A model generated the notes under the pieces. It worked only from the letters and a program-made list of their open reading frames with translations. It was not told where the DNA came from and made no database searches. A program made the position numbers and the translations under genes. From the IMG/VR virus record IMGVR_UViG_3300033978_000724, positions 33,032-97,031 of that record: a stretch of DNA of 64,000 nucleotides, one strand, 5' to 3'. This stretch comes from a virus. Positions 1 to 64,000 of the stretch are shown piece after piece (position 1 is the first letter of the stretch; each line of letters begins with the position of its first letter).

Positions 1-103
1 CAACCAAGTATGTAAAATAATATAGCGTGATGCTATCACTCAAATCTCTTCTTTGCGTGATGCTGACGAAGAGGGTAAACATTAGTTAACACCCTCATTT
101 TTA
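1..103 (+). other. Leader upstream of the coat gene, with a 10-bp direct repeat
   Basis: The previous gene probably ends within the first 25 bases, since all three plus frames meet a stop there (TAA at 13-15 and 18-20, TAG at 23-25). The 10-mer GCGTGATGCT occurs twice, at about 25-34 and 56-65. Between the TAG at 23 and a TAG at 83 one frame stays open for 19 codons (it reads RDAITQ... LRDADEEGKH), so a readthrough or frameshifted tail of the upstream gene is possible. No clear Shine-Dalgarno precedes the coat start at 104. The function is unknown. Confidence 0.3.
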
Positions 104-1258
104 ATGCCTAATAATTTAGACGCATTTATCCCTAGAGTCTTGGCTATGGCAGTCATGACCCTGCGGGAATCAGTTGTTTTACCGGGTAAAGTTTATAGCT
201 CCTTTGGCTCTGAATATAAAACCCATGGTTCGTCTGTTGATATTCCGTTGCCTGCCTCGATGATCGCAGAAGATGTTGTACCTTCTAATATTCCATCTGT
301 TGGTCAGAATATTACTCCTAAGAGTATCAGCCTGAAGTTAGATGGCTGGATCAAATCAGGATTCCCGTTAACAGATTTAGAATATACATCGGTAATGGAT
401 GGCGTTGTACCCGTTCAATTAAAAGAAGCGGCGAGAGCAATTGCTAACCGGGTTGATACTGATTTATGGAGTATGTATAAGTCTGTACCCAATGTAATCG
501 GCACAGCAGGTCAAGTACCGTTCCAGAACGTTACACCACCAACTCAGACCTATCATTTATTGAATGCTGCTAAAGAATCAAGACGCATCTTGAACTTGAA
601 TCGTGCATTACAGAATGACCGGATCATGTTGTTAGGGGTAGAGGCAGAAGCCAACGCATCCGCTTTACCTCAGTTTTTAAGTGCGGCGGATTCTGGTAGT
701 ACCGAGACTATTCGTGAGGGTCGTATTGGTTATAAATACGGCTTTGATTGGTTTATGTCTCAAAATTCACCACTCCACGCTAACGCCACAACCGGCACAG
801 TTGTTACTAATGGTTCCCCTCCTACAGTAAATGGAGTGGGTGCTACGACCTTGGTTGTGTCTGGTGCTACAGCTATCGGTATTGGTGACAAATTCTCTAT
901 CGCTGGAGATACTACTCAATACACTATTAACGCTGGATCGAGTACCACTAATTGGTTGATTTATCCTGCCTTAAAAGTAGCTCCTGCCACAAGTACAGCA
1001 ATCACTATTTATGCCAGTGGTGCTAGTGGTGCTGATGTTTCTTTGGCATTCCATCCTATGGCTTTTGCTTTCGCTAATCGCCCTTTAATTGATGTGATGG
1101 CGAATGGTAACACAATTCAAACTTTAACAGACCCTGACTCTGGTTTGTCTATGCGGTTAGAGATTGTACGGCAAAACAAACAGACATTAGTAGAATTAGA
1201 TTTCCTTTATGGTTACACTCCCTTGTTACCAGAGTTAGCAGTCGCTATTTACGGGTAA
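104..1258 (+). CDS. Major capsid (coat) protein, P22 gp5-like family
   Basis: The 384-residue product builds the icosahedral shell. The N-terminus (MPNNLDAFIPRVLAMAV followed by TLRESVVLPGKV) has the helical opening usual in P22-type coat proteins, where a leucine-rich helix precedes an RE-V-LP motif. A region rich in Thr, Gly and Ala (about residues 225-320, GVGATTLVVSGATAIGIGD) is an inserted beta domain. The segment FHPMAFAFANRPL near residue 330 matches the H-P-x-A-F-A motif common near the end of these proteins. It is the first gene of the plus-strand morphogenesis block, followed after 5 bases by a small gene. Family assignment rests on motif memory, not on a search; an HK97-fold coat protein of another subfamily is the alternative. 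Confidence 0.82.
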   Translation: MPNNLDAFIPRVLAMAVMTLRESVVLPGKVYSSFGSEYKTHGSSVDIPLPASMIAEDVVPSNIPSVGQNITPKSISLKLDGWIKSGFPLTDLEYTSVMDGVVPVQLKEAARAIANRVDTDLWSMYKSVPNVIGTAGQVPFQNVTPPTQTYHLLNAAKESRRILNLNRALQNDRIMLLGVEAEANASALPQFLSAADSGSTETIREGRIGYKYGFDWFMSQNSPLHANATTGTVVTNGSPPTVNGVGATTLVVSGATAIGIGDKFSIAGDTTQYTINAGSSTTNWLIYPALKVAPATSTAITIYASGASGADVSLAFHPMAFAFANRPLIDVMANGNTIQTLTDPDSGLSMRLEIVRQNKQTLVELDFLYGYTPLLPELAVAIYG

Positions 1259-1263
1259 AGAAT

Positions 1264-1476
1264 ATGAGTATTTTAAGCACCGTAAAGATCAGGCATAGTG
1301 AAGTGCCGGCTGGTTACATCGTGATTAATCAATCAGACTATGACCCGGCTAAACATACTTTATTTGAAGTGCCTCCTTCGCCTGACCCGGAAAAACCGCC
1401 GTTGATGTTAGATGTGAATGAAGTGCCAATAGAAAAAAAGACGGCTAAAAAGTCTCAACCTGTTGATCAGACTTGA
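1264..1476 (+). CDS. Small hypothetical protein after the coat gene
   Basis: A 70-residue acidic/basic protein with a Pro-rich middle (FEVPPSPDPEKPP) and a Lys-rich tail (EKKTAKKSQ). It starts 5 bases after the coat stop, so it is probably cotranslated with it. Small genes at this position often encode head decoration or head-tail joining proteins, but nothing in the sequence proves that. Its 3' end overlaps the 3' end of the convergent gene at 1467-1862 by 10 bases. Confidence 0.6.
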   Translation: MSILSTVKIRHSEVPAGYIVINQSDYDPAKHTLFEVPPSPDPEKPPLMLDVNEVPIEKKTAKKSQPVDQT

Positions 1477-1862
1477 TAAATAGAGAAATCAACAGACCAT
1501 CTCTGACCTATGACTGTTTCAGAGTATTCATTAACCGGGATAAAAATACAATTAGTAAAAACATCTTTGGTATCAATGTTATCAGTCATGGTCAGCAACC
1601 AACTCATGTCTTCATCTAAAGCGTGAATGTCGGCTGTTTTTATTAGGTCTAAAAAAGTGTTTTTTACATTATCCACTAAGTAACACTGCACAGTCCACTT
1701 TGACTTAATAGGGCAGGTTTGCCGGTCAAATCTAGCAAAACCAAACTGGCTGTAACTTAATTCAGCACCCTGTAAAAAAGTGTAAGTAGTGGAAATAATA
1801 GGATTACACCAAGTACCGATAGTAACAGATACATCGCCTTTAGAAATAATCAGAGTTGTCAT
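1467..1862 (-). CDS. Inverted gene inside the structural operon, unknown function
   Basis: A 131-residue protein on the minus strand between two plus-strand virion genes. It starts at an ATG preceded by AAAAGGAA, a good ribosome-binding site at proper spacing. The region has no competing plus-strand frame, so it is a real gene rather than an antisense shadow. The sequence is rich in beta-type residues (SVTIGTW, KWTVQCYLVD) and ends in GQRWSVDFSIYQV, which looks like a small virion beta protein, but I do not recognise the family. An opposite-strand gene inserted in a late operon is typical of a moron acquired by transfer. Confidence 0.7.
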   Translation of the reverse strand: MTTLIISKGDVSVTIGTWCNPIISTTYTFLQGAELSYSQFGFARFDRQTCPIKSKWTVQCYLVDNVKNTFLDLIKTADIHALDEDMSWLLTMTDNIDTKDVFTNCIFIPVNEYSETVIGQRWSVDFSIYQV

Positions 1863-1896
1863 ATAAATTCCTTTTCATTTTAAATATGAGGTAAAT

Positions 1897-2628
1897 ATGG
1901 CTAATCGCTATAAATCAACTGGAGCCGGTACAAAGATTGAGATATATCCTCAACATGACTGTTTATCCCGTACTCCCGCTCCTGTTTCCATAGCCACAAC
2001 CGGAGCCGTTGCAGATGCAGGTGATACAACTATCACAGTTGCTTTTTCTCCTGCATTGACTAAGCCTATTCTAGCACCAATGTGGGCGACAGCAACCGAT
2101 CCAGCGACAGGAAAAGAGGTTGATTTTAAAATCACCGCTGATGTGGCTATTGGTGCAACTAGTTTAACCGTAGTGGCATTGGCTAATGATATTCCTAGCG
2201 GATCGTTGATTACTTTTCCTGTAACATTCCCCGGTCGTAGCTCCTGTAATTGGCAACCATCAAACCAATCTGATGCTATGCAAACATTAGATGAAGCTGG
2301 CTGGGAGTCTTCTACACCTACCACAAAAGGCGGTAGTTTCCAGCTAGAAGGATACTGCTGGATGACGTTACCAGCTTGGCGTATTTTAGAATACGCATCT
2401 CGGAATAATGAGATGGTATGGGCAAGAATCACCTATCCAAAACCCGCCTGTCCTGACTTTGACGGGTATGATCATGGTGACGTGATTGAAGGGTTCTTTT
2501 TCCCTGATCAAGGCGTTCCCATTGATGCACCTGCTGAAAGTCCGATTATGAGTAGCATTACTTTGAAATTGGATGGCGCTCCGCTTCGTTGGTTAGAGCC
2601 TGGTAAATATCCTTTACCCGCCCTGTAA
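1897..2628 (+). CDS. Probable major tail tube protein
   Basis: A 243-residue protein just upstream of the tail assembly chaperone pair, the usual place of the tail tube gene in long-tailed phages. The sequence alternates short hydrophobic strands with loops (TTITVAF, DFKITADVAIGATSLTVVAL, SITLKLDGAPLRWLEPGK), as expected of a beta-barrel tube subunit, and contains an inserted repeat-like segment at about residues 40-105. The start has GAGG eight bases upstream. The call comes mainly from gene order and general character; no diagnostic motif is present. Confidence 0.6.
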   Translation: MANRYKSTGAGTKIEIYPQHDCLSRTPAPVSIATTGAVADAGDTTITVAFSPALTKPILAPMWATATDPATGKEVDFKITADVAIGATSLTVVALANDIPSGSLITFPVTFPGRSSCNWQPSNQSDAMQTLDEAGWESSTPTTKGGSFQLEGYCWMTLPAWRILEYASRNNEMVWARITYPKPACPDFDGYDHGDVIEGFFFPDQGVPIDAPAESPIMSSITLKLDGAPLRWLEPGKYPLPAL

Positions 2629-2718
2629 CACATCAAGGTATTATAATAGGTAGCAGTTGGAGTTATTTCTCTGACTGCTAAACTTTTAGATTAAAACAAA
2701 TAAGAAGGACAAAAATAT

Positions 2719-3501
2719 ATGGGTTTTCCCTTTAAAACAAGAGCCACATCGGAGTTTGTGACACTTACCACTAAGAACGGTGATAGCTTTGAGATTGAAA
2801 GCAGAAACGATATTACTGTATTAGAGGATAGTAAGTATCAACAGTTATTACAAGAACACAATGTCAAAGATGAAACACGATTATTATTAGACTTAGCGGC
2901 GTTAATTAGTCGAGAAAAAGGTGTAACTGCTGACCGTGCATTAAAAGTTATTATTCCTACTCAAGAGGTGACAACCGATGAAGAAAAGGAATTAGAAAAA
3001 GAAAACGATAAAATCAGAGGGGAATATACTGGCAAAATTGTTGAGTTAAATACTGAGATTATTTTGGCTTCTGCTAGTAAGGCTTTATTTGGTGCTTACG
3101 TTATTTACCCTAGATTATTAGGTCCGATTGAGGCACGTATTAAAGAGATTAAAACCAAGTCTGCTGGTCGTGATTACACTGATGAAGAGAAAGTAGAAGT
3201 ATCTATTTTAGAACAGCAAATAGACGACATCAATGATTGGAGTTTAGAAGACATCAAGCAATTACCAAAGCAGGTAGTTGAGGCATTGGCTAAATTCTTT
3301 AATACTGAATCCGCTGGCAAGCAGGAGGTGGCAGTAGATGAAGAATCGGGAAAATCATCATCCCCCAGAAAGAGCAAGTCCTCAAGTACAAAAGACAAGA
3401 GCCTACCGACTGGGGAAAAATCTACTGGAGAATCCAACGGTACTGGCCTCATGACCGAAGATTTAGTTATGGTGAGTTCGGGTATCAGTCAAGAGGGTTA
3501 A
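2719..3501 (+). CDS. Tail assembly chaperone, zero-frame product (lambda gpG-like)
   Basis: The 260-residue product read without frameshifting. Residues 1-210 form an alpha-helical domain (DETRLLLDLAALISREKG, DINDWSLEDIKQLPKQVV) typical of proteins that coat the tape measure during tail assembly. The last ~50 residues are a Ser/Lys-rich low-complexity tail read in a frame that competes with a clearly conserved -1 frame. A perfect slippery heptamer, G-GGA-AAA, lies at 3348-3354 in the correct phase. The ribosome-binding site is AAGGACA. The gene lies between the tail tube and tape measure genes, as expected. Confidence 0.75.
   Translation: MGFPFKTRATSEFVTLTTKNGDSFEIESRNDITVLEDSKYQQLLQEHNVKDETRLLLDLAALISREKGVTADRALKVIIPTQEVTTDEEKELEKENDKIRGEYTGKIVELNTEIILASASKALFGAYVIYPRLLGPIEARIKEIKTKSAGRDYTDEEKVEVSILEQQIDDINDWSLEDIKQLPKQVVEALAKFFNTESAGKQEVAVDEESGKSSSPRKSKSSSTKDKSLPTGEKSTGESNGTGLMTEDLVMVSSGISQEG
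3348..3354 (+). promoter_or_regulatory. Slippery heptamer GGGAAAA for -1 programmed frameshifting
   Basis: The zero-frame codons are TCG GGA AAA, so the heptamer has the X-XXY-YYZ arrangement required for tandem -1 slippage. It has the same form as the GGGAAAG site of lambda G/GT. The -1 frame is open from here into the next gene. Confidence 0.8.
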
Positions 3502-4007
3502 TACTTCAGGCGTTGAGGGAAGGAGAGGAATTAGCAAGAGAACAATTACATTTACAGGAATTAGCCATAGCACAGCTAACTTCTGTTTATGTTAACTCTC
3601 AAAAAACAAAACCACCTTACACCAGTCCTAAAGACTTTTGCTTATTCCGTCCTTCTGACCAACGCTTTTCACCTATCTTGTGCCGGGTAGTCAAGTCATT
3701 GTTAAGGGAAAAGAAATTGCCTAATTGGGTGATAGGATGGCTACCTCACGATGAATTAACTCAGGGCGATACCTTACCAGATCATGCAGTGCCAGTCAAA
3801 CATTTAAGAGCGTTAATGGCTCCGGGTGTGGTGATCTTTTCCCCTAATGTGACTGACAACTATATTAAGTTTCCACTTGCTCTAATAGAGGGAGTACAAG
3901 GCAGTAAGAGAGTTTATTGCATTGATACTAGGGAACACTTTGATATAGAAATACCATCTGTATTTGATGAGTTTGTATTAGATGAGATTTGGGAGCGAGT
4001 ATCGTGA
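3354..4007 (+). CDS. Tail assembly chaperone, -1 frameshift extension (lambda gpT-like part)
   Basis: After a -1 slip at 3348-3354 the reading frame stays open to 4007, giving an extension of about 217 residues fused to the gpG-like domain. The part between the slip site and 3513 encodes DWGKIYWRIQRYWPHDRRF and YGEFGYQSRGLILQAL, an aromatic-rich stretch of the kind found in gpT parts, which would be lost if translation began at the TTG at 3513. The long product is expected to be the minor form that recruits the tail tube to the tape measure. A stand-alone gene starting at 3513 is the alternative but has no ribosome-binding site. Confidence 0.72.
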   Translation: MIIPQKEQVLKYKRQEPTDWGKIYWRIQRYWPHDRRFSYGEFGYQSRGLILQALREGEELAREQLHLQELAIAQLTSVYVNSQKTKPPYTSPKDFCLFRPSDQRFSPILCRVVKSLLREKKLPNWVIGWLPHDELTQGDTLPDHAVPVKHLRALMAPGVVIFSPNVTDNYIKFPLALIEGVQGSKRVYCIDTREHFDIEIPSVFDEFVLDEIWERVS

Positions 4008-4423
4008 GAAGACCGAAACAATCCAAGTTTAAAATTAATTATCAAGGTCTGGCGCAGTTAAAACGAATGATCACTGAATCATTTGAAGAGACTATTAAAG
4101 AACTTGACATGGAATTTGAGGCGGTCATCTCAGATGCTAATGCTTTCGCCGATATAGGGGTATTTAACCAGGATATTATTTGGTCTGGTCGGTTAAAAGA
4201 ATCTCAACAATTAGAGCTATCAACAGAAGGAAATAAAGTAAAAGCATCCTGGCAATGGGACCCGGTTGATCCTGAAACTGGAGACCATTATGCCGGTGAT
4301 GTTTTTGTTGGTTTTACTACCTGGTCCGGGCGGTTTATCCCTGGTAGAAACTGGCCGGATAAAGGGATTGAGAGATACGATCCATTCGACAATTTTGTGG
4401 TGAAGTTAAAGGCAAAATTATGA
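4004..4423 (+). CDS. Probable head-tail connector or tail completion protein (HK97 gp10-like)
   Basis: A protein of 139 residues from the GTG at 4004, which overlaps the previous stop as GTGA; a TTG at 3989 would add five residues but lacks support. The N-terminus is basic, followed by a long helix (QLKRMITESFEETIKELD), then GVFNQDIIWSGRLKESQ and a C-terminal GFTTWSGRFIPGRNWPDKGIE. The order helix, S/T-G-R-L-x-x-S, then a glycine-rich turn with IPGRxW resembles gp10/gpZ-type neck proteins. It overlaps the next gene by four bases (ATGA), so the two are translationally coupled. Confidence 0.55.
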   Translation: MRRPKQSKFKINYQGLAQLKRMITESFEETIKELDMEFEAVISDANAFADIGVFNQDIIWSGRLKESQQLELSTEGNKVKASWQWDPVDPETGDHYAGDVFVGFTTWSGRFIPGRNWPDKGIERYDPFDNFVVKLKAKL

Positions 4424-4857
4424 GCAACATTGCTAATTATTTTTCTGATACAGCTATGACAATCAAGTCTAGCTGTATTTCTAATTTAAAGGATTTATTA
4501 ACTACTTATACTTTACCTAGTGGTGTGATAGTAGATGCTATTGCTATTAATCCTATTTTAGGTAACGATGTATTCCCGCCAGAAGGTACTAAAACAGGTG
4601 AGGGAATAGAGGTTGTTCTTTATTATCCTGAAGCGAGAGTCAACCAAATATTAGCAGGGTACTCACGTGATTATTTATGGCAAATATACCTTAAACAATG
4701 GGATTTAAAAAGTGATACGTTAGAGGCATCGGAGTTATTAATTGATGCTTTACCTTATCAGGTTAAAAATTGTTTTAGAAATAGACAAAATAGCTTGTTA
4801 AATCAGCCTGAAATATGTAAGATAGAAGTAATTATTGGTATTGCGGGGAGTTGGTAA
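4420..4857 (+). CDS. Probable tail terminator-like protein
   Basis: A 145-residue protein that begins at an ATG overlapping the stop of the gene before it. It has a predicted alpha-beta pattern with YLWQIYLKQWDLKSDTLEASELLIDALPY in the second half (helix after two strands), which resembles the compact alpha/beta fold of tail terminator or minor tail proteins. Its place just before the tape measure fits a neck or tail role. No decisive motif is visible. Confidence 0.45.
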   Translation: MSNIANYFSDTAMTIKSSCISNLKDLLTTYTLPSGVIVDAIAINPILGNDVFPPEGTKTGEGIEVVLYYPEARVNQILAGYSRDYLWQIYLKQWDLKSDTLEASELLIDALPYQVKNCFRNRQNSLLNQPEICKIEVIIGIAGSW

Positions 4858-4859
4858 TT

Positions 4860-7800
4860 ATGGTTATGGTAGGTGGCGTTGAGATTGCTGTTGAGTTAAA
4901 CCTTGAGGGAATAGAGGAAGCCCTAAGAGATTTACACGAAAGGATTAAAAGTACATCTTTTTATGTTGATGTAAAATATAACGCTACGCAACAAGGTAGT
5001 ACAAAGCAAAGGCAATCACAGCCAACGTCTCGCAATCAAGTCCAACCATTTGCCGACACATCGAATAGATTGTCTAATAGCATGAACGCTATTGGTAATA
5101 TAAACTCAAAGGGGTTTGAGTCTTTACAAAGAGACTTAAGAAATCTATCTTCAACAATAGATAAGAGTTCTAGTAATACGCTATCTACTTCTAGTAACAA
5201 ATTAAGCAATATTTCTAATATATTAGAGAAAGGGCATCGAGATATTTCTAGTGTATTCCAGAAAACATCAGAGCAGTCGTCAAAACAAATAAGTAGCCAG
5301 GTTAAAAAATCAGCTAGATATAGTTTAATAAAAGAAGTAAAAACGGCCGCAACACAAGGTCTTATTTACAATACTTTCTTCCAAGAAGGTATTGATATGA
5401 TGGGGAACAAGATAACGTCTAGCGTCCTTAAAAAAGCAGGTAGAGCGGTAAGAAAAGCAGAGGTCCCATTAAGACTAATGGGAATGGGGAACGTGCCTGA
5501 TAATTTTGACAAGGTACAAAAAAGGGCTGATGAATACGCTGGGCAAGTGACGCAGTTAATCAAAACCCCAGAGTTTGAAAAGAATGCAAAAGAAGCCTTT
5601 GAGACAATTAAATTGGCTTTTGTTTCGGCGACAAGTGACTCGTCTGATTTTTCAGGGTCTATACATGAATTGGCGGTAGAGTCAAGGCAATCTTTCTCTC
5701 AATTGAAGTCGGCTATAAACGGAGTCCTTGATGGATTAACAAGTACAGCAAGTCAAGTAGAAGGTTTTGCTCAATTAGACGAGTTATCTAATTCTTTTAG
5801 CGACATAGTTGATGCAACAGAAGAGAACAGAGATGACATAGACAACTTTCTTACTGCGTACAGGGTCAAGCTAAAAGAGTTTTTATCTCAGCTACAAGAT
5901 GGAGGGAATGAAGATTTAGACTTGTCATCTGTTAGTAAAGTAGCAGATGGGTTGTCAGTAACACTAAACAGGCTGAATAGATCAATAAAGCAAAGGAGCG
6001 AAAAGACAGGGACAGCTTTTGTTACGTTAGAGCAGGCTATCCAAAAAACGAGTGAAGTATTTAGCAAGACAGTATCTGAAACCAGAAAAAAACAGATAGG
6101 AAATACCATACAAGAGGTGGTTGATAAAAAAGAAACGGCACAAGGTTTTAATACAGAAGGGAAACCAGGTGTAGTGGTTTATTTGCCTGGGTTTGGTATA
6201 GAACCTGACGAAGCATTGCAGAAAAAAATAGAGTCCTTGACTGACACAGAGAACCAAGCATTAAATATAAGAACGTCTCCAGAGTTAGATCGGGATAGCA
6301 AACTAAAAGGAGGAAAGAATGACAATGCCCTTCAGTATGCTTATCGTGCTTTAAATACGAACCTAACTAATTATTCGTCATTAACGACTGAAGTAATTGC
6401 AGACATAGTAAAAACGGTAGAAGACAACCCGGATTTAAAAGACGTAACAATAGTGGCTCATAGCCTTGGAGGGGCAATAGCCAGGGAAATAATAGAAGTT
6501 GTTAATACAATTGATTTAGTCAAAATAATAAAAGATTCGCTTGGTCGAGATATTACTATAAGCGGGCTGTCTTATGGTACGGCCACAATGGGATTAGCGA
6601 AACCTGTCGAGAATGCTCCCGACCCTAACAACCCTAACTTTGAATCTGTTTTATCACTAGATGATGCGGTGGCAAAAGTAGGGTTATTTAATCAAGGCTC
6701 TGTTAGATTTCCAGGGTTGCCACTTGAATCAACAGGTGGTGGACTACCAGGACATTCAACTGATGAATACCTAGGAGGGCAAACTATAAGAGAATATATG
6801 CAGTCTAAGGTGCAGGTAGGGGTTGCACCAAAAGCAAAAGATGCCTCATCACTCCCGGATTCGCAAGCAGGAAAAGTATTAGAAGAATATAAAAAAGAAT
6901 TGGAAAAAAGGACTATTCCTAAATTAAAAGATATTGTTTTTCAGTTAGGCATTAATCAGCAAAAAAACAAAGCACTATACATCGAAAAAATATTAGAAAG
7001 AAGCACAGAAGAAATAGATAATGCGATACTGGAGGCCGAAGGACGCAAAGATATGGCTCCTGTCACAAAAGAAAAAGAAGCATATATCTTGGACTTACTG
7101 CATGGGATGGAGTCGTCTGTAGATAAACAGCTACATGGGATGAAAAGTATTCCTGCGGACGACACAGAGAAAGGGTTAAAGATAATTGAAGAAGCCCAAA
7201 AAGCTATTGAGGCAATCAAGAAAGAACAAAGAGAGAATGTCTTTTCGCCATCAGCGTCAAAGCAATTACAGGGTTATTTGCTTCACCTGAGAGGCAATAT
7301 TAAACGAGTATCAAAAATGTTGCCAGCAGGCACATTAGAGAAGGCTGCTACAAAAAAACAAGAAGCATTATTCAAAAAAGAAAGTGGCGTTTTATTTAAC
7401 TCTTTAGCCGAAGTAGGAAAAAATATCACGCAAGGTCTGGAGTCAGGTATAGATATAGACGAAGTAGCTGACATGGGGATGTTGATTGGCGACACAATAA
7501 CAGAAGCTACAAAAGACAGCTTAGATATTCACTCTCCAGCCGGTGAATTTGAAGAAATAGGCGAGAATATAGGGGCCGGTTTAATACAAGGGTTGTCGTC
7601 TTTAGATGAGGTGGCTGTTGTTATACAGGATAAGATGGCGGCGATATTAGAACAAACAAATCGTCAGATAGAAAAAAATAAAGAGATGTTTACCCTGGCA
7701 TCTTATTTACGGGACGTAGATGCTAAGAGGAGTTCAAATTTATCCGCAGATATAAATAGTCTAACGTCTAATTTTGACCCGGCTGAGATAGAGAAAGAAA

Positions 7801-10800
7801 TAGTAGAGAAAGAAGAACAGTACGGACGAAATAACAAAGGTATCCCCTCTTTATCTGATCTCTCTCAATATGTCGAGAAAAAGAATGTAATACCATCTCT
7901 ATCTCAAGTCTCTAATTCCTTAAAAAAAAGAGAACCTTTGCCTACGGCATTAACCGAACCAGGTCCTGACGTAATCTTTCCGCCATTCAAAGAAAAAATG
8001 GCTAGTGGTGTCCCTACATTGAAAGAAGTTGCCAATATATTAATCCAAAGAAAAGCGTCTGACGATGTAAGATTAGCCAAAACACTAGAGACCACATTTA
8101 AGTTGTTGTACAACAGGAATAAACAAAGAACACAAGACCCTGATTATTTGCCTGGAGATTACTTTGGATCAAAAGAAGTAGATGCGTCTATGAAGGAGAT
8201 AGAAAAAACTTTTGCGGGGGTAAAAAGAAAAGAAGAAGAAATACGGATGGCAAATGAGGAGGCAAAGAAAGAATTAGTGACCTTCACGGGGATAGTCTCT
8301 GCTACGAATCAAATATTAGAGAAGAAGACAAAGCAATCACTTCAGAACGCTGATCGAAATAGGGCGAGACAATCGGCTGGTTTTGTTGAAAAAACAAGAA
8401 GCAGGGCCGGCATTGAAAGTATGCTTGGCTTAGAGGAGTCTCCTGATTTTGAGGAAATCGCAAAAGAGATAGAAGAAAAAGAAAAGGAATGGCTTTCTGA
8501 TATAGCAAAACTGTCAGATCAGGAGATGGACGCTAAATGGGAAAAGAAAGGAGTTTTAAAAGAGCAAAGCCAAACCCCGGTAAAACCACAGGGACTAACC
8601 GGGATGCCTGCTATTATGATGGCATTAAAACAGATTGAAAAACAACGGACTAAAGCGTTTGCAGAGAGTCTAACAAGAGAGTTAAAAGATTGGGATAAAG
8701 CAATAGAAGACTTGGAATTCACACAGATACTGGAGGACGCTAACTCTATAGTAGAAGAAATCTCTGACGCTTTTGCATCTGTTGTTATTGACAATTCTCC
8801 TGTCTTAGAGTCTCTTGATGACACAACAGAAGCAATAGAAAAATCATGGGATGAAATAGCATGGGTATTTAATAGAGTCGGTAGCACTATAGCAAATATA
8901 GATACAAAACCATTATTGGAGTTGGAGGATGGGTTGGCTAGTGCAGACATAAATACGTTGACTGATTCATTGATTCAGATCGTAGATGGATACAAAGAAG
9001 CACAAGAAGAGACTAGCGTCGTAGCCCAATCAAATCCAACCAAAAAGACAAAAGGACGACCTTCTTTTACAGAAATATTGGCCAGTAATTCAGCCTATAT
9101 AGATGTGTGGGCAAAAACAAAAAAAGGAAAGAGAGACAGAGAAAAGCTAAATAGCGTAGAGAAAAGATCGCCTCTTAGTCGGTTGCTAAGTCAAATGGAT
9201 GATGAGACTTTAGCCCACACCAGAGAAGTCAGCAAGAATGGGAAAAAAATATCATTAAAGTTCTTACCTGATAGAAAATTCTTTAAGCAATACGAAGAGA
9301 AGTTGAAGGCTATAGGAATTACTGACAGAAAAGAAATGTTTGATATATTCCAAGATGTTAGGGCTGGGAATGTGGAGTGGTTAGCAAATCACATACAGAA
9401 TAGCATGCTAGACGTTAAATCAAATAATCCAGAAGACTATAAGAAAAAAATAAAAGAATTACTTAAACAAGCGAAAGTAACAAAAGATGAAGCAGAAGGA
9501 ATAATAGAGTTTTACATGAACTCTGGCAGCTGGAGTTTAAACAGACAAGAGAAAATGAAAAATACAAAAGGGAATCCTCTTGATGCTGTGGCACAGTTTT
9601 ACGCTGAAAACAATGAAAGACTAAATGAAATAAAAAAACAGAAATCATTAACCCGAAGAGCCGGTCGAGCCGCTGGTAACTTAGTTAAAAACCGAGTAGG
9701 AAAACCTTTAGCCACCTTTGGCAAAAACAGAATAGTTGATCCATTGGCAAATACAAGAGCCGGTCAAAAAATAAAAGAAATCAGAGAGGACAGGAAAAAG
9801 AAAAACTCTTTTGAAGAGATAGACCCGTCGAAATTGTCACCTAAAAAAGTAGAAGAATACTTAAGGAAGTATGCAGATAGAACATCAGAACTAGCACCGG
9901 AAAAACTAGCAGAACTGACGGAAATAGCTGAAGAATATTTGGCTGATAAGTTCATGAAAGAGTTGAACTTAGACGCTATTTGGGACAAGATAATGATAGA
10001 CAAAATGGACTTCAAAGATTTGGAGACCGTTCAATTTGCTTATTTGATGCAGTCAAAACAATCGGCAGAAGTAGCAAAGAAAACCTTTGAATCCTCTAAA
10101 ACATACGATGCTATCGTCAAGGGATTTGACTCTTTTGTTCATGAGTGGATGCCAAATAAAGTAAAAGAAACACTGAAAAAAGCAGAAGAGTTTTTCAGTA
10201 AAACAGAAGGGGGAAGGAAACTTGTTGACGGGGCAAAAGGTTTATACAAGACACTAGATAATTTGCAAGTCATATCGGCGGTCAAAGGTGCTGGTAAATT
10301 ACTAGGTGCATCATTTAGTAAGATATATCAAGGATTGTTTATGATTATCGCCCCCATCACCGGGTTGGGCATTGTATTGGCATCACAAGCTGCGGTGATT
10401 GCGAGAGAGGTAGTTGAATCACCTCTATTGAGAGCTTTTGGGTCTGACATCATGGATGTTCTTGGTACTATATTTGGGACGATAGCAGGGGACTTTAGAA
10501 AGTTAAGTTTGATGTTCCTTAATACTCCTTTTGGGAAGGTACTAGGTGAGACAGCGACAGGCATATTCTCTTTTCTGAAGGAAAGTGCAAAAGGCATAAA
10601 AGAGTTTATAGCTAAACCTGACTTCATAAAGTTATTTGGTGGGATGGAAAGCATCAAGGAAAATATAAGAAATTCCCCTATCGTAAAGTATGTAGCGGAG
10701 TCGCCTGTTGGTCAATATGTAAAAAAACGTGCGAGACCTGCTGTTAAATTCGTGAGAGACTCTGCCTGGGGGTCTGAGGATAAACCAGGATTTTTCCGTC

Positions 10801-13800
10801 CCGCACAGATTTGGTCTGTAGCAAAAATAGCTTTAGCCGCTAAGTTAATTAGTGACTACAAAGACGAATTAATAGAAATGGGGATGGCATCTATTAAGGT
10901 GGCACAAGAGTTTCAGGTATTAGGGAAAACATTAGAGTTTATCACGGGAGGAACAAAAGAGGGGGCTAAAAAGCTAGAGGAATTAAGAAACTTGGCTAAC
11001 AGTGTCGGGGTAGAAATCACTCCTTTAGTTGGTTCGTATAATCAGTTAGCAGCTGCCACTCGATTAACTCCAATGGAAGGACAGGTCACAGACGATATGA
11101 TCGAGGGTATTGTCAGGATGGGGGCAACGTTTGGATTGTCAACAGAGCAGATACACGGGTCTATTAATGCTATAGCACAGATAGCAGGTAAAGGCGTTGT
11201 ATCAGCGGAGGAATTACGAGGGCAGTTAGCAGAAAGAATACCAGGTGCTTTTCAGTCGGCGGCTAGGGCAATGAAAATGACTGAAAAAGAATTGTATCAG
11301 TTGATGTCAACAGGTAAATTGACAGCTAATGAGTTTATTACACTATTTGGGCCTCAGCTAATAAAAGAGTCTGCTTTTGCTGAGGGGCAGGTGACTACAT
11401 CTATTGCTAACTTAAATAGGCTGAAAAACCAAGTGACAGAAGTTCAATTAGCTGCAGGAAAAGCGTTAACGCCACTTTTTGACTTTGGGGTAAGAATAGC
11501 ATCAGCGGGAATCGAAGCAGGGAAATTCGTTTTTGGCTTACTGAAAATGACAGTAGTAAATCAGCTTGTCTCTGGATTGATAGGTGCTTGGCCGTTGGCT
11601 AAATTTGTGGGAACAGTTGCTCTTTTAAAAACATTAGCCGAATCTATTAGTCTTTTTGGGGCTGGGGTAACACTTTATCTAACTACTACAGGAATATCGC
11701 TGAAGGCATTTTTAATGGGAATAGCGAAAAGTATCGCAGTGATAATGGCACAGGCATTAGTGGCATGGGCGGTCATGAGTCAGGCTACTAAGATGATAGA
11801 GGCATGGGAAATGCAGTTTAGCAACAAACATAGTGTGTATAAAGTGTGGGCTGACAACGTTGAATCAAACGCAAAGAGAGTAAAGAAGGCAATGGAAAGT
11901 GTTTCTTCTAAGGACGTAAAGGTAGTGCTGCCAGAGGTAGAAAATAGAAACAAGATAACTAAAACAGGAAACTGGATAACTGACTTTTTATCTATAAACC
12001 CCGACCAAGCTCAACACGTTATCAAGAGACTGAATGCGAAAAGAAAACGGCAAGGAAAAGCTGAGATGACACCAGAAGAAGTTGATGCAATGTACGAAAA
12101 CTTTAACACGGGCAATATCGTTAACATTAGCGGGGTACAAGAAGCCACCTATAGAGATATGATAATGAGAGGGGAAAGACAAGAACAATCAGACAGTCTT
12201 TTCTTTAAGCCAATTCAGTCAGCATTAGAAAGTTACAATATCAGCGGTGCAGGGGTATTAAAAACAATATCTGATATAGATAAACAAATTAGTTTATTAG
12301 AGGCTAAAAAAGCAATCTTAGACCCTGCTGATGTTAATACAGCTAAGGCAATATCAGAGGAAATAAAAGGATTAAAGAAAAACAAAGAGGATTTAATTAA
12401 TCCACTAGATGCCTCCGAACAGGGTTTAAAACAGTCATTAAAAGATAATGAAAAAATAATTAGTGATTATGAAAAAGCATTAATAAACCAATCATCTCCA
12501 GATGAAAAGATCAGAAAAGAAGCCGACGCTTTATTGCAAAAACCAGGTATGGATAAATCTAGTATTAGTTTGGTCAGAGCGGAAATAGCTAACACTAAAA
12601 AGACACTTGACTCTTATGCAGAAGCTACGGCTAAATCAGGTGCTATTAGTAATACTAAAAAGTTAGCTATGGCATTGATGGAATTGAGTGTGGCATTTTC
12701 TTCTGTCGAAAAGAGAATAGGAGAGATCCATACTGGCAAGCTAAAAGGCATAGCCCAAGCACAGGTAAAAGGATTTAGTACTGACCGATTTAATACTACA
12801 AATACAGGACTAAGAACGGCGGAGGAAAACTATAACCACACTCAGCGGATGTTAAAAGAAAGAAAATCTACTATAGCAAAACTAGAAGAAGACTTGGCAT
12901 TAAATCCAACAAAGGCATCAGCAGATCAATTGATCGCCAATCAAGAGGCTATTAAAAAGAGAAAATTAACAAGTGAGGAAATAACACAACTAGCAGAGTT
13001 ATATGGCGGTGAGGGGCAAGAGAAGTTAAAACAGGCACTAGATTCTGAAGCAGCGTTGAGAGAAGAAAAGTTAAAAAACCTCGACTTAGAAAAACAATCT
13101 GTAGATGATATTTACAATATCAGGCAAGCCAGACAAGCCCACTATCTAGCCATCTACGAAGATGCTATAGATGAAATAAAACAATTAGACCAACGCAATC
13201 TAAGCAATGCTATGACCGGAGCAAATAACGTATTGGCTAGAGGGTTACGGTCTGATTTAGGGGCAGAGGATGCTTTTAATGTGAAGGCAACAGGGATGCA
13301 ATATATTAAGGTACAAAAAGACATAGAAAATAATGCCTTAGCAATGAAGAGCCTAAAACAGGCTTACTTTGAAGGGAAGGAAAGTTTAGAACAATATACA
13401 ACTAAGAGCCGGGCGTTATTAACAGAAGACGCACAACTAAAACAACAATTAGTTGAGCAAGAGATAGCCTATATTAGGGCTGTATCTCAAGCCAGAATGA
13501 ACGCATTACAACGAATCAAAGAAAGTCGTGATGCTAATACAGAGATAGCTAATTCTGGCAGAACAAAAGCTATCACACAAAACTCTATTAGTAAGTTTAG
13601 GACTGATGAGTTCTTAACCAATAACGAGTCATTAGCTCAAGCCAAAAATGGATTAGTAGAAATACAAAACCAACTTAAAAACACTAAATCAGAGTTGTCT
13701 GAATTAGAAGAGGCTTATGCGGGAGGAAAAGGTCCTTTATTATTAAATGAATACATCCAAAAGAAACGCCAATTATTAATCACTCAGGCACAGCAAGAAT

Positions 13801-16292
13801 CTCAATTAGCCACAGCAGAAATGGCACGGATGCGGGCGATTGAAGACTATCGTTTGGCTATGTTGGATAGAATGCGAGATGTATCTAATAATAAAAATGC
13901 CATATTAAACGCTGAAGCATTAACTCAATTAGCACAATCTCAAATGTCGGGGCAAGTATCTGATTCTACTATTAACCGTCAATCCGCAGAAATAGGTTTA
14001 GACAATGCTAAGAAGGCGGTAGATGTAGCACAAGATTCTTTATCTCAAGTACAAAAAGCATTCGCTAAAAAAGAATTATCTGCCGAGAAATACCAAGAAA
14101 GATTACGTACTATTAACCTGGAAATTGCACAAGCTAATCAATCGGTAGCCGAACAAGAATTGGCTGTATTAAAAGCCAATGAACAAGAAAAGATAAGCAT
14201 TATTGAAAAGTCTTTAGAAAAACAAGATAGACTTAATAAACTAAATGCAATTAAGGCGAAGATAAACAATCCCGAACAATTAAGTGGGATGTTAGTATCA
14301 GGCGGGACTAGCGACTTAACTAGCTCTATCTTTAACAATCAAGAAACTAATACAGGTCAGGACCAACAGATTACATCTTTAACAAGCAAACTTGTGGGGA
14401 TGAAAGGTATTCTCAACCCCACCAAAGACCTACAAGATAAGATATTAGCGACAGAACAAGAGTTAAACGAGGCTGTTTTAACTAAACGATTGAATCTATT
14501 AAGCCAGTCGCTAGAGTACAAAAAACAGATGTTGAACGCCACTCAATTAGAGAATAAAGCAATTGAAAACCAGTTGAACGTAATTGACTCTCAACATAAG
14601 ATACAACAGGCTTTAGTCGAAATAACTAAGAAACGTTTAGAGAATGAGATTGTATCAATGGAGAGAGTTAAAACTTTAAGCGATGAAATAGGCTCGTCAT
14701 CCATTGAATCTGTTAAGTCTCGCTCTCAGTTTGATGACGCTATTGCCTCTAAACGATTGAAAACATTAGGTATCGAATTAAAAGCCAATGTCCGTAATTT
14801 AGAGATAGAACAACAAAGAGAAATATTAGGTCAACGGAAAGCCGAAAACGAAAGTAGATTGGCTGTATTACAGGCTAAAAATACTGCGTTAATAGCTAAT
14901 CAATCAGGTAATAGCGATGCTATTGCCCTGGCACAGCAACAGTTGAGTCTAGCTAACGAGAGCCTTTCAGTTGTATTGCAACAGGGGCAGTCAATGTCTC
15001 GGTTACATGACACCCAAAGAACAAAGTTAGCATTAGAGCATAAAGGGACGTTAGAGGCTGAGAAATATGCCAAGATTCAGGACACGATTAATAGCAAATT
15101 AAAAACGGCTAATTCATACCTGGATAAACAGAAAGAACGGTTAGATAGCATCAATGAATTAAATAAAGCTATCAATAGTGCAAAGACTAATGTACTAGAA
15201 AAACGGGGCGGTATCATAGACCGTGGCATTGATTTGTTTGATCAAATTAACGGCACAGAAAAAGTCACTGATCCAGCAGAAAATCCTATCTTAATGAAGG
15301 AATTGCAGGAACAATTAAAAGCTAACACAGGTATTGATAACCTTAAAAATATAGACCCTAAAAAGATGTACTCTGAGCGACTAAGATTAGAAGAGACATT
15401 GGCTAATCAAAAGATGGACTCTTTACTCGCTGAACAGAATATGCAAAAGACTTTATTGCAGATAGAGTTTGATAAGTTGCAACTGCAAGGCGAGGCACTT
15501 CTTCTTCAGGCTAAGATGTTGGCTTTACAGGCTAAGGGGACAGAAAACGAAGCGGACGCTAATCAAGCAGTAAAAGATGCCACATCAAACTTGACAGGGA
15601 TTGCGGACAGACGTAAAAGTGCCGAGTCTGCATTAGGTGTTAATCAGTCAATGGAGCGATATAACCAAGAGATAGACAACGCTAATGCTATTAATGAAAC
15701 CAGAAGACGTAGTGCAGAAGCAGGTTACAAACCAGAAGGAGACCCCGCTAAATATCCTGGAACACCTCGATTTGCTGGAAAAAGTGTGGATGAGTTATTG
15801 GCAGGAGAACCTAAACGTTTTGGCTATGCACCTAGTTTTGATTTGAATAGGGAAGTAGAGGCTATGCTTAAAGGTGGTAGCACTGATAATCTATTTAGAA
15901 ACATTGCCCAAGATGTTACACCTGGGAAAATAGATATAGCCAATATTCCTGAGACACAAGAAGCAACCTATCAGCCATTAGACTTAAACAATGAGCTATT
16001 GATAGACGCTAACGATGCTACCAGAAAAAATACCACTGCGATGCAAGATTTGATCACAGCCCTTAAATCTGTAGTCGTACCAGAAGGACAGCCAAGCCAA
16101 AATACAACGCCAAAAGCGACTCCAGAATACGCAAATAATCCCGTAGGACCAGGAGGACCCACAGGACCAGGGATTCAACAGAATACTACTAACGTTAATT
16201 ATGGTGGCGTTACTATTATTTCTAGCGACCCGACAGGCGATGCCAGAAAAGTGTTAACTGATTTGGCAAAAGCGAATAAAAATAGATTTTAA
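4860..16292 (+). CDS. Giant tail tape measure protein with an embedded alpha/beta-hydrolase-like segment
   Basis: A protein of 3810 residues from the ATG at 4860, which has GGGGAG nine bases upstream (TTG at 4851 is less likely). It sets tail length and occupies the tail lumen. About residues 2045-2170 carry the classic tape measure domain (EITPLVGSYNQLAAATRLTP, then GKGVVSAEELRGQLAERIPG). Near residue 890 the motif DIHSPAGEFEEIGENIGAGL is the HSP-x-x-x-F-x-x-IG motif common in tape measure proteins. Residues ~437-640 look like a lipase: YLPGFG, then TIVAHSLGGAIAREI with a candidate nucleophile Ser535, D601/D602 and PGHSTDEYL with His632. A hydrophobic stretch near residue 1825 (IYQGLFMIIAPITGLGIVLA) may span a membrane. 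Residues ~2300-3650 are Gln/Glu/Lys-rich coiled coil with a ~115-residue repeat. The C-terminus has a short Gly-Pro run. Confidence 0.93.
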   Translation: MVMVGGVEIAVELNLEGIEEALRDLHERIKSTSFYVDVKYNATQQGSTKQRQSQPTSRNQVQPFADTSNRLSNSMNAIGNINSKGFESLQRDLRNLSSTIDKSSSNTLSTSSNKLSNISNILEKGHRDISSVFQKTSEQSSKQISSQVKKSARYSLIKEVKTAATQGLIYNTFFQEGIDMMGNKITSSVLKKAGRAVRKAEVPLRLMGMGNVPDNFDKVQKRADEYAGQVTQLIKTPEFEKNAKEAFETIKLAFVSATSDSSDFSGSIHELAVESRQSFSQLKSAINGVLDGLTSTASQVEGFAQLDELSNSFSDIVDATEENRDDIDNFLTAYRVKLKEFLSQLQDGGNEDLDLSSVSKVADGLSVTLNRLNRSIKQRSEKTGTAFVTLEQAIQKTSEVFSKTVSETRKKQIGNTIQEVVDKKETAQGFNTEGKPGVVVYLPGFGIEPDEALQKKIESLTDTENQALNIRTSPELDRDSKLKGGKNDNALQYAYRALNTNLTNYSSLTTEVIADIVKTVEDNPDLKDVTIVAHSLGGAIAREIIEVVNTIDLVKIIKDSLGRDITISGLSYGTATMGLAKPVENAPDPNNPNFESVLSLDDAVAKVGLFNQGSVRFPGLPLESTGGGLPGHSTDEYLGGQTIREYMQSKVQVGVAPKAKDASSLPDSQAGKVLEEYKKELEKRTIPKLKDIVFQLGINQQKNKALYIEKILERSTEEIDNAILEAEGRKDMAPVTKEKEAYILDLLHGMESSVDKQLHGMKSIPADDTEKGLKIIEEAQKAIEAIKKEQRENVFSPSASKQLQGYLLHLRGNIKRVSKMLPAGTLEKAATKKQEALFKKESGVLFNSLAEVGKNITQGLESGIDIDEVADMGMLIGDTITEATKDSLDIHSPAGEFEEIGENIGAGLIQGLSSLDEVAVVIQDKMAAILEQTNRQIEKNKEMFTLASYLRDVDAKRSSNLSADINSLTSNFDPAEIEKEIVEKEEQYGRNNKGIPSLSDLSQYVEKKNVIPSLSQVSNSLKKREPLPTALTEPGPDVIFPPFKEKMASGVPTLKEVANILIQRKASDDVRLAKTLETTFKLLYNRNKQRTQDPDYLPGDYFGSKEVDASMKEIEKTFAGVKRKEEEIRMANEEAKKELVTFTGIVSATNQILEKKTKQSLQNADRNRARQSAGFVEKTRSRAGIESMLGLEESPDFEEIAKEIEEKEKEWLSDIAKLSDQEMDAKWEKKGVLKEQSQTPVKPQGLTGMPAIMMALKQIEKQRTKAFAESLTRELKDWDKAIEDLEFTQILEDANSIVEEISDAFASVVIDNSPVLESLDDTTEAIEKSWDEIAWVFNRVGSTIANIDTKPLLELEDGLASADINTLTDSLIQIVDGYKEAQEETSVVAQSNPTKKTKGRPSFTEILASNSAYIDVWAKTKKGKRDREKLNSVEKRSPLSRLLSQMDDETLAHTREVSKNGKKISLKFLPDRKFFKQYEEKLKAIGITDRKEMFDIFQDVRAGNVEWLANHIQNSMLDVKSNNPEDYKKKIKELLKQAKVTKDEAEGIIEFYMNSGSWSLNRQEKMKNTKGNPLDAVAQFYAENNERLNEIKKQKSLTRRAGRAAGNLVKNRVGKPLATFGKNRIVDPLANTRAGQKIKEIREDRKKKNSFEEIDPSKLSPKKVEEYLRKYADRTSELAPEKLAELTEIAEEYLADKFMKELNLDAIWDKIMIDKMDFKDLETVQFAYLMQSKQSAEVAKKTFESSKTYDAIVKGFDSFVHEWMPNKVKETLKKAEEFFSKTEGGRKLVDGAKGLYKTLDNLQVISAVKGAGKLLGASFSKIYQGLFMIIAPITGLGIVLASQAAVIAREVVESPLLRAFGSDIMDVLGTIFGTIAGDFRKLSLMFLNTPFGKVLGETATGIFSFLKESAKGIKEFIAKPDFIKLFGGMESIKENIRNSPIVKYVAESPVGQYVKKRARPAVKFVRDSAWGSEDKPGFFRPAQIWSVAKIALAAKLISDYKDELIEMGMASIKVAQEFQVLGKTLEFITGGTKEGAKKLEELRNLANSVGVEITPLVGSYNQLAAATRLTPMEGQVTDDMIEGIVRMGATFGLSTEQIHGSINAIAQIAGKGVVSAEELRGQLAERIPGAFQSAARAMKMTEKELYQLMSTGKLTANEFITLFGPQLIKESAFAEGQVTTSIANLNRLKNQVTEVQLAAGKALTPLFDFGVRIASAGIEAGKFVFGLLKMTVVNQLVSGLIGAWPLAKFVGTVALLKTLAESISLFGAGVTLYLTTTGISLKAFLMGIAKSIAVIMAQALVAWAVMSQATKMIEAWEMQFSNKHSVYKVWADNVESNAKRVKKAMESVSSKDVKVVLPEVENRNKITKTGNWITDFLSINPDQAQHVIKRLNAKRKRQGKAEMTPEEVDAMYENFNTGNIVNISGVQEATYRDMIMRGERQEQSDSLFFKPIQSALESYNISGAGVLKTISDIDKQISLLEAKKAILDPADVNTAKAISEEIKGLKKNKEDLINPLDASEQGLKQSLKDNEKIISDYEKALINQSSPDEKIRKEADALLQKPGMDKSSISLVRAEIANTKKTLDSYAEATAKSGAISNTKKLAMALMELSVAFSSVEKRIGEIHTGKLKGIAQAQVKGFSTDRFNTTNTGLRTAEENYNHTQRMLKERKSTIAKLEEDLALNPTKASADQLIANQEAIKKRKLTSEEITQLAELYGGEGQEKLKQALDSEAALREEKLKNLDLEKQSVDDIYNIRQARQAHYLAIYEDAIDEIKQLDQRNLSNAMTGANNVLARGLRSDLGAEDAFNVKATGMQYIKVQKDIENNALAMKSLKQAYFEGKESLEQYTTKSRALLTEDAQLKQQLVEQEIAYIRAVSQARMNALQRIKESRDANTEIANSGRTKAITQNSISKFRTDEFLTNNESLAQAKNGLVEIQNQLKNTKSELSELEEAYAGGKGPLLLNEYIQKKRQLLITQAQQESQLATAEMARMRAIEDYRLAMLDRMRDVSNNKNAILNAEALTQLAQSQMSGQVSDSTINRQSAEIGLDNAKKAVDVAQDSLSQVQKAFAKKELSAEKYQERLRTINLEIAQANQSVAEQELAVLKANEQEKISIIEKSLEKQDRLNKLNAIKAKINNPEQLSGMLVSGGTSDLTSSIFNNQETNTGQDQQITSLTSKLVGMKGILNPTKDLQDKILATEQELNEAVLTKRLNLLSQSLEYKKQMLNATQLENKAIENQLNVIDSQHKIQQALVEITKKRLENEIVSMERVKTLSDEIGSSSIESVKSRSQFDDAIASKRLKTLGIELKANVRNLEIEQQREILGQRKAENESRLAVLQAKNTALIANQSGNSDAIALAQQQLSLANESLSVVLQQGQSMSRLHDTQRTKLALEHKGTLEAEKYAKIQDTINSKLKTANSYLDKQKERLDSINELNKAINSAKTNVLEKRGGIIDRGIDLFDQINGTEKVTDPAENPILMKELQEQLKANTGIDNLKNIDPKKMYSERLRLEETLANQKMDSLLAEQNMQKTLLQIEFDKLQLQGEALLLQAKMLALQAKGTENEADANQAVKDATSNLTGIADRRKSAESALGVNQSMERYNQEIDNANAINETRRRSAEAGYKPEGDPAKYPGTPRFAGKSVDELLAGEPKRFGYAPSFDLNREVEAMLKGGSTDNLFRNIAQDVTPGKIDIANIPETQEATYQPLDLNNELLIDANDATRKNTTAMQDLITALKSVVVPEGQPSQNTTPKATPEYANNPVGPGGPTGPGIQQNTTNVNYGGVTIISSDPTGDARKVLTDLAKANKNRF
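6168..6780 (+). other. Alpha/beta-hydrolase-like domain inside the tape measure protein
   Basis: The segment encodes VVVYLPGFGIEPDEAL, a strand-plus-oxyanion-turn type start, then TIVAHSLGGAIAREI, a typical nucleophile elbow (Ser codon at 6462-6464), a possible acid in LSLDDAVAKV (6660-6665) and a possible catalytic His in PGHSTDEYL (codon at 6753-6755). The order Ser, Asp, His and the spacing fit the lipase fold. It lies well before the tape measure motif proper. Activity is an inference. Confidence 0.6.
13230..14290 (+). repeat. Long-period coiled-coil repeat in the tape measure protein
   Basis: Three consecutive units of roughly 115-120 residues share the layout short Gly-poor linker, L-x-x-A-x-x helix, K-x-AY/F-x-G/K turn, a Y-x-x-x-x-R-x-L helix and a final QE-A helix (units begin near 13230, 13580 and 13930). 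Examples of the turn are LKQAYFEGKESLEQY, LEEAYAGGKGPLLLNEY and VQKAFAKKELSAEKY. Units are diverged at the DNA level, so this is an old internal duplication that lengthened the tail. Confidence 0.6.
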
Positions 16293-16729
16293 CTTTTAGG
16301 GCAAATTCGTCTATGAATAAAATCTATATGGCGAGAATCCGGCAATGTAGTTGAACGCCATAAGGGGTCTGGAGAATATTTATACCATTCTACTCCGCCC
16401 CTACTGTCACCTGTTACAAAGCCAATTAAGTCGTATTCTCCAGTACTACAAGACATGACACCATAAAACTCATGATAGTCAAACGACAAAGACTTACTTC
16501 TTTGTTTTCTTTGTTCTCTAGTGATAAAACCGTATTTATCACTACCTAGAGGGATCAATTTTTTATCAACTAAAAACACATCTATCGAGTCATCCCCTAC
16601 TACTACAAACTGAGGCGGATTAGACCGTTGCCTTGCCCATTGAGGGTATCCTTGCCAATTTCCTTGTGCCAAAACATTCAACGGGACTAAAGCAATAATT
16701 GATGATAAAATAATAGTGGATAGTTTCAT
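16289..16729 (-). CDS. Secreted hypothetical protein
   Basis: A 146-residue protein starting at the ATG at 16729. The first ~22 residues (MKLSTIILSSIIALVPLNVLAQ) form a signal peptide: a lysine, a hydrophobic core and a VLA-Q cleavage site. Two Cys (SCSTGEY and RRICPKS) could form a disulphide outside the cytoplasm. The stop codon overlaps the tape measure stop tail to tail (TTAA). It is transcribed away from thyX. Exported phage proteins often alter the host surface, for example by superinfection exclusion, but the role here is unknown. Confidence 0.7.
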   Translation of the reverse strand: MKLSTIILSSIIALVPLNVLAQGNWQGYPQWARQRSNPPQFVVVGDDSIDVFLVDKKLIPLGSDKYGFITREQRKQRSKSLSFDYHEFYGVMSCSTGEYDLIGFVTGDSRGGVEWYKYSPDPLWRSTTLPDSRHIDFIHRRICPKS

Positions 16730-16761
16730 TTTGGTTCCCTCTTTTAGGTTAGGTTGATTAG

Positions 16762-16795
16762 TACCTATCACTGTATTAAAATAGTGGTAGGTATT
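16762..16795. promoter_or_regulatory. Inverted repeat between divergent genes
   Basis: TACCTATCAC and GTGGTAGGTA face each other across about 12 bases, in the short gap between the secreted protein gene (-) and thyX (+). It could be an operator or a hairpin in the thyX leader. There is one mismatch, and no T-run suited to a terminator for either gene. Confidence 0.4.
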
Positions 16796-16808
16796 TTGAT
16801 TTTAACAA

Positions 16809-17537
16809 ATGATCACCGATAAATATTTTACCGTCCAAGTGATAGCTAAGACGGTTAATCCACAACAATCCGCATACTTAGCAATGCACCAGGATTATTC
16901 ATCTGAATTAGTGGCTATTAACGAATCAATCCCTAGCGAGGAAAAGTGTGGGGAAATAATTGTCAACCGATTATTAGCCGGCGATAGAGGACATTGGGGT
17001 CCTCTGGAGCATATTAATATTATTTTAAATTGTGGGTACTTCCCTCACTCAGTCATGCAACAGGCTACCAGACATAGGATAGCTAGTTTTGATGTGCAAA
17101 GTTTTCGATATACATCAGACCAAGTATTAGAAGTTGCCACCGGCGATAAAGATATTGAATCAGTATTCTACCTGAGACCCGTCGGTGATTATTCTGATCG
17201 GAGTGGCAAAAAGTATCATTACTCAGAAGAACAAAGAGTAAATGATCTGCTGTGGTGCATGGAATCAGCTAAACGATATTATAAAGATATTAATGAGTAT
17301 GGAATGTCTGAGGAACACGCCAGAGGTAAACTACCTTTTGACTACCGTCAACACTTTGTTGTTAGTTTTAATTGCCGTAGTCTCATGCACTTTTTGGATT
17401 TACGATCTAAAAAAGATGCACAATTAGAAATACAAATATTGTGTCAGCTGATGTGGAATCACTTTCAAGAGTGGGTCCCGCAAGTGGCTGAATGGTATCA
17501 GAAAAATAGATTAGGGAAGGCTAAGTTATCGCCATGA
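16809..17537 (+). CDS. thyX: Flavin-dependent thymidylate synthase ThyX
   Basis: The enzyme makes dTMP from dUMP with methylenetetrahydrofolate, FAD and NADPH. The 242-residue length is right for the family. The signature RHRxxS...S-x-R-Y appears as RHRIASFDVQSFRYT (about residues 88-102), preceded by HWGPLEHINIIL, the FAD/substrate-binding helix region. Near the C-terminus NCRSLMHFLDLRSKKDAQLEIQ carries the Arg/Asp/Gln set that binds dUMP. It heads a run of five plus-strand genes with overlapping ends and works with dUTPase, thymidylate kinase and ribonucleotide reductase encoded elsewhere in the window. Confidence 0.96.
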   Translation: MITDKYFTVQVIAKTVNPQQSAYLAMHQDYSSELVAINESIPSEEKCGEIIVNRLLAGDRGHWGPLEHINIILNCGYFPHSVMQQATRHRIASFDVQSFRYTSDQVLEVATGDKDIESVFYLRPVGDYSDRSGKKYHYSEEQRVNDLLWCMESAKRYYKDINEYGMSEEHARGKLPFDYRQHFVVSFNCRSLMHFLDLRSKKDAQLEIQILCQLMWNHFQEWVPQVAEWYQKNRLGKAKLSP

Positions 17538-17785
17538 ATAAGACTGAATTATTACAATCTATTCTCAACCAAGCTGATCCTGACAGTGAATATTATGATG
17601 AAGATAACGATAACTGGCTTTTTGAAGCAGAATACCGCCCAAGGAAAGGTGGGTGGGCTATGCCGGTCGAAGCTAGACATTGGGGAGATGAAGGAGAGTA
17701 TCTAGGAAAGGATATTAAAGAATCGTTGATAACATTGAAATACTTAGGATTTAGCGTACCTAAATATGAGAAAAAAGAAACTTAG
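17534..17785 (+). CDS. Small hypothetical protein, first of a tandem pair
   Basis: 83 residues; its ATG overlaps the thyX stop (ATGA). The C-terminal motif EYLGKDIKESLITLKYLGFS matches the next protein's EYLGLNFSQAMHTLRYYGF, so the two genes are tandem paralogues, an acidic N-terminal part followed by a helical EYLG-x-x-x-x-x-A/S-x-x-TL-x-Y-x-GF unit. Function unknown. Confidence 0.65.
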   Translation: MNKTELLQSILNQADPDSEYYDEDNDNWLFEAEYRPRKGGWAMPVEARHWGDEGEYLGKDIKESLITLKYLGFSVPKYEKKET

Positions 17786-18017
17786 TAAAATAGAAATATT
17801 GCAATCTTACCTGGCATCTATTCCCACCAAAGAAGAATTTAAACACTTTATTAATAGTCAAGTTTTCTTTCGTGGTCCTGCCGGGTATTGGGTTGTGCTT
17901 GCCGGTCAAGAGGTTAAAAATCCTTTTGACGAAGAGACGGCAGAATATTTGGGCTTAAATTTTTCACAGGCTATGCACACTCTTAGATATTACGGATTTA
18001 CTACTAATTATGATTAA
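17766..18017 (+). CDS. Small hypothetical protein, second of a tandem pair
   Basis: 83 residues, overlapping the previous gene by 20 bases. It shares the EYLG...TLRYYGF ending with the gene before it and has a basic N-terminus (MRKKKLSKIEILQSYLASI). The overlap and paralogy suggest duplication within this operon. Function unknown. Confidence 0.65.
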   Translation: MRKKKLSKIEILQSYLASIPTKEEFKHFINSQVFFRGPAGYWVVLAGQEVKNPFDEETAEYLGLNFSQAMHTLRYYGFTTNYD

Positions 18018-18198
18018 TATTACTACTCCAATTAAATTATGCCGTCGTGGCAGTTGTTGCCCTGAGTTAAGCATGACCGCCGCTGGCAATGTCAGGTTAA
18101 CCGATGATTACGGAGGTAAAGTCATCCTTACTCAGGATGAAGTTGATATTTTGTATGTTGAGTTGGCCAAGTTAATAGCCCAAAAAGAGAATGTTTGA
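18010..18198 (+). CDS. Small hypothetical protein with N-terminal cysteines
   Basis: 62 residues with CRRGSCCPEL near the start and a helical end (DEVDILYVELAKLIAQKE). It overlaps both neighbours by 8 bases, so it belongs to the thyX operon. The three close cysteines might bind metal. The family is not recognised. Confidence 0.6.
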   Translation: MINITTPIKLCRRGSCCPELSMTAAGNVRLTDDYGGKVILTQDEVDILYVELAKLIAQKENV

Positions 18199-18481
18199 TT
18201 TATTTGTCTGTAGCTACGGTCTAAGGTGGCTGATGTGGGAATACAAGTTATTCGACAATCAAAGGGCTTATCTCGCAAATCTACACCCAATCCTGAAAGA
18301 ATTAACCGGCTGTTCCTATTGCCAGATGATCGAGTGTTCTACTTTCCTTTGGGTCGTCTTTGAATTAACCAACGTTCATCACTACCCAATTCCGATTGGT
18401 TTAGGGTATGTCCTCTTTTTTGGCTGGACAGCGTGGGTAATTTCCTTGCTAGAGAATTTACTCGACCGGCCCAAAGATTAA
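18191..18481 (+). CDS. Small membrane protein
   Basis: 96 residues with a hydrophobic C-terminal span (IGLGYVLFFGWTAWVISLL), a second weaker one around CSTFLWVVFELT, and a GCSYCQMIEC motif between them. A short C-x-x-C beside a membrane span is seen in several small phage and DUF1360-like membrane proteins, but the family is uncertain. It is the last gene of the thyX operon. Confidence 0.6.
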   Translation: MFDLFVCSYGLRWLMWEYKLFDNQRAYLANLHPILKELTGCSYCQMIECSTFLWVVFELTNVHHYPIPIGLGYVLFFGWTAWVISLLENLLDRPKD

Positions 18482-18538
18482 ATAATTACATTAGGCCAAT
18501 AGATGATTTCTCTTTTTCTCTCTTACAGATTTGGTATA

Positions 18539-18781
18539 TATATTATAAAGCATTTTCTGTCATCCCTAGGATTTAATACTAGAAACACTTTTAGCGATCC
18601 GGCGGGTGCGTGAATGAAGGCTATTCGCAACGAATACCGACGGCTAGGATGTACTTTTCCCGTCGGCGTTTCATTTCTTTACTTTTTAACCTGTTCTGGC
18701 TAAATACACTTTTTGTCAGCCGTCAAAGCTATGTCAGATATAGGATTATGCGATCCGCTGGTGTGGCGAATGAAATCAGAC
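18539..18781 (+). repeat. Non-coding repeat R, copy 1 (full, ~242 nt)
   Basis: Strongly similar along its whole length to 29089-29330 read on the minus strand. Shared blocks in order include TATAAAGCA..TTCTGTCATC, CTTTTAGCGAT, TGCGTGAATGA, AATACCGACGGCTA, AAATACACTTTTTGTCA and GGCGAATGAAA at the 3' end. CCGACGG and CCGTCGG can pair. The two full copies are 243 and 242 nt long although the sequence between blocks has diverged, as expected of a structured RNA or a non-autonomous element without terminal inverted repeats. Confidence 0.75.
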
Positions 18782-18842
18782 ATAGGTCGGGGTGTTTTTT
18801 AAAGTTGAGATTAATTATTTAGTATTTTGGACCAAACGTTAG

Positions 18843-18887
18843 CAAAAAAAGAGTCCCTTTGAGTAAATATTCTGGACTCCTTTTTTG
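18843..18887 (+). terminator. Rho-independent terminator, both directions
   Basis: AAAAAAAGAGTCC pairs with GGACTCCTTTTTT (one bulged base) across a short loop. It sits between the plus-strand thyX operon and the 3' end of the minus-strand portal gene and can serve both. Confidence 0.7.
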
Positions 18888-18890
18888 TGA

Positions 18891-20459
18891 CTAATTAACC
18901 TCGACCCCATTCTGATCGACAGGTATTTCCACTAAATCAACCCCACCCACCTGACTCTCTACCTTCCCCAAAATAGTCGGCAAATCCAATCCCTCACTAA
19001 TCCCCTTGGCTACAGACTGGGGAGTAAGTACACCATATTTAAGCAATAAGTCATACCAGGGAATTAAATCAGTAGCCAATGGCGAGACTTCTTTTTTCTC
19101 TTCTAAATCAAAATTATCTGGCAACCATTTACCCTCTTTCAATAAAGATAAATATTGTTCTGTGTTGATGATACCTTTATCGTTTAACCCTCTGTATAAC
19201 TCCGCTTTAGCTAAGTCAATTTGTTTTTCTAGTACAGCAGAATTAACCTTAACCGTCCCGCCTTTACCTGGTTTGTTCTCCCATAACGCCCAGATATTAA
19301 ATACCGACTGAATAGCTGACTCCTTGTTTTTTGCCATATTAACCAAGTTAGCTTCTGACGATGCAGTGTCACGACTAATCTCTGTGGCTGTGGCTGTGGC
19401 TGTCCTAGCATTACCAGTCTGAAACGCCAAAGTTTTTAACCTCATCGCCTCAATTAATTTATCAATGTCATTCTGCATCGGACCGATAGCTTCAGGACCG
19501 GGTGAGATAAATGATGCCTCACAATTCTTGATGTACATATTGGAGCCAATAGTTATTTCTTCATCCCCTAAAGCACCCGGACTTAATTCTTTTATCTGAA
19601 GGAACGGACATAATTTGTGGATAAGGTCATCTTTATTACTTGATTTTTGGAATAGCTGTAATTCCATCTCAGCTAAATCATAGAGTGGAATAGGTGACAC
19701 TAGCGGGTCCTGAGATAATCCTGTGAGAGAATAGACAACGATAGGCATAACTGGCAGGGAATATTTGCCGTCTTCTATTAACACAGGGGTTTCAGTGTCT
19801 TCTTCCTCCTGCCAGACCTGATACCATTGATCGCCGATTACCCGGTATTGTTCTACTACCTTTTCCCCAAATGGTCCGTCTTCTACTATTAAAGATTGCT
19901 CAATAGTTAACTGAGTGATTGGATTATCTCTTGATTGGAGATTAGGGTTCGTTCTAGCATTAGGAATATCTTTTCTCTCTATCAATACTAAATAAGGTCG
20001 TCGTCCTAACTGTCTTGATTCATATAAGGTGCTAGGCGTTTCGGTAGGGTAATCTATTAGAATCAAACAAAATCCATGCTTTAAAGATGCAATATCAGCT
20101 TGTTGAAAAAAGACCTCAATACTATTCCCTTTACCATCTATATTGTCTTTATGTTCTAACAGTGACTCTAATACGTCTTCATTTAATACAAAGTTTAGGA
20201 ACCCGGCTGTACTTTGGATTGAATCTCTAAATACATTACGAAAATAAGAGTTAGCTATTCGTTTATGATATTGATCGCTAGGCTCCCCTGACTCTCTAGG
20301 GAGATAACGCATAATTTTTTCGCCATTATAAATACCCTCAAGCGGAGAATACCAAACACTCCGACCCTCGTACATATCATCCACAAACTCTAATTTCTTG
20401 TGTATCTCACGATAAAATAGTGATTCATAATTGGGAAAATCTTTGTTAGTATCGCTCAT
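18891..20459 (-). CDS. Portal protein (DUF4055-type)
   Basis: A 522-residue protein that should form the dodecameric ring at the packaging vertex. It opens with YREIHKKLEFVDDMYEGRSVW and YLPRESGEPSDQYHKRIANSYF, the R-x-x-D-x-Y-x-G...YLP opening I associate with DUF4055 portal proteins. Further support is SIEVFFQQADIASLKHGFCLILIDYP and a helical GNARTATATATEISRDTASSEANL region (about residues 345-370), typical of the portal stem and crown. The minus-strand start has AAAGG upstream. It diverges from a scaffold-like gene; the 51-base gap has a TATAAT that reads both ways. Confidence 0.82.
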   Translation of the reverse strand: MSDTNKDFPNYESLFYREIHKKLEFVDDMYEGRSVWYSPLEGIYNGEKIMRYLPRESGEPSDQYHKRIANSYFRNVFRDSIQSTAGFLNFVLNEDVLESLLEHKDNIDGKGNSIEVFFQQADIASLKHGFCLILIDYPTETPSTLYESRQLGRRPYLVLIERKDIPNARTNPNLQSRDNPITQLTIEQSLIVEDGPFGEKVVEQYRVIGDQWYQVWQEEEDTETPVLIEDGKYSLPVMPIVVYSLTGLSQDPLVSPIPLYDLAEMELQLFQKSSNKDDLIHKLCPFLQIKELSPGALGDEEITIGSNMYIKNCEASFISPGPEAIGPMQNDIDKLIEAMRLKTLAFQTGNARTATATATEISRDTASSEANLVNMAKNKESAIQSVFNIWALWENKPGKGGTVKVNSAVLEKQIDLAKAELYRGLNDKGIINTEQYLSLLKEGKWLPDNFDLEEKKEVSPLATDLIPWYDLLLKYGVLTPQSVAKGISEGLDLPTILGKVESQVGGVDLVEIPVDQNGVEVN

Positions 20460-20510
20460 ATAACCTTTTTATGTATTATAATCATTGATAAATCATAACA
20501 TTAAAACACT

Positions 20511-21317
20511 ATGGAAGAAAATCAAATAGCCGACGATTCTAACTTAGAAGAAGCACCCGCCGAGCGTTCCCTGGAGGAACAATTAGAAGTTACTAAATTG
20601 ACGATGATCAAGGAGAGAAATAGAGGTAAACAGTTAGAAAAGGAAAATAAAGAGTTAAAAAGACAGCAGGACGCACAGCAGAAGCAGTTAGCTCAATTAC
20701 AACAACAGTTTGAACTGTTTTCTTTGGGTGGTGATAAACCAGTTACTCCTGATGTTGTTACTCCACAAGAGAAAAGATCAGAATCTCCTGATTTGGCTTA
20801 TCAACAAGCGGCTAAACAAGTAGTATCAGGATTGCAAAGAGAGAATGAAGAACTAAAAGCGGCGGCCGCTAATGAGAGAAAAGAGAGAAAAAATGCTGAA
20901 TTAAAAAAAGCTATTTTCACTGAATTTGTAAAAGCGGGCGGTATTTTACCGAGCGATCCTCAAGTTCTGAATATGCAAAACTCAGATGATAGCCCCTATG
21001 AGAACGTTGAATTAAAAATAATGTCTTCTGTTAAAGAGGAAAACGATGAGATATTCTTTGTGGATAAAAACGGGAACATAGAAACCGACGCTCAAGGAGT
21101 GCCTTTGACTATGGCGGGGAAAATGCAACGCATCCAACAGTCATTATCTTACAGCTCCTGTTTTAAATCTGATAATAATAATATAGGAATGGGAACACCA
21201 ACGGGAACTAAAAATAATTATACAAAAGGTGCTTCGGTTCGTTCTGGTAAAGACATGGCAACCGGAAAAGTAAAGTTAGAGGATATTTTAAACGGAAAAG
21301 CTGTGATTAGAGATTAA
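20511..21317 (+). CDS. Probable capsid scaffolding protein
   Basis: 268 residues, highly charged and coiled-coil-rich: an acidic start, then KERNRGKQLEKENKELKRQQ and a Gln-rich stretch (AQQKQLAQLQQQFELF), a second coil (LQRENEELKAAAANERKER), and a basic Gly/Thr-rich C-terminus ending KLEDILNGKAVIRD. An acidic coil with a basic C-terminal helix that contacts coat protein is the normal design of scaffolding proteins. It lies beside the portal gene and near the terminase genes. The coat gene is 20 kb away in this window, which is unusual. Confidence 0.6.
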   Translation: MEENQIADDSNLEEAPAERSLEEQLEVTKLTMIKERNRGKQLEKENKELKRQQDAQQKQLAQLQQQFELFSLGGDKPVTPDVVTPQEKRSESPDLAYQQAAKQVVSGLQRENEELKAAAANERKERKNAELKKAIFTEFVKAGGILPSDPQVLNMQNSDDSPYENVELKIMSSVKEENDEIFFVDKNGNIETDAQGVPLTMAGKMQRIQQSLSYSSCFKSDNNNIGMGTPTGTKNNYTKGASVRSGKDMATGKVKLEDILNGKAVIRD

Positions 21318-21354
21318 TATAATTATTAAGGAATAATAAACAGAAGGGGAAATA

Positions 21355-21864
21355 GTGGCTAAAGACCGCATTAGAAAATGTGCGATATTACATTTCAAAA
21401 ACCCGAAAATCTGGCATTACCAAAAGTTAGCCAGTCTTTTTGGTGTATCTATCGCCACTATTTCCCGTTGGGCTAATAGCAAAGAATGGCAGTCAATGTC
21501 AGAGGCTTTTCAGTTCGTTGATATTCATTCTCAGGATGTAGTCGATCAGGTCTGGCAGGATAAACACCTACAGGAATTACAGGAGTGGCAAGATAAACAG
21601 AAAACTATTGCCAACTTTCAGACAGGTATAGTGATCCAGTTATGCCAGTTAACAGCAGACCTAATCAAAGAAGTGAAGGACGAAGAGGTGGCAGGACTTA
21701 GTAAATTAAAACAGATTGGTAATTTTAATTCCCTTGCATCGGCGATAGATAAACTCCAGAACAGAAGCACAGAAGCGATGACTCAGGTATTAAGTATTGA
21801 CAAGATATTAGAGGCGATAGATAACCCGGAACCTAAACAATTAGAGTTGGATTTTGGCGGGTAA
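21355..21864 (+). CDS. Probable terminase small subunit (HTH DNA-binding)
   Basis: 169 residues from a GTG preceded by AAGGGGA. Residues ~18-45 form a helix-turn-helix (HYQKLASLFGVSIATISRWA then NSKEW), followed by long helices suited to oligomerisation (LQELQEWQDKQKTIANFQTG). That order, an N-terminal HTH then a helical oligomerisation core and an acidic tail (PEPKQLELDFGG), is the plan of small terminase subunits. The large subunit is at 25860. A plain transcription regulator is the alternative. Confidence 0.55.
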   Translation: MAKDRIRKCAILHFKNPKIWHYQKLASLFGVSIATISRWANSKEWQSMSEAFQFVDIHSQDVVDQVWQDKHLQELQEWQDKQKTIANFQTGIVIQLCQLTADLIKEVKDEEVAGLSKLKQIGNFNSLASAIDKLQNRSTEAMTQVLSIDKILEAIDNPEPKQLELDFGG

Positions 21865-21953
21865 TCAAACCGCTTATATGGAGTGTGGAATTAAGCCATG
21901 CGACGCACTGAAGAAATATATGGCAGGTTAAATCACTGATCTAATTCTCGCTG

Positions 21954-21993
21954 GCCCGCCCTCCCGAAACAGGACGGGCTTATTTTATTTTTA
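21954..21993 (+). terminator. Rho-independent terminator
   Basis: GCCCG-c-CCT pairs with AGG-a-CGGGC and is followed by TTATTTTATTTTT. It ends the scaffold/terminase transcript. Confidence 0.75.
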
Positions 21994-22053
21994 CCATGAA
22001 ACCATTGAGAACAAAGGAACCCAAAAAAGATTTAAAATATCTTTGAAAATGTA

Positions 22054-22082
22054 TTGACAATTCAAAAGTATTAATCTAGTAT
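22054..22082 (+). promoter_or_regulatory. Sigma70-type promoter with an operator-like palindrome
   Basis: TTGACA at 22054-22059 and TAGTAT at 22077-22082 with a 17-base spacer. The sequence TATTGACAATTCAAAAGTAT also occurs at the minus-strand promoter 30599-30627. CTTTGAA upstream and TTCAAAG downstream of the -35 form an inverted repeat that could bind a repressor. Confidence 0.8.
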
Positions 22083-22116
22083 AGGAAATGTAGATATTAA
22101 ATACAAAGGACAAAAA

Positions 22117-22449
22117 ATGAAACCAACAATAGGAAGAGACGCTTTAGCAAATAAAGCCAAGAAATTAGAGAAATACTTGTCAAATAAAGGTATTAAAGTA
22201 ATCCTGCTTAACCGCCTAAAATCTATTCACGGTCCCGATGATGACATCATTGAGTTAGACATAGAGAAGACATCTCACCTTCGGCTGTTGGCATCGGACC
22301 ACAACCCAGGCAAATTTGAATTGATTGGGATTGCTAGGTTGATTGAAAGAAATCAACTTACAGGCAATTTCTGGAACTTACTGGACGGACTAGACAAGAA
22401 TATTCTTTTGCCTGAATGTCCTGAACCAGATGATCAATACAACTTCTAG
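22117..22449 (+). CDS. Hypothetical protein under a strong promoter
   Basis: 110 residues, preceded by the common leader ATACAAAGGACAAAA. A basic N-terminal helix (LANKAKKLEKYLSNKGIKVILLNRL) is followed by mixed strands and an acidic end (LLPECPEPDDQYNF). It is the first gene after the TTGACA/TAGTAT promoter at 22054. A GC-rich hairpin (CCGGACC/GGTCCGG, 22459-22482) separates it from the next gene. Function unknown. Confidence 0.65.
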   Translation: MKPTIGRDALANKAKKLEKYLSNKGIKVILLNRLKSIHGPDDDIIELDIEKTSHLRLLASDHNPGKFELIGIARLIERNQLTGNFWNLLDGLDKNILLPECPEPDDQYNF

Positions 22450-22498
22450 CAGGTATATCACCCGGACCCTCACCCGGTCCGGTATTCACTAATAAAAT

Positions 22499-22693
22499 AT
22501 GAAAAAGAAAACAGAAAACCGTGGGGGACCCCGCCCCAACTCTGGAGCCAAAAAGAAAGGCTCCGCCGCTAGAGTGAAAGTATCCTTCACCCTAGAGCCG
22601 GAGTGTAAAGAGTTTTTAAGTAGTTTAGCTTTAGATCAGGGGGTAACTAGGTCTGATTGGCTTAACCAATTAATAAGAGAATTGATGGAATGA
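22499..22693 (+). CDS. Small ribbon-helix-helix DNA-binding protein
   Basis: 64 residues. A basic, Gly-rich arm (GGPRPNSGAKKKGSAARVKV) precedes a strand (VSFTLEP) and two helices (ECKEFLSSLALDQGVTRSDW, LNQLIRELME), the ribbon-helix-helix pattern of CopG/MetJ-type repressors. It is a candidate to bind the palindromic operator at the nearby promoter, which is only an inference. Confidence 0.65.
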   Translation: MKKKTENRGGPRPNSGAKKKGSAARVKVSFTLEPECKEFLSSLALDQGVTRSDWLNQLIRELME

Positions 22694-22697
22694 TTTT

Positions 22698-22729
22698 AAT
22701 AACGACTAGGGGGACCTGGTCGTTATTTG
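22698..22729. terminator. Bidirectional terminator-like hairpin
   Basis: AATAACGAC and GTCGTTATT flank a G-rich loop, between the 3' ends of the RHH gene (+) and the C5 methyltransferase gene (-). Confidence 0.55.
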
Positions 22730-22730
22730 T

Positions 22731-23780
22731 TTATGTCAACCATTGCTCAATAACTGCTTTAGCCACTTCATACATCATTTTTGGCGGTACTGACATTCCT
22801 ATAATGTATTTGCCTATTTTGTCGTTTCTTGCTTGGTAATCGTCGGGGAAGGAGCCTAGGCGTTTCCATTCTCTGAAAGTTAGTCTTCTAGGACTGCTCC
22901 AGTGTTTGAATGAATCATAGGCAGAGGCTAAAGTGTAAGATGGTTTTTTGCTGTTTAACTTGACATGGTGAAATAATTTTCTCTTGGTCTCTCCGTTTCG
23001 TGTTACTCCAAACGAATAGTCTTCTCCTTCTTCTGTTAAATGCCAGTATTTTTTGTCGTAGTTACTTGAGAATAGCGTTTCTTCTATCTCATCCTGAGTC
23101 AAAACCTGTAAATCACTAGTAGCCTCACCCGCACTAATCCACCTATGTTTAGGATTTAATACCAACTTGTCAACAGAAATATCATTCCGAATAGCAATAA
23201 AAAATACCCGTTCTCTCTTTTGGGGAACCCCACAGTCAGCAGCATTAACAAGAAATAATTGTGGTCTATAACCAATCTCTTTGTATCGGTCAAATACCAT
23301 CTTGACATAACCTTTGGCGTTACCTTGAATCATTCCTTTGACGTTTTCTGCAATAGATACTTTAGGTCTTAATCGGTCAACTAAGTCCAGATAGTCAAAG
23401 AATAAATCATCTAATACCTGAACGGATTGCCCTTCTCTAAACTTCTTTCTCTTGCCCCAATCTTTTTCCCTATTCCCTGCCATAGAAAAAGCAGAACACG
23501 GCGGGGAACCATCCAATATGTCTAACTCATATAATTCTTGTGGTAAGTTTTTTTTTAATAAGTCTTTAATAGGACAAAGAAAATAGTATTTAGGATGGTG
23601 ATTGAGTTTGTAGTGATATGCCATCTCTGGATCAATATCATTAGCACCTATCATCTGACAGCCCGCTAATTTATAGCCCATGGTGCTGCCACCACCACAG
23701 GCAAAAGTAGAAAATACTTTTATGTCTTTTTGGGGTACTGATTTTAAATCAGTCAAAAACCATGCGTGAGGATTAGTCAT
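22731..23780 (-). CDS. DNA (cytosine-5) methyltransferase
   Basis: 349 residues from the ATG at 23780. Motif I is VFSTFACGGGSTMGYKLAG (SAM binding), motif IV is DGSPPCSAFSMAGNRE with the catalytic Cys, motif VI is IAENVKGM and motif VIII is QKRERVFFIAIR. The target domain contains DSFKHWSSPRRLTFREWKRL and the C-terminal helix closes the fold. No cognate restriction enzyme is seen, so it is a solitary methyltransferase that probably protects phage DNA or marks it. It overlaps the upstream ParB-like gene by 8 bases, so the two are one transcript. Confidence 0.95.
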   Translation of the reverse strand: MTNPHAWFLTDLKSVPQKDIKVFSTFACGGGSTMGYKLAGCQMIGANDIDPEMAYHYKLNHHPKYYFLCPIKDLLKKNLPQELYELDILDGSPPCSAFSMAGNREKDWGKRKKFREGQSVQVLDDLFFDYLDLVDRLRPKVSIAENVKGMIQGNAKGYVKMVFDRYKEIGYRPQLFLVNAADCGVPQKRERVFFIAIRNDISVDKLVLNPKHRWISAGEATSDLQVLTQDEIEETLFSSNYDKKYWHLTEEGEDYSFGVTRNGETKRKLFHHVKLNSKKPSYTLASAYDSFKHWSSPRRLTFREWKRLGSFPDDYQARNDKIGKYIIGMSVPPKMMYEVAKAVIEQWLT

Positions 23781-24402
23781 TGTATTCAAAACCACACTTA
23801 GGACATTGATGATTAAAACTAAAAGAATCAACGTCTATTTCCTTTGTGACTCCTTCTTTTTGTTCTTTTGGTTCCATGCCTTCTGGTTCGGCATCTCTTT
23901 CATACTCTGCCTCTGGTACGAAGGTCTCACTATTATATTCACTCTCAACCACCTCAATCCCCACCGTCTGACTTTCCAACTCCATCAATAACTTATCTAA
24001 CTCCTCCCGACCATAACCAGTAGCATCAATATCATCCTGAAACCGTGTCAGTTCTTTTAACAACTTCTCAATATCATATTCACCCTCAGCGGATTTATTA
24101 TCTAATAACCTAGCCTTATCAGCTACATCCGGTGACACATCTACTATTATCGCAGGGACGACCGGCCAACCTTTTTGGATAGCCGCTTCTAAACGACCAT
24201 GACCTTTGATAATAGACATATCCCTTTTATTCGCCACAACAGGCTGATCGAACCCGGTCAAATCAATTGATCTTTTTAGTAATTCTATTTGTGATTGTGG
24301 ATGTTTTTTTGCATTCAATAGGTAAAGTTTTAATTCCTCTACGGGTACTAACTTTATCTCAGTAGGTATTTGATTGGGGTCAAATTGTTTTATTTTCTTC
24401 AC
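23773..24402 (-). CDS. ParB-like nuclease-domain protein with a C-terminal zinc knuckle
   Basis: 209 residues from a GTG. Residues ~15-95 are a ParB/Srx-type domain: LVPVEELKLYLLNAKKHPQ, then VVANKRDMSIIKGHGRLEAA, the G-H-x-R motif of the family. The middle is acidic; the C-terminus HQCPKCGFEYND is a half zinc ribbon. ParB-like proteins fused or linked to DNA methyltransferases are common in phages and prophages, and here the gene overlaps a C5 methyltransferase. It may guide or regulate modification; nuclease activity is not shown. Confidence 0.8.
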   Translation of the reverse strand: MKKIKQFDPNQIPTEIKLVPVEELKLYLLNAKKHPQSQIELLKRSIDLTGFDQPVVANKRDMSIIKGHGRLEAAIQKGWPVVPAIIVDVSPDVADKARLLDNKSAEGEYDIEKLLKELTRFQDDIDATGYGREELDKLLMELESQTVGIEVVESEYNSETFVPEAEYERDAEPEGMEPKEQKEGVTKEIDVDSFSFNHQCPKCGFEYND

Positions 24403-24481
24403 TGTTTCTTGTTATTAAAAACTGTTTTTTATTCTAGCAGATTGAATCGCAATTACGATATTTATGGTAAAATATTTATAT

Positions 24482-24553
24482 AAAAATTCCCCTCGCTGGT
24501 TGGTACTGGAATACCGGGACCACAGGGGATGTAACCTAAATGGAGAGGTCACA
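24482..24553 (+). ncRNA. Structured 5' leader L1, copy A (KilA-N gene)
   Basis: Stem P1 is CCCCT/AGGGG (24489-24493 with 24524-24528). Inside lies a two-part hairpin, TGGT/ACCA outside and GGTA/TACC within, with a GGG bulge (24516-24518). The 3' hairpin pairs ACCT (24534-24537) with AGGT (24546-24549) and contains the Shine-Dalgarno AGAGG; the ATG follows four bases later. A -10-like TAAAAT just upstream means the transcript would start at or near this element. Three more copies are at 33064-33133, 35751-35812 and 45518-45587. Confidence 0.8.
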
Positions 24554-25183
24554 ATGAGTAATTTATCATATCAAGGAAACAGTATAACCCAAAGAGATGG
24601 CGACGGGTATGTCAACGCTACCCAAATGGCAAAAGCTAATGATGCAAGGTTTGACAACTGGATCGCAACCGAAAATGCTAAGGAATACCTGAAAGCCTTG
24701 CAGGAGTCTGATCTCCTGGAAATTCAGGAAAACAATAAAACCCTTATTGTTGTAGAGTCCAAAGGTTTTCCTGCTATTAAAACTATGTGGGTTCATCCTC
24801 TCGTTGCGATAGCCTTCGCTCAGTGGATTAGTCCAAGGTTTCATGTTTGGTGTAACCAGCATATTAAGACGTTACTAGAAACAGGTAAAACCACAACAGG
24901 CAAGTTTAAGCACAATCTTGAATGGTATGACCGCCTACTTTACTACAAAGCTAGGACAAAAATAGAAGTTGGTTATTTCTCAATCTTTGAAGAATTAAAC
25001 AATTCAATCATCAGCGAATTAGAACACTCTGGTTATACCTTGCCACTAGGTTCTGTCCCTGATATTAGCGTTGGACAATGTTTTTGTAATTACCTCAGAA
25101 GTATTGGCTATAACCTAGAGAAAATAACCAAACTTTATACTCATTATTATCCTGATGGACGGGTTATTTGCCAAGTTATCTAG
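24554..25183 (+). CDS. KilA-N domain protein
   Basis: 209 residues from the ATG at 24554, the start set by the leader's AGAGG; an upstream in-frame ATG at 24464 would cover the leader. Residues ~1-105 are a KilA-N domain: GNSITQRDGDGYVNATQMAK, then FPAIKTMWVHPLVAIAFAQW and ISPRFHVWCNQHI. Residues ~120-209 form a separate domain (VGYFSIFEELNNSIISELEH... KLYTHYYPDGR) shared with the protein encoded at 32287-33063. KilA-N proteins are DNA-binding regulators or antirepressors of large DNA phages. Confidence 0.88.
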   Translation: MSNLSYQGNSITQRDGDGYVNATQMAKANDARFDNWIATENAKEYLKALQESDLLEIQENNKTLIVVESKGFPAIKTMWVHPLVAIAFAQWISPRFHVWCNQHIKTLLETGKTTTGKFKHNLEWYDRLLYYKARTKIEVGYFSIFEELNNSIISELEHSGYTLPLGSVPDISVGQCFCNYLRSIGYNLEKITKLYTHYYPDGRVICQVI

Positions 25184-25262
25184 GGCGGTCGCAATCTTAG
25201 CATTTCAACCCGGTGGAGTAGAAATATTTGGGCAAAAGTACGAGGCGAAGCTAACAAAATAA

Positions 25263-25335
25263 TGCGTCTTACTGGAATCGAACCAGCCTTAAGGTGAATT
25301 ATGAGTTCACTGCCTCCCCAATCGGCCAAAAACGC
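25263..25335 (-). tRNA. tRNA with CAU anticodon (Met or lysidine-type Ile)
   Basis: Read on the minus strand it folds as a cloverleaf: acceptor GCGTTTT/AAGACGC with one G-U pair, D arm GCC/GGC with loop GATTGGGGA, anticodon arm GTGAA/TTCAC with loop CTCATAA, T arm GCTGG/CCAGT with loop TTCGATT, and discriminator A. No CCA is encoded. The anticodon CAU fits elongator Met, or Ile if the host modifies C34. Confidence 0.88.
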
Positions 25336-25356
25336 TAATGAGATTATTATACCTTG

Positions 25357-25824
25357 TTACGCCACATCTCTCAAATAAATCAGCAACCCATAATGAGCAA
25401 TACATAAAGCATCTGCCATGCCATCATGTTGCTTCCTACATCTTGGTAAAATCAAATTAACCTGCGGATAACGTCTGGTACAGAAATCTATCGCCGCATC
25501 TTTATCTTTAGCCGTACCACTCAATACCGATCCTTTCCACTTCTGAGGTGTTACTAATTCTAACGGTATTCCCGCTCCCATCACCGCACCTAACACCATG
25601 CCGTAACCTTTGCCAAAAGAAAAAGTAGAAGCGACTCCCTGTCCTGGCATAGAATGAACCTGCTCTGATATTACTAACTCAACTTTATGACTTCTTAATG
25701 TCTCAATCAACGCCGAAACATTAATATCTTTACCAGAAATAGGAATAGGATAAGTAAACGCCTTATTGCCATCTATAATAGCTATTCCACCCTTCAAACC
25801 TGGATCAATTCCACATATAATCAT
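25357..25824 (-). CDS. RuvC-like Holliday junction resolvase
   Basis: 155 residues. The N-terminus MIICGIDPGLKGGIAIID has the first catalytic Asp in the D-P-G motif of the RNase H-like fold. The second acidic site is LVISEQVHSMPGQG and the last is RKQHDGMADALCIAHY, where His-Asp precede the final helix. It would cut branched phage DNA before or during packaging, and it sits next to the large terminase gene. The length is close to that of bacterial RuvC (~170). Confidence 0.9.
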   Translation of the reverse strand: MIICGIDPGLKGGIAIIDGNKAFTYPIPISGKDINVSALIETLRSHKVELVISEQVHSMPGQGVASTFSFGKGYGMVLGAVMGAGIPLELVTPQKWKGSVLSGTAKDKDAAIDFCTRRYPQVNLILPRCRKQHDGMADALCIAHYGLLIYLRDVA

Positions 25825-25859
25825 AGATATATTTTAACTAATTAATTTCTATAATTATA

Positions 25860-27329
25860 ATGCAGAAATCTTCACGATCAACAAAAGAACTATTAACGCC
25901 ATTAACTACCGCATCAGCTACCAGGTTTTTAAAGAATAAAATAAAATCATCTGATACTAAAGAGAAATTATCATGGGTAGATTTTGCTAAGAAATGCCAG
26001 ATACGGTCGGGGCGTGAGTTAATACCATTCACCCCGTATGATTGGCAGGAGCAGTTTTTAGAACAAATAGAAAAACATTCTGGTATCGTTTTATGCAAAT
26101 CAAGGCAATTAGGAGCCACAGAATTTATTGGCAACTGGTTATTATGGCAGGCATCAAACGATCCTGGTTTCGTTGCAGTGGTATTCTCCAAAACTCAATC
26201 AGACTCTAGTGACATCGCCAAGCGAGTAAGAGATATGATTGTCACCTATCCTGACTTAGCATTTGAAACTAACAACCAAAAAGATTTAAAATTATTGAAT
26301 GGTGGCAGGATTATCTTTAAAGCATCAACACCTAACGCCGCCCGTGGTATTCCTTCGGTGGCAGTAGTAGTATTTGATGAATGTGCTTTTGTGGAAGGGG
26401 TAGAAACGATATACGCATCAGCACAGCCCGCTACTTCTATGTTAGGTGATAAAGCTAAGACAATATTAATGAGTACCCCAAATGGTCAACAAGGTTTCTA
26501 TTGGGAGATGTTACGAGAGGGGAACGAATCAGAAGAAATATTAAATATTTGCCGAGGCATCAGGACAGGAGAATTACCACCTGTCCTGTATTGGTCTGAC
26601 AATCATTGGTGCAAGTTTTTTGTACACTGGAAATCTCACCCGGTTTATGCCTCTGATGAGAATTACTTACAGAAAGTGAAGGACAGGCAGAAATTAACCG
26701 ACGCTCAATTACAGAGAGAATATGACCTAAACTTTGAGGAAGCAGTAAACGCACTCTATCCACAGGAATTAGTATTAAGAGGTGCTAGAGGCGTATTCCA
26801 GAACGCTATGCAAGGTAGAAAATACATAGCCGGCATTGATCCGGCATTTGGTGGTTCTGATTATTTCTGCTTGACTATTTGGGATGTTAGTTTTAATCCA
26901 TACCAATTAGTCAGGATGTACCGAGAGAATAATAAGAGTAAGGATTATAACTTAGTGAACACGGTACAGATATTAAGTCAATATCGCCCGTCTGTTGTGG
27001 GGGTGGAAAGTAATTCAGGCGGGCGGTTAATACTTGAGGATTTAATAAACAAGATGCCATGGTGCAAGATTGAGGCTGTGAACACCACTGAATCATCTAA
27101 GATTGTCGCCACGGATAGATTATTATTACTATTGGAGCGTGATCAGGTGATCTACCCGGATTGTGAGTTAAAATCTGAACTACTCAACTTTAGGGAATCA
27201 ATCAATGGTACCAGGAGAAAAAGAGAGGCAATAGCTGGTCATGATGATACTGTCATGAGTTCTGCTATTGCCTTTAGTGTGTTCTCTATTCCTTTCTTTG
27301 ATGCTGGAATAGGAACGGTTAGATACTAA
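25860..27329 (+). CDS. Terminase large subunit
   Basis: 489 residues; the ATP-driven motor and nuclease that packages DNA. ATPase part: adenine-binding YDWQEQFLEQIE, Walker A-like CKSRQLGATEF, Walker B VVVFDECAF (DE pair) and the coupling motif ILMSTPNG. Nuclease part: IAGIDPAFGGSDYF (first Asp), VVGVESNSGG (Glu) and AIAGHDDTVMSSAIAF (last Asp pair) of the RNase H-like fold. The start ATG lies 36 bases from the divergent RuvC-like gene. All motifs are intact. Confidence 0.95.
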   Translation: MQKSSRSTKELLTPLTTASATRFLKNKIKSSDTKEKLSWVDFAKKCQIRSGRELIPFTPYDWQEQFLEQIEKHSGIVLCKSRQLGATEFIGNWLLWQASNDPGFVAVVFSKTQSDSSDIAKRVRDMIVTYPDLAFETNNQKDLKLLNGGRIIFKASTPNAARGIPSVAVVVFDECAFVEGVETIYASAQPATSMLGDKAKTILMSTPNGQQGFYWEMLREGNESEEILNICRGIRTGELPPVLYWSDNHWCKFFVHWKSHPVYASDENYLQKVKDRQKLTDAQLQREYDLNFEEAVNALYPQELVLRGARGVFQNAMQGRKYIAGIDPAFGGSDYFCLTIWDVSFNPYQLVRMYRENNKSKDYNLVNTVQILSQYRPSVVGVESNSGGRLILEDLINKMPWCKIEAVNTTESSKIVATDRLLLLLERDQVIYPDCELKSELLNFRESINGTRRKREAIAGHDDTVMSSAIAFSVFSIPFFDAGIGTVRY

Positions 27330-27342
27330 ACGAATCTCTCAG

Positions 27343-27380
27343 GATAGGCTCTCTTTGCTTGCTCCAAAGAGAAAAGTTTT
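27343..27380. terminator. Terminator hairpin between convergent genes
   Basis: TCTCTTTG pairs with CAAAGAGA and AGGATA with TATCCT around it, just after the large terminase stop and before the convergent gene at 27384. Confidence 0.5.
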
Positions 27381-27383
27381 ATC

Positions 27384-27605
27384 CTATTTGGTTAAATTGA
27401 CTCCGTTTAAACCGTTCACTACCATGTTGCTTAGTTCTTTTAGCACAATACAACTAAGCTCCGCCTCTGACGAAGAGGCTATTATTTTTTTTGTCATTTC
27501 CTCGTCTTGTAAAAACTGTGAAACCATTTCCTTCTTTTCTTCAAAGGTAAGGCAATGCTCCTCACATATATTTTCGTAAGCTATTTTTAATTGCTGTCTA
27601 TCCAT
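27384..27605 (-). CDS. Small hypothetical acidic protein
   Basis: 73 residues, mostly helical (MDRQQLKIAYENICEEHCLT, FEEKKEMVSQFLQDEEM). The ATG has AAAGAGGGA upstream on the minus strand, which favours it over the antisense frame at 27355-27579. It is the last gene of a small minus-strand operon. Function unknown. Confidence 0.6.
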   Translation of the reverse strand: MDRQQLKIAYENICEEHCLTFEEKKEMVSQFLQDEEMTKKIIASSSEAELSCIVLKELSNMVVNGLNGVNLTK

Positions 27606-27622
27606 TTTTCCCTCTTTGTTGG

Positions 27623-27790
27623 TTATTTGGTTAACTCTTTTAGCTCCTGATGGAGCCTCTGGTTTTTCTGCCTAAGACTGGTCACGGTCTTAAACAGGGC
27701 TTCGTTTTCTTTCAGGAGTCGCCTGACTGACTCTTCTAGCTCATCTCGTGTCATTTCTGACAACGGAATAGGCGCACCTGGTTTATTCAT
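27623..27790 (-). CDS. 55-residue coiled-coil microprotein
   Basis: A short frame from the ATG at 27790, which overlaps the end of the gene at 27783-28004 by 8 bases. The product reads MNKPGAPIPLSEMTRDELEE then SVRRLLKENEALFKTVTSLR and ends QKNQRLHQELKELTK. The heptad leucines and charge pattern predict a leucine-zipper-like coiled coil. Coupled start and coherent composition support it as a gene despite its size. Confidence 0.6.
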   Translation of the reverse strand: MNKPGAPIPLSEMTRDELEESVRRLLKENEALFKTVTSLRQKNQRLHQELKELTK

Positions 27791-28004
27791 GTGGTTCTAC
27801 CACTGAAATATACTTCTCTCCTTTTACATAGCGAAACTTTAAAAACCCGTCTCTAATTGCTTCGTCTAAATCCTGGCGAATAGTACAATCTACTGACCTG
27901 GTTCCTAGTTGGGATACAATATTCACCCATGCCATCTCTTTATGGACCGACTTACTTATTAATTGTTTTATTTTCTCTAGCATTGTTTGTTGATTTTCTA
28001 TCAT
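27783..28004 (-). CDS. Small possible winged-helix protein
   Basis: 73 residues from an ATG preceded by AAAAGGAGAAA. Helical N-terminal half (QTMLEKIKQLISKSVHKEMA), a central helix pair (RQDLDEAIRDG) and a terminal beta hairpin (FLKFRYVKGEKYISVVEP) resemble a small winged-helix domain. It could be a regulator, but the family is not recognised. Confidence 0.55.
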   Translation of the reverse strand: MIENQQTMLEKIKQLISKSVHKEMAWVNIVSQLGTRSVDCTIRQDLDEAIRDGFLKFRYVKGEKYISVVEPHE

Positions 28005-28052
28005 CGTTTTTCTCCTTTTATTTTTAGTTTATCGTCGTTTCGGACGGGACTA

Positions 28053-28556
28053 TTAAAATACTACTTCGGGGTCTAATAACACCTGTTGGGATAAGTCTCT
28101 GTGATGATAGATGAAGTATTGCACGTCTCTAGGTAATAAGTTGTTTTCTATTGCGTTGGTTGTCCAACCGATATTTTTCCTGAGGATGTCAATCACCCAA
28201 GATAATTGACCGGCTGTCCCCCATATCCCTAACTTTCTACAAACATCTGCTTTCTGTCTAGCAGTGCCGGCCATGAATATTTGATGGGCTAAGTTAGCCG
28301 CCCGGACTCTCTCCGGGGTAACTACGGGATTTTCAGTCTCTAGTTTCTCTATTTCTTTATTAATAGCGTTCAACAAATAACCAAACACATCAGCATAATA
28401 CTTGGCGGTTGTGGCTACCTGAGTGTTTTCTGGATTGGCTTTAGCTACGGGTTCGTTATATCTAGTCATTTCTAACAATAAACTAACAATTCTAGTTTTG
28501 TTGTTATATTTTTTTGCTACTTTTAGCTGGGCCAATAATACTTTTAAGTTTTTCAT
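28053..28556 (-). CDS. Hypothetical helical protein behind leader L2
   Basis: 167 residues from the ATG at 28556, which lies 5 bases after the conserved L2 leader. Mostly helical, with LKVLLAQLKVAKKYNNKTRI and RAANLAHQIFMAGTARQKADV. The last residues, LLDPEVVF, resemble the ending YLDPAVEF of the unrelated protein at 30219-30545, which has the same leader. The promoter upstream has the GATAACCGTG box. Function unknown. Confidence 0.65.
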   Translation of the reverse strand: MKNLKVLLAQLKVAKKYNNKTRIVSLLLEMTRYNEPVAKANPENTQVATTAKYYADVFGYLLNAINKEIEKLETENPVVTPERVRAANLAHQIFMAGTARQKADVCRKLGIWGTAGQLSWVIDILRKNIGWTTNAIENNLLPRDVQYFIYHHRDLSQQVLLDPEVVF

Positions 28557-28561
28557 TTTAT

Positions 28562-28587
28562 TTTCCTCTCCCTTAAGCCGGAGTCGC
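28562..28587 (-). promoter_or_regulatory. Leader L2, copy 1: hairpin holding the ribosome-binding site
   Basis: A 26-base block identical to 30552-30577. Read on the minus strand, ACTCC GGCTTAA GGGAGAGG can fold CTCC with GGAG, which covers the Shine-Dalgarno GGAGAGGA. Identity over 26 bases in two separate leaders implies shared control of translation. Confidence 0.65.
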
Positions 28588-28616
28588 TTTTCATTTGTTT
28601 CTATATTTTTATAATA

Positions 28617-28637
28617 CACGGTTATCTGTATTTTAAC
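28617..28637 (-). promoter_or_regulatory. Promoter box GTTAAAAT-N-AG-ATAACCGTG next to a -10
   Basis: On the minus strand GTTAAAATACAGATAACCGT is followed closely by a TATTAT -10. Related boxes stand at 28698-28718 (+), 48509-48529 (-) and 57188-57208 (-), each ending in TAACCGTG. Confidence 0.6.
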
Positions 28638-28697
28638 CAGATAGACCTATATAAATTATTTATACCCTTCAATGAAAATCCACTATTTCACTTATCA

Positions 28698-28718
28698 TTT
28701 AAAACATAGATAACCGTG
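28698..28718 (+). promoter_or_regulatory. Promoter box ending TAACCGTG (+ strand copy)
   Basis: TTTAAAACATAGATAACCGT stands about 36 bases upstream of the start at 28755, with an AT-rich stretch (ATATATATAAA) between. With the copy at 28617-28637 it makes an 11-bp inverted repeat (CACGGTTATCT/AGATAACCGTG) between divergent genes. Confidence 0.55.
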
Positions 28719-28754
28719 CTAACCTGAGAATCATATATATAAAGGATAAAAACA

Positions 28755-28985
28755 ATGGTAACTAGAAACCCCAAAGGCAGTCCCGCCACTTTGACCTCAT
28801 TCAAAGTAGAAGGACCATTAATCATCCCAGGCGACAGATTGTCTAAAAAGATGACTGCGATCCGACTCCAGCAAAAGGTAGAAGACGCTTTAAACAAAAT
28901 CCCACCCAAAGAACGGCCCGCTTTTCTCAGAAAATGTATCACCGAAGCATTAGTCACAAGTGGACTTCTTGATCTGCCTGACTAA
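28755..28985 (+). CDS. Small ribbon-helix-helix-like protein
   Basis: 76 residues. After a Pro/Gly-rich start (VTRNPKGSPATL) comes a strand-helix-helix unit, KMTAIRLQQKVEDALNKIPP and ERPAFLRKCITEALVTSGLL, with the A-F-L-R-x-x-I-x-E-A-L spacing of ribbon-helix-helix repressors. The start has AAAGGATAAAA upstream. It lies between two TAACCGTG boxes and could bind them; this is an inference. Confidence 0.6.
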   Translation: MVTRNPKGSPATLTSFKVEGPLIIPGDRLSKKMTAIRLQQKVEDALNKIPPKERPAFLRKCITEALVTSGLLDLPD

Positions 28986-29027
28986 GAATAATTACTTAAT
29001 CACCTGGACTAATTTAAAAATAATCAT

Positions 29028-29050
29028 GGGCCGTTATGGTCCTTTTTTGT
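29028..29050 (+). terminator. Rho-independent terminator
   Basis: GGGCC pairs with GGTCC (one G-U) around GTTAT, then TTTTTT. It follows the gene at 28755. Confidence 0.65.
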
Positions 29051-29372
29051 TTGCCAACCCCAAAATACCTGAGATAAATTAGTCAAAAGTCAATTTTCAT
29101 TCGCCTCTGTGGTGGTCTGGTGTGATTCATGCCAGGTATAGATTACACGCATGACAAAAAGTGTATTTTGCTAAAACAACTTAAAATGTAACGAAATGTA
29201 ACGCTAACGGAAAAGGTTGATCGTAGCCGTCGGTATTTGTTGCGAACGCATATCATTCACGCAGGTAGCGAATCGCTAAAAGTCTATCCTAGTATTGATT
29301 ACAGAGATGACAGAATTTGCTTTATAATATAATAAGAACATCTGCAATGAATAAATAATCATTCCTTGGTAA
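29051..29372. other. Gap of ~320 bases holding repeat copy 2
   Basis: No gene seen. Nearly the whole gap is the full-length non-coding repeat R on the minus strand; the remainder is the AT-rich leader of the dUTPase gene. Confidence 0.6.
29089..29330 (-). repeat. Non-coding repeat R, copy 2 (full, 242 nt)
   Basis: Read on the minus strand it aligns end to end with 18539-18781: TATAAAGCA, TTCTGTCATC, CTTTTAGCGAT, TGCGTGAATGA, AATACCGACGGCTA, AAATACACTTTTTGTCA and GGCGAATGAAA occur in the same order. The only shared open frame (SQ-x-IPTA...) stops early here, which argues against coding. The variable part near the 5' end can form a hairpin in each copy with different bases (here GTAATC with GAT...TAC). 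Confidence 0.75.
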
Positions 29373-29806
29373 ATGTATATCAATCTAAAAATACAAAAAG
29401 TCCACCCGCTGGCGAAGTGTCCAAAATATGCCCATGAGTTTGATGCTGGCATGGACTTGTTTTCTGTGGAAGAAAAAATATTAGGGCCGGGCGAGAGTGG
29501 ATTGATCGGGACCGGGTTAAAAATTGCTTTACCAAAATACACCGAAGCACAAATTAGACCTCGGAGCGGGTTGGCTTTAAATCATCAGATAACGGTGTTA
29601 AACAGCCCTGGGACGATTGATTCTGGTTATCGTGGGGAAATAGGCGTTATTCTGATTAATCACGGTTTAAGCCCGTTTAAAGTTGAGGTAGGGATGAAAA
29701 TAGCACAGATGGTATTGGCTTCTGTGCTAAGAGGTCGAATATTGGTTGTGAGCGAGTTGGATGATACTAGCCGGGGGAGGGTGGTTTTGGGTCTAGTGGG
29801 ATTTAG
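29373..29806 (+). CDS. dut: dUTPase, last motif reached only by a -1 frameshift
   Basis: The enzyme hydrolyses dUTP to dUMP, feeding ThyX and keeping uracil out of DNA. Motif I is FDAGMDLFSVEE, motif II IRPRSGLALNH, motif III PGTIDSGYRGEIGV and motif IV GMKIAQMVLA. In the initial frame the end reads TSRGRVVLGLVGFSEKK, which lacks motif V, and runs on to 29840 through a terminator hairpin. In the -1 frame the same DNA encodes EGGFGSSGI then TAG at 29804-29806, so the joined product ends TSRGEGGFGSSGI, a perfect motif V at the normal distance. The shift must occur at the G5 run 29773-29777. The cause may be programmed slippage, a one-base deletion or a sequencing error. Confidence 0.9.
29772..29778 (+). 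other. Frameshift site CGGGGGA in the dUTPase gene
   Basis: Zero-frame codons are CGG GGG AGG. Slipping one base back on the GGG codon keeps full pairing and leads to GAG GGT GGT TTT GGG, the conserved end of dUTPase. One extra G in the run would restore the frame without slippage. Confidence 0.7.
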
Positions 29807-29807
29807 C

Positions 29808-29836
29808 GAAAAGAAAACCGCCAGGTTAAGGCGGCG
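29808..29836 (-). terminator. Rho-independent terminator (minus strand)
   Basis: On the minus strand CCGCC pairs with GGCGG around TTAACCT, followed by TTTTCTTTT. It ends the transcript of 29843-30154. It begins just past the frameshifted dUTPase stop. Confidence 0.75.
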
Positions 29837-29842
29837 ATGATG

Positions 29843-30154
29843 TCAATCATGGTACATGGGGTCAAATAAGTATTTTTCTACTTCAAAAAGTATTGCATCC
29901 CTATTCTGATTAAATTCTTCGTTAGGTATTTTTCGCCATCTTTCGGCGGAGCAATTAAAGTCAGGTGGTTCCCCATCACCCACTGCATTACTTCCCCAAT
30001 AGCAGACAATATTAATTTGAGTATTCTTAGGGAATTGATTTATCTCTAATTCATAAAACGCATCAGGATTGCACTCGTTTTCTCCTGTTAGTTTTATTAC
30101 TTCAGAGGTAAACGGAATCTTTTTGCCGTCTGGCGTTGTGTAATGTTTAATCAT
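29843..30154 (-). CDS. Hypothetical protein
   Basis: 103 residues from the ATG at 30154, chosen because the common leader CAAAGGACAAAAA is just upstream. The N-terminus YTTPDGKKIPFTSEVIKLTG is followed by an acidic central part and two Trp/Cys-containing segments (IVCYWGSNAVGDGEPP, NCSAERWRKIP). No family recognised. It lies just before a strong terminator. Confidence 0.6.
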   Translation of the reverse strand: MIKHYTTPDGKKIPFTSEVIKLTGENECNPDAFYELEINQFPKNTQINIVCYWGSNAVGDGEPPDFNCSAERWRKIPNEEFNQNRDAILFEVEKYLFDPMYHD

Positions 30155-30218
30155 TGTTTTTGTCCTTTGTTTATGTGTGTATTTTAAGCCTTTTATACTC
30201 ATGCTTGGGAGTTGAGAT

Positions 30219-30545
30219 TTAAAATTCTACAGCGGGGTCAAGATAAACCCCATTAAAAAACTTATCTTGATTGAAAGGCGTTTCATTTGGGATGTCTCTA
30301 ACCTGTCTAGGCTCTTTTGTATCCTTAGCACCTAAACTAGATGCCATCGAATATTTGCCGTCGGGGTAAACCATCTCATATTCATCTCTGTAACTAGGCT
30401 CAATTCTTCTTGTGATTAATTCATTTGTCGCCAAACATTTAATGGTGACGGTTTTGGCGGTCCGTTTAATAACGGAATAAGCGAATACATGATCACTTAC
30501 TATAGATAAAGAATAATAAACAGTACCAACTTCAAACTTAATCAT
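30219..30545 (-). CDS. Hypothetical protein behind leader L2
   Basis: 108 residues, with a beta-rich N-terminal half (MIKFEVGTVYYSLSIVSDHV, RTAKTVTIKCLATNELITRR) that looks like a small barrel domain and a flexible C-terminal half ending GVYLDPAVEF. It shares leader L2 and a similar C-terminal tail with 28053-28556. It is transcribed from the promoter at 30599-30627. Function unknown. Confidence 0.65.
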   Translation of the reverse strand: MIKFEVGTVYYSLSIVSDHVFAYSVIKRTAKTVTIKCLATNELITRRIEPSYRDEYEMVYPDGKYSMASSLGAKDTKEPRQVRDIPNETPFNQDKFFNGVYLDPAVEF

Positions 30546-30551
30546 TTTATC

Positions 30552-30577
30552 TTTCCTCTCCCTTAAGCCGGAGTCGC
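30552..30577 (-). promoter_or_regulatory. Leader L2, copy 2
   Basis: Identical over 26 bases to 28562-28587, placed 7 bases before the start at 30545. It can pair CTCC with GGAG and so cover the Shine-Dalgarno sequence. Confidence 0.65.
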
Positions 30578-30598
30578 TAAACTTGTTTCAATAAAACC

Positions 30599-30627
30599 AA
30601 TATAAATCAATACTTTTGAATTGTCAA
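30599..30627 (-). promoter_or_regulatory. Sigma70-type promoter with palindromic operator
   Basis: On the minus strand TTGACA (30622-30627), a 17-base spacer and TATATT (30599-30604). CTTTTGAA and TTCAAAAG flank the -35 with 13 bases between them. About 20 bases are identical to the promoter at 22054-22082. Confidence 0.8.
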
Positions 30628-30763
30628 TACTTATTCAAAAGATTTTTACAAACCCACGAAAACAATAGATCATAGCCGGCTGGACCAGATACCGGCCCGG
30701 CTTGTAGCGTGTTACTATTAGTCCAACTCATGATATAATATTAAAAACAAAGGACGATATATT

Positions 30764-31072
30764 ATGAGAAAACCTAAGCAACATTCCCATAGTACAAAAT
30801 ATAGAGATTATATCCAGTCAGATAGATGGCGGGCGTTAAGAGTAAAAACATTCAGCATGACCAATAATCGGTGCGTAGGATGCGGGGATAAATGCACCGA
30901 GTGTCATCATTTAAGTTATGACAACCTAGGAAAGGAAAGGATCGGCATAGACATTGTGCCTCTTTGTTCCAAGTGTCATAAGAAATGTCACTACAAGAAA
31001 TATTGGGATAACAAGAAAAACCGGGCGATAATGTCAGACCAGCTAACAAAGAAATTTAGATTGATGTCATGA
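30764..31072 (+). CDS. HNH endonuclease
   Basis: 102 residues. The N-terminus YRDYIQSDRWRALRVKTF is the usual lead-in helix of small HNH proteins. Zinc pairs are CVGCGDKC and CSKCH, with the core ECHHLSYDNLGKE containing the first His and Asn-type residues and the final CHKKCHYKK. An extended -10 (TGATATAAT, 30731-30739) and a Shine-Dalgarno leader AAAGGAC precede it. Free-standing HNH proteins in phages act in homing or help terminase; which applies is unclear. Confidence 0.88.
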   Translation: MRKPKQHSHSTKYRDYIQSDRWRALRVKTFSMTNNRCVGCGDKCTECHHLSYDNLGKERIGIDIVPLCSKCHKKCHYKKYWDNKKNRAIMSDQLTKKFRLMS

Positions 31073-31675
31073 CCCCCGAACTCTTGATCCAAAATACTGC
31101 ACAGAACATTTACAATTCGCCCGGCATGAACAGGCAACGGTCGGCAAAGGTAGTTCACCAATCCGCTTTAACCCCGCCGAAGCATAACTCAAGCATTCCC
31201 CACAATTCCGATCCGTTGCCCCTAATTTCCTCATCATGTACACCAAGTCAGATTCTTTAGCGTTGGCTTGTTTCATCGTTTCACCGGCCAACCTTGACCT
31301 CTCAGTATAAAGTTTAGTCCTAGCTTTTAATTGTGCCGGCGATACCGTGCCATTTTTAATCTCTACCGCCATCTGATGTAAATATTTATATTCAGACTTT
31401 AAATCACGCCCAATACTTAACCAGTCTTCAGGGGTAGCGATATTCTTACCACCCCTAGAGATCAACGCCCGCTTTACATGGAGTGTTTTTAATTCCTTGG
31501 CAAATTCCTTTTCCCACTTCTGGAGTGAAATACGGTTAGCGATCAAATCGTCGTTGAGAATATCAATGCGATGATTAGTGGAGGAAGTAATAGTTTTCTC
31601 ACTTTTCTCGATAGTTGCTGGTGGTATAAATTTTCCATTATTCTTATATTTCCCGTATAGTTTGCTGAATTGCAT
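31067..31675 (-). CDS. Minor head protein, Mu gpF / SPP1 gp7-like C-terminus
   Basis: 202 residues. The first ~150 are helical and charged (LISRGGKNIATPEDWLSIGR). The C-terminus GATDRNCGECLSYASAGLKR followed by IGELPLPTVACSCRANCKCSV is the Cys-rich metal-binding motif (CGxC...G...LP...C-R-x-N-C-x-C) at the end of phage head morphogenesis proteins. Such proteins sit near the portal and are ejected or help scaffold placement. The gene is separated from the portal gene by 11 kb. It overlaps the small gene at 31644-31820 by 32 bases. Confidence 0.75.
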   Translation of the reverse strand: MQFSKLYGKYKNNGKFIPPATIEKSEKTITSSTNHRIDILNDDLIANRISLQKWEKEFAKELKTLHVKRALISRGGKNIATPEDWLSIGRDLKSEYKYLHQMAVEIKNGTVSPAQLKARTKLYTERSRLAGETMKQANAKESDLVYMMRKLGATDRNCGECLSYASAGLKRIGELPLPTVACSCRANCKCSVQYFGSRVRGS

Positions 31676-31820
31676 TAGTGATTCCTTTTAGTTCCTTTGG
31701 TAATTCTTTTTCTAATTCTTTAGCGATGTTATTTACTTCACTTTGGGAGATAGTAGCCATTGCTAATAAGTCTGATTCGTCTAGTAAGTCATCTGTGATA
31801 ATAATAAGTTTTTCTGCCAT
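31644..31820 (-). CDS. 58-residue acidic protein upstream of the minor head gene
   Basis: Starts at the ATG at 31820: MAEKLIIITDDLLDESDLLA then MATISQSEVNNIAKELEKEL and a helical end. The stop lies inside the minor head gene, so translation is coupled. The opposite-strand frame 31678-31917 has no ribosome-binding site and a composition typical of an antisense shadow. Function unknown. Confidence 0.6.
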   Translation of the reverse strand: MAEKLIIITDDLLDESDLLAMATISQSEVNNIAKELEKELPKELKGITNAIQQTIREI

Positions 31821-31857
31821 GTTTTTTATAATAAATAATATTTATTTTACCACAAAT

Positions 31858-31892
31858 AAAAACACCTATCACTCGCCGATAGGTGTTTGTTC
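31858..31892 (-). terminator. Rho-independent terminator (minus strand)
   Basis: AACACCTATC pairs with GATAGGTGTT; on the minus strand TTTTTATTT follows. It lies after the gene at 31931-32140. Confidence 0.75.
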
Positions 31893-31930
31893 AAAGGTAA
31901 AAACAACAAGAAATTAACCTTAGAATTATA

Positions 31931-32140
31931 TCACATTTCTAGTTTTTCTTGATTTAGATACCACTTAAAAGCATCTTGTGCAATCCGGTTAGGTGTTTCA
32001 TGCCGGTTCTTTGATGCTATTTTTAACCGTTTATAAACGTCATCTCTGATCGTGATCCGGCGGCGGATCGAGTCTTTTTCTTCTGGTTCGGGTGATTCGA
32101 TTGGTTCGGCTGTGAGATATTCTGTGGGTTCTTCTGTCAT
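31931..32140 (-). CDS. Ribbon-helix-helix DNA-binding protein
   Basis: 69 residues. An acidic, Pro/Glu-rich arm (EEPTEYLTAEPIESPEPEEK) leads to RRRITIRDDVYKRLKIASKN and RHETPNRIAQDAFKWYLNQE, a clear strand-helix-helix of CopG/Arc type. The gene is monocistronic, between two terminators. It is a candidate repressor for one of the palindromic operators in the window. Confidence 0.7.
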   Translation of the reverse strand: MTEEPTEYLTAEPIESPEPEEKDSIRRRITIRDDVYKRLKIASKNRHETPNRIAQDAFKWYLNQEKLEM

Positions 32141-32247
32141 ATTTTTTAATGATAAAGCCTGGAGTGACCCAGGTGTCTAACTGTTAGGAATGTACCTATT
32201 TTAACATGATGTGTTATTATTCTTTGAGATATAGATGCTACGAGGCG

Positions 32248-32285
32248 ACAAAACCAACCTAGTTTCCATGGTTGGTTTCTTTTTG
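32248..32285. terminator. Bidirectional terminator
   Basis: AAACCAACC pairs with GGTTGGTTT, with TTTTG after it on the plus strand and A/T on the other side. It lies just past the stop of the BRO-type gene at 32287. Confidence 0.65.
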
Positions 32286-32286
32286 T

Positions 32287-33063
32287 TTAGTTGAGTAATT
32301 TCAAATCAAATAAATTACCTGATAGTTGCACCTGTAATAGTTCGCTTAATATCCCTATTGCTCTGGGGTCTTTTTTCTTTAGATAGGTATAGAGATGATT
32401 AATCTTATAGGTAAACTCCATCCATTTCCTAAACTCAGCCAACAAACAATCTTGATAAATAAAAGCATCTCGAACCCCTCGCTGGTCGGGATAATGATGT
32501 TTATATTTCATCCTGAGTTTCTCGACGTGAGGGTATTTACTTTCAACATAATCAGACCATCTTTTACCAGCAGAAATATCTATTCCTGAATTATCTGGCA
32601 TGACATAACCTGCTGATTCAAAATCAGAAATCAAAGTATGACTTAATTCTCCAAAGATGGAAAAATAACCGGGCGGGATTTTAGAACGCTCTTTGAACAT
32701 CTGGTATCTATCAAACCATACTATGTTTTTTCGGCCGCCTGAGTTATATTGTCCAGTTTTACGGATAGCGGGTAATACTTCTTCAAATACCCATCGCTGA
32801 AAATCTTTAGCTATTGATTTTCGGCTGGTGAATATCAAAGCATAAAGTCCAGCTTCTGTAACTGTTACCATCTTTTGGTTTCCACCAAGGGTATAGATAC
32901 TAGCTACACCCTTTTGATAGTCGTCTAATCGTTTAATTGCGTCGCTTGCGTTTTGGATACCTAGAATATTACAAACATCTTGAGCCACCCACTCAGGCTT
33001 ATCAGGTGTCCCTACGAATCGCACATCTTGACCATCAAACCGGAATACTGATAAATTACTCAT
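32287..33063 (-). CDS. BRO-N domain antirepressor-like protein with KilA-N-type partner domain
   Basis: 258 residues from the ATG at 33063; the leader's AGAGG and position rule out the GTG at 33075. Residues ~1-110 are a BRO-N domain: SVFRFDGQDVRFVGTPDKPE, WVAQDVCNILGIQNASDAIK, then VTEAGLYALIFTSRKSIAKD and WVFEEVLPAIRKTGQY. Residues ~125-215 match the C-terminal domain of the KilA-N protein at 24554 (PPGYFSIFGELSHTLISDFE, KHHYPDQRG). Domain shuffling between these regulators is evident. It is translated behind leader L1, copy B. Confidence 0.88.
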   Translation of the reverse strand: MSNLSVFRFDGQDVRFVGTPDKPEWVAQDVCNILGIQNASDAIKRLDDYQKGVASIYTLGGNQKMVTVTEAGLYALIFTSRKSIAKDFQRWVFEEVLPAIRKTGQYNSGGRKNIVWFDRYQMFKERSKIPPGYFSIFGELSHTLISDFESAGYVMPDNSGIDISAGKRWSDYVESKYPHVEKLRMKYKHHYPDQRGVRDAFIYQDCLLAEFRKWMEFTYKINHLYTYLKKKDPRAIGILSELLQVQLSGNLFDLKLLN

Positions 33064-33133
33064 GTGACCTCTCACTTAGGTTACTTCCCCTGCGGTCCCG
33101 ATGTTGATAGCATCAACCGGCGAGGGGATTTTT
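33064..33133 (-). ncRNA. Structured 5' leader L1, copy B (BRO gene)
   Basis: Minus strand: P1 CCCCT/AGGGG, outer hairpin CGGT/ACCG, inner hairpin GATG/CATC with the GGG bulge kept, and the Shine-Dalgarno hairpin ACCT/AGGT right before the ATG. Compared with copy A, the changes TGGT/ACCA to CGGT/ACCG and GGTA/TACC to GATG/CATC keep pairing. TATAAT lies about 12 bases upstream. Confidence 0.82.
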
Positions 33134-33472
33134 ACTACTTAATTATATCATAAAATATCGCTCTGGCGGTTTATTTTGTAGGTTCCTATGAATCTATAAA
33201 AGTATTTGTGGACCAATTGGAGACATCTTTTTTTGGTACGGGTTTAGTTTATGGTTTGGCGTGGGTTTGGTTTGGTTGGTGCTGATAGGTTTAATTGGTA
33301 CTTATAATGACAAATCATCCTTCATCAAACCAAAGGGTTGACATTTCAACGAAACACAGTATAATTATCGGTATAATCATTTTTCGTTCACATCTCGAAA
33401 AAAATGATTATATAAAAACAGGAAAGAATTTCCGTCCTTTCCTTTGCATTTAATAAAATTGTTGAGAATATT
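33134..33472. other. 340-base gap: GT-rich stretch, promoter and leader hairpins
   Basis: No gene. It holds a G/T-rich run with repeated GGTTTGG units (about 33239-33283), the plus-strand promoter at 33338-33365, a hairpin ATAATCATTTTTCG/CGAAAAAAATGATTAT (33373-33411) and a second hairpin AGGAAAG/CTTTCCT (33420-33443) upstream of the gene at 33473. Confidence 0.6.
33338..33365 (+). promoter_or_regulatory. Sigma70-type promoter
   Basis: TTGACA (33338-33343), a 16-base spacer and TATAAT (33360-33365). A transcript would begin near 33372, right at the first hairpin of the leader. Confidence 0.8.
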
Positions 33473-34009
33473 ATGACAGAAATATGTGTACAAGTCAATG
33501 GTGACAACCCATGGCAGGTTATTGATTCAAAAGAGTTTCAACTTCTTAAATACAATAAAACGATGGAATCGTTAACTCATGTCTTTGTAGGGTTTTTAGG
33601 TGGAGAATGGTATGACAGATTAAAAGATGGTCGTTATGCTATCCATCCGCTTGTTATTACTCTGTGGCAATCTTCTTTGGTGGCGAAGCAAAACAAAGCG
33701 ACCCCTTATTCTGTTTACATAATGGAAAGAGAAGATAAATATATAAAGATAGGTGTAGCAATAAATGTAGATGACAGAAAAAAAACAATAGAAAGAGCTT
33801 CTGGTTTGGAATTAACTGTGGCATACAGTACGCAGCCTGTATCCAAGAAAATTGCTTACAAGATAGAGAGTATATTCAAGAGGCTATATAAATGCAAACA
33901 ATTAAAAGGCGAATGGTTTGCATTAACATCTCATGATGCTATTCCTCTCTTAAAACAAATAAAACAAGATGTTGAAGACGCTGAGAATCCACTGGATTTG
34001 ATTTACTGA
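33473..34009 (+). CDS. T5orf172/MUG113-type (GIY-YIG-like) protein
   Basis: 178 residues. Residues 1-80 are unassigned and contain a Trp/Tyr-rich segment (FLGGEWYDRLKDGRYAIHP). Residues ~85-160 read YSVYIMEREDKYIKIGVAIN, DDRKKTIERASGLEL and ... YKIESIFKRLYKCKQLKGEWFAL. The VYxM...IKIG...R...E...F...GEWF pattern is that of the T5orf172 domain, related to GIY-YIG nucleases; the Glu in IES would be the metal ligand. It could cut DNA or regulate; activity is not certain. Its leader has two hairpins. Confidence 0.75.
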   Translation: MTEICVQVNGDNPWQVIDSKEFQLLKYNKTMESLTHVFVGFLGGEWYDRLKDGRYAIHPLVITLWQSSLVAKQNKATPYSVYIMEREDKYIKIGVAINVDDRKKTIERASGLELTVAYSTQPVSKKIAYKIESIFKRLYKCKQLKGEWFALTSHDAIPLLKQIKQDVEDAENPLDLIY

Positions 34010-34071
34010 TGGATCAAAAACTCCACCAAGGTACTGCCTATAGTGGGGTTTTACTTATAAAGGAGATAAAA

Positions 34072-34512
34072 ATGGCAAAACTAAAAACAGCAAAACGACT
34101 AGCGAGGAAATACTACCGAGAAATGTTTAAGGAATTGCCTAGCAATGTGGAAAAAGATTATGGTCATTTCTTTTATTATTACTATGGTGACAGCATTATT
34201 GGTGTGATGGCTCTTTTTTATGCTGTTGATGGATTTACTCCTGTAACAAAAGATAAAACCCATCTATTCCTAAATATAATAATGATGCACCCAGAGGAAA
34301 GAATTACTTTGCTTATGACAAAAGAACAATATGCGGATTACATTAAAAACGATACCGAGATTATTTATTGCAAGCCATCACCTGCCGAGCGATTCAAAGA
34401 AAAAACTTGTGGATGGATTCTCCCTTTTGAAGTATTAAGATTTTCTTCTGTAGATGAAGAAATTAAAAAGGGATACGCTGAAGAGTTAAATGATGATTCA
34501 ATCCCGTTTTAA
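34072..34512 (+). CDS. Hypothetical protein
   Basis: 146 residues from the ATG at 34072, preceded by AAAGGAGATAAAA; an ATG at 34009 overlapping the previous stop is weaker. Basic N-terminus (MAKLKTAKRLARKYYREMFK), aromatic stretch (YGHFFYYYYGDSIIGVMALF) and an acidic end (EELNDDSIPF). The ending DDSIPF resembles the acidic tail of single-stranded-DNA-binding proteins (DDDIPF), but no OB-fold is obvious. Function unknown. Confidence 0.65.
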   Translation: MAKLKTAKRLARKYYREMFKELPSNVEKDYGHFFYYYYGDSIIGVMALFYAVDGFTPVTKDKTHLFLNIIMMHPEERITLLMTKEQYADYIKNDTEIIYCKPSPAERFKEKTCGWILPFEVLRFSSVDEEIKKGYAEELNDDSIPF

Positions 34513-34523
34513 AAAGATTAGCA

Positions 34524-34564
34524 CACATAAAAAAGGAGTCTTAACCGGCTCCTTTTTTATGTGT
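34524..34564. terminator. Strong bidirectional terminator
   Basis: ACACATAAAAAAGGAG and CTCCTTTTTTATGTGT are a perfect 16-bp inverted repeat between the convergent genes ending at 34512 and 34570. Confidence 0.88.
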
Positions 34565-34569
34565 ATAAA

Positions 34570-34773
34570 TCAAACCTTTTCCAAAACACTAACCGGCCAG
34601 TGGTTCATCTGATCGCTCCCCTTACGAACCAACACAGCCCAAATCTCATCCTTAAAATTATGAGCAGAAAAAGTATAAATATCCACAACCTGATAGAAAT
34701 GGATAGAATTTTTTAACCGTACCGAGTCACCTTTTTTAAATACCAGATCATCGGATTTAACTTCTGTTTCCAT
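34570..34773 (-). CDS. Small SH3/KOW-like hypothetical protein
   Basis: 67 residues: DLVFKKGDSVRLKNSIHFYQ, VVDIYTFSAHNFKDEIWAVL and SVLEKV give a five-strand barrel-like pattern seen in small SH3-like domains. Leader ATACAAAGGACAA precedes the ATG. Function unknown. Confidence 0.6.
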   Translation of the reverse strand: METEVKSDDLVFKKGDSVRLKNSIHFYQVVDIYTFSAHNFKDEIWAVLVRKGSDQMNHWPVSVLEKV

Positions 34774-34859
34774 GATACGTTGTCCTTTGTATGATTTGCG
34801 TGTTAGTTGTTATTGTAGCGTAAACTTAGAATGAGAACACAGCAAAACAGGGAAATAAT

Positions 34860-35219
34860 ATGCCAGAAATAACCATCACAGAAGTACGAATCAAAGACAA
34901 AAAAATCCACTTCCACGAACCATATAAAGTCACCATAGCTAAAGGCGGCGACCTCTTAACAGCAACCGATCCAACGATTTCATTATATGTTTTTGCCTCA
35001 ACCAAAGATGAACTAATCAAAGAAGTTGAAGGGATGCTGGCTATGATGTGGATTTCGTATGTTTGGCGTGATAAGCAAAGACTATCTGAATCGGCTAAAG
35101 AGGTACGGGAACAGCTTAAATTATTGGCTTATGAAAAAGACTATGATCGGACGTTTAAGGAGAGATGGAAAGACTTTTATGATGAGAAAATCAGACCGGA
35201 TTTAGAAAGGATTAGTTAA
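34860..35219 (+). CDS. Hypothetical protein
   Basis: 119 residues: a beta-rich N-terminus (EITITEVRIKDKKIHFHEPY) followed by a helical, charged C-terminal half (KEVREQLKLLAYEKDYDRTF). The ATG follows ACAGGGAAATA. Monocistronic, with its own terminator. The family is not recognised. Confidence 0.6.
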   Translation: MPEITITEVRIKDKKIHFHEPYKVTIAKGGDLLTATDPTISLYVFASTKDELIKEVEGMLAMMWISYVWRDKQRLSESAKEVREQLKLLAYEKDYDRTFKERWKDFYDEKIRPDLERIS

Positions 35220-35237
35220 CAGAATTATTTTATTAAT

Positions 35238-35276
35238 TAAAAACCAGGATTACTTAATTAGTGGTCCTGGTTTTTA
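35238..35276. terminator. Bidirectional terminator
   Basis: AAAACCAGGA pairs with TCCTGGTTTTT around a 15-base loop, between convergent genes. Confidence 0.75.
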
Positions 35277-35282
35277 TATTAA

Positions 35283-35750
35283 TTATTTAGACCAATCGGA
35301 ATAACTATCTATTCCCCTAAATCTCTCATCACCATCCATCAATAAGTTTAATTCCGCATAGTTTTCTAGTATCTCATTCATCCTTTCAAACGGGTTTAAA
35401 CCTTTCTTTATTTCACCGTCATTCAATAGGACAAATATATTAACATTGCACCAACGATGGAAAGCTGGACTAATCCATTGAGCTAACAAAATAGCAATCT
35501 CAGGATGTCCCCAGCTTCCCTGTAATTCTGGACGACCACCTTTTGTTATTTCGACTAATCCCGTTGCGGGAATTCCCGTATCGGCTGTCATCTCTCGGAT
35601 GTAGGCTTTAGTTTGTTTTAATCGGAGAAAATCATTTAACTTTTTACCCGTGGCATTACACATATTAGTCAGGTTAACGAATCCATCGTTACGCCGTCCC
35701 TGAATCATCTTGCCATTGTACGAAGCGGACACAATACTGCTATTATTCAT
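35283..35750 (-). CDS. Short KilA-N domain protein
   Basis: 155 residues. YNGKMIQGRRNDGFVNLTNM, then the long helix KLNDFLRLKQTKAYIREMTA, GGRPELQGSWGHPEIAILLA and QWISPAFHRWCNVNIF form a full KilA-N domain (residues ~10-110). The C-terminal ~40 residues are acidic and lack the partner domain found in the other two regulators. It is translated behind leader L1, copy C. Confidence 0.88.
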   Translation of the reverse strand: MNNSSIVSASYNGKMIQGRRNDGFVNLTNMCNATGKKLNDFLRLKQTKAYIREMTADTGIPATGLVEITKGGRPELQGSWGHPEIAILLAQWISPAFHRWCNVNIFVLLNDGEIKKGLNPFERMNEILENYAELNLLMDGDERFRGIDSYSDWSK

Positions 35751-35812
35751 TTAGTTGACCTCTAACTAGGTTTACTCATCCCCTGGACATTTCGAGTGTC
35801 GCAGGGATTTTT
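35751..35812 (-). ncRNA. Structured 5' leader L1, copy C (short variant)
   Basis: Minus strand: P1 CCCTG/CAGGG, one inner hairpin GACA/TGTC with loop CTCGAAA, no outer hairpin, then the Shine-Dalgarno hairpin ACCT/AGGT. The same AGTAGTAAAAATCCC start as copy B follows a TATGAT -10. Confidence 0.75.
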
Positions 35813-35851
35813 ACTACTAAAATCATAACACAAAACACTATTTTCCCCACT

Positions 35852-35893
35852 AAAAAACCAGGCAGAAAACAAATAATCTACCTGGTTTTTTAT
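35852..35893. terminator. Terminator hairpin
   Basis: AAAAAACCAGG and CCTGGTTTTTT form a perfect 11-bp inverted repeat just past the stop of 35898-36290. Confidence 0.75.
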
Positions 35894-35897
35894 CAAA

Positions 35898-36290
35898 CTA
35901 ATTCCTCCCCAATCTCCCCACAACCGACCCCGACAATCCATATTGTTTGGATAGATTATCCAGTGAGGTAAAATCAGGTGCTAAGTCTAAAATCCGCCCT
36001 AACTTTTCTACCTTTTCTCTCAACAAACTGATCATCGGCTTAAACTTATAATCACTCCAAGCCAACGGACCAGCCTTATTCAAAGCACCCTGATCGGTTC
36101 CCATTTGGTTATCAAGGTTTTCTTGTATCTGGTCAATGTCAGATAATAGTTTTAACGTCATAGAAACCAAATCAGACGATGTAATCTCTAACCTCTTCAT
36201 AGCCGATTCAATAACATCTAACTCAGCTACGGTATTGTAATTCAAAGCCGTACCAATCCTAATCCGGTCACCCGCCTCAAACTGTGCCAT
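35898..36290 (-). CDS. Hypothetical helical protein
   Basis: 130 residues, nearly all helical (ESAMKRLEITSSDLVSMTLK, LLSDIDQIQENLDNQMGTD), ending in a Gly-rich tail (GLSGSVVGRLGRN). The start lies 3 bases after the upstream gene's stop, so both form an operon. Could be a small virion or assembly protein; not recognised. Confidence 0.6.
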   Translation of the reverse strand: MAQFEAGDRIRIGTALNYNTVAELDVIESAMKRLEITSSDLVSMTLKLLSDIDQIQENLDNQMGTDQGALNKAGPLAWSDYKFKPMISLLREKVEKLGRILDLAPDFTSLDNLSKQYGLSGSVVGRLGRN

Positions 36291-36293
36291 GTT

Positions 36294-36515
36294 TTACTTC
36301 CCTAATCCAAATAAAGACAAGTCTCTTTTCTCATTCTGAACCATCTCTAAATACTTTTCAAATATCTCATTAAACATTATTTCCATCTCATCCTCTGGCA
36401 TCTTATCAAACGTCGTGCCACGATTCTTTAATTCTTCATTAAACATTTTATAGAGACGTTGGTCTTTCATCTTTAAGAAAATATCGCCTTTCTTTGAAAT
36501 ACTTTTTATTCTCAT
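36294..36515 (-). CDS. Small hypothetical protein
   Basis: 73 residues, basic start (MRIKSISKKGDIFLKMKDQR) and an acidic helix (PEDEMEIMFNEIFEKYLEMV) ending in LSLFGLGK. It precedes and is probably cotranscribed with 35898-36290. Function unknown. Confidence 0.55.
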   Translation of the reverse strand: MRIKSISKKGDIFLKMKDQRLYKMFNEELKNRGTTFDKMPEDEMEIMFNEIFEKYLEMVQNEKRDLSLFGLGK

Positions 36516-36548
36516 ATTGTACCTATTTTATTTATTAATAATCATAGC

Positions 36549-36583
36549 ATAACGCCCATCGGGTGCGGGTTGATGGGCGTTAT
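36549..36583. terminator. 12-bp inverted repeat, terminator or operator
   Basis: ATAACGCCCATC and GATGGGCGTTAT flank an 11-base G-rich loop between two minus-strand genes. There is no clear T-run on the minus strand, so an operator is also possible. Confidence 0.5.
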
Positions 36584-36639
36584 AAATTGATCCAGGGCTG
36601 GGGTTTTGAACACTCTCATTATAATATAAAGAGACGTTG

Positions 36640-37080
36640 TTACACAACAAAAAAAGTCTCATTTTCCCCTGGAGATATTTGGTTGTTTAATAACTTGCAA
36701 ATAATATCAAAACAAATCGAATCCCAGAATAACATTTCATCATTAGCCTCCGCCCGGTCTATCTCCGCATCAATCTCTTGCATTTCCTCTTCTGTGAGGT
36801 CTTCTTCGGGGAACATAGAGATTATGGTGGATTGCTCATCATGTAGGCTGTCAATCTTAATGCCATCTCCAGAATAATCAAACTTATAAGAGAACTCATC
36901 AGCATAGAATAAAAAAGTATTTTCAATGAAGGAAGATACATAAATACACTCCGGGTAAGTCCATCCCATTTTTCTTTTAAATACAGCACAAGAATCATCG
37001 CCTAAGTTGATGATTGCCGTTAAGTCATATCCATTTTCTAGCACCTCTTTTGTTGCGATGATAATTTGATTTCTATCCAT
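36640..37080 (-). CDS. Hypothetical acidic protein
   Basis: 146 residues from the ATG at 37080; a longer frame would run into the divergent gene at 37135. The N-terminus MDRNQIIIATKEVLENGYDL is followed by short strands and a strongly acidic helix (EEDLTEEEMQEIDAEIDRAE). DNA-mimic proteins are similarly acidic, but this is speculation. Function unknown. Confidence 0.55.
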   Translation of the reverse strand: MDRNQIIIATKEVLENGYDLTAIINLGDDSCAVFKRKMGWTYPECIYVSSFIENTFLFYADEFSYKFDYSGDGIKIDSLHDEQSTIISMFPEEDLTEEEMQEIDAEIDRAEANDEMLFWDSICFDIICKLLNNQISPGENETFFVV

Positions 37081-37134
37081 GATATTTGGTAAAATATTAT
37101 CAGCAATTTTAACATATACAAAGGACAAGGTATT

Positions 37135-37737
37135 ATGGGGCAACAAAAAAGCTGGCACCCAGAAGAAATAGATTTGCTGGAGGAATTGATCGAGTATTAC
37201 CCAATTCCACTGATTGCCAAAAAGATTAATAAATGGCACAAGAAAAACAACAGCAGAACAAAAAGAAGTTGTAATGCTGTCAAGGTAAAGTTAAACAGAA
37301 TGGGTTATAGTGCCACGCCAAAAGAAGACAATATGAGTGCGACCGATTGGTCAAGGCAGTTAAAGCTAAGTCATTACCGGGTGAATGATTGGGTGAAGCG
37401 GGGCGGGTTGTCATATCAAAAAATAGCCCATAATAAGTTAGCAATTAGCATTGAGCAAATGACTAACTTTGCCAGAGAAAAACCTCACTTATTCACCGAA
37501 GTACCAGAGGATATTTTGGTCTATTATTTTGGGGGTGAAGTGACAGCCAAAGTGATTGACTATAAGAGAAAACACCCTCACCCAATAGGTATCTCACGAC
37601 CTGTTTATAGGATTGATACTGGAAAACAATACAAGAGTTTACACGAAGCAGAGGATGAGACAGGGATAAGCCGGCAGTCTTTAACAAGGGAAGCTAAAAG
37701 AAGTGATGGCTGGTTGAGATTTGTGGGGGCGAAATAA
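37135..37737 (+). CDS. Myb/HTH-like DNA-binding protein, first tandem paralogue
   Basis: 200 residues. The N-terminus SWHPEEIDLLEELIEYYPIP then LIAKKINKW resembles a SANT/Myb-type helix set; the middle DNMSATDWSRQLKLSHYRVN has an HTH-like W-x-R-x-L-x-x-S pattern; the C-terminus YRIDTGKQYKSLHEAEDETG plus SRQSLTREA resembles a NUMOD1-type DNA-recognition module. The next gene has the same three parts. Leader ATACAAAGGACAAGG. Likely a regulator, or a homing-nuclease relative that lost its nuclease domain. Confidence 0.6.
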   Translation: MGQQKSWHPEEIDLLEELIEYYPIPLIAKKINKWHKKNNSRTKRSCNAVKVKLNRMGYSATPKEDNMSATDWSRQLKLSHYRVNDWVKRGGLSYQKIAHNKLAISIEQMTNFAREKPHLFTEVPEDILVYYFGGEVTAKVIDYKRKHPHPIGISRPVYRIDTGKQYKSLHEAEDETGISRQSLTREAKRSDGWLRFVGAK

Positions 37738-38342
37738 TGAGTAGGAAACCAACGGGAACAAAAAAAAGATGGAGCAAAGAAGAATTAGCTTACCTGGACA
37801 GATTATGGGATTACTACCCGGCTTCTGTTATCGCCGGTAAAATCAACTATTGGCACGAAAGGAATAATAGACAAATCGTTCGGACTACTAGGGCGATCCA
37901 AGCTAAGTTAAATCATCTAGGTTTTTCTGCTACTCCGACTGAGGACAATATGACCGTCCAGGAATGGGGAAGAGGCTTAGGAGTTAAAGGTACAAGGTCT
38001 TCTAATTGGAAAGCATACGGGTTAAAATGTGTCTTAATTTCTTCTAATAAAAACATGGTAAGTGTTAAAGACATGAAGGAATTTATTTTGTCAAAACCTT
38101 ATTTATTCTCAGACATAAATCCAGAAATATTAGAATATTATTTTGGCAAGGATGTTGCTGACATAGTATCAAAAAACAAGGAGCGAAGAAGAGAATTAGT
38201 ACCATTGAAAAGAAAAATAATGAGAACAGATACCGGGGAAATATACCCCAGTGTCAGGCAAGCATCAAAAGCACTTTACCGTAGCCGATTTGTTCTTTAC
38301 AAGGAACTTAAAAAAGAAAATGGATTAGTGAGGTATGTCTAA
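37737..38342 (+). CDS. Myb/HTH-like DNA-binding protein, second tandem paralogue
   Basis: 201 residues, overlapping the previous stop by one base (TAATG). It repeats the plan of its neighbour: KRWSKEELAYLDRLWDYYPA, DNMTVQEWGRGLGVKGTRSS and RTDTGEIYPSVRQASKALYR. Shared landmarks such as GFSATP/GYSATP-x-EDNM and EYYFG/VYYFG show recent duplication followed by divergence. Function is probably DNA binding. Confidence 0.6.
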   Translation: MSRKPTGTKKRWSKEELAYLDRLWDYYPASVIAGKINYWHERNNRQIVRTTRAIQAKLNHLGFSATPTEDNMTVQEWGRGLGVKGTRSSNWKAYGLKCVLISSNKNMVSVKDMKEFILSKPYLFSDINPEILEYYFGKDVADIVSKNKERRRELVPLKRKIMRTDTGEIYPSVRQASKALYRSRFVLYKELKKENGLVRYV

Positions 38343-38623
38343 TGAAAACAACAGTTACGACTACTTCCCAAAAAAGGAAACACCTAAACCTCAATCGAGT
38401 AGAAAGTATGTCGTATGGATTAATTATTGATTGGCAGTTAGTGGATGCCGTGAACTTAAAAGATACGTGGAGAATGATCTTTTTACCCCACAAATCAGAT
38501 GATTCCTACAAGATAGCATCGTTCTTAGGAGACAAAATAGATGAATTATGGAGCGATGTGGAGACAAAAGAAGAGAGAGAATGGATTGAAAAAAATAAAC
38601 CAAAGTACCTAAAAAAGGGATGA
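38342..38623 (+). CDS. Small hypothetical protein
   Basis: 93 residues; the ATG overlaps the preceding stop (TAATG), so it is the third gene of this operon. Basic start, central DWQLVDAVNLKDTWRMIFLP, and an acidic helix (LWSDVETKEEREWIEKNKPK). Not recognised. Confidence 0.55.
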   Translation: MKTTVTTTSQKRKHLNLNRVESMSYGLIIDWQLVDAVNLKDTWRMIFLPHKSDDSYKIASFLGDKIDELWSDVETKEEREWIEKNKPKYLKKG

Positions 38624-38639
38624 AAGAAACATCCCTTTT
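38611..38639. terminator. Bidirectional terminator
   Basis: AAAAGGGATG pairs with CATCCCTTTT around AAAGAAA, overlapping the stop of 38342-38623 and serving the convergent appendage operon. Confidence 0.75.
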
Positions 38640-38712
38640 AAACCACCTTATGCACAATTAATTATTATTATTTAAATAACACTCCAATCCCTCTCAGGAT
38701 TAGACACTTGGT

Positions 38713-39114
38713 TTAATTCAGAGTCCGATCCTCCACCAAAGTAAAGTTACCTAAAATAGTTGACCTCTCCGTGGTAGTAGTAAACTCCACGTCAAAAAAG
38801 AATACATCACCTGGGTCAAATCCAGATGTATCAGTTTTATCTATGATCGGGATGACTACCTTATAGAATTTATCAGCAGATACCTCTGTGATAACAATAC
38901 CATCCCCAACCGTGCCAGATGTTTTGGTATAAACATCAACTTTCATCCCATCAATTAATAACTTCTGCACGGTGACGGTAACGGCTAAGGTAGTGACAGC
39001 ATCCCCATAACATTCAGCTAAGATGGTGCGAGTATCAGACCTGATGATTTTTACAGGCTGTTCTGTCTCGTTAACAGGTGTTTTAGTTTCTTTCCATTTT
39101 GCATTTACTTTCAT
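38713..39114 (-). CDS. Probable virion protein with an Ig-like beta domain
   Basis: 133 residues, beta-rich (AVTTLAVTVTVQKLLIDGMK, IVITEVSADKFYKVVIPIID, PGDVFFFDVEFTTTTERSTI). The alternation and ending GNFTLVEDRTLN look like the N-terminal beta-sandwich of baseplate upper proteins. It overlaps the upstream gene by 4 bases and ends the four-gene appendage operon. Role inferred from neighbours. Confidence 0.5.
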   Translation of the reverse strand: MKVNAKWKETKTPVNETEQPVKIIRSDTRTILAECYGDAVTTLAVTVTVQKLLIDGMKVDVYTKTSGTVGDGIVITEVSADKFYKVVIPIIDKTDTSGFDPGDVFFFDVEFTTTTERSTILGNFTLVEDRTLN

Positions 39115-39800
39115 TTAAAATTCATTCTCCCTACTTCAACTACATAATTCCGTGTAGTTCTGTTTCCAATGATTAACCGATAGGTCAACTCATAATATTG
39201 AGTTGTACCGACAAAGGCGGTCTCACTAGGTGTCAAGAATATTTCACCGATCCAGTTTTGCACGCCCGTCACGGGGTCAACTAATAGGGGTTTGAAGTGA
39301 AATACCTGAGAGTAATCTATCTTTTTGGAGATAACTACAGCCCCTAATAAATTAATCAATTCTAGTTTTACCGTTAATAGGTCGAGACGATAACCGTTAA
39401 TATCAAATATCAGGTTAACATTTGCTCCTTTATTAATCAGCACACCATTAGCTGATACCGATTCACCATCAGCAGACCTGAGATAAAGTAGTTTACCCGC
39501 AGGCTCCCTCTCTAATGGCAACGTAATCAAAGCGTCACACTTTGTATTGGTAAGCATTATCTCAGTCGGTTTAACCCGTGTAGCAATATTAATTACACAG
39601 TTTTTAGTATAATTCCTACTCTCACTACCACCTGTTTTCTGCATTCCCCAATCAACCCCAAAGGTGGGGCTAATCGTTTCCACACGGGATACAGTTGTTT
39701 GTAACCCCATCCGCCATCTAGTAATACCAAGATAGTCTGCTGTTATTTCAGGTGTTTCCGTAGTAGCTAAAGTCGTTGGCTGTGTATATTGTGAAGCCAT
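39111..39800 (-). CDS. Hypothetical virion appendage protein
   Basis: 229 residues, almost wholly beta and Thr-rich (YTQPTTLATTETPEITADYL, VISKKIDYSQVFHFKPLLVD, YYELTYRLIIGNRTTRNYVV). This composition is typical of fibre or decoration proteins. Twelve bases separate it from the upstream gene. No family recognised. Confidence 0.5.
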   Translation of the reverse strand: MASQYTQPTTLATTETPEITADYLGITRWRMGLQTTVSRVETISPTFGVDWGMQKTGGSESRNYTKNCVINIATRVKPTEIMLTNTKCDALITLPLEREPAGKLLYLRSADGESVSANGVLINKGANVNLIFDINGYRLDLLTVKLELINLLGAVVISKKIDYSQVFHFKPLLVDPVTGVQNWIGEIFLTPSETAFVGTTQYYELTYRLIIGNRTTRNYVVEVGRMNFK

Positions 39801-39812
39801 CTAAATCACCCC

Positions 39813-40619
39813 CTATGGATCAAGTTGATAGAGAGAACCAGACTGAATCACTAGATTAGGGTAAGAAACGCCCTCTACTATATTCAAATTAACCGCTGGT
39901 ACTAACGGACTAAACATCACGTATTGACCATCAATAAAATACTGTAAGTGAGTGATAGACCCTTGACTACCTGATACCACATCGAAACCGACATCAAGAG
40001 TTAATTCTTGTGATGCGAAAGCAGATGTATTAAAGATAGTAGAATTTCTCTCTAAGATTTTTCTACTATAATTATTCCCTACTGGTTCTGTGCCTATCGC
40101 AGTTGGAGTCGGTGCGGTTGTGGTATAGCCAATTTCAAATTGACTAGACGTAAACTCTAAAGAAACACCTCTGTAACAGTGATTCAAGATAGCATTCTTT
40201 AACCACATACTAAAGTGAGATGACACTAGGAAATCATGGTTATAACCACCGGCTAATAATACCAATTGGTCATTAAGTTTAATTAACTCCTGGTCGGTAC
40301 AATTTGCCCAGGCAAACGGACTAGGAGCTGCATTGGAAACATAAAACCCAATGGCGTAAGTTTGTCCTGTATAACCCGTTGAGATAGGGAAGGTTACATC
40401 TCTAGCCAAGAGAATTGATCCAGTAGTTGGCGGGTAAAAATAAGTTGAATCTAATTCGACTCGACTATAACCCGATCCAGTCATCTCCTGAAACGCTTGT
40501 TTAGTCCCGACGCTAACACCAATACCAACCCACGGAGTGAACCCAGCAAAGGGAATACTCTGGAATAAGTATTCCATGATCATCTGAGAACCTACATAGG
40601 TGAATGAGCCTGTTGTCAT
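39813..40619 (-). CDS. Tail fibre-like appendage protein, paralogue 2
   Basis: 268 residues. The N-terminal ~125 residues follow a pattern I associate with phage tail-fibre-type proteins: SQMIMEYLFQSIPFAGFTPW then VGIGVSVG, MTGSGYSRVELDSTYFYPPT and FPISTGYTGQTYAIGFYVSN. The rest is beta-rich and ends in YPNLVIQSGSLYQLDP. The gene at 40630 encodes a clear paralogue with the same motifs (GFTPW/ADTPW, SGAGYSRVQLDSSYF, HWMLKNA-type segment). Probably a receptor-binding or appendage protein. Confidence 0.6.
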   Translation of the reverse strand: MTTGSFTYVGSQMIMEYLFQSIPFAGFTPWVGIGVSVGTKQAFQEMTGSGYSRVELDSTYFYPPTTGSILLARDVTFPISTGYTGQTYAIGFYVSNAAPSPFAWANCTDQELIKLNDQLVLLAGGYNHDFLVSSHFSMWLKNAILNHCYRGVSLEFTSSQFEIGYTTTAPTPTAIGTEPVGNNYSRKILERNSTIFNTSAFASQELTLDVGFDVVSGSQGSITHLQYFIDGQYVMFSPLVPAVNLNIVEGVSYPNLVIQSGSLYQLDP

Positions 40620-40629
40620 GTTTTTACTC

Positions 40630-41421
40630 CTATGGGTCTAATTGGAATAGTTGACCGGCTTTTAACGCTAGTCTTTGATTTATATTGATCGGGGCAACAG
40701 TTGGCAATATATTCCACATCAGGTATTGTCCGTTGAGGAAATATATACTATGTGTTGCTGTACCCTGAACCGCTGTTGCCCAAGGAAACTCTACGATATT
40801 ATTCAACTCTTGTCCGTTGAGATTAGAGTCTTTAAAGTTAGTTGAATTACGTCCGACTAATACTCTGGCATAACCGCCCGCACCCGGTTCTGTACCAAAA
40901 CTGGCATCATTAGGCGGTGTAGTGACATAACCAAACTCAATATCAGTACCTGTTAATGCTATCGCCTCACCTCTATAAAAATGATTCAATACAGCATTTT
41001 TTAACCACATACTCCATGTGCTACCAGGTGAGAAATAATGCGTGTAAGCACCGGGTAATACTCTCAAACTATCGTAATTCTTAATCACTTCCCTCTCATT
41101 ACAATCACCCCAAGCAAAAGGCAACGGGGCAGTATTACTGGTGAAAAATCCTATCGCATAGGTTTCACCTGTAAAGCCAGTGGAAACAGGGAAAATAATC
41201 TCTTCACCTAATGTTACTTCAGCGGCGGTTGATGCTGGAAAGTAACTAGAATCTAATTGAACACGGGAATAACCAGCACCGGAAAACTCGACAAATGAGT
41301 TCTTTGATCCGTTCGCTTTTCCAATCCCTACCCAGGGAGTATCTGCTACTAATGGAATATTCTGAAATAAAAATCTCAGAATATTCAACGACCAAGGGTG
41401 CGTAAATGAGCCTATAGCCAT
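40630..41421 (-). CDS. Tail fibre-like appendage protein, paralogue 1
   Basis: 263 residues, first gene of the appendage operon. WSLNILRFLFQNIPLVADTP, then WVGIGKANGSKNSFVEFSGA, GYSRVQLDSSYF, FPVSTGFTGETYAIGFFTSN and WSMWLKNAVLNHFYRGEAIA match its neighbour at 39813 position by position. Ending ALKAGQLFQLDP equals the neighbour's SGSLYQLDP. Two diverging copies side by side suggest heteromeric fibres or host-range variation. Confidence 0.6.
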   Translation of the reverse strand: MAIGSFTHPWSLNILRFLFQNIPLVADTPWVGIGKANGSKNSFVEFSGAGYSRVQLDSSYFPASTAAEVTLGEEIIFPVSTGFTGETYAIGFFTSNTAPLPFAWGDCNEREVIKNYDSLRVLPGAYTHYFSPGSTWSMWLKNAVLNHFYRGEAIALTGTDIEFGYVTTPPNDASFGTEPGAGGYARVLVGRNSTNFKDSNLNGQELNNIVEFPWATAVQGTATHSIYFLNGQYLMWNILPTVAPININQRLALKAGQLFQLDP

Positions 41422-41449
41422 ATTGTTTAAGTTATAGTTTTACTACAGT

Positions 41450-41458
41450 ATTATAACA
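41450..41458 (-). promoter_or_regulatory. Extended -10 promoter of the appendage operon
   Basis: On the minus strand TGTTATAAT, an extended -10 (TGnTATAAT), stands about 30 bases before the start at 41421. The same TGnTATAAT form recurs upstream of other genes (30731, 42322, 56224, 57180 regions). Confidence 0.6.
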
Positions 41459-41559
41459 CGATTACATTTTGATTGTGTATATATTCTAAAGATTTTAACA
41501 ATATTTTTATATTCATTTTTTGGGATACAAAATTAGTTTAAATCGTGTCTGCGGTATCA

Positions 41560-41756
41560 GCAAATATTTATGATGGTGGTCCCGTCATTACCGTCATAAC
41601 CTAATTTACTTCACCGGCTTTACCGTCTCGACTTCACCGGCATTCTTTGTTTTATATAGGTTTTAGTGTGATGGTATTACCGGCATAGATTAACGACGGT
41701 GATGTTATGCCGGTAATGGTGTATATATTCCTCAAGTCAAATCTGAGGTAATAACC
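41560..41756 (+). promoter_or_regulatory. Operator-rich leader with ACCG repeats, 12-bp inverted repeat and SD hairpin
   Basis: ACCGTC/ACCGGC motifs recur between 41590 and 41690. ATTACCGGCATA (41676-41687) and TATGCCGGTAAT (41706-41717) form a perfect 12-bp inverted repeat. Just before the start, CCTCA and TGAGG pair and cover the Shine-Dalgarno GAGG. The following gene has an N-terminal HTH, so autoregulation is plausible. Confidence 0.7.
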
Positions 41757-42305
41757 ATGAATGAAAATGTATTCGTCCCTATTGCTGACCTGCCTGGTCG
41801 TTATAATGTATCCCGTCAAACGTTGTATGATCGAATTAAGTTTTTAAAGTTATACACCCCAAAAATGAGCGGACAAAAGCATATTTCTAGTCAGGATATT
41901 GATGTATTGGATCGGTTTCATGAACACATTATGTCGGGTAAAAATAAGAGTTCTTTTACTTTGGATAAGTCTGATTTTGATTTAGTTCCACAAGTAGTTA
42001 GTAAGCCTGTAGTAAAAGAAACTGATGTAGCCAAGATCAAAGATGTTAAACCTGTGGAGTACGTACAAGGTGATTTACTCGCACTGATTGAGAGAATTGT
42101 TGATAGGGATAAACCTATTGATTACCTTGGTAATTATCGGGCTTTAAAAGAAGCTAGTGAGAATAAATGGGTTTTATCTACTCAGAAGGTTTATGAGTTA
42201 ACCAATGTTAAACCCCATGGCGACGGGTTCTCATGGGGTTCGTTTAGGATTGTTAGGTGTGGGAAGTTGGGGCGGTCTAGTGGGTGGGTGGTCGTGAGTG
42301 GGTAA
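41757..42305 (+). CDS. HTH DNA-binding protein
   Basis: 182 residues. Residues ~8-55 (IADLPGRYNVSRQTLYDRIK, then KHISSQDIDVLDRFHEHIMS) form a MerR-like winged HTH. The C-terminus YRALKEASENKWVLSTQKVY then ELTNVKPHGDGFSWGSFRIV is a separate domain of a type I associate with cyanobacterial regulators, but I cannot name it. The leader has paired operators and a hairpin over the ribosome-binding site. Confidence 0.65.
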   Translation: MNENVFVPIADLPGRYNVSRQTLYDRIKFLKLYTPKMSGQKHISSQDIDVLDRFHEHIMSGKNKSSFTLDKSDFDLVPQVVSKPVVKETDVAKIKDVKPVEYVQGDLLALIERIVDRDKPIDYLGNYRALKEASENKWVLSTQKVYELTNVKPHGDGFSWGSFRIVRCGKLGRSSGWVVVSG

Positions 42306-42357
42306 AAGGTGTAGAGGTGTTATAATCGAGAGAGTTTAACATTATTACAAAGGACAA

Positions 42358-43197
42358 ATGCTAAAACCCAAATATTCTAAAGTACAGGCAGAAAAACTAG
42401 CCAAAAAGATTTTAAATACAAAGAAAGAACAAGAGTTTTTACCAGGGAGTGACGAACACGATCTAGTTTTATGGCTGCTAAAAGAAAGGTTCCCAAAAGA
42501 AGAGGAATTACTGCCTTATGAGATTAATGACATTGAGAACGAGAGAAAGCATCACATTCTGGGTTGGTATCACCCCAACGGTCATTTTGCTGATGACATT
42601 CAGTTAAAAATGGCGGTATCAGAAAGTGATCCATGCAAATCGTTTTGTTTTTATTTTAAAGGCGATGACGACGAGTGGCATCAGTTTTCCTACCGCAAAG
42701 CTCTGATGACTAGGTCAAAAAGAAAACCGTACTTGGTAGAAAAGGTATTTCGTTATGCGGTGTTAGATCAGACGCATGGTTTTAAACTGAAGGAAATAGA
42801 GGGGAATCCAACGTTAAAAGAGAAGAGAGAAGACGACGTTAACTCTGTTCACACAGATCACAAGGGGATTCCATTTGCTATTCTACTAGAGAGATTCCTT
42901 GAGTTAGAGAACCTAGCAAAAGAAGAGGTAGTTCTAGCACCACTACCCTTCTACTGCCAGCCTGGATACGAAATAGAAGACGACAATCTTAAGAAAAGGT
43001 GGCAACAGTACCACAAAGAGAATGCCACTCTCCAGTTATTGTCAGGAGAGGATAATATTTTGAAGTCAGCAAAAGAAGACATTCCTTTTTGTCAAAAAGA
43101 AAGGCAATTAAACGATGCTAACAAAAAACAAATATTAGCTCTGGCTTCTGTTTTGATATTCTTTATTTTGCCTTTTTATTATTTAAAATTCAGGTAA
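42358..43197 (+). CDS. Tail-anchored hypothetical protein, possible DUF3223-type domain
   Basis: 279 residues. Residues ~25-130 read LPGSDEHDLVLWLLKERFPK and ... HHILGWYHPNGHFADDIQLK ... DDEWHQFSYRKALM, which loosely fits the DUF3223 layout (start-of-helix, HP, F-x-Y-R-K-A-L). The C-terminus QILALASVLIFFILPFYYLKF is one membrane span, so the protein is probably anchored by its tail with the rest in the cytoplasm. Leader is TTACAAAGGACAA directly before the ATG. Function unknown. Confidence 0.55.
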   Translation: MLKPKYSKVQAEKLAKKILNTKKEQEFLPGSDEHDLVLWLLKERFPKEEELLPYEINDIENERKHHILGWYHPNGHFADDIQLKMAVSESDPCKSFCFYFKGDDDEWHQFSYRKALMTRSKRKPYLVEKVFRYAVLDQTHGFKLKEIEGNPTLKEKREDDVNSVHTDHKGIPFAILLERFLELENLAKEEVVLAPLPFYCQPGYEIEDDNLKKRWQQYHKENATLQLLSGEDNILKSAKEDIPFCQKERQLNDANKKQILALASVLIFFILPFYYLKFR

Positions 43198-43198
43198 C

Positions 43199-43231
43199 AA
43201 AAAGGGTGCGAATATTACACGCACCCTTTTT
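43199..43231 (+). terminator. Rho-independent terminator
   Basis: AAAAAGGGTGCG pairs with CGCACCCTTTTT around a 9-base loop. Confidence 0.88.
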
Positions 43232-43249
43232 GTCTCTACTAGTTATCAC

Positions 43250-43277
43250 TTGACTTTTGCCGGGATTATGTTATATT
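43250..43277 (+). promoter_or_regulatory. Sigma70-type promoter with no gene behind it
   Basis: TTGACT (43250-43255), 16 bases, TATATT (43272-43277). It reads into the structured segment 43284-43521. Confidence 0.65.
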
Positions 43278-43283
43278 AAAAAA

Positions 43284-43521
43284 ATCTTCGTTCATCTCTT
43301 TTTTTTATTTGTGTATTTATTTCTTGTGGAACAAATATGATAGAGGATCGGGGCGATTTCAATACACAATAGGGTTGGTCCCCTTTTTGTGGTCTGTTAA
43401 AAATCATAGGCGGTTTGTGTTTAAGGGCTTGGTAATCCTTGATAGATCACAAACCGTTTTCAGTTTTCATAAATTAGTCTTTCCACAAAAAAAGGAACCC
43501 GATCAAGGTTCCTTTTTTGTG
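43284..43521 (+). ncRNA. Candidate small RNA, ~235 nt, ending in a terminator
   Basis: The segment starts below the promoter at 43250 and ends in the hairpin AAAAAGGAACC/GGTTCCTTTTTT (43484-43521). Inside are TTGTGTATT/AATACACAA and an interlocked GGGG/CCCC pairing, then CGGTTTGTG/CACAAACCG. These could form a pseudoknot plus a long hairpin. A frame at 43309-43560 runs through the terminator and lacks a ribosome-binding site, so a non-coding RNA is preferred. Confidence 0.5.
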
Positions 43522-43590
43522 CTTACCAGGGCAAAAGAGATAATTTTAAAACCCAGATAGAGGGTTATAGGACAATCAGGTCAAACAAGG

Positions 43591-44697
43591 TTAGTTGGCT
43601 CTCACCACTTTTTGTATTGTCTTTTTTCCCATTGACCTCTTCTGGCATTTTTTCTGGCTTACAGGCATCTGTGTTTCTTGTATATCTATCTCTTCAGTTG
43701 ACTGACGAGATTCTTTTTCAAGTATCTTATTGGAGTTGGTAACACGATCAAATAAGGCGACAGGAAATTGCTCTCGTGAATACCCAGAACTTCTTCTTAA
43801 CAAGTCCTTTGATGATTTTCCATTCAAAAAATCACTTAATAATTTTTCTGTCTTTTTGTATTTTCTCAGGAGGTCCTCTTCCGATTCTCCTCTCCCCTCA
43901 CCAATGAAAAACTCCCTCAATGCGACCATCTGAGATGCTCCTTTTGGTGGTTTCTCGTCATCCCTTGTCCCGTTTAGAAATATCTCTAATGCTATTTCTA
44001 AGTCTTTGTGATTAGACCCCGAAGCATAAGCCCTAGCCCATACAGACAAAGGAATGGCTGACCGAGTAGGACAAAGAGAACTTCCTTTTCCTTTGCTCCA
44101 TCCAAAAGATAGAGCCTTGTCGTGTACCCAGTCTATACATTCCTTGTTCTGTAGGTAAAATTTTTCGACTTCTTTCAATGAAGCATGGTTTTTTAAAGAA
44201 GTATAAGAGAATGGACAGCAGGCTTTTTTTTGATGTGTTTCTTTTAGAAACGTCAACTTCTGCCCTAACAAGCAGTATTTAAGTATTGTCACCTTTTCCT
44301 TCTCGTAACCAAGGATAGTAAAACCATCGTTTGTACTTCTTTTTTTTCCTCTATCAATAACATACCGAGATTCTGGTGCCACGTTAAGGAGAAACAACAT
44401 CTTCACTCCAGCGTGCTTAACATTTGCCGCCGCCTGCAACCTATGCTGTCCATTGACAAGCCATCCATCTTTGTCAATAATAAGAGGCTCTACACACAAA
44501 AATTCTCCAGACTCTATCGCCTTTTCTAGTCTTCTGAGATTGTCACTGCTGATATTTCGGTTTTCAGGCATATTAATTGCCAATAACGCACCTGCATCGG
44601 AATTGGTTAAGACTTTTTCTGCAAGCCTCTCAGTGTATCCTTTCCCTATCTCTGAGTAACCAAAGAAATCTTTTAAAAAAGCAATGTTTTCGTTCAT
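43591..44697 (-). CDS. ParB/DGQHR-like protein
   Basis: 368 residues. The core is GEFLCVEPLIIDKDGWLVNG then QHRLQAAANVKHAGVKMLFL, the D-G...NGQHR motif of ParB-like/DGQHR proteins, followed by VIDRGKKRSTNDGF (residues ~115-130). The rest is helical, with a basic C-terminus (SQKKCQKRSMGKKTIQKVVR). NTP-binding and DNA-modification-linked ParB-like proteins are frequent in phages; this is the second in the window. Its 5' region has interlocking inverted repeats that may control it. Confidence 0.75.
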   Translation of the reverse strand: MNENIAFLKDFFGYSEIGKGYTERLAEKVLTNSDAGALLAINMPENRNISSDNLRRLEKAIESGEFLCVEPLIIDKDGWLVNGQHRLQAAANVKHAGVKMLFLLNVAPESRYVIDRGKKRSTNDGFTILGYEKEKVTILKYCLLGQKLTFLKETHQKKACCPFSYTSLKNHASLKEVEKFYLQNKECIDWVHDKALSFGWSKGKGSSLCPTRSAIPLSVWARAYASGSNHKDLEIALEIFLNGTRDDEKPPKGASQMVALREFFIGEGRGESEEDLLRKYKKTEKLLSDFLNGKSSKDLLRRSSGYSREQFPVALFDRVTNSNKILEKESRQSTEEIDIQETQMPVSQKKCQKRSMGKKTIQKVVRAN

Positions 44698-44712
44698 TTT
44701 TTCGGTTTATAA

Positions 44713-44809
44713 CTCTTGACCTTTTTATCAAACGGAAGTACGATCAAGAGTGAATGTAGTATAAATATACTTCCGTTTGTAGCCAAATGTACTATCAATA
44801 CATTTGGCT
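44713..44809 (-). promoter_or_regulatory. Interlocked inverted repeats (possible pseudoknot) plus an 11-bp inverted repeat
   Basis: CTCTTGA (44713-44719) pairs with TCAAGAG (44744-44750), and CAAACGGAAGTA (44729-44740) pairs with TACTTCCGTTTG (44768-44779); the two pairings cross, so an RNA would form an H-type pseudoknot. Farther upstream AGCCAAATGTA/TACATTTGGCT (44781-44809) is a perfect 11-bp repeat. All lie upstream of the start at 44697. As DNA these may be operators. Confidence 0.6.
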
Positions 44810-44872
44810 ATGTTTTCAGTATAAGACATTGAAGAGACAAAATCAACCCAAAACAGGATAGCTTATTTTTCT

Positions 44873-45517
44873 TTAAATTAAGAACCTCAAAGCCTCTTTA
44901 TGGGTATGACCAGCTTTTCTCATGGCGTTGTATATCGCTTCGGATCGATTCATTTTGCTTATTTCATCCGCTGAATATTCATTAATGCTGATGATTGGTA
45001 ATCCACTTGACTCTTTGAACTCATTAATTTTTCTGCCATATTCCCAATCCTTAGAACAACCATCTTGCTGTAACCAGAAAGTTAATAATGGGTGAAAACG
45101 CTCTCTATGTATTTGACGTTCTCTTAAAAAGTTTTGCCGGTCTTCTTCCGTGAATTTAACGTGAAAAGCGTCACAAAATAATTGATGCCATCCTAAATCA
45201 TTTAAGTCACGAACTAAGTCCATTGCTTTTTGGTTGCCAGAAAAAGCTAACTCAACTATCAATCGGGACCAACTTTCTAACGGAATAATATTGACAGCTT
45301 TTTGATTAAAAGGGGTTTTCCATTGTTCAAACTCAATGGATGTCTGAGAAACCTTTGCTAGTAGTCGCTTGAGGTCTCTTGACGCTGTATTCCTGGATGT
45401 CTCGAAAATATCTGCGTACTGGGGAACTGCCACACCAAAACGACAACCTTCGGCCATCAATCCTTCTATCGTGTGCGTCCCGACTTTAACCGTAGCAATT
45501 TGTGCTTTAATACTCAT
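44873..45517 (-). CDS. DNA-binding antirepressor-like protein behind leader L1
   Basis: 214 residues. VGTHTIEGLMAEGCRFGVAV then PQYADIFETSRNTASRDLKR contains a probable helix-turn-helix; a central NIIPLESWSRLIVELAFSGN segment resembles the middle of cyanobacterial phage-regulator proteins; the C-terminal helix MNRSEAIYNAMRKAGHTHKE ends the protein. It lacks KilA-N or BRO-N motifs, yet shares leader L1 with three such genes, which links it to the same circuit. Confidence 0.6.
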   Translation of the reverse strand: MSIKAQIATVKVGTHTIEGLMAEGCRFGVAVPQYADIFETSRNTASRDLKRLLAKVSQTSIEFEQWKTPFNQKAVNIIPLESWSRLIVELAFSGNQKAMDLVRDLNDLGWHQLFCDAFHVKFTEEDRQNFLRERQIHRERFHPLLTFWLQQDGCSKDWEYGRKINEFKESSGLPIISINEYSADEISKMNRSEAIYNAMRKAGHTHKEALRFLI

Positions 45518-45587
45518 GTGTCCTCTTACTTAGGATACTCCCCTTAAGGCCCCGGTATTTCCAGTACCAACCTGTGAAGGGGTTTTT
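45518..45587 (-). ncRNA. Structured 5' leader L1, copy D
   Basis: Minus strand: P1 CCCCTT/AAGGGG, outer hairpin AGGT/GCCT, inner GGTA/TACC, and the Shine-Dalgarno hairpin TCCT/AGGA where the other copies have ACCT/AGGT, a compensatory swap. The loop CTGGAAA is nearly that of copy A. TATAAT lies about 11 bases upstream, so the RNA probably starts with this element. Confidence 0.82.
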
Positions 45588-45605
45588 GCATGAATAATTA
45601 TAACA

Positions 45606-45640
45606 TAAAAACCGCCTGGGCGATATACACCCAGACGGTA
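45606..45640 (-). terminator. Rho-independent terminator (minus strand)
   Basis: ACCGTCTGGG pairs with CCCAGGCGGT (one mismatch), then TTTTTATG on the minus strand. It ends the transcript of the genes from 48467 to 45659. Confidence 0.75.
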
Positions 45641-45658
45641 AAAGAGGTTTAAAACTTA

Positions 45659-46147
45659 CTAAATCTTAACAACAGACGCAACCCCATTATTATAAGTGAT
45701 CTCATCAATCCCGTCACTTGGTTTCCCTTCTTTTAATGGGGTATATGCACCACTAGGGAACGTCACCCATAAATTCATTAGGATTATATCAATGACATTA
45801 TTAGGCGTGTGTGGCTTAAGTATTTCATAAGCGGCGTTGACAGCATAATCCTCTTTCCATAGAACAATGCCAAAGTCATATAACCGAGACCTCATCATTT
45901 TTTCACGTGGATCGGGTTCTTTTTCGATTTCTTCTGGGTGATAAGATTTCTTTAATAGCCAGATACACGGGTCGTCAAATTGATAAGCATCTTTTACCTT
46001 GATATAACTAGGCTCATCGGTTCCCTTAGCTAACTCTAAGGCGTTAAATAATCCATCTTGTATCTGGTCACATTCAATTATATCCTTTGCTCCTAAGATG
46101 AATAATTGGTATGACTCTTGAATGATTCTTTTTTCTGTTTCGTACAT
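45659..46147 (-). CDS. Hypothetical protein
   Basis: 162 residues, mostly helical at the start (TEKRIIQESYQLFILGAKDI) and acidic in the middle, with a beta end (GIDEITYNNGVASVVKI). The common leader CATACAAAGGACAAAACAA precedes the ATG. It is in a row with the Gp37/Gp68 and methyltransferase genes. Function unknown. Confidence 0.6.
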   Translation of the reverse strand: MYETEKRIIQESYQLFILGAKDIIECDQIQDGLFNALELAKGTDEPSYIKVKDAYQFDDPCIWLLKKSYHPEEIEKEPDPREKMMRSRLYDFGIVLWKEDYAVNAAYEILKPHTPNNVIDIILMNLWVTFPSGAYTPLKEGKPSDGIDEITYNNGVASVVKI

Positions 46148-46191
46148 TTGTTTTGTCCTTTGTATGGCGATAGATTTATTCTATTGTATCC

Positions 46192-46938
46192 CTAGGATTG
46201 AATCACAGGCATTTCATCATAAGTCAATCCATTTAATTTCCTCTCAAGTGTTGAAGGTCTGTACCCGCTCCATTGCTTAAAGAAGAATGGAATATTTTTA
46301 CTCTGGCATTGACTTAATATATTTTCGATCCACTCCTGCTTGATCTCTCTGAACCTGGGACCAGATTCACCCCCGACAATCACCCAATGAATACCGTCTA
46401 AATCCATGTCTAGGTCGCTTAATAAAGGTTCACAGGAAAGGAATTTTATACAGGCATCAGTCTTTTTCAGTGACTCGACTCTCTCTACATATTGCTGACT
46501 CTCCACTGAGACACCCATCCAGATATTATTAGTCCAGGTTAGTTCGTTACTGATACTCTCTAATCGTTCATGTCGCTTGGTTAATACCTGGAAAGTATGC
46601 TGAGGATTATCATTCATCACCTGAAATACTTTCTTGATAAACTCAAGAGGTACGTCATTGTGAAATAAATCGCTCATTGAATTAACAAAATAAACCGTTG
46701 ACTTCTTTTTCTTTTTAGGTTTATCTAAAGCTGATTCAACTAAAGCAACTTTTCCCGTCCATCCTTTATCGTCCACTACGTCCTGATAGGATTCTACTCC
46801 CATCGCTTTTAATCTTTTTGCCATACCTTCTGCATAGCAATTAGCACAGCCGGGACTTGTTTTTTTACAGCCAACTAATGGATTCCAGGTTTCTCCTTGT
46901 GTGCCATCTTGATTCTTTACCCATTGTATTTTTGTCAT
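46192..46938 (-). CDS. Phage Gp37/Gp68-family protein (DUF5131)
   Basis: 248 residues. It opens with IQWVKNQDGTQGETWNPLVG then CKKTSPGCANCYAEGMAKRL, the W-N-P-x-x-G-C...GC-x-x-CYA motif of the Gp37/Gp68 family, which has a Cys trio suited to a 4Fe-4S cluster and resembles radical SAM enzymes. Later motifs YFVNSMSDLFHNDVPLEFIK, VLTKRHERL, NIWMGVSVESQQ, FLSCEPLLSDLDMDL and WVIVGGESGP match the family closely. Its reaction is not known; a DNA- or tRNA-modifying role is possible. Confidence 0.9.
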   Translation of the reverse strand: MTKIQWVKNQDGTQGETWNPLVGCKKTSPGCANCYAEGMAKRLKAMGVESYQDVVDDKGWTGKVALVESALDKPKKKKKSTVYFVNSMSDLFHNDVPLEFIKKVFQVMNDNPQHTFQVLTKRHERLESISNELTWTNNIWMGVSVESQQYVERVESLKKTDACIKFLSCEPLLSDLDMDLDGIHWVIVGGESGPRFREIKQEWIENILSQCQSKNIPFFFKQWSGYRPSTLERKLNGLTYDEMPVIQS

Positions 46939-46970
46939 GTTTTATCTCCTTTGTATGTGTGTTTATTTTA

Positions 46971-48467
46971 TTAATAGTTAGGACCTATTTCTTTACCTCT
47001 GGTTGATGCCACTACCCTATTGAAATCATCAACTAACTTCAAATCCTTAAACTCAAAATGCACCGTCCCTTTTTTATAAGGCTTCATCCTAAAAAACTCA
47101 CTTTCACAAGGGGACTCTTTTTTGCTCCTGAGATAATCTGACATAGCCATATAACTTGAGTAGATATTATCAAACGTCTTGCCCGCTAAGAAGCAACACG
47201 CCTTGTCTAGGTCATCGTAAAAGGCTCTTGCTGAGTAATTAACAGAAATACCAGGACCCCATTTGTCAGATTGCACAGCGTGAGGGTGAATAATCTTTTT
47301 ACTCATCTTATAAGACTTATTGGTTTTCCATCCCTCACTATTGGCTAGTGTGTAACTATGATACCTGGAGCAATCATCAAATACCTGAACGACACATTGC
47401 TCCATTATCTCTGATTGATTAAGCAGGAAAAACTCTAAAACGTCCTTAACATTCTGTTCATTAAAAGCCATGTGGGATTGAATCTTAGCACCTTGCTCAA
47501 ATTGTTGCCTATAACTTTCTGTGGTGCGTTGACCGATTTTAGTCCGAGTAAAAACAGTCTGCCAGAACCTGCTTTTTAATACCTCTATTTGGTCAGAAAT
47601 ACTATACTTCATTTCAAATATTTCCTTAGTATCCATCCGATCATGAGAACCACGTACCGGCCAATCAATATTGTCTAGGTAGATGTCTAATAATTGTTGT
47701 TCTTGATGTCTTTTGCGGAGTATCTCTACACAGCCGTTATACCTGGAAACCAAATCAGAGACGACATTAGACTTGACCAACATATCCGGGTTAACTGTTG
47801 ACCAGTCGGTGTAGTCTTTTTCAAACTCAACCCCGTCAAAGATACTTGTTTTTTTATTCTCTGGTTTCTTTAACCAAACACAAGCGACATTAACATTGGT
47901 AGGGTGTTCGCTATCACTAAACACGGGGCCTAACTCTTCATAATGACCATACAAATCAATTAAGTCAGCTAATCTTTGACGTGGTTTATTGGTGACTGAC
48001 AAGACTGATTCTGCATTCAACAAACAAGCTACCACACCTCCGTCATCTAACAAATCCCAGGCATGAAATAAATGATCCAGCCCGTCGTTAAACGGTGGAT
48101 TCATCAAGATAGTTTTAAACTTTTTCTCATTGACGGGATACCTTAAAAAGTCCGATGTAAGAACTTTATACCCCTTGCCTTGCAGTACCAACCTGAGATG
48201 ATAGTCAATTTCAATAGCAAAACATTCTGACTTATGGGGATATTCATACTTGCTTTTTCTTCTTCTTTCAAACAGATCGTCGTCATCTGGTTCTTTTAGC
48301 AAGTAATCCAATATATGACCAAACCCGGCTTCTGGCTCCAATAACGGACCATGTATTTTACTGAATCGCCCATTGACCTCGTTCATTTTTTTGACACCCG
48401 TTATCATCTTTTCGATAGTCGGGTCGGGCGTAGGATATAACTGATTTTCTTTTTCTGTTGCAAACAT
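46971..48467 (-). CDS. N6-adenine DNA methyltransferase-like protein with a DUF4942-type C-terminus
   Basis: 498 residues. Residues ~35-175 form a SAM-dependent methyltransferase: HGPLLEPEAGFGHILDYLLK (motif I region), CFAIEIDYHLRLVLQGKGYK and TILMNPPFNDGLDHLFHAWD, where NPPF is the catalytic motif of N6-adenine enzymes. The C-terminal ~300 residues (HPHAVQSDKWGPGISVNYSA, FYDDLDKACCFLAGK) resemble DUF4942. It could modify phage DNA with a sequence specificity set by the second part. Common ACAAAGGACAAAA leader and a TAACCGTG promoter box. Confidence 0.8.
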   Translation of the reverse strand: MFATEKENQLYPTPDPTIEKMITGVKKMNEVNGRFSKIHGPLLEPEAGFGHILDYLLKEPDDDDLFERRRKSKYEYPHKSECFAIEIDYHLRLVLQGKGYKVLTSDFLRYPVNEKKFKTILMNPPFNDGLDHLFHAWDLLDDGGVVACLLNAESVLSVTNKPRQRLADLIDLYGHYEELGPVFSDSEHPTNVNVACVWLKKPENKKTSIFDGVEFEKDYTDWSTVNPDMLVKSNVVSDLVSRYNGCVEILRKRHQEQQLLDIYLDNIDWPVRGSHDRMDTKEIFEMKYSISDQIEVLKSRFWQTVFTRTKIGQRTTESYRQQFEQGAKIQSHMAFNEQNVKDVLEFFLLNQSEIMEQCVVQVFDDCSRYHSYTLANSEGWKTNKSYKMSKKIIHPHAVQSDKWGPGISVNYSARAFYDDLDKACCFLAGKTFDNIYSSYMAMSDYLRSKKESPCESEFFRMKPYKKGTVHFEFKDLKLVDDFNRVVASTRGKEIGPNY

Positions 48468-48508
48468 TTATTTTGTCCTTTGTATTTGCGTCAACAATAC
48501 CAATATAA

Positions 48509-48529
48509 CACGGTTAACTATGGAATAAC
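48509..48529 (-). promoter_or_regulatory. Promoter box GTTAACCGTG with -10
   Basis: On the minus strand GGTTATTCCATAGTTAACCG then TG-TTATATT places the box directly before the -10 of the gene at 48467. Confidence 0.55.
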
Positions 48530-48786
48530 CAAATATAACTCTTTTGTATCTGACTCTACTTCTCTGATAAGTATTTGTTATATGGGGTGACTCCCCTCCG
48601 ATCACTCTTATTGTTGGTATGTCAAAATAAGTTGTAACAATAGGGTGTGTGAAATGAGATTATTATTTATTGCGGACGATGTTTGTATGGGGATTTTATT
48701 CTTAGGTCAAATGGTTGTCTGTTGGTGTTCATGGGTGTTATTTAATGATTATAGGAGTTAAAATATATTAAAACACAGGAGTAAAA
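48530..48786. other. Leader region of the endolysin gene
   Basis: Holds a GGGG/CCCC hairpin (TGGGGTGACTCCCC near 48580) and the small frame at 48654-48761; otherwise nothing clear. Confidence 0.4.
48654..48761 (+). CDS. 35-residue membrane microprotein, possible holin
   Basis: A short frame just upstream of the endolysin gene: MRLLFIADDVCMGILFLGQM then VVCWCSWVLFNDYRS. It is one hydrophobic span with charged ends. A gene this short before an endolysin may be a holin or antiholin, but the start has only a weak ribosome-binding site and support is limited. Confidence 0.35.
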   Translation: MRLLFIADDVCMGILFLGQMVVCWCSWVLFNDYRS

Positions 48787-49581
48787 ATGGTTAATTTAAA
48801 TATACCTTATCTCAGTCAGCTAGACAATCGCTTAAATCCTTACGGATCATGCAATGTAACGTCAGCGGCGATGGCGTTACATTGGGCAGGTATCAATGTT
48901 CATCCTGATACTTTATACCAAGAAATGTTAAACAAGGGGTTGTCGAGGCATAGCCCTTATGATTTAGCTATTCTAATTGAGGATAAGGGAGCGATAGATA
49001 CTTTCCTTCCTAACGCCAATATTCAAGATATTAAGGCTCATATAAAAGAAGGTAATCCGGTGATTGTGCATGGTTACTTTACCGGGTTTGGTCACATAAT
49101 TGTCATCAAAGGTTTTGACGATTATAACTTTATTTGCCATGATCCGTATGGTGAATGGTATTCTAGTGGGTATCAAATCAATGGGACAAAACATTACGGA
49201 AAAGACATCAAATATTCCTTTAATTTAATTCAGGAATTATGTGATGAGAATGGTATCTGGACCCACTTCTGCGAGTCAAAAGGAGTGAATCCACCCCCTA
49301 GACCAGCGGTAACACCTCGGTATCAAGGAATGTCCTTACAAGATATTTTTCATGATGATTTGTCCGTAACTCATTCAGAAATATTTAATGTAGAAGTCCG
49401 CATCAACTTTCAAATACAAGTCACTTTAGGCGAGAGGTACGAAGGAAGAAGAGACGCTATCTTTGGACCTAAAACTCAGAAGGCATTAAATAGTTATTGC
49501 CAAGAAATAGGCTTACCTGCTGACCCTATTCAAAAGCCTTTAGCTAAATTGTTGATTGAAGGTAAAGCTAAATTAAGATGA
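48787..49581 (+). CDS. Endolysin: C39-like peptidase plus peptidoglycan-binding domain
   Basis: 264 residues. The N-terminal ~145 residues are a papain-like C39-type peptidase: LNIPYLSQLDNRLNPYGSCN with the catalytic Cys in GSCN-x-T, FTGFGHIIVIKGFDDYN with the His, and CHDPYGEW with the Asp. After a Pro-rich linker (VNPPPRPAV), residues ~205-255 contain GERYEGRRDAIFGPKTQKAL, the motif of peptidoglycan-binding domain 1. It would cut peptide cross-links at the end of infection. There is no signal peptide, so a holin is needed. Confidence 0.85.
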   Translation: MVNLNIPYLSQLDNRLNPYGSCNVTSAAMALHWAGINVHPDTLYQEMLNKGLSRHSPYDLAILIEDKGAIDTFLPNANIQDIKAHIKEGNPVIVHGYFTGFGHIIVIKGFDDYNFICHDPYGEWYSSGYQINGTKHYGKDIKYSFNLIQELCDENGIWTHFCESKGVNPPPRPAVTPRYQGMSLQDIFHDDLSVTHSEIFNVEVRINFQIQVTLGERYEGRRDAIFGPKTQKALNSYCQEIGLPADPIQKPLAKLLIEGKAKLR

Positions 49582-49938
49582 TTTATCATCTAAGCCAGGT
49601 ATTGCTGTTTTGTTCTCTGGCAATATCTGGTTTATTGTCCTTAATATTTCTGATGACAAAATACACGCACAATTTGTTTTGTTTTGCAGATCAAACATCT
49701 CCACTTTTGCTCTAATTTTTTCGATCTCGTCTTTATACATTTCTTCTCGCTTAAAACAATATTCAGCATCCTCTGTTAGCTCCACAATCTTTTCTTGATA
49801 GGCTTTATTCATCTCCTTTATTCGTTTATTTCCCACGGCATCAGAGATAATTTGTAATATGCTAGTCAGTACACCACCTGTAAACAATAGAGTGGTAAAG
49901 TCTAACCAAACCGGCCGACACTCCTCAACTACTTGCAT
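49573..49938 (-). CDS. Membrane-anchored coiled-coil protein of the lysis region
   Basis: 121 residues from the ATG at 49938 (an ATG at 49995 is possible). One hydrophobic span near the N-terminus (LDFTTLLFTGGVLTSILQII) is followed by a long coiled coil (MNKAYQEKIVELTEDAEYCF, KDEIEKIRAKVEMFDLQNKT). This layout, an anchor plus periplasmic coil, is that of i-spanin-type or holin-like proteins. It overlaps the endolysin gene's 3' end by 9 bases and is convergent with it. Confidence 0.55.
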   Translation of the reverse strand: MQVVEECRPVWLDFTTLLFTGGVLTSILQIISDAVGNKRIKEMNKAYQEKIVELTEDAEYCFKREEMYKDEIEKIRAKVEMFDLQNKTNCACILSSEILRTINQILPENKTAIPGLDDKSS

Positions 49939-50191
49939 TATTTCTTCTGACTGTGTACTTAGAACAATTAACGCTGTGGACCAACGAAGTAACATACCAC
50001 GCTCCTAATATAAAAGAAACACCCTCCAAACATATAATAAATTCTATGCCTGACTTAGCGACAAAAGCAAAGAATAAAAGATTTAAACTTATCAGGTATA
50101 AAGCCATTTTCTTAGCATCTTTACGCTTATCTCTGAACAAGCAAAACGCAATAGTGAATATCATCAATGAATGCAACTGATCTAATGCCAT
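49925..50191 (-). CDS. Holin-like membrane protein
   Basis: 88 residues with three hydrophobic stretches: QLHSLMIFTIAFCLF, MALYLISLNLLFFAFVA and FIICLEGVSFILGAWYV, separated by a basic loop (RDKRKDAKK). Size and topology fit a small holin next to the endolysin gene. It overlaps the downstream membrane gene by 14 bases. No homology-based proof. Confidence 0.6.
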   Translation of the reverse strand: MALDQLHSLMIFTIAFCLFRDKRKDAKKMALYLISLNLLFFAFVAKSGIEFIICLEGVSFILGAWYVTSLVHSVNCSKYTVRRNNASS

Positions 50192-50262
50192 AATATTACC
50201 TAAAATGATACACCCTAATCTTAACTGGTTTACCGCAGGAAAATGGGAATCCTCATAATTAT

Positions 50263-50715
50263 TTAATTAATTATTTGAATAGATTGCGGATCAACTGGTT
50301 CCGGTTCGGCTGTTTGCATTGGTGTAGGGATTTTACTCCCCTTCAATAAAGAACAGGTTTTCCCTACATTGCGGGGATATGTACTAAACTTAGCCATCAC
50401 ATAAATATTCCCCCCGATTGCATTATCAAACCCCTTAAAATACTCCACAAGATAATTGCCTTCACCCTTTTTGTAGAAGGAACAAAGGCCGTCTGTTGAT
50501 TCAGCCAGTAAATCGGTATTATCAATGTTGATAGGCGGTCTGATATAAGCATCAATATACTTATATCCACCCCAGCCAAGTAACCCGATGGAGACAACTC
50601 CACCCACTAAAAATATAGTATGAGCTATATGTTTAAACGAACCAAGGCTGTTGACTAAATCAGATGTTGATTTAGTTGCGATCTGTATCCTGCCTGACAG
50701 TCTATCTTCATCCAT
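50263..50715 (-). CDS. Single-span membrane protein
   Basis: 150 residues from the ATG at 50715 (MDEDRLSG). One membrane span, HIAHTIFLVGGVVSIGLLGW, is followed by an extracytoplasmic domain with two Cys (GLCSFYKKGEGNY, GKTCSLLKGSKI) that could form a disulphide. The Pro/Glu-rich tail ends DPQSIQIIN. Location beside the holin-like genes suggests a lysis or membrane role, without proof. Confidence 0.6.
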   Translation of the reverse strand: MDEDRLSGRIQIATKSTSDLVNSLGSFKHIAHTIFLVGGVVSIGLLGWGGYKYIDAYIRPPINIDNTDLLAESTDGLCSFYKKGEGNYLVEYFKGFDNAIGGNIYVMAKFSTYPRNVGKTCSLLKGSKIPTPMQTAEPEPVDPQSIQIIN

Positions 50716-50794
50716 AGTTATATCCTCCAATTATCTCTATTGTAGTCATAATAATAGGCAAATCTATCACTGTCAGTAACAGTTTATAGATTGG

Positions 50795-51409
50795 TTAAAA
50801 GATTTTATCTATCTCTATCTCAATATCTTTTTGCACTAACTCCATAGGGCGATCTGCGTTTATCTTGCTAACATTATTTGGTGATTGATAAAGAAAGTCA
50901 AACCCTTCTTTTACCCGCCGATAAAAGTCTATCCCTAATTTATCTAATCTATCTTGCTCCCTGCCTTTCATTCGCTCCATACACATTTCCACAGAAGCAT
51001 CTAAATAAAAGACATGATTTATTAATATCGGCCTGATAAACTCTGGTATTCTAGCGATTAATCTAGGGTCAACTTCATAACCAAATTCATGATAAGAAAT
51101 TGTCGAATCAATGAACCTATCACACAAGACTATTTTCCCTTCTGCCAATGCCGGTTTAATTAGTGATTCTACATGGTGAGAATGATCTGCTATGAATAAC
51201 AACAATTGAGCGACAGGGTTTAAATTAGGTTCGTCTATTAGGATGTTCTTTAACTTTATACCTACGTCGGTTTTACTTGGAGCTGATGTAGTTATTATTT
51301 GGGATGGATCGCATTTTAATTTATTTATTAAATATTGTTTTAATAGGATTATTTGGGTTGACTTGCCGGAGCCGTCTAGTCCTTCAAATATTATTAGTTT
51401 TCCTGTCAT
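50795..51409 (-). CDS. tmk: Thymidylate kinase
   Basis: 204 residues from the ATG at 51409; the longer frame would cover the divergent gene. It phosphorylates dTMP to dTDP. The P-loop is LIIFEGLDGSGKSTQIILL, the substrate-binding DR motif is VLCDRFIDSTISYHEFGYEV, and the LID region is MKGREQDRLDKLGIDFYRRV. Length and motif spacing are normal. It complements ThyX, dUTPase and ribonucleotide reductase in the phage dNTP supply. Confidence 0.95.
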   Translation of the reverse strand: MTGKLIIFEGLDGSGKSTQIILLKQYLINKLKCDPSQIITTSAPSKTDVGIKLKNILIDEPNLNPVAQLLLFIADHSHHVESLIKPALAEGKIVLCDRFIDSTISYHEFGYEVDPRLIARIPEFIRPILINHVFYLDASVEMCMERMKGREQDRLDKLGIDFYRRVKEGFDFLYQSPNNVSKINADRPMELVQKDIEIEIDKIF

Positions 51410-51464
51410 GTTTTTGGTGTGGTATAATGGCTGTATTGTAACAAATACAAAGGACAAAAGAACA

Positions 51465-51728
51465 ATGACTAAAGAACCAAGAGATATGACCTGGAGAGAA
51501 TTAATAAATGAAGCTGTGGCAGAAAAAGGCGACACTGGCAAGGAAATTATTTGTACTCTACCAATAGAAGTGCTAGATAAAGAAGTTAATTGTAATGATG
51601 AAAACTGGACGGCATGGTGTGGTGATTGGATATACACGCCCGGCTGGGAATTTGAAGTTAATCCGTATATTTATTCTAGTAGGAGAAATCCTGATGATGA
51701 CCCGAAAAATACTAAGTGGAGTAGTTAG
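51465..51728 (+). CDS. Small hypothetical protein, first of a pair
   Basis: 87 residues from the ATG at 51465, behind the leader ATACAAAGGACAAAAG. The C-terminal half ENWTAWCGDWIYTPGWEFEV then NPYIYSSRRNPDDDPK shares the T-A-W-C-G-x-W-x-Y...RNP pattern with the gene at 51815, a diverged duplicate. Function unknown. It diverges from thymidylate kinase. Confidence 0.65.
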   Translation: MTKEPRDMTWRELINEAVAEKGDTGKEIICTLPIEVLDKEVNCNDENWTAWCGDWIYTPGWEFEVNPYIYSSRRNPDDDPKNTKWSS

Positions 51729-51731
51729 TCG

Positions 51732-51827
51732 ATGGAAATCAAAAAGATAATTAATGCTAGGTGTCAATCCCTAAGACAATCATTACAAGAAAGACTAGAT
51801 ACTGATGGTTATAAATGGATGACCTAA
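51732..51827 (+). CDS. 31-residue microprotein between paralogues
   Basis: A frame starting three bases after the previous stop: MEIKKIINARCQSLRQSLQE then RLDTDGYKWMT. Its end overlaps the start of the next gene by 13 bases. The spacing of an operon supports it; size leaves doubt. Confidence 0.35.
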   Translation: MEIKKIINARCQSLRQSLQERLDTDGYKWMT

Positions 51828-52021
51828 TTCACCATCTAACTGATGAAGAATTGGATAGACCAGATATAGATGAAGACTCTAAAATGACAGCATGGTGTGG
51901 CGAGTGGGTTTACTTCTTAGTTTGGTATGACGGGTTTATGTGGATAGGGCAAGCACCACGCAATCCATGTGATTACAAGATGTTCGCTCAAGGTAGTGAG
52001 TATATGGATGTAAATACTTAA
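51815..52021 (+). CDS. Small hypothetical protein, second of a pair
   Basis: 68 residues. SKMTAWCGEWVYFLVWYDGF then MWIGQAPRNPCDYKM repeats the motif of the protein at 51465. The acidic N-terminus (DDLIHHLTDEELDRPDIDED) differs. The stop codon lies at the edge of a strong terminator. Confidence 0.6.
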   Translation: MDDLIHHLTDEELDRPDIDEDSKMTAWCGEWVYFLVWYDGFMWIGQAPRNPCDYKMFAQGSEYMDVNT

Positions 52022-52061
52022 AACAAAACCCCTGACGATTTAACTCAGGGGTTTTGTTTTA
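52021..52061. terminator. Strong bidirectional terminator
   Basis: AAAACAAAACCCCTGA and TCAGGGGTTTTGTTTT are a perfect 16-bp inverted repeat between convergent genes. Confidence 0.92.
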
Positions 52062-55061
52062 TTTACTACTACCAATTAAACACTTATCACTATCGCAACC
52101 AGCGGGACCCGCCTCAAACATTTCCCCAAAGTCATACTTTCTGAGTGCCTCATGAAAATCATCATTTTTACGACGTTCTAACATCTCCCGTACCAACCGA
52201 TCATGTGTTTCCTTATCTATCGGCTCAAACGGCAATCTAGGGAACGTCTGAAGGTCGTCAAACCGAGCTAATAAAGCTGATGAAATATAACCCTCATCCT
52301 CATCAATTGCCTTGAATATTCTCTCCCCTAATAACTCAATTTCATTCTCTCTAAATTCCAATGTTGCGGAAGTGTTATGAGTTACATAATGTTGTTGTAC
52401 TTGCATATAGAAGTCAAATTGAGCTAAGGCAGTGAAGTTATGAATATCAATTTGATCTGCACCCGGTAAATTAGCCCAACACACCTCAACTGGTATCTCC
52501 ACTAACCACTCAGTACATCTCGGATCATACGGATCATTGAGTAAATGACCATTCTCATCTTTATCTGATTGCGATGGAATAACATTATATCCATAATCAA
52601 TACAGGCTAAAGCAACCGGGTCATCACGTCTAAATGTAATTCTTCTGATGAACCTCTGAGATTTAGGGGGATGCCAACCGGGTGAAGCACCTGTTAGTAA
52701 AGACTTGGATCCGCTAGGCTGGACTGTTGTACACCGATTAGGGCGACGTAATTTATGCCGATCACAATACTCCCAAATAGTCTCATGCACAATATTCTTC
52801 CAATGGTCTAAAAACTCCTGTTCTTTTTCCTTGAAATAAACAGCGGCATTCCTTACCGACAACCCGCCTAATACACGGACTTCTATTCTGTAATAATCAG
52901 GTCGTCCAGCTTCCCACCATTTAAGCCAATCCACACCAAAAGCATTAACAAAGAAATCAAATAACCCGGTAAAACTCACCCCGACAATCGGATCAATTTC
53001 CCTGCTATATTGGTATCTCTCCACAGTAAACTCATGATTTAAAAGTGTGGCAACAGAAATAGCGGCAGCTTTAAATGCTTTTTCCTGTGCCTCAATATCT
53101 TCGGGGTCTATCTGGTTTAAATGTACTTCTGCTAAGTTACAGAAGTTATTACTCATGATGATTTCACCGCAATTATGGGCGATGAACCCGTTACAATCAA
53201 AGTAGTTTAGCCCTGGTATGGAGCAATCATAGACAGGTTTTTCTCCAGTAGGAATAATCTCTTTTACCGTAGCTTTCATGATGTCATCAGAAAAAGGTAT
53301 TTTGTTCTCATCCTCTGGTTGGAAATACCAGGTCATCAACTCTCTTAATGTATCCCGATCCTCTGAAACAATAGCTAATCGCAACATATCAGGAATACCA
53401 CTAGGACCAATGAAAGAATATACTCCCAACCAAATCAGATGACGTTGTGCTTTCTCTAAAAACTCCCTATTAGGATGATCGACAACTATCTTTTTGTCCT
53501 CAAGGTTTAACTCTGAATTATTGGTGAAAACATTTTCCATCAACCACTCTAAGGATTCATTATCTACATATCCTTTATGATTATTCAATAATAATTCATC
53601 GCCTAATAACAGCATCCCCGCCTTTACCCATTCGCCATCAGGAGTTTGTAATTTGTGGTCATCTGTTAGCTCAATACTAAAACCTTCTTCTGTGGTTATT
53701 TTAAAAGTCTTTTTAACTCCTGATAACCAGAACCCTTCTTCATTTGATAAGTGTTCTTTACCGTTGACTATTGCGGTAAATTGGTCGTCTATCAACTCTT
53801 TAACTTGTTTAGGTCCTTCTGAAGTTAACACCCAATTATCGGCGGTCAAGCATGGGTTTAATCCATAGCGTGCCAATCGGTGTTCTATTTCCTTGTCCGA
53901 TATATCTCCTAATGTTTCTTTGATTAATTCTTTGAGTGTGCCGTTTTGGTGTGCCTCTAATACTAATTTTTTCCCATTAGTACCTAGTTTATCAATGACA
54001 TCAATATTAGCTCTAGCAATAGATTCACCCACCCACTGAATAGCACCCTCGCCGGAATAGTATTGTTTTCTTACCGCATCAATACATTCTTGTTTGGTCG
54101 GTTTTTGGTGGAATACTCTGGTATGGTTACTCATCCGTAAAGCGTCACGTTCTGGATCAATAAACCATTTGCCATTTGGGGTTTGTTGCCATAAATTATC
54201 CTTGGCTGTTTCAAATGTTTTGTCGTATTGACATCCCTGTTTCATGCCGGCACTTCGCCTCACGTTCCCTGCCACGATCGCTTTAGCAGAAATATCAATT
54301 AATAAACAACACTCAACAGAGTTTAATTGGCGACCAACTGCTTTATTTAAAACACTGGCACAATTGATAAAGGTATCAGCAAGTAAAATAGGATTAGAAA
54401 TTCCCCCAAACCCATTTAATCTTTCACCCGCCGGTCTAACATTGCTTAAATCAATATTCACATTAATTAGGTGACCAAACGCCCCATAAGTATCATCAGA
54501 TGACAACTCTAATAGCATCCGGTAAGCATCAACCCAGCCTTTTCTACTATCACCACAGATAATAGTTATCTCATTTTGACCAGCAACTAAGGACGAGTTT
54601 TCTTGTCTTAATTCCTTTTGCTGGGTCCCTATTGCTTTAGATATTCTGAGATTAATTGAGTTAATAATCTTTGGTAATTGATTAATATATTTAGGCTCTA
54701 CTACCGCCCCAGCACCACAACCCATCATGGTTACATCCATCACTAAAGCGAACGCTTCCCATGAATCAATAATAGTGGAGGAGCAGTTGTAAACCCCTGG
54801 GAAATTATCTGGCTTTTCTGCCCAATCCGTGCCACCTACCCAAAGATAGCGACCTGACGTAAGTGCTTTTAATTCTTTTTGTTGGTTATAAATTAACTCA
54901 GCTTCGGCTAAGGATAATTGTCCTAATTTAGCCAGTCCTTGTGTTGTTCTCTGGCATACATCTAGCCAGTTTTCTCTACTGTCATTGTTTCTTCTGGAGT
55001 ATGTTCTGTAAAAAACAGGATAGGCTGTTAGATGTTCTTCAAACGTAGAAATTATTGTCAT
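52059..55061 (-). CDS. nrdJ: B12-dependent (class II) ribonucleotide reductase, interrupted by an intein
   Basis: The 1000-residue precursor gives a 773-residue enzyme after removal of a 227-residue intein (residues 404-630). It reduces ribonucleotides (probably triphosphates, as in the Lactobacillus leichmannii type) using adenosylcobalamin. Landmarks: LTSGRYLWVGG and GVYNCSSTIIDSWEAF (first redox Cys), TMMGCGAGAVVEP, GNVRRSAGM, the active-site NP-C-GEI split by the intein, and VQPSGSKSLLTGASPGWHPP, typical of this class. The C-terminus PAGCDSDKCLIGSSK provides the exchanging Cys pair. It starts four bases after the Dam-type gene's stop, whose TGA lies in the GAGG ribosome-binding site. Confidence 0.95.
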   Translation of the reverse strand: MTIISTFEEHLTAYPVFYRTYSRRNNDSRENWLDVCQRTTQGLAKLGQLSLAEAELIYNQQKELKALTSGRYLWVGGTDWAEKPDNFPGVYNCSSTIIDSWEAFALVMDVTMMGCGAGAVVEPKYINQLPKIINSINLRISKAIGTQQKELRQENSSLVAGQNEITIICGDSRKGWVDAYRMLLELSSDDTYGAFGHLINVNIDLSNVRPAGERLNGFGGISNPILLADTFINCASVLNKAVGRQLNSVECCLLIDISAKAIVAGNVRRSAGMKQGCQYDKTFETAKDNLWQQTPNGKWFIDPERDALRMSNHTRVFHQKPTKQECIDAVRKQYYSGEGAIQWVGESIARANIDVIDKLGTNGKKLVLEAHQNGTLKELIKETLGDISDKEIEHRLARYGLNPCLTADNWVLTSEGPKQVKELIDDQFTAIVNGKEHLSNEEGFWLSGVKKTFKITTEEGFSIELTDDHKLQTPDGEWVKAGMLLLGDELLLNNHKGYVDNESLEWLMENVFTNNSELNLEDKKIVVDHPNREFLEKAQRHLIWLGVYSFIGPSGIPDMLRLAIVSEDRDTLRELMTWYFQPEDENKIPFSDDIMKATVKEIIPTGEKPVYDCSIPGLNYFDCNGFIAHNCGEIIMSNNFCNLAEVHLNQIDPEDIEAQEKAFKAAAISVATLLNHEFTVERYQYSREIDPIVGVSFTGLFDFFVNAFGVDWLKWWEAGRPDYYRIEVRVLGGLSVRNAAVYFKEKEQEFLDHWKNIVHETIWEYCDRHKLRRPNRCTTVQPSGSKSLLTGASPGWHPPKSQRFIRRITFRRDDPVALACIDYGYNVIPSQSDKDENGHLLNDPYDPRCTEWLVEIPVEVCWANLPGADQIDIHNFTALAQFDFYMQVQQHYVTHNTSATLEFRENEIELLGERIFKAIDEDEGYISSALLARFDDLQTFPRLPFEPIDKETHDRLVREMLERRKNDDFHEALRKYDFGEMFEAGPAGCDSDKCLIGSSK
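53172..53852 (-). mobile_element. Intein of 227 residues at the NrdJ active-site cysteine
   Basis: Begins at Cys404 (CLTADNWVLTSEGPKQVKEL, block A) and ends at Asn630 (NYFDCNGFIAHN, block G), directly before the catalytic C of CGEI. Block B is FSIELTDDHKLQTPDG with the T-x-x-H motif and block F is PVYDCSIPG. All residues needed for splicing are present. No clear LAGLIDADG pair remains in the middle (LEKAQRHLIWLGVYSF may be a remnant), so it is a mini-intein or has a degenerate endonuclease. Confidence 0.92.
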
Positions 55062-55065
55062 AACC

Positions 55066-55920
55066 TCAATAATTGGTGATTAAAATTTCTGGTACAACAC
55101 CTCTTTTTTCGCTATTAGAATTTACATTCCTATTGGCTAATAAAGTATGTTGGTTATAGTCTTTATACAAGTCTGAAATGAATGGAGTAAAGTTATTACT
55201 CACCATGATTTTAGCACCTTTGCGGGTGAGTTGCTCTATCGCCGTTTTTAGTCTGATTTGGTCGTCTTTTGTGAATCCATTTTGAGAGTAGCCAACAAAA
55301 TTAGATGTAACAGAAACCGGGTCATACGGTGGATCAAGATAAATAAAATCATTTATTCCAGCGTCTTGTATTGTCGTCTCGAAATCACCCTGATAGATAT
55401 TTATATTCTGCAAATACTCGCTACATTCTTCGAGTGTTTGCTCACAAATAAAATCCGGGTTGATGTAACGCCCAAATGAAACATTGCATTCACCGTTTTT
55501 ATTTACTCGCCACAACCCATTGAAACCACATTTATTAATGTAAATAAATCTAGCCGCCCTTTCTTCTGGAGAATACTTTTTAATATAATCTTTTTCTTTA
55601 TCCCATCCTCTTATTTCTGAGAAAAAATCAAAATCATATCTAAAACACTTAAGTAAATTCACTACCGCAATGTAATCTTTTTTCACGCATTGGTAAACAG
55701 TTATTAACTCGTGATTGATGTCGCTTATCATCGCTTGCTTTGGTAGTAGATGGAATAGCAACGCACCGCCGCCGATGAATGGTTCGTAATAGTTATTGAA
55801 TGTTTTGGGGAGATGTGGAATTATTTGATTGATTAATTGTCTCTTGCCACCTACCCACTTTAGGAATGGTTTTAAAGTGGGTTTTGCTGTGGGGATGTTT
55901 AGGTCTAGGGTTAGTTGCAT
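55066..55920 (-). CDS. DNA adenine methyltransferase, D12/Dam class
   Basis: 284 residues. PFLKWVGGKRQLINQIIPHL is the start motif (SAM binding), YYEPFIGGGALLFHLLP motif I, and DFIYLDPPYDPVSVTSNFVG the catalytic DPPY. FIYINKCGFNGLWRVNKNGE is typical of the Dam target domain. It overlaps the previous gene's stop by one base (TAATG) and is followed closely by the ribonucleotide reductase gene. No endonuclease partner is visible. Confidence 0.95.
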   Translation of the reverse strand: MQLTLDLNIPTAKPTLKPFLKWVGGKRQLINQIIPHLPKTFNNYYEPFIGGGALLFHLLPKQAMISDINHELITVYQCVKKDYIAVVNLLKCFRYDFDFFSEIRGWDKEKDYIKKYSPEERAARFIYINKCGFNGLWRVNKNGECNVSFGRYINPDFICEQTLEECSEYLQNINIYQGDFETTIQDAGINDFIYLDPPYDPVSVTSNFVGYSQNGFTKDDQIRLKTAIEQLTRKGAKIMVSNNFTPFISDLYKDYNQHTLLANRNVNSNSEKRGVVPEILITNY

Positions 55921-56204
55921 TATATTCTCGTCCCGTCGTAATGATTCTCTGCATACTGTGGCATCAAATAAAAATAAATATTCCCATTAATATCTTTAGT
56001 TCCCGTCACCGGATATTTAATATCTTGATGCACCACAAAACCAGTAAAACTCTGGGTGCGAGAGTGAGGAAAGTCACCTTTGATAGAGTAATTTATCCCA
56101 GTGATGTCATTGGTTTTCCACGCCATAGGAGCGTAGAAAGAAACGATATTATTTAGATTTGCCCGTACCGTAATCACTCTACATTCTTGACCATTTACTA
56201 ACAT
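55920..56204 (-). CDS. Small beta-rich hypothetical protein
   Basis: 94 residues: QECRVITVRANLNNIVSFYA, GINYSIKGDFPHSRTQSFTG and GNIYFYLMPQYAENHYDGTR give a beta-rich fold with no named motif. It is the first gene of the Dam-nrdJ transcript. Function unknown. Confidence 0.6.
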   Translation of the reverse strand: MLVNGQECRVITVRANLNNIVSFYAPMAWKTNDITGINYSIKGDFPHSRTQSFTGFVVHQDIKYPVTGTKDINGNIYFYLMPQYAENHYDGTRI

Positions 56205-56231
56205 TTACAAAAGCTCCTAGTGTGTTATAAT
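56204..56231 (+). promoter_or_regulatory. Promoter-like element on the plus strand
   Basis: TTTACA (56204-56209), 16 bases, TATAAT (56226-56231) with TG before it. It faces away from all nearby genes and reads into 56238-56360. Confidence 0.55.
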
Positions 56232-56237
56232 TAGAGG

Positions 56238-56360
56238 AATATAGAAGAATTTTTATCAGTATTTCCCCGGTTATTGGGGAAGGGTTTGCGTTGTTTCATC
56301 AGATTTGACTCTTTGGCTAACGGTTAACATCTAGTTCTTGCTTACTAGGTGTTAATTTTT
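56238..56360 (+). ncRNA. Candidate small RNA of ~120 nt, antisense to the local gene direction
   Basis: Downstream of the promoter at 56204. It has a hairpin CCCC-GGTTATT-GGGG (56267-56281) and ends in AACATCTAGT/ACTAGGTGTT followed by AATTTTTTT (56326-56362), a proper terminator on the plus strand. The last part overlaps the 3' end of the minus-strand gene at 56352. No frame of useful size is present. Confidence 0.45.
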
Positions 56361-57152
56361 TTCGTATTTGTATGACTCAAATAAGGCAATCTGATCCGCA
56401 GTCTTTGGCTTTGGTAGTTTCTTTGCAGGTTCTTTTTTCTCCTTCACTACTTCTTTTTTGATTGTCGCTTTAGGCTGTTTTATTGTTTTAGTCTTAGGTC
56501 GTCTTTTCGGTGGCAGTGGTAAGTAATCACATACACAGATTTTATTCTCTAGGATGTCTAGGAGAATAGTCTGAGTTTCTTTCTCGTCCGCAAACTCAGT
56601 AAATACTCCTTGTCCGTACCGAGCAAAAACTTTACCCTGATAATTAATAGTTTTGACGTTCTTTAAATTATCGTCAATCCCTATGGGCGAAATAACTCCA
56701 GATAACTCCGTGTCAACGACCAAAACATCTTTTTCTATCCTGACCGATTCTTTGGGTAGCTGACTGATTTTCTTTTTCTCTTCTGGAGTTAATCGGCTCC
56801 AGATAGCGGGTTTCACTTCGTCAAAATTCCGCATTAATATCTTGACCGTAGCCAAATCATAATCATCCCCAAACTCACCACCAATCAATCCACGAAGCAG
56901 TGTCAAACCGTCGTCAATGATTGAAGTAGGTTCTCTTTTGGGTAGTAGAGATGCAACGCCTGTCTCGACATTGACAGCTAGTATTTCCCCTCTGTTTTTG
57001 TACCAATTCACCGATGAGTAGGGTAATTGGTATGCGAACTTATATCTTTTTTCTTGGTACTCGATGTACTCTTTTTTTATCCCAATCAATTCAGGTAACG
57101 ACTCGTCTAGTTGAGTGATTGCCTGAATTTGGTCGAGTGAAATATCTGTCAT
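56352..57152 (-). CDS. Hypothetical protein next to the replication gene
   Basis: 266 residues. The first 200 mix helices and strands (YKFAYQLPYSSVNWYKNRGE, GGEFGDDYDLATVKILMRNF); the C-terminus is a Lys/Pro-rich tail (PPKRRPKTKTIKQPKATIKK) that ends DQIALFESYKYEKN. The basic tail suggests nucleic acid contact, and the position after the replication gene suggests a replication or partition role, but no motif proves it. Promoter with TAACCGTG box; leader CATACAAAGGACAAAACG. Confidence 0.6.
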   Translation of the reverse strand: MTDISLDQIQAITQLDESLPELIGIKKEYIEYQEKRYKFAYQLPYSSVNWYKNRGEILAVNVETGVASLLPKREPTSIIDDGLTLLRGLIGGEFGDDYDLATVKILMRNFDEVKPAIWSRLTPEEKKKISQLPKESVRIEKDVLVVDTELSGVISPIGIDDNLKNVKTINYQGKVFARYGQGVFTEFADEKETQTILLDILENKICVCDYLPLPPKRRPKTKTIKQPKATIKKEVVKEKKEPAKKLPKPKTADQIALFESYKYEKN

Positions 57153-57187
57153 AACGTTTTGTCCTTTGTATGATTTTCTGATTATAT

Positions 57188-57208
57188 CACGGTTAACCGT
57201 ATTTTAAC
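57188..57208 (-). promoter_or_regulatory. Promoter box GGTTAACCGTG with TATAAT
   Basis: On the minus strand GTTAAAATACGGTTAACCGT is followed by G-A-TATAAT at once. Same arrangement as at 28617 and 48509. Confidence 0.6.
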
Positions 57209-57209
57209 G

Positions 57210-60200
57210 CTAAGAATTATTAAATTCTTTGTATATCCGCACCATGCCATTGACAAAATTATAGGAAATGCTCCAGTAGTCTTCTGCATTAACAAACAAC
57301 AGAGACACCCCTATAAACCTCTTGGCGGTGTATTTAACCCCCTCGTAATAGATTTCAGCACCGATCCAGTTTGGCAGCGGGTAGCAAGGTTTATATTCGT
57401 CTGATAATTTATGGGTTATTTGTGTATATATTTCTGATTGATTTTGGGACGGGACTGAAGAATTAGGCGTTATGTCCACAACGGCAGTAGATGAATGATA
57501 ATTATTATGGCCATGAGGTAAATTATTATCATTATTTATTTGCTTATTATGATCTATAAAGCATTTTCTGTCATCTCTGAAACCCACCGCCTGATTATCG
57601 TTTAGCGATTCAGGTGGGTGCGTGAACGATACCTGTTCAGGCTGATTTTCACCTTGTCTAGTTTGGCTGTTTTGGCATCCGTTTATACAATTTTCTTCCC
57701 TAATATCCTGGTCCGTTTTGTGGTTTTCTGTCCATTTTTCTAGTTGAGTAGTTAGGCCATTTTTGACATATTTAAAAATGACTGCCCCAAAACCATCGGC
57801 AAATTCATCAGATAATTTAAAGTATCTCCTTTCCTCATCTTGGGATGATTCAAATGGTTTGTAACCCAATTTAGTCGCTAACCTCTTGATTAAGGTAGTA
57901 GGACTAGCACCTCGGTCAACCTTAGTTAGTAGAGCCGCTTTTTTATCCCATCGTTGCCAGAGGCTTACTATCTCTGGTGATTCGTGATGATATTCTGTTT
58001 CCTTTTCGACGTAGGAGGCAAGTAATTCAGGTATCCCCAACCGGATTAGAGTAGATACCATCGGGTGCTTATCTCTAAAATTGCCTAAGAACTTAGGTTT
58101 ATTTTTCAGGTTTAATACTTTTTCCCATCCCTTGGCACTACGTTTCTTAGCCAACTCAGGGATGCCCGTTAATGTTCTTAACTCAGCTTGTTGCAGAGAT
58201 AAGGGATGTTTGAATTTAATATGAGTAATTAAGCTGGTACTCCAGTAAATCTCTCCTGTTTCTTCATCATTACAATCAATACCAGGTAATGTTTGGATTA
58301 ATCTATATTTTTCTTTTTTGGCTCGTTCTTTTTTGTCTAAATCACTTCTTTTACATAATGATTCATAAGCCTCTTGAGTGATAGGCGGGGCTTGATAAAT
58401 AGCCTCAGATTTAGCCTCTTTTACATCTCTTTTGTCTTGTCTGTACCCTTTTACTTTCTCGTCAGGCAATTCAGCATAAACAATTTCAAAGCCAGAGTTT
58501 TGCAATACTTCTAATAAACATTCTTTTAGGTGCTGGCGTTCATAGTTTTTGATCGCCTGGTACTTCATAAATAATTTAGTTTCAGGAGAATCAAACGTCC
58601 CCTCTACTAAATGTTTTAATCGCTCCACTAAAATATCTCTTTGACCAGGTAAATCATCCTGAAATTGTTGCATCCCTAGCCTGTAAGTTTCGGCCAAATT
58701 ATTTAATAATTGGCGGTCAAAAGCACTATTAAGATTAGAGTCATAGTCCCTAGATGAAACATACTCAACAATAGCTAAATGCCTGGGACAATCAATATTT
58801 CTTGCCCGCATAATCATTTGGGATGAGTACATTGATTCTAGGTGTTTGATGAACTCGTAAACACCAGTAAACCTCTTAGAGACAGAAGATAAACCAGATT
58901 CAATACACGGACTAGAGATAATCCCGTCATAGGGAAAATCAGGAAGATCAACTACTTCAGGGTTAGATAAAAAAGCTCTGATCCATTTCAGCTGGTCAGG
59001 GTTGTCTGAATCATTAATTGTCTCAGAGTCAATCCGCAAATAATTCTTATCGTGTCGTAATCCACATTGGGCAATAGATTCACACTCATTCTGTGAATCA
59101 CTCATAATCCAAGGGAAATCCTCTTTAAAGACTTGTGCTAATAACTTTTGGGAGTGACTACCAACGCCATCATAAAAGTTAACTTTAGGTCTGGCTGGTA
59201 ATTTATTGTTATAAATCTTTGTAATACTCTTGCCACTAATCTCTTCTATGCAATCTACCGTGGCATCAGTTAAGTTAGCATCGGCGATAATAATACAATG
59301 ACATCTTTGTAATAATTCTCTCTTTAATTCGATAATATGTTGCTGACGTTCCCCTAGAGTTTCACCACCTAAAGTATGGTGCATCTCCGACTCGCACTCA
59401 TCAAGAATTAAAACCCGCCCGTCAAAATCTTTCGGCTGGAATTTATCTAATGAATCAGGACATAATACTAATCTTGATTCTAGGTCAGAAGTAAAACTAT
59501 AACCTTTCACTCCTGCCACATCTTTCAACATATAAAACCGATTCTGATTACTTAGCTCGTGTTCATCACAATAAGCATCACAATCTTTGATGAACTGTTC
59601 CCCTAAGCTATTACGACTAGGTAGGTAAATCGCACCCATCCCTTCATACTTATTCATTAATTGCCTGACAATTCCTGTGGTTTTACCTTGTCCCGTGTGG
59701 AGTTTTAAGCCAATACCTTGACCATAATCAGGGAATCCTACAGCCTTGTTTTTGTTTTTGGTATCGACAAATATATCAGGACACTTTTCTACATTAATAG
59801 AAATGTCTGGAGTATATTTTTTGTACCCCATCCACGCAGAATGAGAGTAAATAGTTTTCTTGTTTTTCCAGTCATTCGGGTCAAGATTTTGAGTATCTTG
59901 ATATGCGTCAAAATCAGCCAAGCAATCCCATGATGAATAGGCTATTACCTTGGCATCGTCAATAGATTCTATTTCGTCAATGTCTTTAAATTCCTTAGAA
60001 AAACCTTGTCCCCAATCTAACGCCATCAAGCTGTAGCCAAGGGCTTTGACTAAGTGATTAAGTTTTCTGTATTCTCTCAGAACATTAGGATTAGATTTGG
60101 TGGCAGCGTCAGGACATAAAACTATCTGACTTGGTTTGAGAATATTTACAGCGTGAATAAAAGTTTTTTTACTAGCATCAAACATCCCACCAGAAGCACC

Positions 60201-60971
60201 GATCACATTAATACCAAATCTCACTGATGCTATGAGCGATTTAAGGATAGCCTCGCTCACATAAAGTATTTGACCGGGTTCGTGGTTAACGATTGCGTGT
60301 TGCAAAGGTAGTTCATCAAATTCCTTAGTCTTAGAATTACTAGCCCATTTATATTTATTTCCTTCTTTTATGCCTAATATTCTTTTTTGGAAACCAACCA
60401 TCCGCCCGTCAGCGTCCAGAGCAGGAATAATATACCCGTCTTCACCCGCTCCACAATAAATTGACCGGCCATCATAAGTGACACCGGGCAAGTTTTTATT
60501 AACCGATTGAGAAAACCTGGTTTTATTTTGGCGGGAGTCACCAACAGACTTGAAATTAAAACCTTTAATAAACTCATCAGATAAACCACGGCCAATCAAA
60601 TCGGAGTGACTAGCATCGTCTAGGGACATCTGAGAGAATGCCTTTTTATATTCCTTGTCCCGTTGGTCAGCAGATAATATTTCTGGAGCCTTGGCTTTTG
60701 GCTCCTGTTTTTCCTGGGACGTTACTCTTTGGGTGTGGATTACCCGATCATTTTTAGAATAATTTTTGTTTTGCCAGTTCGTTTTCTCTGGCCAATACTT
60801 TTTCCATAGCCCTGATTTAGGTTTACTACTAGTTGACCAACCAGGGACATCGCCATCGGACTTCATACATAGGATTTCGTTTGAATCCTGAAACCCTCTG
60901 CATCCCCCGCTTGTATCTCCACAAACTGGACAGCCACCGTTCTTTTTGTTGAGAGGGATAAACTGTGACAT
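57210..60971 (-). CDS. Replication protein, CyRepA1-like (toprim/DUF3854 plus helicase)
   Basis: 1253 residues. An N-terminal Cys-rich element (GGCPVCGDTSGGCRGFQDSN) resembles a primase zinc finger. Residues ~155-300 contain GEDGYIIPALDADGRMVGFQ and LYVSEAILKSLIASVRFGIN, typical of a DUF3854/toprim-like primase core. Residues ~420-570 are helicase-like: GIGLKLHTGQGKTTGIVRQL (Walker A), GRVLILDECESEMHHTL (DExx) and CIIIADANLTDATVDCIEEI. A Gln/Arg-motif region (FTGVYEFIKHLESMYSSQMI) follows. The size and order fit the replication proteins of cyanobacterial plasmids. The start has GGGGTGAGG upstream. A fragment of repeat R lies in a variable linker near the C-terminus. Confidence 0.8.
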   Translation of the reverse strand: MSQFIPLNKKNGGCPVCGDTSGGCRGFQDSNEILCMKSDGDVPGWSTSSKPKSGLWKKYWPEKTNWQNKNYSKNDRVIHTQRVTSQEKQEPKAKAPEILSADQRDKEYKKAFSQMSLDDASHSDLIGRGLSDEFIKGFNFKSVGDSRQNKTRFSQSVNKNLPGVTYDGRSIYCGAGEDGYIIPALDADGRMVGFQKRILGIKEGNKYKWASNSKTKEFDELPLQHAIVNHEPGQILYVSEAILKSLIASVRFGINVIGASGGMFDASKKTFIHAVNILKPSQIVLCPDAATKSNPNVLREYRKLNHLVKALGYSLMALDWGQGFSKEFKDIDEIESIDDAKVIAYSSWDCLADFDAYQDTQNLDPNDWKNKKTIYSHSAWMGYKKYTPDISINVEKCPDIFVDTKNKNKAVGFPDYGQGIGLKLHTGQGKTTGIVRQLMNKYEGMGAIYLPSRNSLGEQFIKDCDAYCDEHELSNQNRFYMLKDVAGVKGYSFTSDLESRLVLCPDSLDKFQPKDFDGRVLILDECESEMHHTLGGETLGERQQHIIELKRELLQRCHCIIIADANLTDATVDCIEEISGKSITKIYNNKLPARPKVNFYDGVGSHSQKLLAQVFKEDFPWIMSDSQNECESIAQCGLRHDKNYLRIDSETINDSDNPDQLKWIRAFLSNPEVVDLPDFPYDGIISSPCIESGLSSVSKRFTGVYEFIKHLESMYSSQMIMRARNIDCPRHLAIVEYVSSRDYDSNLNSAFDRQLLNNLAETYRLGMQQFQDDLPGQRDILVERLKHLVEGTFDSPETKLFMKYQAIKNYERQHLKECLLEVLQNSGFEIVYAELPDEKVKGYRQDKRDVKEAKSEAIYQAPPITQEAYESLCKRSDLDKKERAKKEKYRLIQTLPGIDCNDEETGEIYWSTSLITHIKFKHPLSLQQAELRTLTGIPELAKKRSAKGWEKVLNLKNKPKFLGNFRDKHPMVSTLIRLGIPELLASYVEKETEYHHESPEIVSLWQRWDKKAALLTKVDRGASPTTLIKRLATKLGYKPFESSQDEERRYFKLSDEFADGFGAVIFKYVKNGLTTQLEKWTENHKTDQDIREENCINGCQNSQTRQGENQPEQVSFTHPPESLNDNQAVGFRDDRKCFIDHNKQINNDNNLPHGHNNYHSSTAVVDITPNSSVPSQNQSEIYTQITHKLSDEYKPCYPLPNWIGAEIYYEGVKYTAKRFIGVSLLFVNAEDYWSISYNFVNGMVRIYKEFNNS
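57555..57630 (+). repeat. Non-coding repeat R, copy 3 (5' 75 nt only), inside the replication gene
   Basis: TATAAAGCATTTTCTGTCAT, CGTTTAGCGAT and GGGTGCGTGAACGA match the start of copy 1, with a different sequence between them that forms a strong nested hairpin (ACCCA/TGGGT, CCTGA/TCAGG, ATCG/CGAT). The copy is antisense to the replication gene and falls in a low-complexity part of the protein (ESLNDNQAVGFRDDRKCFID). Confidence 0.65.
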
Positions 60972-61010
60972 TACCTCACCCCCTTATTTGCAAGGATTGG
61001 TTCGGTAGTC

Positions 61011-61039
61011 TTGAAAAAAATACTTTTTATTGCTATCAT
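61011..61039 (+). promoter_or_regulatory. Sigma70-type promoter diverging from the replication gene
   Basis: TTGAAA (61011-61016), 17 bases, TATCAT (61034-61039). It reads into the hairpin at 61063. Confidence 0.6.
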
Positions 61040-61045
61040 GTAACT

Positions 61046-61148
61046 ACAAATGAATTTTATTGATTAAGGTCGCTAACGGGTAAGCATTGTTAGGCGGCCT
61101 TAATGGTTTAAGTCTAAGTCCCGGTTTTGTACGCCTGGGGCTTTTTTT
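61046..61148 (+). ncRNA. Candidate small RNA of ~100 nt upstream of the replication gene
   Basis: From the promoter at 61011 it runs through a long imperfect stem (ATTAAGG...CCTTAAT with CGC/GCG and TAAC/GTTA inside, 61063-61104) to a GC-rich hairpin followed by TTTTTTT (61113-61148). The order promoter, stem-loop, terminator without a frame is that of a small regulatory RNA, possibly one controlling replication. Confidence 0.5.
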
Positions 61149-61149
61149 A

Positions 61150-61320
61150 TGACTTAAAACCTGTACCTTTTTACTATAACAAATCTCACCAAAAAAGATT
61201 AAAAAAATTAACAAAGATTTACTAGCCCCTTTTGTTAATATACTTTTTGGCCAATAAGTCTTTGTTAATTAATAATAATAAAAAGTTTATTCCTAATCCG
61301 TAAATCTATCGCAAAGGCGA
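61150..61320. other. AT-rich repeats next to the replication gene, candidate origin
   Basis: AATTAACAAAGA (61206-61217) and TCTTTGTTAATT (61259-61270) are a perfect 12-bp inverted repeat; TTTTGTTAATAT stands between them. The surroundings are almost pure A/T. Such motif clusters next to a plasmid-type replication gene are typical of origins. No gene is present in 60972-61340. Confidence 0.45.
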
Positions 61321-61340
61321 TTCAGATAATAACTTCAGGA

Positions 61341-61862
61341 TTATTTGATCCTCAAGTGGTCCCCTTTTTCTCCCAGGTAACATCCCTCTATCGTGTCCCC
61401 ATTCTCTAACGCCGTTCTTATCTCATCTTTCATTGGTTCTCTGAATGTTTGGACAAACTCAGGAGGTAATACGTCCACATTATCGGGCAAGATTAACGGG
61501 GCTTTCCCACCATTCTTACAGATGGACAGATTGAAAAGTTTAGTCTTAACTTTCGTTTGGCCACGGAGTAAAAGAGAGTCTTTCACTATTTCTTTTAGTC
61601 GGTCCACTTTGTTGTCGTCAGACCGGGTTAATTTGGTCAATCTTAATGCCTCAGACCTGCGAGTCTCCGCTTGGTATGAAAGCATAGCGATTAACTTGCA
61701 ATACCCGTCAAGTTTATTCTGCCACTCATTGGAGAGGGTGTCTGATTCTGCTAGGAGGGAGATTATTTGTTCTTCTAACTCAGGGGTTAAGTCGGAACCG
61801 TCTAGCTCTTCTAATTGGTCCTGTATTTGTTGCCAGTCGTGGTCAAGTTGGTAGATATTCAT
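61341..61862 (-). CDS. Siphovirus Gp157-family protein
   Basis: 173 residues. DHDWQQIQDQLEELDGSDLT, then EWQNKLDGYCKLIAMLSYQA, a coiled-coil block with RRSEALRLTKLTRSDDNKVD and RLKEIVKDSLLLRGQTKVKT, and an end of INGA-type strands (IEGCYLGEKGDHLRIK). This helical coil then strands, with the L-R...K-x-K-T-x-L-F-x-L-S-I motif, matches Gp157, linked in some phages to resistance against other phages. First of the small-gene run. Confidence 0.8.
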   Translation of the reverse strand: MNIYQLDHDWQQIQDQLEELDGSDLTPELEEQIISLLAESDTLSNEWQNKLDGYCKLIAMLSYQAETRRSEALRLTKLTRSDDNKVDRLKEIVKDSLLLRGQTKVKTKLFNLSICKNGGKAPLILPDNVDVLPPEFVQTFREPMKDEIRTALENGDTIEGCYLGEKGDHLRIK

Positions 61863-61869
61863 ACTAAGA

Positions 61870-62148
61870 TCAAGTATTTTTACTATTTAGTAATCTTGAT
61901 AATTTCGAGATTGTCGGTCCGTGCGTCTTAGGGTCTGAATCCGCCCTAGCCAGAACAATGACAGCATCTAATACGCTGTAAATATCGTTGATTTGGCCGT
62001 AAGTGCAGGTTTTTAATAGGAGTCGGATGATTGCCTGATGTTCTGCCGGTAATTTTATTAGCTTATCTGTGATAATTTTAGCCGTTCTGTCTCCTTGCCT
62101 GACTTCAATCTGTTCTGCGGTTAAAGTTTCGTCTTCTTGGTGTGTCAT
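61870..62148 (-). CDS. Small hypothetical protein
   Basis: 92 residues from the ATG at 62148, overlapping the upstream gene's stop (ATGA). Acidic start, helical middle (RTAKIITDKLIKLPAEHQAI, IRLLLKTCTYGQINDIYSVL). Eight bases upstream of the Gp157 gene. Not recognised. Confidence 0.6.
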   Translation of the reverse strand: MTHQEDETLTAEQIEVRQGDRTAKIITDKLIKLPAEHQAIIRLLLKTCTYGQINDIYSVLDAVIVLARADSDPKTHGPTISKLSRLLNSKNT

Positions 62149-62417
62149 TTTATGTCTCCTGCGTTTGATAAATTCAATGGTCCGGGAACCCAGAAAGCCC
62201 ATGTTTCACCTGGAAACAATTTATTGAAAAAATTGATATTTGTGTCTTTTTTGTAATCAACATCAATTATCATGCCGTCAGATAAAATCAATCGGACATA
62301 CGGTTCACCTGTCCCCTCTTCTTTGTTCTGCCAAAAGATAAATCTGATGGCACTAGAGTCAAGGCTCATAAAACCATCGTCCGTTTCCATCGTCAATAGA
62401 TTATTTTGTTTTTCCAT
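62145..62417 (-). CDS. Small beta-rich hypothetical protein
   Basis: 90 residues from the ATG at 62417: LLTMETDDGFMSLDSSAIRF, then GEPYVRLILSDGMIIDVDYK and FFNKLFPGETWAFWVPGPLN. The pattern of strands suggests a small barrel. AAAGAGAGAGGAAC precedes the start. It overlaps both neighbours. Confidence 0.6.
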   Translation of the reverse strand: MEKQNNLLTMETDDGFMSLDSSAIRFIFWQNKEEGTGEPYVRLILSDGMIIDVDYKKDTNINFFNKLFPGETWAFWVPGPLNLSNAGDIK

Positions 62418-62730
62418 GTTCAGTTCCTCTCTCTTTAATAAATAAAACAACCCCTTTCCCGTCATCACTTCTGATAACACACGTATTACCGCTATATTCG
62501 CCATCTAATTCAAAGCAATTAGCATAAACATTGGTATCAGGAATAGGCGATCCTCCTGCCTGACAAAAAGTACCCTTATCGGTACAAATACAACTCCGAC
62601 GAGAGATAGGCGGGTAGCTAATTGTATTGCCTACCTTTGTTCTGAAAACAGGGTCAGAACATTTGATTATTTCTATTGCAGAAGCAGGACTTGCTAATAA
62701 AAGAAGTCCTGGCACTAAAAATTTTTTCAT
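62401..62730 (-). CDS. Secreted Cys-rich protein
   Basis: 109 residues from the ATG at 62730. MKKFLVPGLLLLASPASAIE is a signal peptide with an ASA cleavage site. The mature part has six Cys (KCSDPVFR, SCICTDKGTFCQAGG, NCFELDGEYSGNTCVI), suited to disulphides outside the cytoplasm. It is the second exported protein of the window. A role at the host surface is possible. Confidence 0.7.
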   Translation of the reverse strand: MKKFLVPGLLLLASPASAIEIIKCSDPVFRTKVGNTISYPPISRRSCICTDKGTFCQAGGSPIPDTNVYANCFELDGEYSGNTCVIRSDDGKGVVLFIKERGTEHGKTK

Positions 62731-62734
62731 TGGT

Positions 62735-62998
62735 TTAATTGCTGTTGTGTATTCCGCCTGTCCACATATCCCACGTAGCATCTGTGGAGAGGTCGGTTAA
62801 ACTTTCCTTAGCAAAAGAAAGCAGATTAGACCTTTGTTGCTTGGTCAATTTGTTAACTTTCTTTTTGCCATCTTCAATGGTCTTTTCAAAGACAAAAGCG
62901 ACATCATCGCCAATCTCTTTTTCTAACTCCTGTGACAACTCCATGAATGCCATGAAGTAAATCAGGAGAGATTCTTGGTCGTTGTTTTGTTTAATCAT
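62735..62998 (-). CDS. Small helical hypothetical protein
   Basis: 87 residues from the ATG at 62998: MIKQNNDQESLLIYFMAFME, then LEKEIGDDVAFVFEKTIEDG and a long charged helix (KVNKLTKQQRSNLLSFAKES). Preceded by AAAAGGAAATA. Four bases before the secreted protein gene. Not recognised. Confidence 0.6.
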   Translation of the reverse strand: MIKQNNDQESLLIYFMAFMELSQELEKEIGDDVAFVFEKTIEDGKKKVNKLTKQQRSNLLSFAKESLTDLSTDATWDMWTGGIHNSN

Positions 62999-63056
62999 TT
63001 TATTTCCTTTTAGTATGGTGAGGGAATACCCGGAAAGGTCCGGGTGTGTGGGCAAC

Positions 63057-63326
63057 CTAAAAATCTTCTATTTCGTCCGCTACCCGTTGCAGTTGGGCGG
63101 GTGTTAAAAAATTTTTCACTTCTGAAATGGCTCCAAGAACGTGTTCAAACGTTATGTAATTAGATACTTTGCCATCTCTCATCATTTTTTCCATCTCTTT
63201 CTCAGTCCACTGTCCTAATCGGTATTCAGATTCCCCGGTTAATAAAACAAAGGAATCATCCATGGGACACGAGTCTGTGAAATAGTGATTTACTACTTCT
63301 TTTTTTGAATAGGCTGTTTTAGTCAT
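63057..63326 (-). CDS. Small hypothetical protein
   Basis: 89 residues: KTAYSKKEVVNHYFTDSCPM, FVLLTGESEYRLGQWTEKEM and a C-terminal helix (FLTPAQLQRVADEIEDF). AGAGGATAAAACG lies upstream. Member of the early-type small gene row. Confidence 0.6.
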   Translation of the reverse strand: MTKTAYSKKEVVNHYFTDSCPMDDSFVLLTGESEYRLGQWTEKEMEKMMRDGKVSNYITFEHVLGAISEVKNFLTPAQLQRVADEIEDF

Positions 63327-63337
63327 CGTTTTATCCT

Positions 63338-63715
63338 CTAAAATCCTAAATCAGCTCTAGCTTGATTAGCTAGTTTTTCCAGGGTGGAGTCAGACAAGGA
63401 ATCTAACCCACTGTTTAATTGCCTAAAAGCCCTCATGTGAGAGCAGACCTGCTTGTTATAAACGTGGTCGGGGCAGCTACACTCAAAATAGCTAACCTGA
63501 TACAAAATACCAGGATCAGACAACGACCCCATAAAACACTCGCCATCATGGAAATCTAGCGAGACACGACCATCTCTGATCGCATCTAAATACTGTTTTG
63601 CCCTTGCGTCCCGGTCAACGCCTGACTTAACCGGATGACTGGTCCGATCTGGCCGGTCTGATACCAGCCCGGAGTTTTCTTCAATGAATTTATCCAATGT
63701 ACGTAAACTAATCAT
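63338..63715 (-). CDS. SWIM zinc finger protein
   Basis: 125 residues. FECSCPDHVYNKQVCSHMRA (about residues 77-96) is a SWIM zinc finger (C-x-C...C-x-H), a DNA- or protein-binding module. Before it, RDGRVSLDFHDGECFMGSLS is a strand-rich segment. It is the first gene of the leftward operon and its promoter region has a long inverted repeat. Leader GCAAAGGACAAAAT. Likely a regulator or recombination helper. Confidence 0.75.
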   Translation of the reverse strand: MISLRTLDKFIEENSGLVSDRPDRTSHPVKSGVDRDARAKQYLDAIRDGRVSLDFHDGECFMGSLSDPGILYQVSYFECSCPDHVYNKQVCSHMRAFRQLNSGLDSLSDSTLEKLANQARADLGF

Positions 63716-63749
63716 GATTTTGTCCTTTGCATGAATGTATCTATATTTA

Positions 63750-63888
63750 ATAGTAACACCTCACAAGTAATATTTTATTAAATTACTGACTGATTAGTTT
63801 TTTAAAAGAACCTACTCAATCCTATAAGAAAGTTTAATAGACAAAACAGGTTTATCGCTTGTTATTTTTACTTGTGAGGTGTTACTAT
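63750..63888. promoter_or_regulatory. 21-bp perfect inverted repeat between divergent genes
   Basis: ATAGTAACACCTCACAAGTA+A (63750-63770) and its exact reverse complement (63868-63888) flank ~97 AT-rich bases holding promoters. Two facing copies of one 21-bp site upstream of both divergent genes suggest binding of one regulator with DNA looping, or a recombination site. Confidence 0.75.
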
Positions 63889-63947
63889 GTTTTTATGTTC
63901 TCGAAAGAGAATTAAATTAGTACCAATAAGCACGAATAAGGAACATT

Positions 63948-64000
63948 ATGAACACAGCATTATTAGACCAGTTTGTTTCTCACACGACCGCCTCAACAGA
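63948..64000 (+). CDS. Start of a gene cut by the window end
   Basis: ATG at 63948 preceded by AATAAGGAACATT. The first 17 residues read MNTALLDQFVSHTTAST and the frame is open to the end. The product cannot be identified. Confidence 0.55.
   Translation, partial: MNTALLDQFVSHTTAST

Follow-up and report, generated by a model that had tools for sequence, protein, structure and literature searches.

Structured elements at the start of a gene are known from several systems. The riboswitches and cis-regulatory leaders of Rfam are compact folds between a promoter and a start codon, with fixed unpaired letters and covarying helices, and the genes behind them are metabolic. In phages, the T4-type homing-endonuclease genes I-TevI, mobE and segB have hairpins that mask the ribosome-binding site (RBS) and are thought to time translation (PMC2988022). 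The aba element is a stretch of about 60 nt that overlaps the start of bstA, has terminal CCCGCC direct repeats and was shown to act as DNA (PMC8585504). IS200/IS605 elements have bulged subterminal hairpins upstream of TnpB-like genes.

We analysed a stretch of 64,000 nt (the window) from a viral record of 97,031 bases and found the same small folded RNA before four genes of what is probably a cyanobacterial virus; the host is inferred to be cyanobacteria from the relatives of the genes and the leaders. The first-pass annotation had located four leaders, each just after a -10-like box and before an ATG, and its positions and strands agree with ours. We call them A, B, C and D. Leader A extends from P1 to a CAC at 24488-24552 on the plus strand, with the ATG 1 nt later. 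The architecture is a stem P1 (24488-24493 pairing with 24524-24529), a G-C or A-U pair (G24495-C24523 in A) between two bulged C's (24494 and 24496), P2 (24497-24500 with 24519-24522), P3 with a 3' bulge (24501-24505 with 24512-24516), and then the last hairpin, P4 (24534-24537 with 24546-24549), which is framed by a GUA at its foot (24531-24533) and the CAC (24550-24552). The predicted -10-like box of leader A, a TAAAAT 15 nt 5' of CCCCT, and the presumed transcription start region take up 24464-24487 (+). Gene A (24554-25183, +) encodes a KilA-N domain together with a C-terminal part that resembles the BstA of phages (phrog_6287), and a tRNA-Met (CAT) gene is found just downstream of it (25263-25335, -).

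Leaders B (33064-33128, -) and D (45518-45582, -), again counted from P1 to CAC, fold as A does and are followed directly (0 nt) by the ATG; a TATAAT box with its spacer is predicted at 33129-33147 (-) for B and at 45583-45601 (-) for D. Gene B (32287-33063, -) has a Bro-N domain and, like gene A, a C-terminal part that resembles BstA, the phrog_6287 match covering part of the length of both genes. Leader C (35751-35812, -) is a shortened subtype that lacks P2, with P1 CCCTG/CAGGG, the hairpin GACA/TGTC and P4 ACCT/AGGT, and gene C behind it (35283-35750, -) encodes a short KilA-N protein. The KilA-N or Bro-N domains reported earlier in three of the four genes are confirmed. We could not uphold the description of the fourth as another DNA-binding protein, as gene D (44873-45517, -; 214 aa) belongs to no family that we recognised, has no Pfam or PHROG match, and the only relative that we found is a hypothetical protein on a Crinalium epipsammum plasmid, 35% identical.

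The helices described in the first-pass annotation are all visible in the sequence. P1 is CCCCT/AGGGG outside C; the inner hairpin is GGTA/TACC, GATG/CATC, GACA/TGTC and GGTA/TACC in A to D; the outer hairpin is TGGT/ACCA in A, CGGT/ACCG in B, absent in C and AGGT/GCCT in D; and the last hairpin is ACCT/AGGT or TCCT/AGGA. Looking at the fold by hand, we find that P1 has 6 bp with a foot pair that covaries (U-A in A and B, C-G in D), and that the first G of what had been called a GGG bulge can pair with a U, which makes P3 5 bp long and the bulge 2 nt.

A covariance model of copies A, B and D (R1), with the fold read by hand, scores its own three copies at 90-103 bits. Leader C, which is outside the model, scored 23.5 bits (E 8e-4), and there was no other strong R1 site in the whole 97,031-base record, where the next best had 8.2 bits. 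C and B are also alike in sequence, with a local alignment score of 63 when the best of 500 shuffles reached 35. A later and wider model, R2, did not recover C, and we consider its membership weaker because it has no P2 and was missed by R2. The earlier observation of one fold in four copies is confirmed, with C as a less well supported subtype.

Folded as single sequences, the four leaders have modest z-scores against shuffles (-2.1, -2.3, -2.9 and -1.0), so the evidence for the leader rests on covariation. In our alignment A8, which has 15 distinct leaders, 99.4% of 309 pair cells are paired, and 14 of the 21 pairs have two-sided changes. The covariation score was 0.628 compared with 0.216 +/- 0.023 in shuffles, and 0/500 shuffles reached the observed value. 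Control structures with slid partners were only 38-52% paired, and RNAalifold gave essentially the same fold unaided. With the plasmid members described below, 17 of 21 pairs covary and 98% of helix cells are paired (13 leaders, hand decomposition), and swapping 3' arms between leaders gave a maximum of 81% paired in 5000 trials; for these plasmid members we made the alignment manually, and R2 alignments lean towards the model. Since many leaders are close relatives, the covariation signal comes from about six independent sequence classes. The helices are rewritten throughout, including P4, which can be ACCU/AGGU, UCCU/AGGA, GGU/ACC or CGUUA/UAACG. The first bulged C and the GUA are invariant, plasmid members included, and the second bulged C and the CAC have one deviating member each. 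Together with the shuffle control, these changes support the earlier view that the leader is a structured cis-acting RNA and that selection acts on its pairing. We also considered that the P3 loop, which reads YUNNNAR in many phage members, might mimic an anticodon loop, and dropped the idea because plasmid members have CGCCAA, CGCUAA and UUUGCAC there.

The search of cyanophage and metagenome sequence that had been proposed as a check found further copies of the fold, both in Aphanizomenon phage CL131 and in numerous IMG/VR phage contigs. The CL131 match to R1 (MG209611, 64480-64552, -) had an E value of 8e-9 against the fetched locus and of 9e-8 against the entire record, and it is upstream of gp061, an OrfB_IS605/Cas12f1-like protein whose gene is, according to the CL131 authors, a type V-U2 CRISPR effector gene beside a CRISPR array (PMC6293099). 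Leaders of the CL131 type stand before homologous TnpB-like genes in contigs L025-L031, L033, L035 and L036; the TnpB genes of L032 and L034 have no leader, though they are 77-79% identical to leader-bearing ones. We found no tie between the CL131 leader and the adjacent CRISPR repeat, as they share no 8-mer. The BRO gene of CL131 (gp062) has another hairpin in its leader (L020, 4919-5003), which we do not count as a family member because neither R1 nor R2 matches it. At -22.5 kcal/mol, with 1 of 200 shuffles as stable, it is possibly a different leader type.

A scan with a DNA pattern added more phage contigs with the leader before KilA-N genes, as well as one MUG113 gene (L086); the KilA-N gene behind the leader in L079 has a T5orf172-like C-terminus, as read from its sequence. 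When we scanned once more, now for the TnpB-type leader, only contigs that we already knew as carriers came up, and two contig scans gave no confirmed relative. We discarded the pattern match in L010 as probably due to chance, because the number of matches was about that expected by chance and the upper fold was not seen.

On plasmids, R2 found the leader in Gloeothece citriformis PCC 7424 (KilA-N), Calothrix PCC 6303 (KilA-N + ParB) and Calothrix NIES-4101 (KilA-N + Dam), with E values of the three matches between 3e-8 and 4e-7. Overall there were 29 R2 matches of 63-84 bits in 810 kb, and these are at KilA-N, Bro-N, D, TnpB or MUG113 genes, bar one orphan copy; the remaining matches had at most 28 bits and were mostly the reverse strand of true sites. 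In the orphan (L041 1501-1575, or G016:28639-28713, -) P4 is damaged and no KilA-N gene follows, apparently because of a deletion or insertion at the 3' end of the leader. A C-type leader before a BRO gene on an Oscillatoria acuminata plasmid was seen by inspection and pairwise alignment only. There was no leader match in Microcystis phage Mic1 or in the searched part of Pseudanabaena phage PA-SR01, and no such leader before a 57% identical KilA-N gene in L008/L009 or before eight other KilA-N genes on cyanobacterial plasmids. The genes served had been described as a regulator set, and we do not find support for this, since TnpB-like/type V-U2 effector genes and a MUG113 gene carry the same fold.

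Two arrangements among the carriers are worth recording. In L012/L075-L089, L125 and L128 the KilA-N part and the leader in front of it are kept, and the C-terminal domain varies by swapping (T5orf172-like, ParB, Dam or BstA-like). In each of the contigs G012, G016, G017, G019 and G024 a KilA-N leader is about 3.1 kb from a TnpB leader, the two facing in opposite, outward directions; they have the same fold and different helix sequences.

The likeness of proteins A and B to BstA raises the question of whether the leader could be a DNA element like aba. The KilA-N/BRO protein would then bind it as double- or single-stranded DNA, to provide self-immunity or to repress its own gene. Both are about 60 nt long and sit at the start of a gene, and aba is known to work as DNA. 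However, inspection of all four window leaders showed no terminal CCCGCC repeats, the half-sites covary instead of being fixed, and many other carriers of the leader, the TnpB and MUG113 genes among them, have no likeness to BstA. These three points make a role as DNA only unlikely, the covariation would favour action as RNA, and we consider an aba-like element very improbable.

We give even less credence to a DNA end or mobility signal, for example the subterminal hairpin of an IS200/IS605 element. It would fit with the bulged hairpin, with the many TnpB-like genes among the carriers and with the way that genes change behind a constant leader, as if a cassette had moved, but most carriers are KilA-N genes (the leader is found mainly before these and BRO genes), the close TnpB relatives in L032 and L034 do without the leader, and a second hairpin that abuts the AUG has no role in a DNA end.

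The position of the leader also speaks for a role in the message. In 12 of 15 leaders a high-scoring -10 box precedes P1 by 4-21 nt, compared with 4.9% of random window positions, and CAC is 0-3 nt before the AUG in 8 of 13 leaders. CAC usually abuts the AUG in the KilA-N, BRO and D members; the AUG is beyond it by 13-14 nt in TnpB members and by 8 nt in Gloeothece. The leaders are thus between the promoter and the start codon of the gene they serve, with both -10 boxes and start codons assigned by sequence. With the box before it and the AUG after it, the leader would open the predicted message at its 5' end and, in most members, extend over the translation start region. Such a placement, with the structure beginning soon after the -10 box, could also mean a stem of the ompA type that protects the mRNA from decay and switches nothing. 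We believe this to be unlikely, because any stable stem would serve for that, and the fixed bulged C's, the GUA/CAC and the tight fit of P4 to the AUG would be left unexplained.

The Shine-Dalgarno (SD) sequence had been placed in the last hairpin. This is correct for A-D, where P4 carries it (partly in the stem), but the hairpin is weak, with P4 alone at -2.4 to -4.6 kcal/mol, and there is no clear SD in the P4 stem of the two Calothrix copies or in P4 of the TnpB members. Static masking of the RBS, as reviewed for the T4 homing-endonuclease genes, would keep read-through transcripts masked and leave transcripts from an internal promoter free. The T4 hairpins likewise cover the RBS of phage-carried mobile-element genes, and the SD in A-D would be in keeping with such a hairpin. 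In our case, however, the promoter is upstream of the whole fold, so that every transcript would carry it; P4 is weak and masks no clear SD in the Calothrix and TnpB members, and there would be no need for the far stronger P1-P3 part. The fold also has two domains and is kept between non-homologous genes. Given the weak P4 and the Calothrix copies, plain burial of the SD is probably not the common principle, and we rate static masking as quite unlikely. We also dropped the idea of a bistable switch in which P1 competes with the SD, as inspection by eye showed no convincing alternative pairing.

The window gave no match to the 4227 families of Rfam 15 at gathering thresholds, and leader A and the CL131, Gloeothece and Calothrix leaders gave none or only chance-level matches at relaxed thresholds, in line with the earlier remark that this is no known class. 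A likeness to glutamine riboswitches (GGAAGUA) came to nothing, as no Rfam family matched. We found no description of the leader in the literature that we searched, the coverage of which excludes most subscription papers. Judged from sequence, the leader is a new cis-regulatory RNA family: the same fold before unrelated virus and plasmid genes indicates a real, previously uncatalogued RNA control element.

Whether such an element senses a small molecule is a separate matter. In a riboswitch, P1-P3 with the bulged C's would be the aptamer for a metabolite or infection signal and P4 the expression platform. The leader looks like one in that it is a compact fold, placed between promoter and start codon, whose helices covary freely around fixed unpaired letters, and in that non-homologous genes share it. 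On the other side, the four members tested match no Rfam class, the genes belong to mobile elements and suggest no metabolite, the fixed unpaired letters are few for an aptamer, and the P3 loop is variable. We regard a riboswitch as possible but doubtful.

The reading that we prefer, and think probable, is that the leader acts as a translational operator from the 5' end of the message and depends on a trans factor or a ligand. P4 would sit on the ribosome landing site in most members and be too weak alone to shut it. The fixed letters look like a recognition site for something that stabilises P4. This would most likely be a protein acting in trans, possibly one made by the host, or else a small ligand; it would recognise the bulged C's and the GUA/CAC foot and lock P4, and would so determine the timing of translation of the KilA-N, BRO or TnpB-like protein. 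As unrelated elements carry the leader before genes that are not homologous, a factor from the host or a ligand common to all seems likelier than autoregulation by each protein. Translational switching by the leader is in this sense plausible. More tentatively, and we would not count on it, the leader could be a new class of signal-sensing RNA in cyanobacterial phages and plasmids, responding to a small molecule or an infection-state protein and timing the translation of takeover or defence genes. If so, a type V-U2 CRISPR effector carried by a phage would be among the proteins timed in this way, as would KilA-N proteins with swapped C-terminal domains (BstA-like, ParB, Dam, T5orf172-like).

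KilA-N and BRO genes are widespread in DNA viruses and poorly understood. A conserved RNA before these genes, and before TnpB-like and MUG113 genes, gives a handle on when they switch on, and the covariance model is a means to find more such leaders. The leader also connects KilA-N/BRO genes with the CRISPR-type effector of CL131, an isolated phage that is amenable to tests of function.

The window has two further features of note. In the B12-dependent ribonucleotide reductase gene (52059-55061, -), residues 412-630 are an intein (PF14890). Another leader that is repeated, AGCGACTCCGGCTTAAGGGAGAGGAAA(G)ATAAAATGA, occurs at about 28553-28589 (-) and 30543-30578 (-); the two copies are near-identical, have two different genes behind them, and form a CTCC/GGAG hairpin over the SD.
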